Assembly (NCBI GenBank): GCA_019120545.1
Contig: DWUX01000216.1
Location: forward strand, 1 to 52,720
Direction: 5' to 3'
DNA: 52,720 nucleotides
DNA from: Candidatus Blautia stercoripullorum
GTDB taxonomy: Bacteria > Bacillota > Clostridia > Lachnospirales > Lachnospiraceae
Below the pieces are notes generated by a model, which saw only the letters and a list, made by a program, of their open reading frames with translations, was not told the DNA's origin and ran no database searches. Within the stretch, counting starts at the first letter, position 1; every line of letters begins with the position of its first letter. A program made the translations under genes and the position numbers. Positions 1-52,720 of the stretch are shown here, in pieces.

Positions 1-51
1 AAATTCGCATAAAATGTATAAATATTCCTGACATGTGTTTAATGTAACAGC
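1..51 (+). repeat. Left copy of a 51-bp imperfect inverted repeat that recurs at the other window end (47/51 identical)
   Basis: aaattcgcataaaatgtataaatatt... matches the reverse complement of 52665-52715; first 26 nt identical, the 4 mismatches are all transitions. Confidence 0.85.
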
Positions 52-81
52 GCTTTTTCTATAACATTTTTTCGCCAGTAT

Positions 82-810
82 TTATTTCTTCGCCCGGACC
101 AGCAGCATCATGGGCCGGCGCATCTCATCTTTCATCCCTGGAAGATCCATCATATTTTCCGGAGGGGCCGGTTCCACCAGATTTTCCAGGACAAATCCGT
201 TTTTCAGCAGTGTATTCACATAGGTAGTCAGGGTCCTGTGGTATTTTGTGACCTTTTCTCCCAGAAATACGGCTTCCCGCTTTCCTTCGTAATAGTAATT
301 ATCTACGGGAAAATGAAGAATCTTCCCTTTTTCATCATAGTACCAATCCTGAGAGCCATAGGCAGTAAATACCGGATGTTCTACAGAGAAAACAAAGGTT
401 CCGCCGGGTCTTAGCCATCCGCTGATCTTCCTGACAAGAGAAGGAAAATCCTTGACATAGTGAAAAGCCAGAGAGCTGAGTATAATATCAAAAGAATGGG
501 ACGGAAATTCCAGATCTTCCATAGCCACTCTCTGATAAGTGATCTTTTCGTAGCTGTTGATCTTTTCTGCCTGGCGGAGCATTTTCTCGGAAAGATCTAT
601 GCCAAGTACCTTTGCGGCGCCTTTCTGTACCCCGTAAGCACAGTGCCACCCATAGCCGCAGCCCAGGTCCAGAACCTCTTTATCTTTAAAGTCAGGCATC
701 ATCTTCTGGAATTCCTGCCACTCTCCGGCGCCCTGAAGACCGTATTTCGACCGGTTCATTTCACTATATTTCTGAAAAAACTCCGGATCATCATATTTGT
801 TTTCTTTCAT
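82..810 (-). CDS. Class I SAM-dependent methyltransferase
   Basis: VLDLGCGYGWHCAYGVQKGAAKVLGIDLSEKML motif I and downstream methyltransferase motifs. Confidence 0.9.
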   Translation of the reverse strand: MKENKYDDPEFFQKYSEMNRSKYGLQGAGEWQEFQKMMPDFKDKEVLDLGCGYGWHCAYGVQKGAAKVLGIDLSEKMLRQAEKINSYEKITYQRVAMEDLEFPSHSFDIILSSLAFHYVKDFPSLVRKISGWLRPGGTFVFSVEHPVFTAYGSQDWYYDEKGKILHFPVDNYYYEGKREAVFLGEKVTKYHRTLTTYVNTLLKNGFVLENLVEPAPPENMMDLPGMKDEMRRPMMLLVRAKK

Positions 811-830
811 CGTTTTTTCCTCTCCCGGCC

Positions 831-1070
831 CTACTTCCAGCCACCGATCAGTTTTATGATCTCTTCTTCGTAATTTCCCAGGATATCTTCATGACGTCCT
901 ACAGTCCTCACATTAGTCTCCGCGCCCCACTGGTCCTGATCCTGAAATTCCCACACATGATAGACCACTCCCCGGTATTCAAAATCAATACTGCCGCAGC
1001 CGTCTTCTTCTGTATAGGTATATGGGAAATTTTTTTCTTTCAAGACTTTCTGTATCTTTTCCAGCCGCAT
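831..1070 (-). CDS. Small conserved hypothetical protein (start set at MRLEKIQ)
   Basis: ORF 831..1106; strong SD aaaggaggagaaaa immediately before the ATG at 1070. Confidence 0.6.
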   Translation of the reverse strand: MRLEKIQKVLKEKNFPYTYTEEDGCGSIDFEYRGVVYHVWEFQDQDQWGAETNVRTVGRHEDILGNYEEEIIKLIGGWK

Positions 1071-1104
1071 TTTTCTCCTCCTTTTATAGTTCTTCTTTAT
1101 GATC

Positions 1105-1162
1105 AAAAAGGCAGCCGCTGTTCAAAATCTTCATGGTCAGATTTCTTCAGCGGCCGCCTTTT
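1105..1162 (-). terminator. Intrinsic terminator downstream of the RNR gene
   Basis: aaaaaggcagccgctg ... cagcggccgcctttt inverted repeat with T-run on the minus strand. Confidence 0.75.
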
Positions 1163-1215
1163 CCTATATCATACTGCTCTGCCTTCCGCCAGGATTTCAG
1201 AGCTGCTGTTTTCTC

Positions 1216-3516
1216 TTAATGGCATTTGCTCCATCCGCAGCTCTTGCAGATATTGCAGCCCTCCTCAAATACCAGAGGTTCTCCGCACTCCGGACAATAC
1301 ATCTTGTCTGTCTCTTCCACAGGAGTCACAGCCTTAGGCTTTGGAGCTTTTTTAGGTTTCATAGGCTCTTTTCCCTGCTTCTGGTTCAGCTCTGCCTGCA
1401 TTTCCTTATACATATCCATCAGGGCGTTTCCTACAGCCATAGGGCAGCAGGCGCCTTTGCTGGTATCTTTTCTGGTGACTCTTCTCGCAGTATAAGAAGG
1501 ACAGGAACCGCTGGAATTTAACTGATCCACAATCGTCTCGATGTCAATACCTCCTCTGGCACTGATAGAGATCATTCTGGAAAGTCCCACCATAAAGTTG
1601 TTGCATCCACCGGTAGATCCCTTACTTAAGTAGGTCTCAAGAAGGGCTCCTGTATGAGGATCAAAAAGAGCAATACAGTGCAGGCTTCCGCAGCCTGTCA
1701 TCAGCTTTCTCTTCTTGCCTACCACATCATCGGTAACCAGAAGGATTTCGCCTCTCTTCAGACCTTCTCCCGCTGTGATCTTCTTTTCTTTCTTCTCTTC
1801 CTTCTGCTCTGTATTCAGGATACCTACTCTTTTGCAGCCGTCACGGAAAATAGTGATTCCTTTCAGGCCCTGCTCATAAGCATAAAGATACAGGCTTTCT
1901 GTCTCTTCCACAGTAAAGCTGTTGGGTACGTTTACCGTTGAACTGATAGAAGCGTCAATATGTTTCTGCCATACAGATTGCATATCGATCCTCTGACGGT
2001 AATCTAAAGTCATAGCGGTCACAAAATAATCCGGAAGCTCCTTGTCCTCGCTGAGATTATGCTGCTTCATATAATCTTCTACGATCTTTGTATAGACTTT
2101 ATAATATACATCTGTTCCATGGAGAGACTCAGTCTTGCGCACGTAATAATTGGCATATACTGGTTCGATTCCTCCTGAAATCCCCAGCATAGTAGACAGC
2201 GTGCCTGTAGGTGCTATGGTAAGAAGCTGAGAATTTCTCAATCCGTGTTTATTTACCAGTTCTCTGGTCTTCTCTGTGGTATTTGCACGGAAGAAAGGGG
2301 TAGACATGATCTCGTCCACATTGCACTTTGGAAAAGCTCCCTTTTCCTTCGCCAGCTTTGCAGAAGCTGCGATGGCTGTATCCGCCATGGCAAATCCGAT
2401 CTTGTCGCACATTTCCACAGCGTCTTCTTCCCCGTAGGTAAGCCCCAGCTTCAGGAGAGCGTCAGCCAGTCCCATGATCCCCAGACCGATCTGTCTCCAC
2501 TGTTCTACGCTGTCTCTCTGCTCCTGGAGCGGATGAAGAGGAAGGCCTTCCTCCAGAACCTCATTTAAAGCCCGGACAGAAGCCTGTACGCACTCTTTTA
2601 ACCCTTCAAAATCAAAAAAGGCTTCATCTGTAAACGGATTCTGGACAAACTCTGCCAGGTTCACGCTTCCCAGCAGACAGCTTCCTCCTGCGGGAAGTGG
2701 TTCTTCTGCACAGGGATTTACCCCGGCATAGGAAAATTCTTTTGTATTGCTCAAAAGATTCCAGCTGGTGATCCTGTCCCAAAACAGAGCCCCTGGTTCT
2801 GCATAATCCCAGTTTGTCTCTGTGATCCTGTGGAAAAGTTCTCTGGCATTTACCTTTTTTTCGATGACTTCTCCGGTAGTCTCCCTGGTATAGTGCAGGG
2901 TATATTCTTCATTTTTCTTTACAGCCTCCATGAAATCTTCATGAACCCGCACAGAAATATTTGCTTTCGTTACCTTTTCCAGGTCCGTTTTCAATTCGAT
3001 AAACTCTGGAACATCCGGATGAGAACAGTCGATAGAGATCATCAGGGCTCCTCTTCTTCCGTTCTGACCAATCAGCCCTGTAACCAGAGAATACAGTTCC
3101 ATAAAGGATACTGCTCCGCTGGTTTCCTTTGCAGCATTGTTGATCTTGGCTCCCCTTGGGCTTAATTTTGAAATATCGATCCCGCATCCGCCGCCATAAC
3201 TGTATGTCCTTGCCAGTTTTTTTGCACAGTCAAATATACTTTCAATATTATCTTCCGGAGGAGCGATCACATAACAGTTAGAATAAGTAACCTTTCTTCC
3301 CTGCTTATTCAATCCTCTGTTGGATAAGATCCTTCCCCCGAATAAAAATTTCTTTTCTTTAATATACTTCCCTATTTCTTGGTTTCCGCCGCTGATCCTC
3401 TGGACCCAGGCTTCAAAATCCTCGCCTTCATTGCAGTATTTTCTGGTCCAGATGTCCATTCCAAGCTGGTTCTCGCTGCCCAGCCACTCTTCTGTTGTCA
3501 TGCTTTCAACCTCCAC
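1216..3516 (-). CDS. nrdJ: Adenosylcobalamin-dependent (class II) ribonucleoside-diphosphate reductase
   Basis: 766 aa; NPCAEEPL, SYGGGCGIDIS, APTGTLS motifs; C-terminal zinc-ribbon CPECGEPLVFEEGCNICKSCGWSKC. Confidence 0.92.
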   Translation of the reverse strand: MEVESMTTEEWLGSENQLGMDIWTRKYCNEGEDFEAWVQRISGGNQEIGKYIKEKKFLFGGRILSNRGLNKQGRKVTYSNCYVIAPPEDNIESIFDCAKKLARTYSYGGGCGIDISKLSPRGAKINNAAKETSGAVSFMELYSLVTGLIGQNGRRGALMISIDCSHPDVPEFIELKTDLEKVTKANISVRVHEDFMEAVKKNEEYTLHYTRETTGEVIEKKVNARELFHRITETNWDYAEPGALFWDRITSWNLLSNTKEFSYAGVNPCAEEPLPAGGSCLLGSVNLAEFVQNPFTDEAFFDFEGLKECVQASVRALNEVLEEGLPLHPLQEQRDSVEQWRQIGLGIMGLADALLKLGLTYGEEDAVEMCDKIGFAMADTAIAASAKLAKEKGAFPKCNVDEIMSTPFFRANTTEKTRELVNKHGLRNSQLLTIAPTGTLSTMLGISGGIEPVYANYYVRKTESLHGTDVYYKVYTKIVEDYMKQHNLSEDKELPDYFVTAMTLDYRQRIDMQSVWQKHIDASISSTVNVPNSFTVEETESLYLYAYEQGLKGITIFRDGCKRVGILNTEQKEEKKEKKITAGEGLKRGEILLVTDDVVGKKRKLMTGCGSLHCIALFDPHTGALLETYLSKGSTGGCNNFMVGLSRMISISARGGIDIETIVDQLNSSGSCPSYTARRVTRKDTSKGACCPMAVGNALMDMYKEMQAELNQKQGKEPMKPKKAPKPKAVTPVEETDKMYCPECGEPLVFEEGCNICKSCGWSKCH

Positions 3517-3604
3517 TACATTTTGTCAGCGACACTAATGTTACCACAATATATGGTTGGTTTCAAGCCCATATTTCAGATTCGTGAATTTATACAAAAG
3601 TCTG

Positions 3605-4378
3605 TTAATTTCCGCACTCAATACTGATGGTGTTAAATTTATCCAGGATATCCTCTACCTGAAGGTTTTTCTTCTCTTCTCCGGCGATATCCATCACCGC
3701 TTTTCCCTGGTGCATCATCAGAAGCCGGTCTCCGTATTCCACCGCATACCGGAGATTATGAGTGACCATAATAGTGGTCAGTTTTTTCTCTCTTACGATC
3801 TTTTCTGTCAGTTCCATGATCAGATCCGCCGTCTTTGGATCCAGAGCCGCCGTATGTTCATCTAGGATCAGGAAATCAATAGGAGTCATGGCAGACATAA
3901 GGAGAGACATGGCCTGGCGCTGTCCTCCGGAAAGTGTTCCTACCTTTACTGAAAGTTTATCTTCCAGCCCCAGCCCCAGCTGAGAAAGAAGCTCCCGGTA
4001 ATAAGGGATCCTTTTCTTATCCGTTCCTCTCTGAAGGCCGAAAAAGCCGCCTTTGCAGTCTGCCATTGAGAGATTTTCCAGTATGGTCATTTCCGGACAG
4101 GTGCCCATGGCCGGATTCTGATAAACACGGCCGATCCGTTTCAGCCGTTTATACTCTTTTTGTTTTGTAATGTCTTTTCCATCTACCAGGATCTGACCAT
4201 CATCCAGGCCGATACTGCCGCAGATCAGGTTCAGCATGGAAGTCTTTCCGGAACCGTTGCTGCCTACCACAGAAACAAATTCTCCCTTCTGGATCTCCAG
4301 GTTAAAGTCCTGGAAAAGGCACATTTCACTGACTGTTCCCGGGTTATAATATTTATGAATGTGACGCAGTTCAAGCAT
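3605..4378 (-). CDS. ABC transporter ATP-binding protein of a TrpXYZ-like (tryptophan/tyrosine) importer
   Basis: Walker A GSNGSGKTS, signature LSGGQRQAMSL; operon with T-box. Confidence 0.88.
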   Translation of the reverse strand: MLELRHIHKYYNPGTVSEMCLFQDFNLEIQKGEFVSVVGSNGSGKTSMLNLICGSIGLDDGQILVDGKDITKQKEYKRLKRIGRVYQNPAMGTCPEMTILENLSMADCKGGFFGLQRGTDKKRIPYYRELLSQLGLGLEDKLSVKVGTLSGGQRQAMSLLMSAMTPIDFLILDEHTAALDPKTADLIMELTEKIVREKKLTTIMVTHNLRYAVEYGDRLLMMHQGKAVMDIAGEEKKNLQVEDILDKFNTISIECGN

Positions 4379-5291
4379 TTTTCTTCACCTTCTTTTTATC
4401 CATATTGTCAAATACCAGCATGAGAAGAAGCACAGCCAGCAGGAACAGGGCTGAGATCATTTTCATGGACTGAGGTACAAAGTACCGGATGGCCAGACCT
4501 GTGCAGGCCTTGTATAAAATAGCTCCCACAAACACAAAAGTGGTCACCTTGATATAACTTTTTTTCCGGAAAGGACCGATCTTGCTGACTACCCGGTAAA
4601 GACTGGTTCCCACGATAACACTGGCAAGGCCGATGACCATGGAGCCGGTTCCTGAAGAGATATCAAAGACTCCCTGCTGCTGGCAGAACACAGAGCCTGA
4701 CAGGGCTACCAGTCCATTGGAAATAGCCAGTCCCAGGATCTTTACATTTCCCTTATCCTTTGCCAGAGAGGTCACTAGAAGCTCATTATCTCCTACTGCT
4801 CTTAACAGATATCCGGATCTGGTCTTCAGATAAAAGTCCAGCAGCAGCTTGCTGATCACCGCCACTAAAAGGATCAGAAGGATCACCGCATATCCTGGGA
4901 TATTTCCTCCTGTGATCCCTTCCAAGAAGCTATTGCTGAAGATGGTATCCTGTGCAAAAAGAGGCACATTATTGCTTCCTGCGATCATAAGATTTACCGT
5001 ATACAGAGCGGTCATCATAATAATTCCTGAAAGAAGGTCCCTGACTTTCCCTTTTACGTGGATCAGCCCTGTACAGGTTCCTGCCAGGACTCCCGCCAGA
5101 AAAGCGATCAGAAGAGAAAGGTAAGGATTGACCCCTTTGGTCAGGAGGGACGCTGTCACCGCCGACCCCAGGGGAAAACTTCCATCTACTGTCAGATCCG
5201 GAAAATCCAGTATTTTATAGGTAATATAGACGCCCAGGGCCAGGATCCCGTAGATCAGTCCCTGCTCCAGTATACTTAACGCAAAATCCAT
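4371..5291 (-). CDS. ABC transporter permease of a TrpXYZ-like importer
   Basis: Multi-TM permease overlapping the ATPase gene by 8 nt. Confidence 0.88.
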   Translation of the reverse strand: MDFALSILEQGLIYGILALGVYITYKILDFPDLTVDGSFPLGSAVTASLLTKGVNPYLSLLIAFLAGVLAGTCTGLIHVKGKVRDLLSGIIMMTALYTVNLMIAGSNNVPLFAQDTIFSNSFLEGITGGNIPGYAVILLILLVAVISKLLLDFYLKTRSGYLLRAVGDNELLVTSLAKDKGNVKILGLAISNGLVALSGSVFCQQQGVFDISSGTGSMVIGLASVIVGTSLYRVVSKIGPFRKKSYIKVTTFVFVGAILYKACTGLAIRYFVPQSMKMISALFLLAVLLLMLVFDNMDKKKVKKNA

Positions 5292-5321
5292 TTTTAATGC
5301 CTCCTGTTATCTGCTTTCCTA

Positions 5322-6347
5322 TTATTCCTGAGAGATTTCTGTAAAGGTTTCTTCTGCTCTCTGGGTCATATCATCCGGAACGGTAATTCCGAGATTATCA
5401 GCCACTGCCTGATTGATATACAGACTGCTGTCTGTGAGAAGTTCATATTTCATATCTTCTGCTTTTGCTTCTCCCTTTAAGATCTGAGCCGCCATTTTTC
5501 CGGTCTCGATCCCAAGATTCACATAGTCAAGTCCTTCTGCTGCCAGACATCCCCGTTTTACCTGCTCGATCTCACTGCCGAATACGGGGATGTTCTTTTC
5601 GTTAGCCTGATCCAGAACTGTAGGAAGAGCGCTTACTACTGTATTATCTGTAAGGTTGGTAAGACAATCTACCTTATCCAGAAGACTGGCTGCTGCCATG
5701 GAAACTTCTGAAGTATTGGTAACTCCTGCGGTCTCCAGGGTAAAACCATATTCCTCTGCGCATTTCTCATACTGGGTAATGCTGTAAGCGGAATTAGCCT
5801 CGCTGGTAGTATAGAGGATACCGATGGTCTTAGCATCCGGAAGGATCTCCCGGATCATGGCCAGCTGAGCCTCTACAGGAAGCTGATCGCTGGTTCCTGT
5901 CACTGCTCCTACCGGCATTCCCTCGTCATCTGCCAGCTGTGCTTCCTCCGGATTGGTCACTGCGGTATAGACCACAGGGATATCTGTATTTCTTGCTGAA
6001 TTGTAAGCAGCCTGGGCGCTGGGAGTAGCAATAGCGCAGATCAGATCCACCTTATCTGCCACAAAGGTATCGGCGATCTGAGCGGCGATTCCTGTATCAG
6101 AATCCGCATTACTTACTTTGATCTTCAGATTTTCTCCCTCTACCAGTCCCTCTTCTTCCAGTCCCTGGATAAAGCCTTCCCTGCAGTTGTCCAAAGAGCC
6201 GTGCTCTGCAAACTGAGAAATTCCTATAGAATACATTTTCTCTCCTTCACTGCTGCTTTGGGAACTTCCTGTATTTCCTCCGCATCCTGCCAGTCCTGCT
6301 GTTATCATTGCTGCTCCTAAAATCACTGCTAATACTCTTTTTTTCAT
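5322..6347 (-). CDS. trpX: ABC transporter substrate-binding lipoprotein (TrpX-like)
   Basis: Lipoprotein signal (LAGCGG), SBP fold family; downstream of a T-box with a candidate UGG specifier. Confidence 0.8.
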   Translation of the reverse strand: MKKRVLAVILGAAMITAGLAGCGGNTGSSQSSSEGEKMYSIGISQFAEHGSLDNCREGFIQGLEEEGLVEGENLKIKVSNADSDTGIAAQIADTFVADKVDLICAIATPSAQAAYNSARNTDIPVVYTAVTNPEEAQLADDEGMPVGAVTGTSDQLPVEAQLAMIREILPDAKTIGILYTTSEANSAYSITQYEKCAEEYGFTLETAGVTNTSEVSMAAASLLDKVDCLTNLTDNTVVSALPTVLDQANEKNIPVFGSEIEQVKRGCLAAEGLDYVNLGIETGKMAAQILKGEAKAEDMKYELLTDSSLYINQAVADNLGITVPDDMTQRAEETFTEISQE

Positions 6348-6404
6348 TTTCTCTGTCTCCTTTTATTCATGATTTCAAAAGCAAAATCCCGGTTTATATC
6401 TGTG

Positions 6405-6499
6405 CGATACTTCGCTCATCTTGTGGCATTGCCACTCGATGATTCTTGCCCGGTAAATACTGCTCGTGCAAGCCCGTCAGTCCCTTGCCGGGCGTATCC
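6405..6499 (-). other. Putative cloverleaf-like structured intergenic element (three nested/adjacent inverted repeats)
   Basis: Outer GATAC/GTATC, arm GCCCGG/CCGGGC, arm CATC..GTGGCA/TGCCAC..GATG, between the T-box terminator and trpX. Confidence 0.5.
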
Positions 6500-6502
6500 C
6501 AC

Positions 6503-6543
6503 AAAAAAACCGTCTCAAGTTATCTTTCATAACTTGAGACGGT
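6503..6543 (-). terminator. T-box intrinsic terminator
   Basis: ACCGTCTCAAGTTATGAAAGATAACTTGAGACGGTTTTTTT on the minus strand. Confidence 0.9.
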
Positions 6544-6790
6544 AATAAAATTCTTTATTATCGCGGTACCACTCAATTTGGCAGTTCGCCCACTTTCTCA
6601 CGTACTGACATACGCTCCTGATTGATAACGGGTTCGGTTCCCGGCAACGCCTACTCTTTTCATTTCGGGCTGCCCTCGAAAGTCCATTCAGCAATAAAAT
6701 CCATACGGCAATCCCACCATCTGCCGCTCTCTGAGATTTCTTTTAAAGCTTACTCCTCTTTCTCAACGGTTTTGCTTTTGCTGGTATTAT
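6503..6790 (-). promoter_or_regulatory. T-box riboswitch, probable tRNA-Trp specificity
   Basis: T-box core GAGTGGTACCGCGA (6561-6574), AGTA-type stem I start, specifier context GCTGAA-TGG-ACTTTC, terminator at end. Confidence 0.9.
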
Positions 6791-6831
6791 TTTATGCCCT
6801 GAACAGGATTTTGTCAATAGTCATTTTCATT

Positions 6832-9072
6832 TTAATACTGCAGTCCGAAGTTCAGCTCGTAGTAATTTCCCGCGCTGTCCCGATAAGCATATGCTTTCCC
6901 GTTTTCGTCTTTCATCTTCTCAGGCATATATTTGTCCTTGTCATAGCCGGGCACATCATTAGGAGAAATACATACGCCTTCCGGGCTTACCTTAAGGACA
7001 GAATCATCCTTTGGAAGGGTGATAGGCATCTTTCCTACAGGAGAGAATCTGCCGAAGATCACATCCAGCACAGCCCATGGATATGTGTCAAAACCTGCCA
7101 GCAGACCGTCTGCATAAGGCTCCACTGTACCTACTTCCCAGGCCAGGGTAAAGTTAATATTGGCAATGACTTTTCCCCCTCTGTCATGGACGGTTTTTGC
7201 GATCTCAGAGATTTTTTTCGCGCCGGAAAGTGTGGTCTCTGTGTGAGTAGTTTTCGCAGGTCTTCCTTCCTCGTCTACATCACAGACTTCTTTTCCGTCG
7301 CAGATCTCCAGTTCCAGATATCCGGGGGTAGCGTTAAAGTATTCTCCTGAACTCGGGGTCAGGAACAGCAGTGCATAATCTGCCTCCTCCGGCTTATCTG
7401 TAAGGGTGATCCTTTTCTCTTTTTCCAGCATTTTTTTCAGTTCTTCTGTGGCTTTTCCCCCATCCTCTTCTTTTTTGTTGAAGCACTGGGCATATACTTT
7501 TTTACCTGCTGTCTTCTCCTCTGTAAGAGGCAGCGTTCCCTGGTTTTTCAGGAGAACTACAGATTTTCTGTGGACGTCTGCGGCATTTTCCCAGTCTTTC
7601 TTTGTAGCTACCACTTCCACAGCTTTCCGGGGATCTCTGTATGGATTTTCAAAAAGTCCCAGCTCAAATTTTTCTCTCAGAGTATGAGCTGCCGCCTTGG
7701 TCAGAGCCTGGTCAGAAAGAGTCACCTGTTCTACGGTATACCCCTCCGGCACCTTGCGTCCCTGGGTGGTATAATAGCCTTCTTTTCCTCTCCGGTAAGC
7801 TTCCTTTGCAGCCTCGATATCATAGGATCCGCTGATGATATCTACTCCGGCGTGAACAGCCAGAGCCACTCTCTCGCAGACTTCCAGTTCCTCCACGCCC
7901 CAGGCCATATTCTGGACGATCCCGGAATCGCTGTTAATATAACCTTTAAAGCCCATCTGCTTCTTCAGAAGTTCCTGGATAAAGTAATCGTTAAAGGCAA
8001 ACCCTACCGGCTTCCACTCAATAGGATTTCCCTGCAGGTCATACTGGTCTGCGCTCTTCTCTCTGGAAGGCTTTGCATAGTAAGGCATGATCGAAGAAGC
8101 ATTCTTCTCGATAGCAGCCTCAAAAGGCGGGATATGATAAGTCTCCAGGCTGTTTTTGGTCTGATAGACATTCCACTGTCCCTGGCGGTAATGAGGGTCA
8201 AAGCCGTTCTCTCTGGCGCTTCCTCCCGGGAAATGCTTCACAGTCATAGCTACTCCATCCGGAGTCAGTCCCTCCTGGCTTCCCTGTACTCCCGGGATCA
8301 GATGTTCAAAAATTTCTTTGATCAGTTTTGGATCTTCTCCAAAAGTACCGTAGGTTCTCTGCCATCTGGGATCTGTGGCACAGTCTGCCATATACATATA
8401 TCCTTTCTTCATGCCTACTGCGTCCCACTCTCTCCGGATACAGTCTGCAAAGTCATCAATAATATGGATCCCGTCTCCCTTTACCGCAGCAGCGATCCCC
8501 ATGGTTCCCGGCCAGGCGGCAAAAACGCCGGAAGCGTCGTTCATACCGAAGACTACTTCTCCGTTTTCATTTCTGGAATTGGATACTACCATCACCGGGA
8601 TAAAATGTTCCCCTTCCTCAGCCAGGCTGTTCATCTCATTGATCCAGTCTGCCAGTTCATCCGGTTTTGGATTGCTCCGGAGGATAAAAGTACGTACCTT
8701 CCAGTCTTTAATGGTTTCTGTAGTCCCTACTGTGGAGCTGGTGGCAAAAATAGAAGAGCCTTTCTCCACAGGCTTTTCATCCAAAAGCCCTGTCTCATCT
8801 ACAAAGGCCTTGTCCTCCTGTTCCATACCCATTTTCCAGGAATTCAGGAAAAGAAGGCCGATCTTCTCTTCCGCAGACAGATCCTCGGCTAAAGCCCTGG
8901 CTCTCTCTTCCGGAGATTTTCTCCAGTCTTTATAGGTGTTTAATTTCCCGTCTCCGTTAATATCACGAAAATAAAGGCCATCCTCCCGGATCACCTTATC
9001 GCTGCAGGTCCCGATCACCGGTCCCTGGGAATTTTCATAATAATGAATTCTGCTGCTTGCTTTTTCTTTCAT
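6832..9072 (-). CDS. Glycoside hydrolase family 3 protein (beta-glucosidase-like)
   Basis: 746 aa; GKVIANINFTLAWEV, GFKGYINSDSG (nucleophile region), KHFPGG motifs. Confidence 0.88.
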   Translation of the reverse strand: MKEKASSRIHYYENSQGPVIGTCSDKVIREDGLYFRDINGDGKLNTYKDWRKSPEERARALAEDLSAEEKIGLLFLNSWKMGMEQEDKAFVDETGLLDEKPVEKGSSIFATSSTVGTTETIKDWKVRTFILRSNPKPDELADWINEMNSLAEEGEHFIPVMVVSNSRNENGEVVFGMNDASGVFAAWPGTMGIAAAVKGDGIHIIDDFADCIRREWDAVGMKKGYMYMADCATDPRWQRTYGTFGEDPKLIKEIFEHLIPGVQGSQEGLTPDGVAMTVKHFPGGSARENGFDPHYRQGQWNVYQTKNSLETYHIPPFEAAIEKNASSIMPYYAKPSREKSADQYDLQGNPIEWKPVGFAFNDYFIQELLKKQMGFKGYINSDSGIVQNMAWGVEELEVCERVALAVHAGVDIISGSYDIEAAKEAYRRGKEGYYTTQGRKVPEGYTVEQVTLSDQALTKAAAHTLREKFELGLFENPYRDPRKAVEVVATKKDWENAADVHRKSVVLLKNQGTLPLTEEKTAGKKVYAQCFNKKEEDGGKATEELKKMLEKEKRITLTDKPEEADYALLFLTPSSGEYFNATPGYLELEICDGKEVCDVDEEGRPAKTTHTETTLSGAKKISEIAKTVHDRGGKVIANINFTLAWEVGTVEPYADGLLAGFDTYPWAVLDVIFGRFSPVGKMPITLPKDDSVLKVSPEGVCISPNDVPGYDKDKYMPEKMKDENGKAYAYRDSAGNYYELNFGLQY

Positions 9073-9195
9073 GATTCTTGCAGTCCTCCTTTACAGTCAT
9101 AACTTTATCATAAAGATTTCCAGACAGGACTGCAAGAATTATTTTTCTTTGTTTTCGTACAATTTGTTGGCAGGGCAGATTTTCCAAGTTCCGGA

Positions 9196-9963
9196 TCACT
9201 CTAACAGATCCAGGATCCCCCGCACATCTCTCACCACGTAGTCTGCACCAGCATCCAGGTATGTCTTCTCTGCTTTTTTATCCGCGGCTTCCCTTTCTTC
9301 TTCTGTCAGAGCTTCGTACTCTTCCCGGGTCAGTCCCATTACAGAGCTTCCCTCCAGGACCCCTACAGTTACCAGTCCTGCATTTTTCCCTTCCAGAATG
9401 TCAGAAACTGTATCTCCCACTTTCATGACCCTGGATACATCCTTTAACTCCAGCTTTTCCATGTTCCGGAAAATCATGTAGGGATAGGGTCTGCCCTTTT
9501 TATTGGTAGAGTCCGGGCTGAACCAGCAGTCTGGGGAATAGCCCATCTGAGCGGCCTTTGGCACTACCAGAGCCATCATCTCATCGGTATATCCTGTGGT
9601 AGAGCCGATCTTCAATCCCATTTTCCGCAGCTTCTCTACGGTTTCTACCACGTAAGGTTTCGGCTCTCCATAATTTTCCACGATTTCCAGGATCTTGCTT
9701 TCGCTGAGTTCATAGACCTTCCGGACATCTTCTTCCGTCCATTTTTGCCCCTGTTTTTCCTCCCACAGCCGGGAGATCCGCTCCATGGACAGCATAGTCC
9801 TTACATGATCGATCTTCAGCATACCCATAGGTTTTCTCACTTCTTCCAGGGTAGGGGTGATCCCGTAATGTTCAAAGGCTTCAATAAAGGCTTTCACCGG
9901 GGCAAAGCAGCCGTAATCTACAGTAGTTCCCGCCCAGTCAAAAATAATTCCGTCAAATCTCAT
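9196..9963 (-). CDS. phnX: Phosphonoacetaldehyde hydrolase
   Basis: MRFDGIIFDWAGTTVDYGCFAPVKAFIEAFE HAD motif; adjacent to phnW; start moved to 9963 (SD ggaggagag). Confidence 0.93.
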   Translation of the reverse strand: MRFDGIIFDWAGTTVDYGCFAPVKAFIEAFEHYGITPTLEEVRKPMGMLKIDHVRTMLSMERISRLWEEKQGQKWTEEDVRKVYELSESKILEIVENYGEPKPYVVETVEKLRKMGLKIGSTTGYTDEMMALVVPKAAQMGYSPDCWFSPDSTNKKGRPYPYMIFRNMEKLELKDVSRVMKVGDTVSDILEGKNAGLVTVGVLEGSSVMGLTREEYEALTEEEREAADKKAEKTYLDAGADYVVRDVRGILDLLE

Positions 9964-9967
9964 AGTT

Positions 9968-11059
9968 TTATCTCTCCTCCAAAAATTCTCTGATGATACT
10001 GCAGAGTTTTTCAATATCTTCTTTATAGATCTCACCGATATTTCCGATACGGAAGGTGTCTGCGTCGGTTACTTTTCCCGGATAGATGGCATAGCCTCTA
10101 TCCTTGATATACTGGTACATTTCCTGGAAAGAAAAATTGTGGTGTTCCGGATACAGGAAGGTGGTGATGATCGGTCCCTGGTGTTCGCTGCCGATATAAG
10201 GATGGATCCCCATCTCTCCCATTTTCCGGATCAGCAGACGGTTGTTTTCCTCGTAGCGTTTGGCTCTGGCGGGAATCCCTCCCTCTTCTTCCATTTCCTT
10301 TAAGGCCTGGGCAAAAGCCAGAACCACATGGGTAGGGGAAGTAAATCTCCACTTGCCGTCTTTATTCATAGTCTCCCACTGGTCATAGAGATCCAGTGAC
10401 AGGCTTCTGGCTTTTCCTTTACTTTCCATAAGCTTTTCTCTGTTGCAGATGATAAAGGAGAATCCGGGCACGCCTTGGATACATTTATTGGCGCTGCTGA
10501 TGATAAAGTCGATCCCCAGATCCCCCACCGGGATATCCACCCCGCCGAAGCTGGACATAGCGTCTACGATAAAAGTCTTTCCCGCACCCTTGACCACCTT
10601 GGCCACAGAGGCAATATCATTTAAAATCCCGGAAGTGGTCTCACTGTGTACCATGGAAACATGAGTGATCTCCGGATGGTCTTCCAGGATCTCTCCGATT
10701 TTTTCCGCAGAAGGGATTTTGTTGTAGTCTTCCTCATACATCAGGTAATGGATCCCGGCGTGCCGGGCAATGTCTCCCATTCTCTCTCCATAGGCTCCGT
10801 TTGCCGCGATCAGAAGAGTATCCTCCTCTCCGATGACGCTGGTCAGTACAGACTCCACCCCGAAAGTCCCGCTGCCCTGCATAAGGACCACCGTATATTC
10901 AGGCTCGTTTACATGAGCCAGTTTCAGCAGCTTCTCCCTTATGGAAAGGGTGATCTTTTTATAATCATCATCCCAGGTGCAATGGTCGAAAAGCATTTCT
11001 TTTTTTACCGTGTCTGTAGTGGTCAGAGGACCCGGTGTAAGCAGTTTATAATTTGGCAT
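9968..11059 (-). CDS. phnW: 2-aminoethylphosphonate--pyruvate transaminase
   Basis: YKLLTPGPLTTTDTVKKEMLFDHCTWDDDY; class V aminotransferase, SSANKCIQGVPGFSF PLP region. Confidence 0.94.
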   Translation of the reverse strand: MPNYKLLTPGPLTTTDTVKKEMLFDHCTWDDDYKKITLSIREKLLKLAHVNEPEYTVVLMQGSGTFGVESVLTSVIGEEDTLLIAANGAYGERMGDIARHAGIHYLMYEEDYNKIPSAEKIGEILEDHPEITHVSMVHSETTSGILNDIASVAKVVKGAGKTFIVDAMSSFGGVDIPVGDLGIDFIISSANKCIQGVPGFSFIICNREKLMESKGKARSLSLDLYDQWETMNKDGKWRFTSPTHVVLAFAQALKEMEEEGGIPARAKRYEENNRLLIRKMGEMGIHPYIGSEHQGPIITTFLYPEHHNFSFQEMYQYIKDRGYAIYPGKVTDADTFRIGNIGEIYKEDIEKLCSIIREFLEER

Positions 11060-11088
11060 TTTTCTATTCTCCTTTTATCACATTTTTC

Positions 11089-12096
11089 TTATTTACAGCT
11101 TTCAGACAGTTCCTGATGTTTCTCCAGAAGGTCTAAAGTAAGAGGTTCCGGGAAAGTCTTGGGGTAAGCGGAACTGTTAGCTTCATCTGTAGTTTCCCCT
11201 TCATAGATGGCGTTTGGATAATACTTCTGAAGTTCTGTCCTTCCTTTGGTAATAATACATTCTGCCATCTCCTGAGCCAGAGGGTTAGTATCTTCTCCTT
11301 TGTCCACAACAGCCAGAGATTCTGTCAGGGAAAAGTTTCCTTCCGTAGGATCTGCGAAATCTACCGGAAGCCCTTCTGCCTTATCTGCCACTGCCTGCTG
11401 GCGGAGGCCAAAACCTGCGGCTACTTCTCCTGCCCGGACTTTCTTTAACGGGGCGGAGCCGGAGGATTCAATATGAGGTCCTGCGTTTTCGTAGATACCG
11501 GAGAGGACTTCTTTCGCTCCCTCATCTCCATATTCGCTGACAAGAGCCTGGATCAACAGCCATGCAGTAGAAGAACTTTTAATATCTGTCACAGAGATCA
11601 GATCTTTGTATTCCGGCTTGGTCAGATCCTTTAAAGAAGCCGGCATATCCAGATTATTTTCTTTCATGACCTCCGTATTCACAATGATGGTTCCCTCCTG
11701 GGAAGTGATAGGGGCGCAGTAATCTTTCTGATCGGCGGCGTTTAAAAGGGTATAGTCGAAATCCAGGGGCTGGAACATATTCTGCTCCTCCTGGGCCGCG
11801 TCAATATAGAAGGTGCTTAAAGTAAGCATATCCGCCTCAATATTGGTTCCCTCTGCCATAACTTTTCCTCCCAGCTCAGAGGTTCCGAAAGTCTGAAAAA
11901 GATATTTCCCCTCATAGCCGTTTTCATCTAAAGTCTTTTTCATGGCTTCTACCGCCTCGTCGTCAGCGTTGGAATAGATGACCACTTCCTCTCCGGAAGA
12001 ACCGGAACCGCCGCCGGTGCCGCAGCCGGCCATAGAAAGAGTTCCTGCCAAAATCGCCGCTGTCATAAGGATCACTGATACTTTTTTCGCTTTCAT
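11089..12096 (-). CDS. ABC transporter substrate-binding protein, putative 2-aminoethylphosphonate
   Basis: Lipoprotein signal LSMAGCG; Fe/AEP-type extracellular binding protein, in phn operon. Confidence 0.82.
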   Translation of the reverse strand: MKAKKVSVILMTAAILAGTLSMAGCGTGGGSGSSGEEVVIYSNADDEAVEAMKKTLDENGYEGKYLFQTFGTSELGGKVMAEGTNIEADMLTLSTFYIDAAQEEQNMFQPLDFDYTLLNAADQKDYCAPITSQEGTIIVNTEVMKENNLDMPASLKDLTKPEYKDLISVTDIKSSSTAWLLIQALVSEYGDEGAKEVLSGIYENAGPHIESSGSAPLKKVRAGEVAAGFGLRQQAVADKAEGLPVDFADPTEGNFSLTESLAVVDKGEDTNPLAQEMAECIITKGRTELQKYYPNAIYEGETTDEANSSAYPKTFPEPLTLDLLEKHQELSESCK

Positions 12097-12099
12097 GTG

Positions 12100-13746
12100 T
12101 TATTTCTCCTTTTTTCCTTCTTTTCTTCTTATCAAACATCCCAGTATCCCTTTCACGATCAGGTTCGTTCCCAGGATAAACAGGGACAGTACAAAGACTT
12201 CGTTAAATTTAGTGTAATACTGAAGTTCCTTGATCTTGGTGGTGATGACCATGGTCCTTGCTCCCGCGATAAAGATCACAGCGCTGACAGTTACCATAGC
12301 GTTTACAAAGTAATAGCTGAAAACCTCTAAAATAGTGGAGGTCATATTCGGTGTAACGATCCGGACAATAGTTTTGATCCAGGTATCTCCCATTAAGGAC
12401 GCTGTAGTCTCCCAGGAACTGTTCAGCTTAGACAGAGAGTTTCTCATCATCAGGTAAGGGGTGGAAAAGAAATGTACCACATTACACAAAATGATAAGGA
12501 GGAATGTATTCTGCAAAGCCGTGCCTGAAAAGATAAACATAAAGGCAATACCGATAACCATTCCCGGGATGGTGTTCGTCACTAAGGCGATGGCGTCAAT
12601 AACCCCTTTCAGCTTACCGTTTAAGCCGCTTCTGGCTGTAGCCAGTGCTGCGCCGTAGGTGATCAGCAGACCCAGAACAGCTGTAAAGAAAGCCACAAAA
12701 ATAGAATTCTGATACACACCGAAAAGGCTCTGGTCATTTAGTACCGCCTGAACATGTTCCAGGGTAAAACTGGTCTGGTAAGGCCACTCTTTTACCAGAG
12801 GCACTACAAAGATCACTGCGAAGACCGCCAGGATACACAGCAGGATAAAAGCAGATCCTATACCGCAGATCCCGTCTCTTACAGGATTTTTCTTCATCTC
12901 GATCCGGGAGATCCTGGTGTATCTTACGTTATACCGTTCCAGATATTTCAGCAGGACAATGCTCACCACTGAGGGGATCAGCATCATCATTGCCACTACT
13001 GCTCCCCGGTTAAAATTAGGGATACTTCCCAGCATTTCGTTGTAGAGCACTGTAGCCACTACCTCATACTCACCTCCTACAGAAGCCGGAATACCATAAT
13101 CGGTAAAGCAGAGGAAAAAGCACTGTACCATAGAGGCAGCCAGGGTTCCCAGAAGAGGACGGATAATGGTCTGCCAGAAGGTCTGCACCGGTCTGTCTCC
13201 TATAACTCTGGAAACGATCATAAACTTTTTGTCAATGAATCCCATGGTATTCAGGATCAGCATAAAGGATATGGGAAGGGTATAGATCACATAGCCGAAA
13301 AGCAATCCGTTAAATCCATAGATATCAAAGAGCTGTCTTCCGAAAATCCTGGTCAGCAGCCCCTGTTTTCCAAAGGAATAAATAATGGCGAATCCATAAG
13401 TAATGGTAGGAAGCAACATGGGAAGGACCGCCAGGGTGCGGATCACGGTCTTAAATTTTCCCGGTAAATTTGTATACTGTATACTATAAGCCATAAAAAA
13501 AGCCAGGATTGTAGCGATCAAAGCGCTGGAAACCGATACCGCCACACTGTTTCCCAGAGCCTTTAGAAATCCCCGTCCTGTAAGGACTTCCACATAGTTG
13601 CCGATCCCTGCCTCTCCCAGGAAGGACTCCAGCAGGAGTCTTATAATGGGGATGGCAAGAAAGGCTGCAAATATAACAAGGACCAGGATATAGATTATTT
13701 TGATTTCTCTTTCTTTTCTGATCATCTTCTTATACCGCCTGTGCAT
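12100..13746 (-). CDS. ABC transporter permease with two fused permease domains, putative 2-AEP uptake
   Basis: 548 aa, about 12 TM, two binding-protein-dependent permease halves; operon context. Confidence 0.85.
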   Translation of the reverse strand: MHRRYKKMIRKEREIKIIYILVLVIFAAFLAIPIIRLLLESFLGEAGIGNYVEVLTGRGFLKALGNSVAVSVSSALIATILAFFMAYSIQYTNLPGKFKTVIRTLAVLPMLLPTITYGFAIIYSFGKQGLLTRIFGRQLFDIYGFNGLLFGYVIYTLPISFMLILNTMGFIDKKFMIVSRVIGDRPVQTFWQTIIRPLLGTLAASMVQCFFLCFTDYGIPASVGGEYEVVATVLYNEMLGSIPNFNRGAVVAMMMLIPSVVSIVLLKYLERYNVRYTRISRIEMKKNPVRDGICGIGSAFILLCILAVFAVIFVVPLVKEWPYQTSFTLEHVQAVLNDQSLFGVYQNSIFVAFFTAVLGLLITYGAALATARSGLNGKLKGVIDAIALVTNTIPGMVIGIAFMFIFSGTALQNTFLLIILCNVVHFFSTPYLMMRNSLSKLNSSWETTASLMGDTWIKTIVRIVTPNMTSTILEVFSYYFVNAMVTVSAVIFIAGARTMVITTKIKELQYYTKFNEVFVLSLFILGTNLIVKGILGCLIRRKEGKKEK

Positions 13747-14500
13747 TTCTGGTCAGGTCCTGGTGAAACAGGGCGAAAATATTGTTTCTCTTGATCTCCA
13801 GCTGATTCAGGATAAATTCCTTTACGAAGTTATTGGACGGAGCTGTAATGATCTCCTCCGGAGCTCCGTACTGGGAAATATGTCCCTGGTTTACGATCAG
13901 GACCTTATCTGATAAAGTAAGGGCTTCCTCCGGGTCATGGGTAACGATAATGGTGGTCAGATGGAAGTCTCTGGCGATCTCTTTAATCTTCTCTTTGATG
14001 GATTCCTTGATCACTCCATCCAGAGCGCTTAACGGCTCGTCCAGAAGAAGGATCTTAGGTTTCATCACCATGGTCCTGGCCAGAGCCACCCTCTGTTTCT
14101 GTCCTCCGGAAAGCTGGTCGATCTTTTTATGCAAATGTTCCTTCAGGCCCAGAAGTTCGATAAACTCATCCACCTCTTCTTTTGTAGAAATATCCGGTTT
14201 GTTCCGCAGTCCGTAGGTAATGTTCCTGTATACGTTTAAATTGGGAAACAGGGCATAATCCTGGAAAACGATATTGAATCCTCTCTCTTCCATAGGCACA
14301 TTGGTAATATCCTTTCCGTCAAAAAGGATCTTTCCCTGATCTGCCGGAGTCAGTCCCAGCACCAGATTCAGTAAAGTTGTCTTTCCGCATCCGGAAGGTC
14401 CCAGGATGGATACGATCTCTCCGTCCTGTATTTTCAGATTAATGTCTTCCAGAATGGTTACGTTATCATATGATTTTTTAATATGTCTCAGTTCCAGCAT
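13730..14500 (-). CDS. ABC transporter ATP-binding protein, putative 2-AEP uptake
   Basis: Walker A GPSGCGKTT, signature LSGGQKQRVALART, Walker B ILLLDEPLSALD. Confidence 0.9.
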   Translation of the reverse strand: MLELRHIKKSYDNVTILEDINLKIQDGEIVSILGPSGCGKTTLLNLVLGLTPADQGKILFDGKDITNVPMEERGFNIVFQDYALFPNLNVYRNITYGLRNKPDISTKEEVDEFIELLGLKEHLHKKIDQLSGGQKQRVALARTMVMKPKILLLDEPLSALDGVIKESIKEKIKEIARDFHLTTIIVTHDPEEALTLSDKVLIVNQGHISQYGAPEEIITAPSNNFVKEFILNQLEIKRNNIFALFHQDLTRNAQAV

Positions 14501-14582
14501 TTTCTTTTTTCTCCTCTCTTTTTGGAGTACAACATGTTATGTCCGGGGGTTCTGCCCCGCCGACAGTTTGTATTATATAGAC

Positions 14583-14611
14583 AAAAAAATCCGGCTTTCA
14601 ATCAAGCCGGA
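14583..14611 (-). terminator. Intrinsic terminator between the rpiR-type gene and the phn operon
   Basis: ctccggcttgattgaaagccggattttttt on the minus strand. Confidence 0.75.
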
Positions 14612-14641
14612 GTGAAGTCTGTGTAAAGGCCGGGTAAAGTC

Positions 14642-14676
14642 AAAAAAGAAGTTTTGTAGAAAATCTACAAAACTTC
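14642..14676 (-). terminator. Intrinsic terminator of the RpiR-family gene (hairpin overlaps its last codons)
   Basis: GAAGTTTTGTAGATTTTCTACAAAACTTCTTTTTTG on the minus strand. Confidence 0.8.
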
Positions 14677-15552
14677 TTCATCTTTTCCATAAGCCCTTTT
14701 GGCAACAATGGCACTGGTCTTATTCAATTTTCTGGCAAAGCGGTCATAATCCCGGTTCAGCACTCCCGCATAGATCATATCCACCAGGGCCAGCTGAGAG
14801 ATCCTGGAAAATATGGTATCTCCGTAGAAGAACTGGCGGTTGCTGGCGCACAGGAGAATGTCTGCATATTTTGAGATCAGAGAGTTCTCAAAATTTGTCA
14901 TAGCCAGAGTGGTTGCCCCTGCCTTACGGGCCAGGGCCAGCATTTCCACTGTATGCCGGGAGCAGCCGGAATAGGAGATCCCGATAGCCAGATCTTTCCT
15001 GGTCAGGTTCACAGCACTGACATTCTGAAGATAATAATCACCGTAGATCCTGCAGGTCAGTCCCAGATAGGTCAGCTTGGTCAGCAGGTCATTGGCAGTA
15101 CATACGGAATTTTCCACGCTGTATATGACGATATTCTCTGCTTTCAGCACTGCCTCCACTGCTCTTCGATACTCTTTCATGGAAATATTTTTCAGTGTTT
15201 CATCCAGCATTTCCACAGAAGTGGTCACGATCTTTCCCGGAATATCCTCCAGCCGGTCTTTCTTGGATAAGGGAAAGCCATATAATCCGATTTTTTCATT
15301 ATCCTCTGGCTGTTCTTTGGCCTCTTCCCGGACCAGAGCATATTTAAAATCCTTAAATCCTTCAAAGCCGGCCGCTTTCACAAAACGGATCACTGTAGGC
15401 TGGCTGACTCCGGTCTCCAGGGCCAGTGTTTCCATCAGCAGCCTGCTGGCTTTTCCCTCATAGCTGAGAATATAATCCGCCACCTTCTGTTCCGAGGGAC
15501 GCAGGCCGGCATAGATCTGCTGGATCTTGATCTTTACTTTATTATTCTTCAT
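14665..15552 (-). CDS. MurR/RpiR family transcriptional regulator
   Basis: N-terminal HTH_6 (SEQKVADYIL... TGVSQPTVIRFVKAAGFEGFKDFK) plus SIS domain; start placed at MKNNKVKIK. Confidence 0.88.
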   Translation of the reverse strand: MKNNKVKIKIQQIYAGLRPSEQKVADYILSYEGKASRLLMETLALETGVSQPTVIRFVKAAGFEGFKDFKYALVREEAKEQPEDNEKIGLYGFPLSKKDRLEDIPGKIVTTSVEMLDETLKNISMKEYRRAVEAVLKAENIVIYSVENSVCTANDLLTKLTYLGLTCRIYGDYYLQNVSAVNLTRKDLAIGISYSGCSRHTVEMLALARKAGATTLAMTNFENSLISKYADILLCASNRQFFYGDTIFSRISQLALVDMIYAGVLNRDYDRFARKLNKTSAIVAKRAYGKDEEVL

Positions 15553-15632
15553 TTTTTTGGTAGAAAACTTACAGTTTTTCTCCTTTCTCTCCACTTTCTC
15601 ACTTTAAAGGCACTGCTTTTAAAAGACTCCGC

Positions 15633-15670
15633 CTGGAGGGATTGTATTCAAAAAAATACAATCCCTCCAG
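15633..15670. terminator. Strong inverted repeat, probable intrinsic terminator
   Basis: ctggagggattgtattcaaaaaaatacaatccctccag. Confidence 0.7.
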
Positions 15671-15754
15671 GAGTATAGCAGCAGAATTTCTTCTTTATCT
15701 GGCCTAATATTATCTCTTTTTCTCTTCCGATACAAGCCTGGATCTGAAAAATCC

Positions 15755-17086
15755 TCACGCAACAGGCGAATAAGGAATCCATTCTACTATCTGTTCCACA
15801 GGAAGAACACACAAAAGAGTAAAGAATACTGCTCCTGCAAAGACTGACCAGCGTACCAGAGGGATATTTTTCTTCTGATAGATCAGGACCAGGATAAAGA
15901 CCAGGAAAAGCCAGATCAGAAATATAGAAGAAATACATCTTTTTACGGTAAAGCCATAGGCAACTATATACATCCCCAGCTTGCTGGCCGCTGTGGTCAA
16001 AAGAAGAAGGGTCAAAGCTCCCAGGATCCCGTTTTCCAGGAGCAGTCCTCTGTTCTTTCTCCGTGGAGTCTTGGCACAGCCGTTCATGGCAATGAGAAAG
16101 CTGGCATTCAAAAGAGCGATGACACACAGCTCAAAGAATCCCTGGCGTGCATACTGAGCATAGGTATAGGCTTCCGGCAGGATGCCAAAGAACGCCGAAA
16201 ACAGATACCTGGCCTGAAGTCCAATGAACAGAACATAGACTGCCGAAACGATAATGCCGAAAGTAAGCACCGCTATATCCGGCACAAACCGGAAAACTCT
16301 GCCGGATTCTTCGTGAAAACGGATACACTCTTCCTCTTTCACATGTCTTTTATAGACGCCGCCATACAGTGTACCGAACATCAATGCTCCCAGAAGGATC
16401 CCCATGATCCCTCTCCAGATCAGGATCCGGAAATCCTCTCCCAGGGCATCAAGGACAGTATCTACCAGGCTTCGAAATCCCGTATCTGCCTGGGACAGGA
16501 TAGGAATAATGACCAGCAGGGCCGGGATGGATATGAGGATTCCCAGAAGGACCATCCGCCAGTCTTTCTTCTCTTCCCTTTTCTCAGAAAAAATCTGAAA
16601 GATCAGGCGTATCTGGCACAAAAAATTCAGGATCGGAAGAGCGATCAGCCCGTTCCAACCGTCCAGCAGGATCCAGGAAGAGGTCTGCCCTTTCCACAAA
16701 AGCCCCTCTGTTATAACCAGGGTCCAGTAGGCGGCCACAAGAAAGATCATCAAAGTCTGGCCGAAATCAAATACGCTGTAAAAGCCGTATGGAAGACTGA
16801 TCCCCAGGAGGATCAGCGTCCAGAAGATTTTTTCCCCGGTTATGGAAAATTTTTTCAGTCCGGCGTAGGCAAGAACGGTAATAATATAAAGGATAGAAAA
16901 CATGGACAGTCCTCTGGCAAAGTTCTCCATACACAGGCAGTTCCACATCAGGATCCCCAGGATCACATACAGTCCGGCAAAAACATGATCCCACCGGTCC
17001 CCCGGCAGTTTCTCCAGAAGGGGCCGTTCCTTTTTCATCAGTACCAATCCATGTCCTGTTTCATTTCCTGTTTTCAGGTTTTCCAT
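15755..17086 (-). CDS. DUF4173-type multi-TM membrane protein
   Basis: 443 aa, about 11-12 TM; adjacent HTH and DUF2975-like genes. Confidence 0.65.
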   Translation of the reverse strand: MENLKTGNETGHGLVLMKKERPLLEKLPGDRWDHVFAGLYVILGILMWNCLCMENFARGLSMFSILYIITVLAYAGLKKFSITGEKIFWTLILLGISLPYGFYSVFDFGQTLMIFLVAAYWTLVITEGLLWKGQTSSWILLDGWNGLIALPILNFLCQIRLIFQIFSEKREEKKDWRMVLLGILISIPALLVIIPILSQADTGFRSLVDTVLDALGEDFRILIWRGIMGILLGALMFGTLYGGVYKRHVKEEECIRFHEESGRVFRFVPDIAVLTFGIIVSAVYVLFIGLQARYLFSAFFGILPEAYTYAQYARQGFFELCVIALLNASFLIAMNGCAKTPRRKNRGLLLENGILGALTLLLLTTAASKLGMYIVAYGFTVKRCISSIFLIWLFLVFILVLIYQKKNIPLVRWSVFAGAVFFTLLCVLPVEQIVEWIPYSPVA

Positions 17087-17088
17087 AT

Positions 17089-17313
17089 TCAGTCACTCCC
17101 TTCTTCCGGAACATATTCCAGGATATCTCCCGGCTGGCAATTCAGCTCCCGGCATAAAGCCTCCAGGGTAGTAAAACGCACCGCCTTGGCTTTGCCGTTT
17201 TTTAAAATAGAAAGGTTGGCCGGGGTGATCCCTATGGCCTTGGCCAGTTCTCCGGCGCCGACCTTTCTTTTTGCCATCATCACATCAAGATTTACAATAA
17301 TCGGCATATCCAC
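17089..17313 (-). CDS. XRE/Cro-type helix-turn-helix regulator (YozG-like)
   Basis: MPIIVNLDVMMAKRKVGAGELAKAIGITPANLSILKNGKAKAVRFTTLEALCRELNCQPGDILEY. Confidence 0.9.
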   Translation of the reverse strand: MDMPIIVNLDVMMAKRKVGAGELAKAIGITPANLSILKNGKAKAVRFTTLEALCRELNCQPGDILEYVPEEGSD

Positions 17314-17322
17314 CCTTCCTCT

Positions 17323-17775
17323 CTATATGGTATAGTCATTTTCCTTCTTGATCTCCTCCGCCTGGGCAAATACATTTTTGATCACCCGGAGGATCAGGGC
17401 CATAAACACTGCAGCGGCACAGAGGGCAAAGAATGCCGGATAGTAAAAACTGCTGACCAGGAAGATCAGTCCCGCAGCCAGACAGCACCAGGACATTCCT
17501 CTGAGGTATCCGGTATTTTTCCCTGTAAACACCTCTTCCCTTTTAATATTGGCCAGCAGCCGGTTCATCATATAGAGAGCCGCTGCCGCCGGGATGGCTG
17601 TTGTGTATGTAGTAGCCAGAAAATAAATCCTGCTGTCCGCAGACAGGATCATTCTTTCCCGGATAAACCAGGAAAAGATCCAGGGAGCGCTCACACAGAG
17701 AGCTGCCAGAGCCGCCGCGCTGAGCCACACAAAGATCCTGGTAAGGAACAGGCTTTTATCATCATTCCATTTCAT
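17323..17775 (-). CDS. DUF2975-family membrane protein
   Basis: 4-TM ORF adjacent to a YozG-like HTH, the usual arrangement. Confidence 0.75.
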   Translation of the reverse strand: MKWNDDKSLFLTRIFVWLSAAALAALCVSAPWIFSWFIRERMILSADSRIYFLATTYTTAIPAAAALYMMNRLLANIKREEVFTGKNTGYLRGMSWCCLAAGLIFLVSSFYYPAFFALCAAAVFMALILRVIKNVFAQAEEIKKENDYTI

Positions 17776-17920
17776 AAGTTCATTCCTCCTATATTTTATT
17801 TTCTCTTTTCTTCTGTTTCAGGATAGCACAGTGATTTCTGTTTTGCAAGATATTTTTATTGTTTTTCGATAATTATTTTCTGTGATTCAAGATTCTATTT
17901 TTCTTTAAAGGGCATAATTT

Positions 17921-17947
17921 AAGGGCCGCTAAATACAAGCGGCCCTT
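17921..17947. terminator. Hairpin downstream of the toxin gene
   Basis: aagggccgctaaatacaagcggccctt. Confidence 0.6.
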
Positions 17948-17973
17948 AACCAATAATTTTATACAATATAGAA

Positions 17974-18246
17974 TTAATATTTTTCATAATGTCCCCGGCA
18001 GGCAATAATCACAATAGCCTCCTCTTCTACAGCATATACAATCCTGTGTTCACCATCGATACGTCGGCTCCAGAACCCTGACAGATTTCCTTTTAACGAC
18101 TCTGGCTTTCCTATCCCTTCAAATGGGGTTCGGCAAATATCTTTTACCAGCTGATTTATACGCTTCAAATTTTTCTTGTCGTGGCTTTGCCAAAACAAAT
18201 AATCTTCCCAGGCATCACAATCCCACTGTATTCTTTTTATTTGCAC
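17974..18246 (-). CDS. Txe/YoeB family addiction-module toxin
   Basis: W-x-DYLFWQSHDKKNLKRINQLVKDI, SRRIDGEHRIVYAV, ACRGHY C-terminus. Confidence 0.92.
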   Translation of the reverse strand: MQIKRIQWDCDAWEDYLFWQSHDKKNLKRINQLVKDICRTPFEGIGKPESLKGNLSGFWSRRIDGEHRIVYAVEEEAIVIIACRGHYEKY

Positions 18247-18248
18247 AC

Positions 18249-18512
18249 TTAATCCTCAATCAGCTCATGTTCGGCCGTCTTTAATCGACCGGCTTTATAA
18301 TCTTCCATTTTCTTTTCTAAATATCGGATATTATTCTCCGAGTAAAATGGATCTGCTGCAACTACAAAAGGGATTTTTCTTTCCCGGACAACAGTTCTGG
18401 CAAAAATTGTAAAGGCTGTAGTCATGCTCATTCCCATATCGGAACAGGTTTCTTCCAAATCTTTTTTGAGGTCGGAATCCATACGGAAATTAATATTAAC
18501 TGTCTGTGCCAT
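18249..18512 (-). CDS. RelB/DinJ-family antitoxin
   Basis: NINFRMDSDLKKDLEETCSDMGMSMTTAFTIFARTVVRERKIPF ribbon-helix-helix; SD aaggaggtg; overlapping order with the toxin. Confidence 0.9.
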   Translation of the reverse strand: MAQTVNINFRMDSDLKKDLEETCSDMGMSMTTAFTIFARTVVRERKIPFVVAADPFYSENNIRYLEKKMEDYKAGRLKTAEHELIED

Positions 18513-18524
18513 ATAAAACACCTC

Positions 18525-18566
18525 CTTGCATTATCATTATATACTAGTTTTTCAGATAAATGCAAG
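18525..18566. promoter_or_regulatory. Inverted repeat in the TA promoter, candidate autoregulatory operator
   Basis: CTTGCATT ... AATGCAAG flanking an AT-rich core just upstream of the antitoxin SD. Confidence 0.45.
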
Positions 18567-18741
18567 TATTTTCATTACATTGTAATTATATTTTACTAAT
18601 TATTTTGTATGTCTAAACTTCAAATAAGATTTAGTTTCCTTCTGGTTGATTTTTTCTACCAAAGTCGAATACTTCTCCATTGCAGAGGAGAAGAATACTA
18701 TGTAAAATTAGACTCAGAAAAGAATTTCGAGGTACAAATAT

Positions 18742-19860
18742 ATGAAAGAAATCCATCTTGGTCCGATCTTAACGGAAAACCGCCGCAGAATGGGGATCAC
18801 CCAGGAAGAGCTGGCCAGGTTCCTGGGGGTATCTAAAGCGGCTGTCTCCAAATGGGAAACCAGCTCTGCCTATCCGGATATCCTGATGCTTCCCAGGCTG
18901 GCTTCTTTTTTCAACATTACCATAGACCAGCTCATGGGATACAGGCCCCAGCTAAGCCGGGAAGAAATACGCCAGGTCTATGTGGATCTTGCAAAAGAAT
19001 TTGCCGTACTTCCCTTTGAAAAAGTTCTGGAGCACTGCCGGGAATATATACGAGAATACAGCTCCTGCTATCTCCTTCTTTTCCAGATGGCCACCCTTTT
19101 TGTCAACCATATTTCTCTGGCTCCATCTCCTGATGAAGCCCAGGCCCTTATCAGGGAAGCTCTGGAGCTTTTTCAAAAAGTAAAGGATCACGGAAAAGAA
19201 CCTGACCTTATAAACAGCTCTCTGCAGATGGAAGCCTACTGCCTGCTCCTTCTTAGCCGGCCTCAGGAAGTCCTGGATCTTCTTTCAGAGGACCTTTCCA
19301 TCACAGGACCTTTAGAACCTCTTCTGGCTTCTGCCTGGCAGATGAAGGGAAATCTTACAGAAGCGAAACGGGTTTCGCAGATTGGTATTTACCGGGATAT
19401 GCTCTCCCTGATCAACCAGCTGCTGCCCTACATCAGCCTGTGTACAGGGGATTCTTTTGCTCTAAAAGAAAGCTGCCGACGGCTTCAGACCATATCTGAA
19501 GTTTTTCATCTGGACAGACTCCATCCCGGGGTTCTTCTCTCCTGCTATATTACAATGGCCCAGGCCATGCTCCACACAGGAGAAAAAGAGAAAGCCCTGG
19601 ACATTCTGGATGCTTATACCCGGCTGGCTTCCGGGAACATATATCCCTTAAAGCTTCACGGAGACGAATATTTTTATTTATTAGACGGCTGGTTTGAAAA
19701 GGCTTCAGACCTTGGAGATTATCCGCCCAGAAATGAAAGTACGATCCGCCGCAGCATTATCCAGTCTCTGGAAGAAAATCCTGCTTTCTCTTTCCTAAAG
19801 GAAGAACCCAGGTTTCAGGAGATGGCACGCAGACTGAAGAAAAAAGAGGAGGAAGTATGA
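18742..19860 (+). CDS. XRE-family regulator with C-terminal TPR-like helical domain
   Basis: MGITQEELARFLGVSKAAVSKWETSSAYPDILMLPRLASFFNITIDQLMGY; helical repeat C-term. Confidence 0.88.
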   Translation: MKEIHLGPILTENRRRMGITQEELARFLGVSKAAVSKWETSSAYPDILMLPRLASFFNITIDQLMGYRPQLSREEIRQVYVDLAKEFAVLPFEKVLEHCREYIREYSSCYLLLFQMATLFVNHISLAPSPDEAQALIREALELFQKVKDHGKEPDLINSSLQMEAYCLLLLSRPQEVLDLLSEDLSITGPLEPLLASAWQMKGNLTEAKRVSQIGIYRDMLSLINQLLPYISLCTGDSFALKESCRRLQTISEVFHLDRLHPGVLLSCYITMAQAMLHTGEKEKALDILDAYTRLASGNIYPLKLHGDEYFYLLDGWFEKASDLGDYPPRNESTIRRSIIQSLEENPAFSFLKEEPRFQEMARRLKKKEEEV

Positions 19861-19861
19861 T

Positions 19862-20773
19862 ATGGATACCATTCTTTTAGATCACCTGTCAAAAACATAT
19901 CCAGGAGGAAAGCAGGCCCTTAAGGGGATCAGTCTTTCCCTTGGAGAGGGCGAAGTTTTCGGATTTTTAGGACCAAATGGCGCCGGAAAAACCACCACAG
20001 TAAAACTTCTTACCGGGATCCTTTCCCCCACACAGGGACACTGTCAGGTCATGGGAACAGATCCTTCCCGAGAGCCGGAAAAGACCCATGCAAAAACCGG
20101 AGTAGTCACCGAGCACGCCCAGATGTATGACCATCTCACCGGATTGGAGAATCTGCTGTTCTACGCTTCTATATTCGGCATTTCTGCCAGAGAAGGAAAA
20201 GACCGGGCCATGGCCCTTCTCTCCCGCCTTGGCTTAAAAGAAAGCGCTCAGCAAAAACTCTCTGCTTATTCCACTGGTATGCGCCAGAGACTTTCCCTGG
20301 CCAGAGCTCTGATCCACCGGCCTCAGGTTCTCTTTCTGGACGAACCTACCTCCGGTCTTGACCCGGAAAGCGCTCAGCAGGTAAATTCTCTCATCAAAAG
20401 CCTGGCAGCGGAAAAAGGAGTTACCATTTTTCTATGTACCCATCAGCTCAGATATGCCCAGGAATTATGCACCCGATATGGGCTTCTTGAGGAGGGAAGT
20501 CTTCTGGCTCTTGGCACTTTGGAAGAACTTCAGAAAAAAGTCCTGCAAAGACCGATCCTCCAGATCACTGCCCGCCAGTTTCCAGAAGATCTCCCCTTTA
20601 AAAAAACCGGAGATCTTAGTTACGAAACAGAAATTGCGTCAGAAGAAGAGATACCGGGTCTCCTTAGGCAGATCCTGGAGGCCGGGGGAAAACTTTATGC
20701 TGCCCAGACCAAGTATCCCACCCTGGAAGATATTTATTTTTCACTGACTTCAAAAAAGGAGGAAAAACCATGA
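19862..20773 (+). CDS. ABC transporter ATP-binding protein (exporter type)
   Basis: GPNGAGKTTT, YSTGMRQRLSLARAL, LFLDEPTSGLD. Confidence 0.92.
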   Translation: MDTILLDHLSKTYPGGKQALKGISLSLGEGEVFGFLGPNGAGKTTTVKLLTGILSPTQGHCQVMGTDPSREPEKTHAKTGVVTEHAQMYDHLTGLENLLFYASIFGISAREGKDRAMALLSRLGLKESAQQKLSAYSTGMRQRLSLARALIHRPQVLFLDEPTSGLDPESAQQVNSLIKSLAAEKGVTIFLCTHQLRYAQELCTRYGLLEEGSLLALGTLEELQKKVLQRPILQITARQFPEDLPFKKTGDLSYETEIASEEEIPGLLRQILEAGGKLYAAQTKYPTLEDIYFSLTSKKEEKP

Positions 20774-21555
20774 ACAAAGCCATATCCGCCATTATAAAAA
20801 AAGATTTGCACAGCATTACGGCCAATCGCCGGTTTTTTATCTCTCTTTTGATCGTTCCTCTGCTTTTTACCCTGCTTCTTCCCAGTGTTTTTGTTCTGAC
20901 CGCATATTTTGTACCGGAGGACCCGGACGTCCAAGCAATGCTGGAGCTTCTTCCCCAGGAGACCTGGGCTGGTGATCCGGGCTTTGCCCTGCTCCATCTG
21001 ATCTTCAACTATATCCTTCCGGTATTTTTCCTTATCATTCCTATTATGGCTTCTTCTATTATGGCAGCCAGCTCCTTTGTAGGAGAGAAGGAAAAGCATA
21101 CTTTGGAAACTTTATTTTATGCGCCCCTGAGCCTGGATCAGATCTTCCGTTCCAAGGTTCTGGCCTCCTTTCTGCTGAGTATGGCCGTGTCTCTGCTTTC
21201 CTTTCTGGGCATGTTCATAGTAGTAGAAGCGGAAATATTTTTCCTCATGGGTACCTTCCTGGTACCGGGACCAAACTGGCTGGTCATTCTGGCGCTTCTC
21301 TCCCCTTCCGTTTCCCTTATCGCAGTGACTCTCATTGTCAAAGGCTCTGCCAAAGCCCAGAGCATGGAGGAATCCCAACAAAGCGCTGTTTTTCTGATCC
21401 TGCCCCTTCTCCTGCTGATCGTGGGACAGGTTTCCGGCCTTATGCTCCTCAGTCCCTGGATCCTGCTGATTTTAAGTCTGATATGTATAGGGATTGCCTG
21501 TATCCTGCTGAAAAGAGCCGTAAAAGGCTTTGCCTATGAAAGACTTCTGGAATAG
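20770..21555 (+). CDS. ABC-2 type transporter permease
   Basis: 6 TM; GEKEKHTLETLFYAPLS motif; overlaps the ATPase stop (ATGA). Confidence 0.88.
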   Translation: MNKAISAIIKKDLHSITANRRFFISLLIVPLLFTLLLPSVFVLTAYFVPEDPDVQAMLELLPQETWAGDPGFALLHLIFNYILPVFFLIIPIMASSIMAASSFVGEKEKHTLETLFYAPLSLDQIFRSKVLASFLLSMAVSLLSFLGMFIVVEAEIFFLMGTFLVPGPNWLVILALLSPSVSLIAVTLIVKGSAKAQSMEESQQSAVFLILPLLLLIVGQVSGLMLLSPWILLILSLICIGIACILLKRAVKGFAYERLLE

Positions 21556-21568
21556 TTTTCTTTTCTCT

Positions 21569-21600
21569 CTCCCTGTGTTACAATGAGTAACCACAGGGAG
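21569..21600 (+). promoter_or_regulatory. Candidate extended -10 promoter (TGT-TACAAT) inside a dyad CTCCCTGTG/CACAGGGAG
   Basis: ctccctgtgttacaatgagtaaccacagggag upstream of the LytTR operon. Confidence 0.4.
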
Positions 21601-21673
21601 CTGCCTATGCAGCCTATATCAGGAATATTCCCGATTTTGATCAACGGGACAGCTCCAGGAAGAGGAATCAGAA

Positions 21674-22405
21674 ATGAAAATAGCAGTATGTGATGACGAT
21701 CTGATCTTTCAAAGAAAGATCAAAGAAGAACTGGACCAATATTACCAGAGCCTTGATGTTCTGGTGGAAATCTTCTCTTCAGGGGAAGATCTCCTTCGTG
21801 CCGCAGCCGCAGATCCCTACGGCTTTTTCTGCGTTTTTCTGGATATTGAAATGCCCGGCATAGACGGTATGGAAACTGCCAGAAGACTTGGCGAGCTGAA
21901 CCGGAATCTTCCGGTACTTTTTCTCACCAGCCACCGGGACCTGGCTGTGGAGGGCTATGAGCTGAACGCCTTCCGCTTTCTCACAAAACCCCTGGAACAT
22001 GAACGCCTCTGCCGGTCTCTGGCGGCTCTGGAAGCAAAAGGCCGGGAACAGGCACGGATTTCTGTTACCAAAGACGGACGGGATCTTTTTCTTCCTGTAG
22101 AAAATCTCCTTTATATAAAAAGCGAGAATATTTACCTGTCCCTGGTTACCCCGGATCACACTTATCTGATCCGGAAAAAGCTGAAGGATCTTCTGCCCCA
22201 GCTGCCTCCCGCTATGTTCTGTCAGATCCACCGCAGCTATGTGGTAAATCTTCACAAAGTATTCTCTTATTCCGGAAAGGATCTGGTCATGGAAGATCAG
22301 ACGGTGCTTCCCGTAAGCAGAAACCGGCAGGAGACTTTAAAAGAGGCCCTGCTCCGCAGCATGGCAGGAAAAGCTGCCTGGGAAATACAGGAGGACAGGT
22401 TATGA
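21674..22405 (+). CDS. LytTR-family response regulator
   Basis: Receiver D-x-EMPGIDGME plus LytTR C-term (IKSENIYLSLVT... QIHRSYVVNLHKV). Confidence 0.93.
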   Translation: MKIAVCDDDLIFQRKIKEELDQYYQSLDVLVEIFSSGEDLLRAAAADPYGFFCVFLDIEMPGIDGMETARRLGELNRNLPVLFLTSHRDLAVEGYELNAFRFLTKPLEHERLCRSLAALEAKGREQARISVTKDGRDLFLPVENLLYIKSENIYLSLVTPDHTYLIRKKLKDLLPQLPPAMFCQIHRSYVVNLHKVFSYSGKDLVMEDQTVLPVSRNRQETLKEALLRSMAGKAAWEIQEDRL

Positions 22406-24834
22406 TCTTACTGAATATCTTCGGCAGTGCCCTGGGAATTTTACAGGTTTCCCTGGTCCTCTGTCTTTTTGCCCGTTACATATATCTGGAGAAAGGATTT
22501 TCCTCCTTGAAACAGCTTAAACTTTTCTGGGGAATAGCTGCAGGGATTTCTCTGGTCTGTACAGCATGTCAGGAAATCTTTGGATTTATGGAAGACTATC
22601 TTCTGTTGATCATCATCGGTATTTTTTCCTTTTATATTGTACTCACCAGAGAAAAGAAACGGATCCGGGGGATTTTCCTTCTGTTTCCTATTCTTGGTTT
22701 TGTAATATCTATATTTTTTTTCATTGTCCTGGGTCCTCTCCTTGCCGGATACTACGATATAGAATCTGAGTTTGCCTGGTATCCTCTGATGGATATTTTC
22801 GCCTGGGCTCTTTTGCTGCTCTTCTATTTTGCAGGAAAGAACTGGCGTCAAAAACTGAAGGAAAGCGGCGGCCAGCGTTCATTAAGTCTCTGGGAACGAT
22901 GGCTGTTAAATATTTCCGGGATTTTTCTTCTGATCCTGGTGATCATGCTCCTTTCTTTCAAAGATCTTTTTACCACCAGAGAAGAAGGCGTAACTTTCCT
23001 TCTCGCAGGAGGGATCAGCGCCCTTCTTCTGGATCTCTCTATCCTGTTTCTGGTCCTTCAGGGGAACCAGAAAAGATACTATGAACAAAAAGCCCTAGAA
23101 AACGAATACTACCTTCAGGCAGAGCTCCGCTATTTCCAGGCCCGGCAGAAAGATCAGGAAGCTGTCCGCAGACTCCGCCATGATATGAAGAACCATCTGT
23201 TCTGTATCCAGGAACTCCTTGCCAGAGGAGAAGAGCAGGAACTTTCTGCTTACCTGGAAGATCTGAATACCCGTTTATTCAAAAATGCCGGGGATATCTC
23301 TCTGGGAAATGATATTGCAGATGCCATCTGCTGGGAAAAGGCCCGTCTGGCCGAAGAAAAAGGGATCCGGATCACTGCTGATGGAAAAATTTCTTCCAAA
23401 GCAGAAATCCTTCCGGCAGATATATGTACCATCTTTGCCAATGCGCTGGACAATGCCCTGGAATATCTGGAAGATTCCGGACTTGTCAATCCCTGGATCC
23501 ATATAGGGATCCAGAATCAGGGAAATCTTCTCTGTCTGGTTTTTGAAAACCCTGTTACAGACAGCACTGTCCTGCCTGCAGAGGGAAAGACTTCAAAAAA
23601 TCCAAAGCGCCACCAGGGTCTTGGTCTTTCTAATATCCGTCAGGCAGCGGAAAAGTACCAGGGGGGACTCCGGACAGAGATCCTCTCTCAGAAAAATGGC
23701 AGGATCTTTCGTCTGGAAGTTCTTTTACAGGCCAGAACTTTCCATTCACAACAAAATTACGGCAATTCACAACAAAATAATAGCAAAAACATGATGCTTC
23801 CCTTATCCTTATCTCAAAAGAACGAAGGGAGCATGTTTATGAATGAGAATTTAGATCTGACAAATACAGACGAAAAAAGCCGGAAAAAGATGGTAAAAAA
23901 AGAAACCGGGAGAGTAGCCCGGCGGGTATTATTTTATAATCTGATCCTTGTAGGAGTCGTTTTACTCTTTACAATTTTTCAGAGTGTGGGATTTCTCCTT
24001 CATTTTCCTGATCTGGAACCTACCCCGCAGGCCGAAGCCTCTTTTATGGAACATATCGGGACCTCTGGTGTCTCCAGTATTGCAGGAGTTCTTGTAGGTG
24101 TAGGCCTCTACTTCCTTTGGGAAAGAAAAGCTGGTACCTACCGGGAAATTTTCCGTTCCGAAAAGAAAATTACGCCGCTGGTTTTCCTGGGATTCCTCTC
24201 CGTATTTATGATGGTGCAGCTTCTTTCTTCCATTGCCTCCGTAGGAATGGAAGGACTCTTTCATTTATTTGGCTACACCATGGCAGATTCTACAGCGGCA
24301 GCTACGGGACCTTCCTCCACTCTGTCCATGTTTCTATATGTAGGACTTGCAGGGCCAGTAGCAGAAGAACTGGTATACCGGGGCTTTGTTATGCGTAGAC
24401 TGGAAAAATACGGTTCCTTCTTCGCCATACTTTTCTCGTCTCTGCTCTTCGGTGTCATGCATGGGAACCTGGCTCAGATATTTTTTGCAGCAGCTGCAGG
24501 ACTGATTTTCGGCTATTTGGCTATGGAATATTCCATTGTCTGGTCGATACTCCTGCATATCCTGAATAACCTGGTATTTTCCGATCTCCTGGGACGGTTC
24601 ACAGAACACCTGCCGGAAACAGCCGCCAACCTTATAAGCTATGGCATGATGGGAATCTTTACAGTAATCGCCTGCGTATTCCTCTATAAAAAGAGAGGCT
24701 CTATCCGGGCATGGCTGAAAGCAAATCCTATACCCAGAAAGTACTGTCTCTGGGCCTTTACCGGATTCTGGTTCCTGCTATTTGCAGTTCTGGAATTTAT
24801 CGCTGCTTTTGCAGCACTGACACCGGTGCAGTAA
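22402..24834 (+). CDS. Single ORF joining a GHKL sensor histidine kinase (N-term) to a CPBP-family intramembrane protease (C-term)
   Basis: H-box RRLRHDMKNHLFCIQELL, N/G boxes (ANALDNALEYL, HQGLGLSNIRQA); CPBP motifs EELVYRGFVMRRLEK, SSLLFGVMHGN, HILNN. Confidence 0.88.
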   Translation: MILLNIFGSALGILQVSLVLCLFARYIYLEKGFSSLKQLKLFWGIAAGISLVCTACQEIFGFMEDYLLLIIIGIFSFYIVLTREKKRIRGIFLLFPILGFVISIFFFIVLGPLLAGYYDIESEFAWYPLMDIFAWALLLLFYFAGKNWRQKLKESGGQRSLSLWERWLLNISGIFLLILVIMLLSFKDLFTTREEGVTFLLAGGISALLLDLSILFLVLQGNQKRYYEQKALENEYYLQAELRYFQARQKDQEAVRRLRHDMKNHLFCIQELLARGEEQELSAYLEDLNTRLFKNAGDISLGNDIADAICWEKARLAEEKGIRITADGKISSKAEILPADICTIFANALDNALEYLEDSGLVNPWIHIGIQNQGNLLCLVFENPVTDSTVLPAEGKTSKNPKRHQGLGLSNIRQAAEKYQGGLRTEILSQKNGRIFRLEVLLQARTFHSQQNYGNSQQNNSKNMMLPLSLSQKNEGSMFMNENLDLTNTDEKSRKKMVKKETGRVARRVLFYNLILVGVVLLFTIFQSVGFLLHFPDLEPTPQAEASFMEHIGTSGVSSIAGVLVGVGLYFLWERKAGTYREIFRSEKKITPLVFLGFLSVFMMVQLLSSIASVGMEGLFHLFGYTMADSTAAATGPSSTLSMFLYVGLAGPVAEELVYRGFVMRRLEKYGSFFAILFSSLLFGVMHGNLAQIFFAAAAGLIFGYLAMEYSIVWSILLHILNNLVFSDLLGRFTEHLPETAANLISYGMMGIFTVIACVFLYKKRGSIRAWLKANPIPRKYCLWAFTGFWFLLFAVLEFIAAFAALTPVQ
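23744..23778 (+). promoter_or_regulatory. Candidate LytTR-type operator: perfect 14-bp direct repeat attcacaacaaaat at 21-bp spacing
   Basis: Copies at 23744-23757 and 23765-23778, followed by an SD (gaaggga) and ATG at 23839. Confidence 0.55.
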
Positions 24835-25039
24835 TTTTTTCCATAAGCCGGGCAAAATGATTGGTTCCACTGACACTGTCCAAGCCACGCAGCCCTGTTA
24901 GGATTTCCTTCATATATCCTCAATATCCCGGTTTATGGTACGCCTGGACACTTCAAACTTTTCAGCCAGATATGGGGCCGTCACCTTTTCTTGTTGAAGC
25001 AATACGGACAAAATCCCCACAGAAATCAAAATTTTTCAT
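24810..25039 (-). pseudogene. Remnant of a YafY-type HTH_11/WYL-domain regulator
   Basis: Minus-strand pieces: ILSVLLQQEKVTAPYLAEKFEVSRRTINRDIEDI*, then (after deletion) KEILTGLRGLDSVSGTNHFARLMEKITAPVSV; start region frameshifted. Confidence 0.7.
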
Positions 25040-25080
25040 TCTCTGATTCCTGTGAGGATTTTCTTATTTTTCATAGATTC

Positions 25081-26862
25081 TTATCCGGCAAACCAATAGC
25101 CCGTAAAGTCCCCTTTCATGACCCGGTACCCCTGGAAATCGGATTCATAGCTGAATTCCCGGATCATCTCACCGTCCTGGTCATATTCTCCGAAAATTTT
25201 TGCAACGCCGCTGTTTACCACATAATTATCATTTCGGATCTGCACGCTGGATACGATACTGGAATAGGACACATCATATCCCCATACCAGATCATAGGTC
25301 TTCTGATTCTCATCTACCAGATAGAAGTATACATGTGAGGGAAAATCGCTGCCCATCAGTTCTGTTGAAACGCTGTCGCTAAGCTCCGGCTCATATCCGT
25401 CTGTACGTGTGCTGTTGGCATAATAATTGTTATCAAACATCATCAGATAATACTGACCTTTCTCCAGATCCCCGGAAGGAACATAGGTAACCGTGTGCTG
25501 TCCGTACTGGCCGGTAAAATCAGAGGCTTTTTCATAGACATAATCCTCGTATCCGGTACCTTCCCAGTATTCCTTGTCTCCCAGAAGATAGTCGATCTGT
25601 ACTTCTCCATGGATATCTGAAAGCTTTATGATAGTAGATGTTTCCCTTGAGCTTAATACAATACTGTCATTGCCCATATAATCAATAGTATTCAGATGGA
25701 TCCAGTCTCTGGTTCCTGCCTGCCAGAAGAAGGTGTCCGTACTTCCCACCTTTTCTGTGATCTTGTAATAAGCAGGAAAAACATCTCTTAAATCTATGAT
25801 CTCTGTTACATCTCCCGTCTCCATGTCAATTTCCAGGATACGGTCCATAACCCCGTCATCAAGGGCATTCTTTTTCGTAGCCAGGACCAGAAGCTTTCCC
25901 TCATCACCCCAGTTAAAGTCATGGTGCATATCATAGCCTTTTGTCTCATAAAGCCGGACTACCTGACCCAGAGGATTCATTCTGCCGATCTGATCAGCGG
26001 ATACGCAGAAAATAATATCAGAACCTTCTGTCAGGATCCGGTCTGCCTTGTATCCGTCCAGAAGCATTTCATAACGCATAACTCCTTCATTATCATAGAA
26101 AAACATATGTCCGTAATATCCCTGAGTACCTAAGGTATAGTAAAGACCTCCTGTCAGTTCCTCCTCGGAGTCTCCCTGGGTATATTCCAAAATGGTGTCA
26201 TACCCGGAAGCCGTCTGTGGAACCTCTGTTTCAAAAGTAGCTTCCCGTACTGTGTCCCCCTGGCTGTCTGTAAGACTTACCGTCACCTGGCAGTTTTCTC
26301 CCGGCACCAGACCAATGATCAGAAATTCTTTCTGGACTGTGTCCCCGGCATTTGCCTGGGCCTGAAAATCCCGGATCTCCTGGTTTTCTGTATGTACCGT
26401 GTAATGGACTTCCAGGGAAGGATCCTCTGTCTCAAAATAGAGATACAGTCCGTTTGTTCCTGTACCGTAAGGATTCCATACAGCCAAAGGATTCTCCAGG
26501 GTATAGCCTCCTTCTGCCTTTAAAGTCTCCAGGCTTTCCTCCAGCCTGTTCTGCACATCCATGTTATAGTAGGTAAAATTGTCTTTTTTCACCTCTACCG
26601 GCTGGATCTGATAAATTTCGATATCACTTGCTGTTGCCGACTTGTAAATATTTACCCTGGTATCCCTGTCTTTTTCCAGAAGTTCTCCGGTTTCCACTGC
26701 CCAGGATTCTCTCTTCTGGGTTTCTTCCGACATCTGGTCATTTACGATCCATCGGTAGATCCCATAGGCTGCCGCAGCCAGAACACAGATTCCCAGAATA
26801 ATGATCACTGCCAGTTTTTTTCTGCTCAGTTTCTTTTTTTTCTTTTGTCCACTGCTTTCCAT
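25081..26862 (-). CDS. Aryl-sulfate sulfotransferase (ASST), N-terminally membrane-anchored
   Basis: 593 aa; GYDMHHDFNWGDEGKLLVLATKK catalytic-His region, IDYLLGDKEYW; single N-terminal TM after a Lys-rich stretch. Confidence 0.85.
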   Translation of the reverse strand: MESSGQKKKKKLSRKKLAVIIILGICVLAAAAYGIYRWIVNDQMSEETQKRESWAVETGELLEKDRDTRVNIYKSATASDIEIYQIQPVEVKKDNFTYYNMDVQNRLEESLETLKAEGGYTLENPLAVWNPYGTGTNGLYLYFETEDPSLEVHYTVHTENQEIRDFQAQANAGDTVQKEFLIIGLVPGENCQVTVSLTDSQGDTVREATFETEVPQTASGYDTILEYTQGDSEEELTGGLYYTLGTQGYYGHMFFYDNEGVMRYEMLLDGYKADRILTEGSDIIFCVSADQIGRMNPLGQVVRLYETKGYDMHHDFNWGDEGKLLVLATKKNALDDGVMDRILEIDMETGDVTEIIDLRDVFPAYYKITEKVGSTDTFFWQAGTRDWIHLNTIDYMGNDSIVLSSRETSTIIKLSDIHGEVQIDYLLGDKEYWEGTGYEDYVYEKASDFTGQYGQHTVTYVPSGDLEKGQYYLMMFDNNYYANSTRTDGYEPELSDSVSTELMGSDFPSHVYFYLVDENQKTYDLVWGYDVSYSSIVSSVQIRNDNYVVNSGVAKIFGEYDQDGEMIREFSYESDFQGYRVMKGDFTGYWFAG

Positions 26863-26973
26863 ATTTCTCTCCTGTGTTTCCTTTTCCTCCTTAAAAGTTA
26901 GGTTTCTTCTTATTGTAATACTATCACAGAAAAGTTTGAAAAAATTGTGAAAAAGAAAGGTTTGAAGAAAATT

Positions 26974-27633
26974 TTACATAATCTTTACATTTTCGCTTCT
27001 AACCCAGATTCCAACTGCCGTCATCAGGATTCCCGCAGCGCCCAGAACTGCTTTTCCCCCGAACTCTCCCTGGCTCATAGAGAAAAGATAAAAAACGCCT
27101 AGTTTTCCGCTCCCTGCAGAAATGCACAGTATATAATAGAGGATCGGAATCATATATCCGATCACAACCTGATCTGTCAGAGCATAGACAATAATCCCCA
27201 TACCTCCAAGAAAAGCCATGGTAGCCAGTGTGCCTCCATACAATCTGAAAAACTCAAACTGACAGTTCCCCTTTTTCATTACTGCCATATAAACAGCCAA
27301 CAACACCATAAGGGCCGCCAGGGATTCCAGAACCCGGATTCCATAGACTACCCAGGCTCCGGTATATTTGGAGTCTGTCAGATCCCGGATCTCCCGGTTC
27401 TGTTCCGGAAGAAATACGGGGGGAAAGAGGATCACTCCCAGGAATACCAGGTAATATTCCAAAACCTTTGCGCACTCTAACGGATCCAGATTTTGTATCC
27501 CTATAAATAAAGGAGACAGAATAAGAAGGGCTGCTGACAGCAATAAAGGCGCCGGCAGATTAAACTTCAGATTTACTTTTCCGATAGCTGCGTATTTTTC
27601 CACGGAAATCCCACCTTCCTTTTCTTTTTTCAT
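26974..27633 (-). CDS. Membrane protein, ABC-type exporter subunit
   Basis: 6-TM ORF at 3' end of an ABC operon; start may be GTG near 27603. Confidence 0.65.
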   Translation of the reverse strand: MKKEKEGGISVEKYAAIGKVNLKFNLPAPLLLSAALLILSPLFIGIQNLDPLECAKVLEYYLVFLGVILFPPVFLPEQNREIRDLTDSKYTGAWVVYGIRVLESLAALMVLLAVYMAVMKKGNCQFEFFRLYGGTLATMAFLGGMGIIVYALTDQVVIGYMIPILYYILCISAGSGKLGVFYLFSMSQGEFGGKAVLGAAGILMTAVGIWVRSENVKIM

Positions 27634-28828
27634 TGTAGATCAGGGATGCAAAGATCAGAAATACCAGGGCAAGCACAGTGTAAAACACACGGTTTACTCC
27701 CATCTGGAACAGGTGCTCTGTAAAAAGTTCTCTTTCTCCTGTAGTATTATACCTGAGGATCAGATGCAGCCCGAAATTCCCGCCGGCAAGATTCGCTCCG
27801 CTCCCTGCAAAAACATCTGCAAACCACCAAACTCCTTGGATCAAGATAGCCAGTGGACTGCCGGTCAGCTCTGCAAAAAACATTCCCAAAGACGAAACCA
27901 TAAGAATCTCCGGCAAAAGCCATCCGAAAACTACGGGAAGAAATGCCAGATAGTCCACAGAAACATCCAGATTTCTCCCATAGGAAGCACACTGAAAAAG
28001 CGTGTAAAAAGAAGTCAGGAACACCGGCAGGATCATCATAAAAACCATAGCAAGCCACCGGCTCATCAGGATCTTACCGGAGGGGGCCGTTCTGGTATAG
28101 ATCAACTCCTCCATTCGGGCTCTCCTGTCCCGCATTTCTCTGGTCACTGCCAGAAATACAGGTAGGATTCCAAGAGCAATCCCCATATAATCTCCAAAGA
28201 GCCTTGCGTAGCCTCCTGTGATCCTGTCTTTGTATAAAAAATCATGGTAGGCTTCCATTGCCTCTTCATAAGTAGCAGGAACAGAATATCCCTGTTCATA
28301 AGTATCTTTTTCAAAATCAGAACCGGGACCTAAAATCCGGCACACCCTTTCCATCTTTTCCTGAAAAGCAGTGTAAGTTAAGGTATCCGAAGGCTCCAGG
28401 GAAAATTCCCATACAGGGAAGGTCATATATCCTTCTTCCTGATCTGTCCCCTCCTTAATCTTCTCCTGAAGTTCTTCACGGGACAGTCCGGTGCAGTCTG
28501 AGAGGATATTCCACATTCTCTCTTTTTCCTCTGTACTGGGATACACGTATTTTACAAATCCCACAGGGTAGGTGCTCCATTCGTCTTCATACAGGTACTG
28601 TCCCAAAAGCCCCAGCGTCCGCTCCATAATCACCTTTTTATCTTTGGAAATAACGGTGCCGTAGGTACTCTCTTCTCCTTTGACAGGCTTTATCTGGGAA
28701 TCAAAGCCCGGATTTCCCATCTGTGTAAGAAAAAACAGCAGCAGACACAGAACATAGATCCAGTAGATCAGACTTTTCCCTGTCTGGACACATTCCTTTT
28801 TGAATAATTCAAAGAACAATTCTCTCAC
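27560..28828 (-). CDS. ABC transporter permease with large extracytoplasmic loop
   Basis: 422 aa; overlaps flanking genes on both sides. Confidence 0.75.
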   Translation of the reverse strand: MRELFFELFKKECVQTGKSLIYWIYVLCLLLFFLTQMGNPGFDSQIKPVKGEESTYGTVISKDKKVIMERTLGLLGQYLYEDEWSTYPVGFVKYVYPSTEEKERMWNILSDCTGLSREELQEKIKEGTDQEEGYMTFPVWEFSLEPSDTLTYTAFQEKMERVCRILGPGSDFEKDTYEQGYSVPATYEEAMEAYHDFLYKDRITGGYARLFGDYMGIALGILPVFLAVTREMRDRRARMEELIYTRTAPSGKILMSRWLAMVFMMILPVFLTSFYTLFQCASYGRNLDVSVDYLAFLPVVFGWLLPEILMVSSLGMFFAELTGSPLAILIQGVWWFADVFAGSGANLAGGNFGLHLILRYNTTGERELFTEHLFQMGVNRVFYTVLALVFLIFASLIYNEKRKGRWDFRGKIRSYRKSKSEV

Positions 28829-29696
28829 CTGCCTTTTTCTCCATCAGATATAGATAGGCGTCTTCCGTTCCTGCCTGGCAGGAAACGGCCCCTTTAAAAG
28901 GAAATTCCTCCGCCAGAAAGCGGATCTGCACATTATTTCCAGCAGAATGGATTTCTGTAACCGGATATTTCTCTTTCATACCGGGAAGTTCTCTGCGGCT
29001 GATCTGAGCAGTATAGACCTTTCCTTCCACCATCTGGTTCAATGCTTCTACTGTGCCCCGGTACAGGATTCTTCCCTTGTCCATAACGGCGATCTCATTA
29101 CAGGTGGCCTCTATATCCCCTACAATATGAGTAGACAGCAGGACGATACGATCCTGGGCAGTCTCGCACAGAAGATTCCGGAAGCGGACTCGTTCTTCCG
29201 GATCCAGTCCTGCCGTAGGCTCGTCTACGATCAGAACGGCAGGATCATGGAGGATCGCCTGGGCAATCCCCAGCCTTCTTTTCATGCCTCCTGACAGAGC
29301 TTTGACCTTTTTGTTTCTTTCTTCTTCCAGATTTACTTTTTCCAGCAGCATAGGGATCCGTCTTTTCCGGACTTCTTTTTTCAATCCGGAAAGAACCCCC
29401 AGATAATCCATGGCCTCATATACCGTCATATTAGGATACATAGAAAAATCCTGGGGAAGGTAGCCGGTCATCTGCCGGATCTTCCTCCGGTTTTCTACAG
29501 GAACGCCGCAGACCTCCACTTTGCCTCCCTGTTTTTTCTGAAGAGCAGCCAGGATCTTCATCAATGTGGTTTTTCCAGCGCCGTTTCTCCCCAGCAGGCC
29601 AAACATTCCCTGGGAAATCGTAAGATTTACATGATCCAAAGCCTTTCTTCTTCCATAATATTTCTCCAAATTTTCAATTCGTATCTGCATTTCCAT
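28809..29696 (-). CDS. ABC transporter ATP-binding protein
   Basis: GRNGAGKTTLMKIL, LSGGMKRRLGIAQAIL, LIVDEPTAGLDPEER. Confidence 0.92.
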   Translation of the reverse strand: MEMQIRIENLEKYYGRRKALDHVNLTISQGMFGLLGRNGAGKTTLMKILAALQKKQGGKVEVCGVPVENRRKIRQMTGYLPQDFSMYPNMTVYEAMDYLGVLSGLKKEVRKRRIPMLLEKVNLEEERNKKVKALSGGMKRRLGIAQAILHDPAVLIVDEPTAGLDPEERVRFRNLLCETAQDRIVLLSTHIVGDIEATCNEIAVMDKGRILYRGTVEALNQMVEGKVYTAQISRRELPGMKEKYPVTEIHSAGNNVQIRFLAEEFPFKGAVSCQAGTEDAYLYLMEKKAGERIVL

Positions 29697-29797
29697 ACTT
29701 TTGTCTCCCTTCGATGCTTTTATAGATATCCTAGAAGAAACTTCTCTATTTTCTTCCTATATTTCTATAAAAATTCCGAAAGACAAGAATAAAACTT

Positions 29798-30934
29798 TTA
29801 TATCTCGAAGGAAGCCGAAGCGATAGCGCCCTGCCTCCGGCTCTGATTCGCAATACTGAAAGCTCCGCCATGGAGCTGACATAAAGTCTTGCATATATGA
29901 AGCCCCAGGCCGAAATGTTCTCCGCTGTTTTCCTGTCCCCAGTAGGGCTCTAAAGCCTCCCGAAGGCCGTCCCCGGAAAATCCGGGGCCGTCATCTTCCA
30001 CATAAAGATAGAGATATTCTTTTCCGCCTCTTTTCTCCGTGTCCAGTTCTATCACTATGGAACTTTCCGCATAACGGATAGCATTAGAGAGAAGATTCTC
30101 CAATACTTCCAGCACCAGGTTTTCATCATAATATCCCTGCTTTTCAGCCGGGAAATCACATGCAAGAGACAGCTCCACTTCACCGCCGAAGGACAGGGCT
30201 TCCAGGATTCCCCGGATCTTCCGGCAAAGTCCTTCCAGAGTACTTCTTCTCTTTTCCACCGGATACTCCTCCAGGCTCCTTGCAGATTTCATCGTCTTAC
30301 AAAAGCTGGTCAGCCTTTCCAGCTGCCCGGACATCAATTCCAGCACCTGGACCATTTTTTCGGCATTTACCTTTCCCTGGGGGAGATACCTTGCCAGAAA
30401 TTCCGAATACCCTTTCAGCACGGTAAGAGGTGTCCGCAGATCATGGGCAAAAGCAGCGTTCAGCTTTCTCTGGTTTTCAATGGTCTGCCATAAATCCTCA
30501 TATCTCTCTTCCAGATTTTCACGCATGCTATCCAGAAGACGGCACAGTTCTCCCATTTCATCCCGGCTGTCATATTCCAGCGGAAATCCCAGATTCTGCT
30601 TTCGGAACTCTTCCACTCCTTCCTGAATGATCCTGATGGGTTTCTTCAGCCTGTTATGATAAAACAGCACCAACATCAGGACCATACCTGTTCCCATATA
30701 AATATATCCGGCCCAATGTTCCAGAAAAGTCCAAAATGAAGGCTCCCATTCCGCCATTTCCACGCTGCCTGAGAGCCACATAAATATCCGTCTGTCACTG
30801 ATCCGGTTGGTCAAAATAGTTAAGATCATAGCTATTCCCGAAAAAAAGGCCAGATATACCAGCGCTCCTTTCAGCAGGGACAGATTTCTTACCTTATCTT
30901 GTATCTTCATGATCTGTTCGTCTATCCAATCCAT
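29798..30934 (-). CDS. HAMP-domain sensor histidine kinase
   Basis: AFAHDLRTPLTVLKGYSEFL H-box, NLLSNAIRYA N-box, FGLGLHICKTLCQLHGG G-box. Confidence 0.92.
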   Translation of the reverse strand: MDWIDEQIMKIQDKVRNLSLLKGALVYLAFFSGIAMILTILTNRISDRRIFMWLSGSVEMAEWEPSFWTFLEHWAGYIYMGTGMVLMLVLFYHNRLKKPIRIIQEGVEEFRKQNLGFPLEYDSRDEMGELCRLLDSMRENLEERYEDLWQTIENQRKLNAAFAHDLRTPLTVLKGYSEFLARYLPQGKVNAEKMVQVLELMSGQLERLTSFCKTMKSARSLEEYPVEKRRSTLEGLCRKIRGILEALSFGGEVELSLACDFPAEKQGYYDENLVLEVLENLLSNAIRYAESSIVIELDTEKRGGKEYLYLYVEDDGPGFSGDGLREALEPYWGQENSGEHFGLGLHICKTLCQLHGGAFSIANQSRRQGAIASASFEI

Positions 30935-31593
30935 TTATACCCCACTCCCCATACGGTTTCAATATAATCCTGATCCGCTACAGCCCGGATTTTATTTCGT
31001 ATCCTGCGGATATGCTCCATAATAATACTGTTATCTCCTTCTCCGTCTATTCCTCGTACTTTTTCATAAATCTGTTCTCTGCTGAAAACCTGGCCCGGAT
31101 TCATGGATAAAAACTCTACGATATCAAATTCTGTTTTCGTCAGCCGTATCTCTTGTCCCTGATAACGGATCTGCCGCTGGCTGTAGGAAATAGAAAGCCC
31201 TCTTTCCTGCTCTTTTTGTTCCGCACTCCTCTTTTCTCTGCGCAGATGAGCCATAACTCTGGCTCCAAGCTCTTCTATACTGAAGGGTTTTACAATATAA
31301 TCGTCCCCTCCCATGAGAAAACCGTTGATCCGGTCCTGTTCTTCCACTCTGGCCGTCAGAAACAGGATGGGACAATTCACCTTCTCCCGTATCTGCCTGC
31401 ACACCTCCAGTCCGTCTATATCCGGGAGGCTGATATCCAAAAGAATCAGATCCGGCTGCTCCCCTAGAGCCAGCCTTACGGCTTCCTCCCCTGTGCCGGC
31501 TGTCAGTACCTGATACTCCTGTATTTCAAAATAATCTTTCAATAGCCAGCGGATGCCTTCCTCATCATCTACAATTAAAAGTCTGTATTCCAT
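30922..31593 (-). CDS. OmpR/VanR-type response regulator
   Basis: LLIVDDEEGIRWLL..., DLILLDISLPDIDG, winged-helix C-term VWGVGYKW. Confidence 0.94.
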   Translation of the reverse strand: MEYRLLIVDDEEGIRWLLKDYFEIQEYQVLTAGTGEEAVRLALGEQPDLILLDISLPDIDGLEVCRQIREKVNCPILFLTARVEEQDRINGFLMGGDDYIVKPFSIEELGARVMAHLRREKRSAEQKEQERGLSISYSQRQIRYQGQEIRLTKTEFDIVEFLSMNPGQVFSREQIYEKVRGIDGEGDNSIIMEHIRRIRNKIRAVADQDYIETVWGVGYKWIG

Positions 31594-31830
31594 TTTTTCA
31601 CCCTCTTAAAATGCAGACAGCTGCCAAAGGGCTGACATTTCTGAAACCTTTTGGCAGCTGCCTGAAAATCTTTATTATTATAACGCAAAATTCTCTACGA
31701 AATCTCTATATTTTAATATTTGCTCTGTTTCTTAAATTATGATTTCTTACTATACGCCGTCTTTTTTCCGTGATAAAATGGACTGGAGAAAAAATCCGAA
31801 TCAAACCTGTGAAAAAGGAGAAACAGATCC

Positions 31831-32766
31831 ATGAAAATCGTATTTTTAGACGCCAATACTCTGGGAGAGGACATTGATTATACACCATTCGAAGAATTGG
31901 GAGAAGTGGTAAAATATCCCTTTTCCACCTCTGAAGAAGTTTTTCAGCGTTCTAAGGACGCGGATATCCTTGTGATCAATAAGATCCAGATCAACGAAAA
32001 AACCATCTCTTCTGCAAAGAGACTAAAGCTTGTCTGTGTCACCGGTACAGGCACCAATAACCTTGATAAAGATTATCTGGCCCGCCGTGGTATCCAATGG
32101 AGAAACGTAGCCGGATATTCAACAGAATCCGTGGCCCAGCATACCTTCGCTATGCTTTTCTATCTGCTGGAAGGCCTTCGCTATTATGATGATTATGTAA
32201 AAGAAGGCCGTTATGTCAACGACCGGGAGTTTACCCATTTCAGCCATACCTTCCATGAACTCCAGGGTATGACCTGGGGAATCCTGGGACTTGGAGCCAT
32301 TGGCCGGAGAGTGGCAGACATTGCCGGAATGTTCGGCGCCAAAGTAATCTACTATTCTGCTTCCGGGGCTTCTGCCCAGGAAGGATACTGCCAGGTAGAC
32401 TTTGACACTCTATTAAAAGAGGCGGATATCCTGTCCGTCCATGCGCCGCTGAACCAGTATACAGAAGGACTTATGGATCAAAAGGCCTTTCATAAAATGA
32501 AGTCTTCCGCTATCTTCCTTAATCTGGGAAGAGGGCCTATTGTCCGGGAAGCCGACCTTGTCAAAGCACTGAATGAAGGAGAAATCCAGGCCGCCGGTCT
32601 GGACGTACTGTCCGGCGAGCCTATGGCAGCAGACAGTCCCTTCCTCTCGGTTAAAGATAAAAGCCGTCTGCTGATCACCCCTCACGTTGCCTGGGCTGCA
32701 GTAGAGGCAAGGCAGAGATTGATGAAGATCATTGCCGGCCAGATCAAAGATTTTTTTAAACTATAG
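31831..32766 (+). CDS. D-2-hydroxyacid dehydrogenase (NAD-binding; hydroxypyruvate reductase-like)
   Basis: GLGAIGRRVADIAGMFGAKV, LNLGRGPIVREADLVKALNEGEIQAAGLDVL. Confidence 0.92.
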   Translation: MKIVFLDANTLGEDIDYTPFEELGEVVKYPFSTSEEVFQRSKDADILVINKIQINEKTISSAKRLKLVCVTGTGTNNLDKDYLARRGIQWRNVAGYSTESVAQHTFAMLFYLLEGLRYYDDYVKEGRYVNDREFTHFSHTFHELQGMTWGILGLGAIGRRVADIAGMFGAKVIYYSASGASAQEGYCQVDFDTLLKEADILSVHAPLNQYTEGLMDQKAFHKMKSSAIFLNLGRGPIVREADLVKALNEGEIQAAGLDVLSGEPMAADSPFLSVKDKSRLLITPHVAWAAVEARQRLMKIIAGQIKDFFKL

Positions 32767-32786
32767 TCCGCCGCTTACAGTCTCGT

Positions 32787-32842
32787 AAAAAATCCCGTTT
32801 CTTCTCTGCAGACACTCTGCAAGAGAAAAAACGGGATTTTAT
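32787..32842. terminator. Bidirectional intrinsic terminator
   Basis: aaaaaatcccgtttcttctctgcagacactctgcaagagaaaaaacgggatttt. Confidence 0.8.
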
Positions 32843-32846
32843 AATT

Positions 32847-33090
<244 letters not shown>

Positions 33091-33103
33091 TTTTATTCCT
33101 CCT

Positions 33104-33526
33104 CTACCACTGTTTCCTGAGTTTTTCCAAAAGTTCTTCTACCAGCTGGATCCCGTCTTCCACATCCTCCCGGGTATTCTGGATCCTGGAGTATACCAGA
33201 TAATCGGAAACCGGATCATCAAAGAAAAAATCCGCAAAGGAAAGGAAACTTCCGATCTCCATTCTCAGATCCAGGGACACGGGAACGTCTTTCAGTTCCC
33301 TTTGAAAGCTTTCCAGATCCTTCTTTGCCCGGGTGATCAGCCCTGCGGCTGTTTCCATCCTGGAGTGCTTCATAAATCCTGAAAAAACTCCTCCCCCGAA
33401 AAGATCCAGAAGTCCCCAGTTTTTTGCGCTGTTTAAAGTATCTCTGAGGGTATAGAGGCTTTCCAAAGCTCTCTCTCCTGCTGTCTCTGCCTGTCTTAAT
33501 TCTTGTTTTACTAATCTTTCTGTCAT
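33104..33526 (-). CDS. Conserved hypothetical protein
   Basis: 140 aa ORF with SD (aaggagcgag), downstream of the Mn riboswitch. Confidence 0.7.
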   Translation of the reverse strand: MTERLVKQELRQAETAGERALESLYTLRDTLNSAKNWGLLDLFGGGVFSGFMKHSRMETAAGLITRAKKDLESFQRELKDVPVSLDLRMEIGSFLSFADFFFDDPVSDYLVYSRIQNTREDVEDGIQLVEELLEKLRKQW

Positions 33527-33596
33527 TTTTCTCGCTCCTTCTCATCTGCAAGTTTCTGTGACAGATGTCCGGAGTATTCTGTTTTTATGATAAAAG

Positions 33597-33636
33597 AAAA
33601 AGACTTTTATCATGGCATCTGCCACAATAAAAGTCT
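33597..33636 (-). terminator. Riboswitch-associated intrinsic terminator
   Basis: AAGACTTTTATTGTGGCAGATGCCATGATAAAAGTCTTTTTCTTTT on minus strand; overlaps the 3' strand of aptamer P1. Confidence 0.8.
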
Positions 33637-33724
33637 TGCTATCTCATTTGCTACGGGCGCCTCTCGACACCGGTTGACGATTACAAAACCATCCTTTTGG
33701 GATGTTCAGCTACTCCCTTTCCAT
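33625..33724 (-). promoter_or_regulatory. yybP-ykoY manganese riboswitch
   Basis: Minus-strand GGAAAGGGAGTAGC ... ATCGTCAACCGGTG ... GATAGCAAGACTTTTATTG, matching conserved yybP-ykoY blocks (AAAGGGGAGUAGC / GUCGUCA / GCAAGACCUUU). Confidence 0.85.
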
Positions 33725-33860
33725 TGCTTGCATCAAATTTAGCATATACAGAACTTTCTGTCAAGGGATTGTGAGCATCTTTTCTGGTTTTTCTTAAGAA
33801 TCCGGCTCATGCACAAAGGAAGGATATCAGTCTATAACCTATAAAACCGGAATATCTAAA

Positions 33861-34607
33861 TCACATAAGATTGATATCAATTTTTTTAAGCTTCTCATAC
33901 AAAGCTTCTATATCCGTAGGTTTTTCCTGTATATGATCCATTTCTTTCCTGATTTCCAGCATAGTCTCATCTACATGAGCAATCTCATCTGCACACTCCT
34001 TCAGACGGGCGATCACTTTTTCTGCATGATCTACATTTTTCTTATACTTGATCTGGTGTTCCAGACTCGCCCAGAAATCCATGGCAATAGTTCTGATCTG
34101 TACTTCCGCCTTTATTTCCTTTGTTGACTCAGCAAAAAAGATAGGAACGCTTACGATCAAATGAAGACTTCGATAGCCGTTAGGCTTTGGATTCTTAATA
34201 TAATCCTTTTTCCTGATCAGTTGAATATCATCCTGTTTTGTCAGGGCATCCGCCAGAAGATAAATATCGTCAATATAAGAACATATCACTCGGATCCCTG
34301 CAATATCATTCAAACTGTTCTCTATATTTTCCCGTGTAGGCGGCAGTCCTATCTTGGCCATCTTCTGCAGAATACTCGTCTGACTTTTCAGACGGGTTTC
34401 AATAGTATTGATAGGATTTCTTTTATATCTGACCTCAAATTCTGTGTCCAGGACTTCAAACTTTGTATTGATCTCCTTAATCGCACAGGCATATCCCATC
34501 ATAAGTTCCTTATAGTCCAGAACACCGTCAAGCAGATTCATGGCCTGCCCCATGATGATATTCTTTCCGACTTTTTCCGGCATCTGAAGCCATTTTTTTT
34601 CTTCCAT
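33861..34607 (-). CDS. GTP pyrophosphokinase family protein (RelA/SpoT-domain small alarmone synthetase)
   Basis: RVICSYIDDIYLLADAL, KDYIKNPKPNGYRSLHLIV, EVQIRTIAMDFWASLEHQI; start at MEEKKWL with SD cggaggt. Confidence 0.93.
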   Translation of the reverse strand: MEEKKWLQMPEKVGKNIIMGQAMNLLDGVLDYKELMMGYACAIKEINTKFEVLDTEFEVRYKRNPINTIETRLKSQTSILQKMAKIGLPPTRENIENSLNDIAGIRVICSYIDDIYLLADALTKQDDIQLIRKKDYIKNPKPNGYRSLHLIVSVPIFFAESTKEIKAEVQIRTIAMDFWASLEHQIKYKKNVDHAEKVIARLKECADEIAHVDETMLEIRKEMDHIQEKPTDIEALYEKLKKIDINLM

Positions 34608-34771
34608 AGTTACCTCCGTTCCGGCAATATACGTTCTGTCTCTGTATTCTATCACTATTTTAACGGATGGAAGACAAAGACACAATTAAAATACTCTAAA
34701 AAAATATAAACAATGTTGATACCAGATTAGATAAATTCTGTCCTATTTTTTCTATAATACAAGAACCCCTT

Positions 34772-34882
34772 TCAGGATTCTCTTTTCTTAAAAGCATAAT
34801 AGATCATCTGGATCACAGGCAAAACAGAAATCCCCACTCTCACCAGATAGAGGGCAAAATGACTGATACCTTTCCGTTTCAT
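34772..34882 (-). CDS. Candidate 36-aa single-TM microprotein MKRKGISHFALYLVRVGISVLPVIQMIYYAFKKRES
   Basis: ATG overlaps the stop (ATGA) of an 8-codon GTG ORF (MKKKLLKR) preceded by SD aaaggagggg, directly after the aldo/keto reductase stop. Confidence 0.4.
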   Translation of the reverse strand: MKRKGISHFALYLVRVGISVLPVIQMIYYAFKKRES

Positions 34883-34921
34883 CTTTTTAGCAGTTTTTTC
34901 TTCACTGCGCCTCCCCTCCTT

Positions 34922-36064
34922 TTACCGAAATAATTCTTTCGCCTTCTCCATTCTTTCAACCACATGCACCCCGAATGGACATCTCTCTTCACAGCCGCCG
35001 CAGCCGATGCAGTCCTCTGCATTTGCAGACAGTCCTTCATAGTGAGCCCGGAGACTGGCCGGAATTTCTTTCTGCATCACCGCCAGATCGTAAAGCTTAT
35101 TTACCATGGCAATATCGATCTGAGCAGGGCATGGAGCGCAGTGGCCGCAGTAGGTGCACTGTCCCGAATAGGCATGATGAGGGGCTTTTGCCAGAACTGT
35201 TGCATAGTCTTTCTCTTCTTCCGTAGCGTTCTCATAGCCGGCAGCTTCTTTTACATGTTCCGGAGTATCGCAGCCGGTAAGTATGCTGGCCACAGCCGGT
35301 CTGGTCAGAGCGTAATGGATACACTGGACCGGCGTCAGGGCTACGCCGAAAGGAGAGGTCTTGGAAGAAAACAGTCTTCCTCCGGCATAACCTTTCATAA
35401 CGGTTATACCCACTCCCTGCTGCTCGCAGATCCGGTACAGCTCTGCTCTCTCCGGGTCAATGCCCCCCAGACTTTCTTCATAGTTCTCCGCAAAATATGT
35501 ATTCAGATCTTCACTTGCCGGAAGAAGATCAAAGGCCGGATTAATACTGAACAGAAGCATTTCGATTTCTCCGCTTAAGGCCGCCAGCTTTGCCACTCTG
35601 GGATTGTGGGTACTCATGCCGATATGGCGGATGATCCCTTTTTTCTTCTGCTCCTTCACATAAGCCAGAAATTCTCCTTCCATGATTCTGTGAAACTCTG
35701 CTTCTTCATCTACAAAATGGATCATGCCCAGATCTATATAATCCGTCTGCAGCCGTGTCAGCAGGTCTGAAAATGCCTCTTTTACCTTGTCCATCTCTCT
35801 GGTACGGACATACTGGCCATCCTGCCATGTAGAACCGAAATGTCCCTGGATGATCCATTTCTCCCGTTTCCCCTTCAATGCTTTTCCGATATTTGTGCGC
35901 ACATTCGGCTCAGACATCCAGCAGTCCAGAATGTTGATCCCATAGTCTTCACAGCAGTCAATGACTGCCTTTACTTCTTCTTCGTTGTGACGTTCCAGCC
36001 ATTCGGCTCCAAGGCCGATCTCGCTGACTTTCAGTCCTGTTTTTCCCAGTTCTCTGTATCTCAT
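34922..36064 (-). CDS. Aldo/keto reductase with C-terminal 4Fe-4S ferredoxin-like domain
   Basis: MRYRELGKTGLKVSEIGLG; CTYCGHCAPCP and CIGCGGCEERCPFGV. Confidence 0.92.
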   Translation of the reverse strand: MRYRELGKTGLKVSEIGLGAEWLERHNEEEVKAVIDCCEDYGINILDCWMSEPNVRTNIGKALKGKREKWIIQGHFGSTWQDGQYVRTREMDKVKEAFSDLLTRLQTDYIDLGMIHFVDEEAEFHRIMEGEFLAYVKEQKKKGIIRHIGMSTHNPRVAKLAALSGEIEMLLFSINPAFDLLPASEDLNTYFAENYEESLGGIDPERAELYRICEQQGVGITVMKGYAGGRLFSSKTSPFGVALTPVQCIHYALTRPAVASILTGCDTPEHVKEAAGYENATEEEKDYATVLAKAPHHAYSGQCTYCGHCAPCPAQIDIAMVNKLYDLAVMQKEIPASLRAHYEGLSANAEDCIGCGGCEERCPFGVHVVERMEKAKELFR

Positions 36065-36085
36065 TGTAATACCTCCATCTTACAA

Positions 36086-36245
36086 TCATGCTTTTTTGAA
36101 GCATGTCATCACTTCTTTATTTGGAATTGATACGTATCCGTTTTCGTAGTTCAAAAATCCATAGACGACCATAGCTGAGAATATCTCATTTTTCGTCCGG
36201 AGATTCATAGATGTGGCCGCATATTCTCTTACTTTTTTTCTGCAG
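36086..36245 (-). pseudogene. C-terminal remnant of an AAA-ATPase-like/PD-(D/E)XK (DUF1703-type) protein
   Basis: Minus-strand translation KVREYAATSMNLRTKNEIFSAMVVYGFLNYENGYVSIPNKEVMTCFKKA*. Confidence 0.65.
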
Positions 36246-36249
36246 AATA

Positions 36250-36283
36250 GAAAATCGCCTATACTAAAGTATAGACGATTTTC
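36250..36283. terminator. Hairpin downstream of the GH36-like fragment
   Basis: gaaaatcgcctatactaaagtatagacgattttc. Confidence 0.7.
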
Positions 36284-36327
36284 CTGCTTTTCACAACAAT
36301 ATCCTTTAACAAGAGTTCTATCATCTT

Positions 36328-37825
36328 TCAGTCAAAAGTCAGAGTTAAAATAAGCTTAAACGGCTTTTCCGGCAGCTCAACTATAAATACTTTTTCCTTC
36401 TCATCTGTTTTTCCCCTAAACTCCTGACCATTCACCAGAATTTTCTGTGGCTTTTTCCCGGATATCCATCCTACCCTTCCAGATTCTCCCAGTATCACAG
36501 TGACTCTGTTGCTGCTTTCGTATATATTTTCCACTGCTGTAAATCCTGCATATTTATCCAAAAGTCCCAGGCAGGCGCCATTTTCACCTTCCGGGAGAAT
36601 GACATACCAGCCAAAACCATCCGGCTCCATGGTTCCTTCATATTTTTCATTCCGGTCAAGGGAAAAAGCTTTCTTGCTGAAATAGTCATAAACCCGGTAA
36701 GTATGAGCAACTTCCAGATCGAGAATATCCCCTGGGCAGAAAGAAAAGGGCTGCATCCGGTCTGTGAGATTAAACACTGCCATTCCTCCGGCCTTTTTAT
36801 CGCCATAGGAAGCTATATTATGAAGCTTCAGAACGCCCTCCTTCATAGGATCTGAAAAAATGCAGTCCTGGGCAGGTTTTGCAGAACGGTCCATCATCAG
36901 GATCTTGCCATTCTGATAAGTAAGAGGCTTCAAAATTTCCGGGTCAGTAGCCCCCGGCTTATCACTGACATATACCGGTCCTCCGCTGACGGCTCTCAGC
37001 AGGCTGTGTTTCACGGCATCCTTGTGCATAGTCCAGAACATATCCCAGTCACAGCAGTACAGCTCGTTATGATACAGGGCATTGTATGCGTTCTGGAGAA
37101 GATGTTCCGCAAATCCGCCTTCTTCTTTGTCCGGCACAAAGTCGTCGCTGTTTCTGGAAACGGCAGTTGCCGGCCTTGCCAGGATATTTTCCATCGCCAT
37201 TCCCATACAGTTAATGACCCCTCCGTCCATGCGGGAAGCGCCGCTCTCCAGAGCTTCATTCATTCCCCGTACAGCCTGGGCCAGAGACAGATCATTTTCA
37301 AAATACCAGGTAGCCGAACTCTGTCCGTCTACCTTTACAAAGCTGATACCCTGGCGGTTCAGCAGCTCGTACCAGTCACGGTAAAATTTTTCTCCTGTCA
37401 CAGGGCTTGGAACCAGCTTGCCGCTCACTGTCTGATACAGATAGGGGGCTTCTCTCCGGGCCAGCGGGCTTTCCGGGACAATGCCTCCCCAGAATCCTCC
37501 CAGGGCATGCCAGACGCCCATCCACCGTATCCCGTTATTTTCTTTCAGCTCTTCTGTCATCTTCCGGAAACCTTCGGGAAATTTTTTCCGGTCCGGAGCA
37601 AAATCAGCCAGAAGCTCTTCCTTGTCATCCATGGTCATCCAGCCGTCATCGATCATCATCCATTTTACCGGGACATGTTTTTCAGAGAGTTCTTCCGCTT
37701 TGCGCCGGATTCCCTTTTCGCTGACTTCTCTGTAAAAGGCATCCCAGCTGCACCAGCCCAGATACCGGAACATTTCCGGGATCCGACGTTCTTCCCGGAT
37801 CCGGATCCCTTTATAATCCGCGATT
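36328..37825 (-). pseudogene. Catalytic/C-terminal part of a GH36 (raffinose synthase/Sip1-like alpha-galactosidase) gene; 5' end cut at the ICE junction
   Basis: LGWCSWDAFY at the start of the ORF; coding homology continues in frame upstream of the Met as ADYKGIRIREERRIPE until about 37825. Confidence 0.8.
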
Positions 37826-37843
37826 CATACAAATGCCTTATGT

Positions 37844-38275
37844 ATGGCTTTGTACAAAGAGGAAGCTTTCGATATAAGATACAAAGGCTCTTCTAAAGAA
37901 CTGATTCCTCCCAGGTCTGCGGTCATATCCAGGCAGAGACCCTCTTTCGTTCCGCCGGATATCAATTTGTATACCTTGAACTGGATATGTAAAACTGTTC
38001 TTGAGCTTCCCAAGGAATATCAAGAGGAGCTTCCCACGCTCTTACAATATTTTGATGATATTTATGCGATCCTCTATGCTTCCAGTAAAATCCAATATTA
38101 TGAGCATTGCAATAATATGGCGGACGTTGCAAGGGCATATCTGAAAGATGTTCCCTGGTTTTCGGGCCTCCCGGAAAATGTAAAGCAGTACTTTGATTAT
38201 GAAGGGTTTGGGGAACAGCTTCAATCAGAAAGCAGATATGTATTAGGGGAAAACGGAAGCTTCTGTTTTTCATAG
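37844..38275 (+). pseudogene. ArdA-like antirestriction protein, apparently only C-terminal part
   Basis: LNWICKTVLELPKEYQEELPTLLQYFDDI... ADVARAYLKDVPWFSGLPENVKQYFDYEGFGEQLQ resembles ArdA C-terminal half. Confidence 0.55.
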
Positions 38276-38281
38276 AAAGAA

Positions 38282-38479
38282 GTGCTTCTTATGATTGATA
38301 TGCAGGTCTATATTGCTAATCTGGGAAAGTATAACGAAGGGGAGCTTGTCGGAGCCTGGTTCACACCGCCTGTTGATTATGAAGAAATAGCAGAACAAAT
38401 CGGGTTAAATGAAGAATACGAAGAATATGCAATCCATGATTATGAGCTTCCTTTTACCGAAGATGAGGTAATCGAATGA
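38282..38479 (+). pseudogene. ardA: ArdA antirestriction protein, N-terminal fragment
   Basis: MQVYIANLGKYNEGELVGAWFTPPVDYEEIAEQIGLNEEYEEYAIHDYELPF then EDEVIE*. Confidence 0.85.
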
Positions 38480-39284
38480 CAAAAACTTTTAAAAAATCCC
38501 TTCCCATTTTCCTATTTCTTCCTTTTGCATTGCCGCCGCTACTCTCCTGTTTTTCCTAACCGGAAGGGCGGTACAAGCCGCAGGCCTAGTGGATAATACG
38601 ATAGATTCCTACCACTTGTATTCCAAATATCCTTTGGAAAATTATCAATTAGATTTCTATGTAGACAACTCCTGGAGCTGGCTTCCCTGGAATTGGGGAG
38701 ACGGGATCGGAAAACAATGCTACCGGATATGTGATCCAGCAGGCCTATAAACTGGATTTCATTGACGATATGGCAGATAGTGTCGGACAAGGTATCCAAA
38801 AACTTGCCGGAATCACCAGAAATGGATTTTCAAGTAGCGGTTTCTATGTCGGTTTCCTTCTTCTTTTGATCCTGGCTGTTGGTATCTATGTTGCCTATGC
38901 AGGACTTATCAAACGGGAAATAAACAAAGCTGTCCACGCTGTCGTGAATTTTCTTGTTATTTTCCTGTTATCCTCCTGCTTTATCGCCTATGCTCCTAAT
39001 ACTATAAAAATGGTAAATGAATTTTCTTCTGATATCAGCACTGCCGCCCTTGATTTAGGGACAGGATTAATCGCCCCGGATTCCGAAAGTGAGGACAGTG
39101 TGAGCCTAATAAGAGATACCTTGTTTTCTATCCAGGTAAGGCAGCCATGGCTTCTGCTACAGTTTGGAAGCAGTAACATAGAAGAGCTTGGAGAAGACCG
39201 TGTGGAAGCTCTGCTGTCAATCAGCCCAGCCCTGAATGATGGAAAAGACCGGGAAAATGCTGTAAAGGCGGAAGCGGTAAAGGT
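38476..39284 (+). pseudogene. Tn916 orf15-like conjugal membrane protein with frameshift and internal plus C-terminal deletions
   Basis: VDNTIDSYHLYSKYPLENYQLDFYVDNSWSWLPWNWGDGIGK | ATGYVIQQAYKLDFIDDMADSVGQ... KDRENAVKAE |. Confidence 0.85.
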
Positions 39285-40031
39285 TCTGATGTCATGCAGG
39301 CCAGCGAATCCCTGGGCCTCCCTCCTAACACTTCAGGAACAGACGAATCTATCCGCCAGGGCTGCCGCTACCTGTCCAGCCTGATCCAGTCTGTAAACGC
39401 CAGGGAATGTGATATAAACACCGCTATACAGGCCTATAATTTCGGCGGCCAATATATCAGCTATGTATCGGATAATGGAAAAAAGCACAGTTATAATCTA
39501 GCTGAAAACTTTGCAAAAGAAAAATCCGGGGGAAGAACAGTCACATACACAAACCCCATTGCTGTTGCCAGAAATGGCGGCTGGCGGTATGCCTATGGCA
39601 ATCAATTTTATGTGGAAATCGTCAGCCAATATCTGGCTGTGGAAAGTTTTGATAATGAGACTGTGCAGATCATCATGAATGAAGCCTTGAAATATGAGGG
39701 CTGGAAATATGTATATGGCGGTGCTAATCCCAATACGTCCTTTGATTGCAGCGGTCTGACACAGTGGTGTTACGCAAAGGCCGGGATCAGCCTCCCCCGT
39801 ACAGCACAAGCACAATATGACGCAACCCAGCACATTTCCATGTCAGAGGCCAGGCCTGGAGATTTAGTCTTTTTCCACAGTACCTATAATGCAGGAGATT
39901 ATGTTACCCATGTAGGAATCTATGTATCCCCTACAAAAATGTATCATGCCGGTTCCTCCGGTATCGGATATGCTGATCTGACTTCCAGTTATTATCAGCA
40001 ACATCTGATTGGGGCCGGAAGGATCAAATAA
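39285..40031 (+). pseudogene. Tn916 orf14-like lysozyme/NlpC-P60 protein, N-terminally truncated
   Basis: DVMQASESLGLPPNTSGTDESIRQG... plus NlpC/P60 YVYGGANPNTSFDCSGLTQWCY. Confidence 0.85.
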
Positions 40032-40048
40032 TAGAAAGAAGGTTAAAA

Positions 40049-40933
40049 ATGTTTCGGAAAAATAAAGAAAAGAGAGTGCGTACCATGAAGGTAGGCACAC
40101 ATAGAAAATCAGTCATTGCCTTGTGGCTCCTGCTGATCGGCAGCGTGTCCTTTGGTATCTACAAAAATTTTACGGCCATAGACCAACATACCACCCACGA
40201 AAAAGAGATTATACAGCTACAGCTAAATGATACTTCCGGGATTGAAAATTTCGTGAAGGACTTTGCCAGGGCTTTTTATGAGTGGGAAAATAACGAAGAA
40301 AGCATACAGGCCCGGACGGCAGCTATCAGTAACTACCTCACACCGGAGCTTCAGGATTTGAATATGGACACTGTACGAACGGATATCCCTACCTGCTCTT
40401 ATGTCAATGACGTGCAAATATGGGATATTAAAGAAGCCGGGGATCAGGAATATCAGATAAAATATTCTGTAGAACAATATGTTACCAAAGGAGAGGAAGC
40501 AACGACTGTAGAATCTTTTTTTGAAACTACCGTCCATGTAGACAGCACTGGAAACATGGTAATCGTCCAAAGCCCTGTCCCGGCCAGCAGGCCAGAGAAA
40601 TCAGATTATGAGCCAAAGGCTCCTGAATCTGATGGAAGTGTAGACGCAAAAACGATCCAGGAGGCCACCGATTTCCTGGAAACCTTTTTCAAGCTATACC
40701 CTACAGCCACAGAGGAAGAATTGGCATATTATGTGGAAGATTATGCTCTGGAACCAATAGAAGAAGACTATATTTTTTCAGAACTTATTAATCCGATTTT
40801 CAAAAAAGAAGAAGAAAACATAAAAGTTCACGTAAACGTGGCATTTATAGACCAGAATACGAAAGCAACTATTATTTCGGGATATGATTTAACCATAAAA
40901 AAAGAAGAAAACTGGCTTCTTATATCATCTTAA
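40049..40933 (+). CDS. Conjugal transfer protein TcpC/Orf13
   Basis: Full-length-looking 294 aa, N-terminal TM, TcpC family pattern; follows orf14. Confidence 0.87.
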   Translation: MFRKNKEKRVRTMKVGTHRKSVIALWLLLIGSVSFGIYKNFTAIDQHTTHEKEIIQLQLNDTSGIENFVKDFARAFYEWENNEESIQARTAAISNYLTPELQDLNMDTVRTDIPTCSYVNDVQIWDIKEAGDQEYQIKYSVEQYVTKGEEATTVESFFETTVHVDSTGNMVIVQSPVPASRPEKSDYEPKAPESDGSVDAKTIQEATDFLETFFKLYPTATEEELAYYVEDYALEPIEEDYIFSELINPIFKKEEENIKVHVNVAFIDQNTKATIISGYDLTIKKEENWLLISS

Positions 40934-40961
40934 AGTGAACCTCCCTGAAAGCATAAAAGTC

Positions 40962-41008
40962 AGAAGAGGAATATGCAAGAAATTTGCCTTCTTGCATATC
41001 CCTCTTCT
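40962..41008. other. Strong 18-bp-stem hairpin lacking a clear T-tract
   Basis: agaagaggaatatgcaag aaatttgcctt cttgcatatccctcttct. Confidence 0.7.
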
Positions 41009-41128
41009 AAATATCAAATAAAAGTCTAAAGAGTAGCAATGAGTTTAACATTTTTGCCATCCTCCAATCCATTCATTTTTAGAATAACTCTTGAATTATT
41101 ATTATATCTCATCTAAAATAATAAAAAA

Positions 41129-41995
41129 ATGAAAGGAGTTTCTATTATGAAAAAGAAATTTATCTTAGGTATGGTTACCTGTTTTATTCTATTATTTACT
41201 TGCAGTTGTTCTTTATTTGATTCAACCTCAAAAGACAAAGTTTCTACCTCACAGAATAGTATAGAAGAGCCAAAATCTGATACTCCTTCAGAAACACAAA
41301 AAAATAATAACTCCAGCAATACAGAGTCTGAAAATTCTAATACTACCGATACAGATAAAGATACAAATAGCGAACCGGAATCCAGCAATGAGTCAGAAAA
41401 TGACGCCTCTATTAACGGTGATTCTTCTTTACCCAATAATGCTGATTCTTCAAACAGTGATTCTTCCACAAATAGCAATGAAGAAGAGACTTCACCAACT
41501 ATTCAAACTACTGTTGGTTATGTGCTTTCATGTGAAGGAAATACAATGTACGTAGATTTGCAAAACACCGGTGGCAGACTTTATCCTGGGGAAGGTGAAA
41601 ATCGTAAGGTGGCATTTGACATATCAAATGCTGAGCGAGTCCAAACCAATATTTCAGAGTTTAATCCTGCCAGAAATAATCTTATACGACCAGGAATTCA
41701 AGTAAATATTGAGTACTATATTAAAAATCAAACTAATATTGCTACTAAGCTCACTTCTGATGGAGATGAAATGGAGCCATATAGTCCTGTAGCAATAGGA
41801 AAAGTAATAGCCGTGACAGATACAGAAGTCAGCATAACTGTCACGGAAGGTGAGAATATTGGTGAGAATATTTCTTTTGATTTAACTAATTGTGATTCAA
41901 ATGGAGATACAATATCTATTGACAGCCAAGTAGCCATAGCTTACTATACAAGTCAAGATATAAATTATGCTGTTTATATTGAATCCGTATCTTAA
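41129..41995 (+). CDS. Putative lipoprotein with long Ser/Asn/Glu-rich linker and C-terminal beta-type domain
   Basis: FILLFTCSCSLFD lipobox; low-complexity linker; distinct AT-rich composition; start could be M at 41147. Confidence 0.75.
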   Translation: MKGVSIMKKKFILGMVTCFILLFTCSCSLFDSTSKDKVSTSQNSIEEPKSDTPSETQKNNNSSNTESENSNTTDTDKDTNSEPESSNESENDASINGDSSLPNNADSSNSDSSTNSNEEETSPTIQTTVGYVLSCEGNTMYVDLQNTGGRLYPGEGENRKVAFDISNAERVQTNISEFNPARNNLIRPGIQVNIEYYIKNQTNIATKLTSDGDEMEPYSPVAIGKVIAVTDTEVSITVTEGENIGENISFDLTNCDSNGDTISIDSQVAIAYYTSQDINYAVYIESVS

Positions 41996-42018
41996 TTATA
42001 ACTTGTTTTAACTGAGTT

Positions 42019-42048
42019 AAAAGGAGCTAGTAAATAAGCTCCTTTTTG
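42019..42048 (+). terminator. Intrinsic terminator of the lipoprotein gene
   Basis: aaaaggagctagtaaataagctccttttt. Confidence 0.8.
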
Positions 42049-42061
42049 TTTACAGTTATGA

Positions 42062-42098
42062 GCTTTCATACTTTGTTATAAATGAAAGCAATTTTTTC
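42062..42098 (+). terminator. Second tandem terminator-like hairpin
   Basis: gctttcatactttgttataaatgaaagcaatttttt. Confidence 0.6.
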
Positions 42099-42283
42099 AT
42101 AAAACCTCTGCTATCAACCCTAGAGGATTAAAAGCACGCCGACTCACCACCTGAAGTGATCCACTCAGGGCGCAAATTTGGCAACATTGGGATTTTCAGT
42201 TTAACTTTTGAAATTTCTTTACGTCAAATACCTTATAGGTAATGAGAAGTTTTTCTCAGGCACCTTGACAGCAGAATATTAGT

Positions 42284-42581
42284 GGTGAAAGCCGGTCTTG
42301 TCCACCATGGGTTAAACATATACATGGCAGTTCATTTTCTCCGGCTGTTCCATGGGAAGATAAATCTTCACCGGTCTCCCTGCCCGAAGATTAAAGTTCT
42401 CCATATTAGAAGTGTTTTGAATGCGAAGGCAGATCTCCCCCAGGCAGCAGTCCTTTGTCATATGTTCTGCCATTTCTACATAAAGCCCTTCTTCTTCCCG
42501 GCCTTCTGTGTTCAGAGTGATTTCCGGGTAAAAACTTTTTCCTTTCTGACAGTATATCTCACATCTTACATTTTCCCTCAT
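42284..42581 (-). pseudogene. N-terminal part of the split GH36/Sip1-like gene, with +1 frameshift
   Basis: MRENVRCEIYCQKGKSFYP...RPVKIYLPMEQPEKMN then, in another frame, AMYMFNPWWTRPAFT; SD aaaggaaa before ATG. Confidence 0.65.
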
Positions 42582-42694
42582 ATATATTTCCTTTCTTATT
42601 CTTATAATCTTACAGCTGACGCCAACCGGGGAGGTAAGGATACAGGCATGCCGCCGCATCCTTGCCTCCCCGGCCACGGTGCAGACTATATTTT

Positions 42695-42904
42695 TTATTC
42701 CCACTTTGCAAACAACATGCAAGTGCCGCTTCTGTGGTACATTTCAATAGTTTTTTCCAGGCGTTCCCGGTCTACCCGGAGGTATTCTGCCTGGCAGTCA
42801 AGACACATAAATTCCTTTGAAGCTATACCGAACAATTTTCTGTGCAGAGCGATCTCATCAGACATGAGCCCTGCCCCGCATTTCATGCAGATATGATCCG
42901 TCAT
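42695..42904 (-). CDS. Small zinc-ribbon-like protein
   Basis: CMKCGAG...CLDC; ATGA overlap with the GH27 stop. Confidence 0.7.
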   Translation of the reverse strand: MTDHICMKCGAGLMSDEIALHRKLFGIASKEFMCLDCQAEYLRVDRERLEKTIEMYHRSGTCMLFAKWE

Positions 42905-44055
42905 TTTCTCGGCACCACTTTACATCTGTAGACTTTTGATCCATGTGCCGGAACTTTAACTGAAAATCTCTCTCTTTTCTTTCCCAGATTTTCATGGTCA
43001 ATGCAGTCATAAAACTCCAGAGCCATTCCTGAGCTTACTGTCAGTCCCAGATCCCAGAAATCCACAACCGCCATTGCAGGTACATCTCCCATATTAAACA
43101 TCCCAACTGCTACATCCCCATTCGATAAAAATTTTACCAGTATAAACACATCAGGGCTGTTAGACAGACAGTTTACCCGGAAAGGAGCGCGGCATTCTGT
43201 ATCCTGATTAATGGCGATCAGATCTTTATTCAGCAGGATCTTCTTCGTCTCCTCTGTAAGGTTTCTCACATCGCAGCCGATCATCAGGGGAGAATTCATC
43301 ATAGCCCAAAGGGAGAAATGGGTCTGATACTCTTCGTCTGTACATCCGCCGGCGGAAATATATTCATTTCCTCCTTTTCCATGGAGGCCCACTACCAGCA
43401 TGTCCATATCGTTATGGCAGAAAGGACCGGAAAAAGCCATTTTATCCATCTGGGAAAGGGCAATATCCTTTATAGAATTCCAGCAGTCTGTAATGTCCTG
43501 GGTGGAGCGGAACAGATGAGCTCCTGTGGAACTGATCCACTCATGAACGGACTCCGTCCCCCACTGGCAGGCGGAAAAAACAATATCTCTTCCTGAATTT
43601 GCCAGAGCCAGGCCCATTCTCCGGTACAAAGTTCTGCAGTCCTGAAACTGGGGCTTAAAGCAGTTGTCATACTTCAGATAATCTACGCCCCACTGGGCAA
43701 ACTGACGGGCGTCTTCATATTCATGTTCAAAACTTCCGGGATAATCCGCGCAGGTCCTTGTGCCGCAGCAGCTGTACATTCCAAACTTAAATCCCTTATC
43801 GTGGACATAGTCAGCCAGAGCTTTTATGCCATTGGGAAATTTTTCCGGATCCGCTACCAGCCTGTCTTCGCTGTCCCGCTCCTTCAGGCTCCAGCAGTCG
43901 TCCATTACTACATACTCATAACCTGCTTCCAGGAATCCCTGGTCTTTCATTGCGTCAACCGTCTCTTTGATCAGATCTTCGCTGATCTTATCGGTAAAAG
44001 TATTCCATGAGTTCCATCCCATGGGAGGAACTGCACACATTGCTTTTCTGTTCAT
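42901..44055 (-). CDS. GH27 alpha-galactosidase
   Basis: PPMGWNSWNTF, YVVMDDCW, DYLKYDNC (nucleophile), DITDCWNS. Confidence 0.92.
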   Translation of the reverse strand: MNRKAMCAVPPMGWNSWNTFTDKISEDLIKETVDAMKDQGFLEAGYEYVVMDDCWSLKERDSEDRLVADPEKFPNGIKALADYVHDKGFKFGMYSCCGTRTCADYPGSFEHEYEDARQFAQWGVDYLKYDNCFKPQFQDCRTLYRRMGLALANSGRDIVFSACQWGTESVHEWISSTGAHLFRSTQDITDCWNSIKDIALSQMDKMAFSGPFCHNDMDMLVVGLHGKGGNEYISAGGCTDEEYQTHFSLWAMMNSPLMIGCDVRNLTEETKKILLNKDLIAINQDTECRAPFRVNCLSNSPDVFILVKFLSNGDVAVGMFNMGDVPAMAVVDFWDLGLTVSSGMALEFYDCIDHENLGKKRERFSVKVPAHGSKVYRCKVVPRK

Positions 44056-44204
44056 TTTTTATTTCCTCTCCGCTATCATATTTTCTTAATTGTAACCTTT
44101 GCCTTTCATAAAATAAATGGTAACAATATGCACTGAATGGTAAATTCTTGCCATATTCATCTCAAAAGTATATAATAAAGAAAACTTTTCACGGAGGGCT
44201 TCCT

Positions 44205-45083
44205 ATGCTTTCTATTATGCACCAGCATATCGGTTTCAGCTCATCTTCAGATCTGGCTTTACTGACACTGAAAGGAATAGGTCTTCAGTATATAGATACA
44301 CCTTCCTACTCCTGGGACAATCGAAACCGTAAAGATTCACACTGCACTATCCAATATTGTATTGACGGCGAAGGAGCCATTGAGGCTGACGGAATCAAAT
44401 ATCCTCTGCGTCAAAAGGATGCTTTTATCATCGATATACCGGGAGCCAGCCATTATTATCTGCCAAAGCATTCTTCCCACTGGGAATTTATATATCTGGA
44501 ATTTACCAAAGAATGTCTTCCCTTACTATGGAAAATACACCGGACCATCGGTCCTGTTATCCACTTTCCGGAAGACTCTCTATTTTTCAGAAGGATGATG
44601 GAAATTTATGATATGGCCCTTAACAATGAATTGAAATCCTATTTTGAAAATGCCAGGATTTCCTATGACTTCTGGCTGCGGCTGACAGAATATGCCATGA
44701 CCTTATCGGTCAGTGAAATTTCAAAGGTGGATCATGCCAAAGCTTTTATAGATCAGAATTACTACATGGAGGATCTGAACCTGGATCTGATAGCTGGTCA
44801 TGCAGGCATGTCCAAGTATTCCTTGTGTAAAGAATTCCACAAAAAATACGGAGTCTCTCCGGGAAAATATCTCAGAGAACTCCGTATCTCTCAGGCTTGC
44901 CGCCTGCTTATGACAAAGTCTGATCATACACTGCAGGAAATTGCCCAGATGGTAGGCTATTCCAATAATAATTATTTTGGAAAAGTTTTCAAAGCAGAAA
45001 AAGGTATCAGCCCTGATAAATACCGGAAACAATCTGTTAAATACGATCTTGTCCGTGCTGTGTATGAGACGCCCCTTATCTAA
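44205..45083 (+). CDS. AraC-family transcriptional regulator
   Basis: Cupin-like N-term; HTH QIAQ(EI)AQMVGYSNNNYFGKVFKAEKGISPDKYRK; start at SD ggaggg / ATG 44205. Confidence 0.9.
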   Translation: MLSIMHQHIGFSSSSDLALLTLKGIGLQYIDTPSYSWDNRNRKDSHCTIQYCIDGEGAIEADGIKYPLRQKDAFIIDIPGASHYYLPKHSSHWEFIYLEFTKECLPLLWKIHRTIGPVIHFPEDSLFFRRMMEIYDMALNNELKSYFENARISYDFWLRLTEYAMTLSVSEISKVDHAKAFIDQNYYMEDLNLDLIAGHAGMSKYSLCKEFHKKYGVSPGKYLRELRISQACRLLMTKSDHTLQEIAQMVGYSNNNYFGKVFKAEKGISPDKYRKQSVKYDLVRAVYETPLI

Positions 45084-45170
45084 AGGATACCTGGTACGGC
45101 CGGCTCACATACCTGCTGCCTGTTTTATTTTTGGAAAGATATCTATGGTAAAATATTGCCATGTTCCTTT

Positions 45171-45533
45171 TTATTGGAGTTCCTGCTTTAGCTTTGGATT
45201 TACAATGAAGAAAAATAAGAGCAGACTGTTCCCTAAGATTTCTTTTGCCTGCTGATGATTCTTCTGTCCCAGGCTGATACTCATAAAAGAGGCACCGCCG
45301 ATCCCTACCATATAAGCGAATGCGGTAACTGCCGTCAATGCCGGAGTGCATACGCCGATACCGGCAAGAGCGATCCCTCCCGTTTCGGGGATCTGTCCTA
45401 CAAAGATCCGGTCCACAATGCTGTACAGCATATTAAAAAACTGGCCGAACATAGCCGGGATCCCCAGACGGAGGACCAGGCTCCTGACCGATGTTTTCTC
45501 CAGTAATTCTTCCGTTGTATTCAATTCAGACAT
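45171..45533 (-). pseudogene. MATE-family transporter, N-terminal fragment only
   Basis: RSLVLRLGIPAMFGQFFNMLYSIVDRIFVGQIPETGG..., ends after about 110 aa. Confidence 0.8.
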
Positions 45534-45553
45534 TTCTGGTTTCGTTCCGGAAC

Positions 45554-46126
45554 TTACTTTTTCATCAGATCTGCACCGCTGTGCCAGGCCTGTCCAACCT
45601 TTTCACCGATCGCATAATATCCGTTCTGCATCTGATCAAAGACAAATGCCTGGAGTTTTCCTGCATCGATCTTTCCTGCTTCATCCAGCACCTTTTCATC
45701 TGCGATCACATTGACGATCTTTCCAAGGACACGCAGGCCGTAAGGCTGTGACTGCATCTCCACGACTTCACACTCCAGGGTAAGAGGATACTCTGTAATG
45801 ACCGGGGCATCTACTCTCTCGCTTTTCACTGCGTGAAGTCCGGTACGCTCAAACTTGTCTGCCATTTTATTGGAGCTGGCGATTCCCAGGAAATCGGATT
45901 CCCGCAGGGTGTCTGTTCCAGGTACAGCAAGAGTAAAGGCCCTTCTTGTCTCAATATTAGCTACTGTTTTGTGCTCGGCTTCCAGATTCAGTGCAACCAT
46001 ATCTTCTGCACAGATCCCTCCCCATGCCATCATCATAACGTCCACTGTATTATCTTCATTATAAGTGCCGATCATATAAGTCGGCATAGGAAATAAATAT
46101 GGCTTAACGCCCAGGTTTTTTGACAT
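45554..46126 (-). CDS. Flavin reductase family protein
   Basis: FMN-binding split-barrel type sequence. Confidence 0.85.
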   Translation of the reverse strand: MSKNLGVKPYLFPMPTYMIGTYNEDNTVDVMMMAWGGICAEDMVALNLEAEHKTVANIETRRAFTLAVPGTDTLRESDFLGIASSNKMADKFERTGLHAVKSERVDAPVITEYPLTLECEVVEMQSQPYGLRVLGKIVNVIADEKVLDEAGKIDAGKLQAFVFDQMQNGYYAIGEKVGQAWHSGADLMKK

Positions 46127-46184
46127 AATTTTTGTCTCCTTTCTTATCTCTGCTATTAAATTGATATCTTTCCTTTTCCGGGAA

Positions 46185-46736
46185 CTACTTTATGGATTTT
46201 CCCAGTTCGTAGGCCTGCTGAATTTCTGTTTTTCCTTTAATGTCCCCCACATTCATGTTTCCTCCTGCAAGAACGTGTCCGAGATTTTCCCACCGGAGAT
46301 GTTCCAGCAGATGGTCATAGTAAAGAACTGCGTCATCAAAGCCATGTCCCTCTGCTGCCATTAGCAGGGCAGACGCTCTTCCGTTTCCTCTCAGCAGATT
46401 GCCGTCTCCCTCTTCCAAGGCAAATAAACGGTCAAGAGCCGTGCGCAGCTGTCCGCTCATTGTCCAGTAGTACAGCGGACTTGCCAGTACCACTACCTCC
46501 GCCTCTTTTACTGCCGGATAAATCTGATCCATGTCATCTTTCTGTACACAGGGACAGGCTTTGCTGCTGTGTCCGCCAAAGCAACCTTTGCATCCATGGA
46601 TATCCATACCGGAAAGGAAAAATTCTGTCACGGTATTTCCCGCACTTTCTGCTCCTTCTGTAAAGGATCTTACCAGAGCTGACGTGTTTCCATTTTTTCT
46701 GGGGCTTCCGTTTAAAATTACGATTTTCTTACCCAT
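46185..46736 (-). CDS. NADPH-dependent FMN reductase/flavodoxin-family oxidoreductase
   Basis: ILNGSPRKNGNTSALVRSFTEGAE; CKGCFGG; ASPLYYWTMSGQLRTALDRLFAL. Confidence 0.9.
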   Translation of the reverse strand: MGKKIVILNGSPRKNGNTSALVRSFTEGAESAGNTVTEFFLSGMDIHGCKGCFGGHSSKACPCVQKDDMDQIYPAVKEAEVVVLASPLYYWTMSGQLRTALDRLFALEEGDGNLLRGNGRASALLMAAEGHGFDDAVLYYDHLLEHLRWENLGHVLAGGNMNVGDIKGKTEIQQAYELGKSIK

Positions 46737-46880
46737 AATAAATCTCTCCTTTATTCAGCGGATTGACTTTTCCCGCTGCTGATATTACAATCATAGCAAG
46801 AATACGTCAGAAAACAAGTACGCACATAAAAGTGCGATACTTACAAATAGGTTCAATATTTACCTGAAGGAGAGTGTAAA

Positions 46881-47213
46881 ATGGGAAAAAGATGTATATC
46901 CAATGAGACTTTAAGCACCACCGGATTCAGCTATACCTTATCTTTGATCAACGGGAAATATAAAATGACGATCCTCTACACACTGATGGAATTCGGTGTA
47001 GTAAGGTTCAATGAAATAAAAAGATATATTGGACAGATCTCTTATAAAACTCTAAGTTCTACTTTAAAGGAACTGGAAGCCGACCAGCTGGTACACAGGG
47101 AAGAATATCCCCAGATTCCGCCTAAAGTCGAATACAGTCTGACGGAAAGGGGCAAATCTCTGATCCCGATCCTGGACGGGATGTGCGAATGGGGTGATAA
47201 AAACCGGCTCTGA
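46881..47213 (+). CDS. HxlR-family transcriptional regulator
   Basis: NGKYKMTILYTLMEFGVVRFNEIKRYIGQISYKTLSSTLKELEADQLVHREEYPQIPPKVEYSLTERGKSL. Confidence 0.93.
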   Translation: MGKRCISNETLSTTGFSYTLSLINGKYKMTILYTLMEFGVVRFNEIKRYIGQISYKTLSSTLKELEADQLVHREEYPQIPPKVEYSLTERGKSLIPILDGMCEWGDKNRL

Positions 47214-47357
47214 TATGCCGGTTTTTCCCTGTAATTTTTATTCAGATTCTTCTGCTCTCAGAAAAATTATCATGTCAGAAAATTTCTCACAAGGACAACT
47301 ATCCCGAATCCACATAGACCTGCGTCTGAGTCAGCGCCGCCCTGTTCCAGAAAGCCA

Positions 47358-48530
47358 TCAAATATTCAGCTTTCTGTTTCCAGTCTTTGTTCTTGTTTCT
47401 CCACGCACTCTCAAAGTGATCAGTCCAAAAGCACAGGCAATGAAAAGGATACCTCCCAGAACAATGTACTGGGTTCCCATCTTAGAAAGGAAGTAACCGC
47501 ATACAGAGGTTCCTACTGTGGTTCCAAGATTGGTAGAGGCAAGAAAAAGTCCATTTGCAAAATCCGGTGCTTTCGGCGCCGCTGTTGCCAGCCAGTATTG
47601 ATTAATGTTGGCCCCTGCTCCGGCAAGAACGCCCCAGACGAATGTAAGAACTGCCATAGGCACCGTAAAATATCCCAGGAAAAACAGCACCGCATATACT
47701 GCTGCAAGAAGAAAAGGGAATGTTACCACAAATCCAAGGGGACGGCTGCTGAGCATCCTGCCGGCGATCAGATTTCCTATGATATTGGATAATCCGTATA
47801 CAAGAAGAAGGATACTGATCAGCCCCGCAGACAGCTGGGTTACTGTTTCCATATATTCTGAAAGATAACTATACACACCAAATATAGAGCCGTTTAAGAA
47901 CATTACTCCGACAATGGAAAGCCAGGTTTTGCTCTCTTTGAGAACACTTAACTGGGAACCATAAGACAGTTTTTCCTTCACCGGAAGATCCGGTACTGCA
48001 AAAATCGTGGCGATCAAAGCTGCTCCATTTACTGCTGCGAAAAACAGCATACCGATCCTCAGCGAAGTCATGCTGGAAATATAGCTTACGATAGGCACAC
48101 CCAGGACCATACCGGCAGAAACTCCCATCATGACCTTCGATACCGCCTTAGGGGAGTCCTTTTCCGGAACAGAAGAACCGGCCACAGACATTGCCATAGA
48201 CACATATACCGGCTGGAAAAAGGCCGGGATCACACGGGTGACCAGAACTACCGGAAAATTTGTAGCAAAGGCTGAGATCACATTGCATAGCGTAAACACA
48301 CTCAAAACAAGGATCATAGCCTTTTTTCTGTTAATTCCTGAGAAAAAAAGAGGCATTGTCGGCCCGGACACTGCTACGACCAACGCAAACATACTGACAA
48401 GAAGACCAGCCGTTGACACTGTCACTCCATAATTCTCTGACACAAGGGGAAGGATCCCCACTACTCCCATCTCCGTATTGATAATACTGAAAACACCTAT
48501 TGTTAAAATAAGGATCAAACCTTTTTTCAT
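47358..48530 (-). CDS. MFS transporter (AraJ/drug-efflux type)
   Basis: 12-TM; TEMGVVGILPLVSENYGVTVSTAGLLVSMFAL. Confidence 0.9.
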   Translation of the reverse strand: MKKGLILILTIGVFSIINTEMGVVGILPLVSENYGVTVSTAGLLVSMFALVVAVSGPTMPLFFSGINRKKAMILVLSVFTLCNVISAFATNFPVVLVTRVIPAFFQPVYVSMAMSVAGSSVPEKDSPKAVSKVMMGVSAGMVLGVPIVSYISSMTSLRIGMLFFAAVNGAALIATIFAVPDLPVKEKLSYGSQLSVLKESKTWLSIVGVMFLNGSIFGVYSYLSEYMETVTQLSAGLISILLLVYGLSNIIGNLIAGRMLSSRPLGFVVTFPFLLAAVYAVLFFLGYFTVPMAVLTFVWGVLAGAGANINQYWLATAAPKAPDFANGLFLASTNLGTTVGTSVCGYFLSKMGTQYIVLGGILFIACAFGLITLRVRGETRTKTGNRKLNI

Positions 48531-48698
48531 TAAAATAGCACCTCCTGTTTGTTTTCTATACCAAATATAGCAGGGGTGCCATAAAATAACAAATACTTAT
48601 ATTTAATAGAATATTATAGTTTTTTTCTATTCAAGTTTAACCATGACCTAACCTTAAAATAAAATGGTTTTTAGAAAATCTAAAAGCGAGGTGATTCT

Positions 48699-49610
48699 GT
48701 GTATAGCCGGGAGCTGACTACTTTTATTGCGGTGGCTGACCAGGGAAGTTTTCTGAAAGCGTCAAAGGAGCTATATATTACACCGGCTTCTGTCATGAAT
48801 CAGATCAACAAGCTGGAATCCCTGATCGGTGTAAAACTGATTGAACGTACCAATCAGGGCACCCAGCTGACTGCTGCCGGACGTTCCATCTATAAAGACG
48901 CAAAAAAGATAATCAAACAATCCGAACAGGCCATTGCCCGGGCACGTCAGATCGCAAATGATGAACAGCAGGCCATTCGTGTTGGGACATCCATCCTACG
49001 GCCCTGTAAGACACTGGTTGAACTGTGGTCGAGGATTGACGATGGCACGCTGCCCATCACAATACATATCGTTCCCTTCGACGACAGCCCGGTCAGCATG
49101 GAAACTATGTTGGATTCTCTTGGACGGGAGATTGACTGCTTTGTAGGTCCCTGTGATTCCCTTACCTGGAAGGAACGATACAATATCCTCTCCCTGAAAC
49201 CTGTGAATTGCTGCATTGCAGTTCCACGGAAGCATAAATTATCCAAAAAGAAGAAACTTACCTGGAGTGACCTTGAAGGAGAAACCTTTATGCTGGTGAA
49301 ACAGGGAGATTCCCCTGTGTTGAACAAAATGCGGGATGAAATTGAAACAAAGCATCCGCAAATCACGCTACTTGATACTCCGCACTTTTATGATACCGGC
49401 GTTTTTAATGAATGCGAACAAATGGGATGTGTGATGGAAACCCTGGACATTTGGAAAGATGTTCATCCATCTATTGTGACGATTCCCATGGAATGGGATT
49501 ATGAAATGCCATATGGGATAGTGTATGCGAAAAATCTATCTGGAGCTATGCAGACATTTATCCACACACTTCAAAAATATTTAAATATAGAAACAGAGCT
49601 GTTGCATTAA
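48699..49610 (+). CDS. LysR-family transcriptional regulator
   Basis: MYSRELTTFIAVADQGSFLKASKELYITPASVMNQINKLESLIGVKLIERTNQG. Confidence 0.93.
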   Translation: MYSRELTTFIAVADQGSFLKASKELYITPASVMNQINKLESLIGVKLIERTNQGTQLTAAGRSIYKDAKKIIKQSEQAIARARQIANDEQQAIRVGTSILRPCKTLVELWSRIDDGTLPITIHIVPFDDSPVSMETMLDSLGREIDCFVGPCDSLTWKERYNILSLKPVNCCIAVPRKHKLSKKKKLTWSDLEGETFMLVKQGDSPVLNKMRDEIETKHPQITLLDTPHFYDTGVFNECEQMGCVMETLDIWKDVHPSIVTIPMEWDYEMPYGIVYAKNLSGAMQTFIHTLQKYLNIETELLH

Positions 49611-49683
49611 TCAAAATTAATGCAGCAGCTCTTTCCTGCTAAGTACCATTGGATGGATACAGCTATGTATAGTCTCTAATATT

Positions 49684-50028
49684 CTACCTCATAGGCACAT
49701 AATCTATCTGTGACTCTTCTTCTGTGGCCTCGATCTTAAAGATTACCGGGCGCAATCCGTCGTTACAGCTGCAGATGGCTACGCCAGGTTTCCGGATCCA
49801 GTCTCCGTAATAAAATACGTCGTTTCCTGCTCCGTGAGACAATGCGAATACATACTGATAGATTGCTTTCCAGGCCTCATCACAGAATCCCTCGGGCTTG
49901 GCATAATCTGCGTAAAATACCTGGCCTTCTTTCATCATGGGACAGGCGGTCAGACCTTCTGCACCGTACTCTTCGGCCAGTTCTTTGTCAAGAGTGGTTT
50001 TTAATACTGTAATTTTACATTTTTTCAT
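49684..50028 (-). CDS. TIGR04076-family protein
   Basis: KCKITVLKTTLDKELAEEYG... WIRKPGVAICSCNDGLRPVIFKIE. Confidence 0.8.
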   Translation of the reverse strand: MKKCKITVLKTTLDKELAEEYGAEGLTACPMMKEGQVFYADYAKPEGFCDEAWKAIYQYVFALSHGAGNDVFYYGDWIRKPGVAICSCNDGLRPVIFKIEATEEESQIDYVPMR

Positions 50029-50247
50029 ATCTTATGTTCCTCCAAACATGCAAAATTTTTAAGTCCCTCTTTTCAGTATAACGATCATGTCTGCTATCTA
50101 CAAGGAAATCTTTTGTTTCTAAGCTGTTTTCTTCCATAAAAATTTAAAACTGGCAAAGATCAATCCATGTAAATCAGCTCTTTACTTTAGAATAATTTTC
50201 ATGTATTGTTGTTAGTTGTTACTAACCTTGATATAAAGGAGAATTTT

Positions 50248-50610
50248 ATGACCATTCTTAATCTGATTATGATCCTCTTATCCTTCGCGCTGCTCCTGCT
50301 GTGCATACTTGCCCCTTTAAGAAAAAGCGCTGCCGTACAGAAGCGCCCTTCTCTTAAAATGCTCTTTAAGCCCCATGGAATCTACGGCGTGCTCCTGCTG
50401 ATCGTCTCTTTTCTCCATGGGATCCTGTCAGGAAATAAGCCGGCAATGATGACCGGAAAAGCAGCATGGCTCTGTCTTCTCATCCTGCTTGTTCTGTCCC
50501 TGTTCAGGAAGCGGATAGGGACTGCTGCATGGCTGAAACTGCACAGGATCTTTTCTGTCCTTCTGTGCGTTCTGATCGCTGCTCATGTATTACATGCCGT
50601 GCTGCTGTAA
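50248..50610 (+). CDS. Small four-TM protein, candidate di-heme cytochrome-b-like membrane protein
   Basis: MTILNLIMILL start with SD aaaggag; conserved-looking His in TM helices. Confidence 0.6.
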   Translation: MTILNLIMILLSFALLLLCILAPLRKSAAVQKRPSLKMLFKPHGIYGVLLLIVSFLHGILSGNKPAMMTGKAAWLCLLILLVLSLFRKRIGTAAWLKLHRIFSVLLCVLIAAHVLHAVLL

Positions 50611-50715
50611 AATTCTGAGTCCTTTCACCATATTGACGAAACCGGAGAATATGATAGAATATTTTTGTTCTTTATATTTTTGCAAAAATATTACGATCCC
50701 GGAGGTAACGATACA

Positions 50716-52101
50716 ATGGAAGACGCTCAAAAAACGATACTATTTGAAAAAACTCCGATTCCGGCGGCTGTGGCAAAACTGTCCATTCCCATGGTTTTCA
50801 GCTCTCTTGTTATGGTCTTATATAACATGGCGGATACATATTTTGTAGGAATGCTGAATAATTCCGTAGAGAATGCCGCTGTCTCACTATCAGCGCCGGT
50901 TCTCCTTGCCTTTAATGCCATCAACAATCTGTTCGGCGTGGGAACCTCCAGTATGATGAGCCGCGCCCTGGGCAGGAAGGACTACGATACAGTGTCCCGC
51001 AGTTCTGCCTTTGGCTTTTACTGCTCCCTTGTGTGCGGGGTCCTGTTCGGGCTTCTCTGCGCTTTGTTCCAGAGTCCCCTTCTCACTCTTATCGGAGCCG
51101 ATCAGACCACCCGGACAGCCACCCAGGGCTATCTCTTCTGGACAGTTTTCCTGGGTTCCGCTCCCGCCATCCTCAACGTGGTCATGGCTTACCTTGTCCG
51201 TTCCGAAGGGGCCGCCATGCATGCAAGTATTGGCACTATGAGCGGCTGCTTTCTGAACATTATCCTGGACCCTATTTTCATCCTTCCCTGGGGCTTCCAT
51301 ATGGGAGCGGCAGGAGCAGGCCTTGCCACCTTTCTTTCTAACTGTGCCGCATGTATATACTTTTTTGTCTTTCTCTATGTGAAAAGAGGAAAGACTTTTG
51401 TATGTGTTGATCCCAGGAAATTTTCTTTTCAGAAAAGGATCATCCGAGAAGTATGCGGTGTTGGAATACCTGCTTCTATCCAGAATCTTCTCAATGTAAC
51501 CGGTATGACGATCCTGAATAATTTTACTGCTGTTTACGGCGCAGACGCCGTGGCGGCCATGGGGATCGCTTACAAGATCTACATGGTTCCCATGCAGATC
51601 ACACTGGGATTTTCCCAGGGTATCATGCCTCTGGTAAGTTACAATTTTGCCTCGGGAAACCGCAGACGTATGAAAGATACCATTCTCTTTGCCCTGAAGC
51701 TGATGGTTCCCATCCTGGCTGTGGTCATGCTCCTGTACCACTTCGGCGCCGGCGCACTGATCCGCCTGTTTATGGATAATGACGCTATCGTAGCTTATGG
51801 GGAAAAATTTCTTCAGGGATTCGGCCTGGGACTGATCTTCCTTTGCGTAGACTTCCTCGCCGTAGGCGTATTCCAGGCTCTGGGCCTGGGGAAATATTCC
51901 CTGTGTTTTGCGGTAATGCGGAAGATCGTTCTGGAAATCCCTGCTCTTTTTATCCTGAACTATCTGTTTCCGCTTTACGGACTGGCTTATGCCCAGTGCA
52001 CCGCAGAGCTGTTCCTGGCGGTCTGCGCGATTATCATGCTGAGACATATCTTTAAAAAATATGGAGGAAATTCCGAAACATCTTCGGACTTTTCTTCATG
52101 A
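50716..52101 (+). CDS. MATE-family efflux transporter
   Basis: LSIPMVFSSLVMVLYNMADTYFVGMLNN; start at MEDAQKT with SD ggaggt. Confidence 0.92.
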   Translation: MEDAQKTILFEKTPIPAAVAKLSIPMVFSSLVMVLYNMADTYFVGMLNNSVENAAVSLSAPVLLAFNAINNLFGVGTSSMMSRALGRKDYDTVSRSSAFGFYCSLVCGVLFGLLCALFQSPLLTLIGADQTTRTATQGYLFWTVFLGSAPAILNVVMAYLVRSEGAAMHASIGTMSGCFLNIILDPIFILPWGFHMGAAGAGLATFLSNCAACIYFFVFLYVKRGKTFVCVDPRKFSFQKRIIREVCGVGIPASIQNLLNVTGMTILNNFTAVYGADAVAAMGIAYKIYMVPMQITLGFSQGIMPLVSYNFASGNRRRMKDTILFALKLMVPILAVVMLLYHFGAGALIRLFMDNDAIVAYGEKFLQGFGLGLIFLCVDFLAVGVFQALGLGKYSLCFAVMRKIVLEIPALFILNYLFPLYGLAYAQCTAELFLAVCAIIMLRHIFKKYGGNSETSSDFSS

Positions 52102-52130
52102 CATAATATCACGGATCGGCAGCGTTTCGG

Positions 52131-52623
52131 TTATTCATCTGTTTGTTTTTTATTCTGATACAGTTTATCATGATAATAAGAATTTGCCGTATAAAGCGCT
52201 GCCGCCGGATTATGTCCGGTGACCCGGTCTTTTGTGACCAGGGTCGTGACAATAGCATCTGAATATTTGTAAAACAGACTGTCATGCCCCACGCAAAGCC
52301 CCATTACAATATTCATTTGTGTCTTTTCTTTATTCAACAGTTCCGCCTGTAAGATGGGGTTACAGGAATTCACTCCGATCTCACAGCACTTTTTGTCAAT
52401 CCCCATCTCCGTCTTGGGAACCGCTCCTGCTTTGCAGGCGATCCCGATCTTATGAAATCCCATCCGGGATGCAAACTCAATAGTCTCACGGACACGGCAC
52501 CATCTCAGATATCCTTCGTATTCCACTTCCGCCGCAGTCTGCATGATCCTGCGGTTGTCTTCCTCTTCATAACGTTCCGTTGACCACTCCGCAGTCAGCA
52601 CAGCTTAAGACCCTTGCTTCCAT
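52131..52623 (-). pseudogene. DUF1847-family gene with two apparent internal deletions
   Basis: MEARVLSCADCGVVN | ERYEEEDNRRIMQTAAEVEYEGYLRWCRVRETIEFASRMGFHKIGIAC | KAGAVPKTEMGIDKKCCEIGVNSCNPI... Confidence 0.7.
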
Positions 52624-52664
52624 AACTTTCTCCTTTTCCTATCCTGTTTTTAATTGACAATGAG

Positions 52665-52715
52665 GCTGTCACATTAAACATATATCAGAAATATTTATAC
52701 ATTTTATGCGAATTT
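52665..52715 (-). repeat. Right copy of the 51-bp imperfect inverted repeat
   Basis: Reverse complement aaattcgcataaaatgtataaatatttctgatatatgtttaatgtgacagc matches 1-51. Confidence 0.85.
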
Positions 52716-52720
52716 GTCGA

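Follow-up and report, generated by a model that had tools for sequence, protein, structure and literature searches.

The PF05691 (raffinose synthase/Sip1-like GH36) gene of Candidatus Blautia stercoripullorum is interrupted by a 4,323-bp insert that includes debris of a ConjTn916-family conjugation module. The interruption of a single gene is confirmed directly by comparison with two related genomes in which the gene is whole. The window analyzed, meaning the whole stretch of DNA under study, is DWUX01000216.1 positions 1-52,720 (52,720 nt) of assembly GCA_019120545.1. This one draft assembly of 261 contigs is the sole genome for the species. Homologues were collected in a scan that took one genome per species and gave 80 loci with a PF05691 gene. 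The nearest loci were L021, from Candidatus Blautia stercorigallinarum, and L022, with 97% and 90% protein identity, respectively, to the catalytic piece. L157, from a different Blautia-genus genome, was used as the reference intact ConjTn916-type module. The case was not found described in a literature search. The features of the window are collected in Table 1.

Table 1. Positions of the host gene pieces, their lesions, the components of the insert and two neighboring genes in the window.
Feature	Position	Strand	Basis
3' part of the broken PF05691 gene: 481-aa open frame, 62 upstream host codons and junction	36328..37962	-	DNA identity; Pfam PF05691
Nonsense mutation, TGG (W) to TGA, within the host gene	37825..37827	-	FVWIADYKG in L021 and L022, FV*IADYKG in the window
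ArdA-1, C-terminal half, cut off at the left junction	37963..38275	+	PF07275 profile 64-152; tblastx to L157, first of its two tandem ardA genes
ArdA-2, N-terminal half, 3' end deleted	38282..38479	+	PF07275 profile 1-54; 75% aa to L157 9890-10048
Tn916 orf15-like (VirB6-type) fragment, 3' half gone, ~60-bp frame-breaking gap	38493..39273	+	tblastx to L157 13379-14227; frames
orf14-like lysozyme/NlpC-P60 peptidase without N-terminus	39276..40031	+	PF13702, PF00877; tblastx to L157 15799-16560
TcpC (orf13-like), full-length open frame	40049..40933	+	PF12642 E=7e-52; 61% aa to L157 16610-17470
Lipoprotein-like gene, low-complexity linker and conserved C-terminal domain	41129..41995	+	Whole gene 71-73% identical in DNA to sbcD-lgt homologues, conserved part 78%
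Tail, single copy in the genome	41996..42285	.	299 family genomes without a close match; no Rfam match
5' portion of the broken PF05691 gene, start codon 42581	42286..42581	-	Alignment; 97.6% to L021, 93% to L022
Frameshift in the 5' piece by one extra A, either of two neighboring As	42331..42332	-	Absent from both relatives
Intact neighboring GH27 alpha-galactosidase	42901..44055	-	PF16499/PF17801
AraC-family regulator of the cassette	44148..45083	+	PF12833; 85% to relatives, flanks ~98% to L021

Two pieces of one PF05691 gene

The Pfam profile search matched PF05691 (Raffinose_syn) to the minus-strand catalytic piece at 36328-37773 (E=3.8e-55), with a score of 187.5 bits over the catalytic domain against a curated cut-off of 20; the intact relative scored 217 bits. 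The coding homology that the first-pass annotation had reported upstream of the apparent Met is present. On the minus strand it extends upstream of 37773, past the in-frame TGA, and adds 62 further host codons. The left junction had been put at about 37826 and is moved by the alignment to 37962/37963, about 137 bp further in. The DNA of this 3' part is 97.8% identical to L021 9812-11536 and 90.7% identical to L022. On the other side of the insert, the 5' piece reads from its ATG as MRENVRC...MEQPEKMN and then as TAMYMFNPWWTRPAFT in the +1 frame, while L021 and L022 both read ...EKMTAMYMFNPWWTRPAF within a single ORF.

The two pieces were assigned to one gene, as had been proposed, for several reasons. 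First, in both relatives a single ORF of about 677 codons runs without interruption from the equivalent ATG, with the same neighbors at the syntenic site. The empty site, for which a comparison with related strains had been suggested, is thus found in both: the insert at 37963-42285 stands in place of 107 bp of L021 and 106 bp of L022. Secondly, in 78 of the 80 family loci 150 or more open codons lie ahead of the catalytic part, and therefore the short forms do not make up an established pair of genes. Third, the short +1 peptide was matched at the expected place in 77 of 80 homologues, most often 99 codons ahead of the Met that opens the 481-aa frame of the window. Lastly, the best score of this peptide was 52.4 bits, compared with 26.9 for the highest-scoring of 500 shuffles. 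The possibility that the N-terminal piece is an independent small gene was also considered. It was ruled out by the peptide matches and the upstream codons of the homologous loci, and because the piece at 42312-42722 has no Pfam family match of its own.

Lesions and catalytic residues

The host gene carries two inactivating mutations in addition to the insert. The single inserted A described in the first-pass annotation was verified by alignment with L021 and L022; the DNA around it reads ATGAACTGCC in the window and ATGACTGCC in both relatives. The change of a W codon to a stop is a second inactivating mutation, which had been missed. The loss of host sequence was smaller than the roughly 100 codons first estimated, since host codons still present had been counted as lost; the actual loss is about 107 bp (36 codons). 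The alignment with both relatives also places a one-codon insertion beside the SDDF motif, in the window lineage only. Non-synonymous and synonymous changes in the gene number 13:8 in the window lineage versus 6:12 in the sister lineage, a difference suggestive of relaxed selection, although it falls short of significance (Fisher p=0.11).

The sequences KVDGQ and RNSDDF are both present in the window piece, and we take KVD to be the nucleophile and SDD the acid/base motif of the PF05691 gene product. In the relative, these align with the KVD and SDDF motifs of the Arabidopsis “probable galactinol-sucrose galactosyltransferase 6” (PDB 7exf), which shares its catalytic domain with the window gene. 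The intact protein of the relatives aligns with 7exf over residues 120-528 (E=3.5e-58). In contrast to 7exf, the window gene is split, frameshifted and interrupted by a premature stop. A continuous N-terminal domain in one frame is not found, and because of the frameshift, insert and stop codon the window gene is regarded as a pseudogene of the PF05691 family and not as a working member. The name alpha-galactosidase applies to the broken gene at the family level, and its product could also have been a transglycosylase. The open frame and both aligned motifs of the 481-aa 3' piece would favor its being kept as a working shortened enzyme, but this is very improbable. The piece is without the approximately 196 N-terminal residues found in nearly all homologues, has lineage-only non-synonymous changes and the added codon beside SDDF, and shows, by eye only, no clear ribosome-binding site at its ATG.

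Composition of the insert

The module of L157 has the order ardA-1, ardA-2, TcpE-like, VirB4, orf15, orf14, TcpC. The ArdA, orf15, orf14 and TcpC sequences of the insert are collinear with it and thus follow the Tn916 order. Relative to L157, about 3.3 kb of the module (TcpE, VirB4) is gone immediately ahead of the orf15-like fragment, and about 1.57 kb is absent between the orf15-like and orf14-like pieces. In L157 itself, two divergent ardA-like genes lie in tandem (9375-10399) in a ConjTn916-type ICE of the genus.

A search of ORFs and Pfam families in the insert identified no integrase, relaxase, coupling protein or VirB4. VirB4 had no match anywhere in the genome of the window, and the same query recovered intact copies in three control relatives. 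Since these four signature genes (PMC4701971) are absent, the insert is a remnant and not an ICE. It is present once in the genome, where neither further copies nor an intact sibling ICE were found. No tRNA or Rfam feature was found as an integration site, and in plasmid and phage collections the conjugation genes were matched at 60-80% only. The left junction falls inside ardA, and the right end is a 290-bp sequence without a close match. The description of the insert as a Tn916-like ICE remnant therefore holds for about 37963-40933, where the L157 gene order and the Pfam matches (TcpC, NlpC/P60, lysozyme-like, ArdA) agree. It is not supported for the last 1.2 kb or so, because the lipoprotein has non-ICE homologues and the tail is without a matched origin.

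Streptococci are well known to carry decayed Tn916-family elements, and Tn916 prefers AT-rich targets (PMC4701971). The insert resembles the ConjTn916-family dICEs and ICE remnants of streptococci in the order of its ArdA, orf15, orf14 and TcpC module and in its missing signature genes. However, without integrase, relaxase, coupling protein and VirB4 it is more decayed than the dICEs counted in that study. It also differs from the streptococcal dICEs in that it sits within an ORF and is then followed by a chromosomal-type lipoprotein gene (PMC4701971).

The lipoprotein homologues of the relatives are 90-98% identical among themselves and 71-73% identical to the copy in the insert. The lipoprotein was considered as ICE cargo, and this was rejected because in the relatives examined (G015, G006 and G019 by context; G012 by collinear DNA match) the homologues are flanked by sbcD and lgt, and ICE genes are absent from the vicinity. 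At sbcD-lgt, the genome of the window has a polysaccharide-deacetylase-like gene (named by eye) instead of the lipoprotein. A divergent copy of the lipoprotein family is located in the insert, and another paralogue on C212 (loci compared: window 41129-41995; L174 (G000 C181) 1203-2453; L158 6264-7055). For the tail, only matches of 24-35 bp were found among 299 family genomes and none in Rfam. The insert may have been retained for host benefit, for example with its lipoprotein replacing the homologue missing at sbcD-lgt, but this is improbable; if true, debris that killed one gene would have supplied another.

The surrounding alpha-galactoside cassette

In L021, the AraC gene is surrounded by genes for a melibiase-type GH36, a solute-binding protein, two permeases and a DUF624 protein, and a 552-aa AAA-ATPase/PD-(D/E)XK gene adjoins the PF05691 gene. 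L022 is collinear with L021 across the cassette. The window has AraC, GH27, the PF05691 gene and an aldo/keto reductase in the same order as this intact cassette, but it is without the melibiase, the sugar ABC transporter and the DUF624 gene, and its AAA-ATPase gene is truncated. The transporter genes (binding protein, two permeases) and the DUF624 gene, which both relatives have, are gone between AraC and GH27 (window 44081-44086 versus L021 4028-7898). The melibiase-type GH36 (L021 739-2955) is gone from window 45085-45540, and the AAA-ATPase/PD-(D/E)XK gene has been cut to a 130-bp stretch by two deletions (window 36098-36236). No close copy of the melibiase, solute-binding protein, permeases or DUF624 gene was found elsewhere in the genome of the window. 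The 45085-45540 stretch in the place of the melibiase resembles, by eye, a MATE-transporter gene that is truncated and lies on the minus strand.

The AraC segment (44081-45084) shares 85% identity with each of the two relatives, which between themselves share 93.6%. Because of this low identity relative to its flanks, the change in this region may be partly a recombinational replacement and not a plain deletion. It is possible, on sequence grounds, that the segment was recombined from elsewhere.

Origin of the interruption

It is highly probable that a once intact PF05691 gene was broken by foreign DNA that included a ConjTn916-family module, and that deletions and then further mutations followed in the dead gene. 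We infer the sequence in which these events took place, entry by means of an ICE integrase and the loss of function as follows. Foreign DNA with the conjugation module would have entered the gene after the split from the closest sequenced relative. Deletions would then have taken both module ends, the VirB4 and TcpE genes, parts of orf15 and orf14, and about 107 bp of the host gene. The nonsense mutation and the 1-bp insertion would have built up once the gene was dead. The cassette is also without its transporter and its second GH36. It is plausible that an intact ICE integrated first and that both of its ends were lost later. Several points were counted against this explanation: the excess of non-synonymous changes is not significant, the 481-aa piece is still an open frame that has kept KVD and SDDF, the insert retains neither an ICE end nor an integrase or coupling sequence, and the species is represented by a single assembly.

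A different origin, in which ICE fragments, the lipoprotein gene and other DNA were captured as filler where the host gene had broken, about 107 bp of it being lost at the same time, is rather unlikely but would fit several features. The insert has neither ICE ends nor an integrase, its ICE part starts inside ardA, the lipoprotein has non-ICE homologues, the 290-bp tail has no matched source, and two independent end deletions would be expected to remove more of the host gene than was lost. However, the genes from ArdA to TcpC keep the order and orientation that they have in an ICE, and for that part one element with internal deletions is simpler. A misjoin of the insert into the gene during assembly might be suspected from a single genome in 261 contigs, yet it is very improbable. 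Both flanks belong to the same gene of the same lineage, the single-copy insert has no other ICE copy to drive a repeat-based join, and the nonsense and frameshift mutations sit away from the junctions and independently mark the gene as dead.

Breakage of the PF05691 gene by foreign DNA makes this a case of ordinary pseudogenisation in a decaying sugar-use gene cluster, and no new system is involved. For annotation, two ORFs that look unrelated and what seems to be a 481-aa enzyme all derive from a single dead gene. Thus, counting it as an alpha-galactosidase would overstate the raffinose-type sugar use of the strain. The surrounding gene losses suggest that the lineage is losing part of its alpha-galactoside trait.
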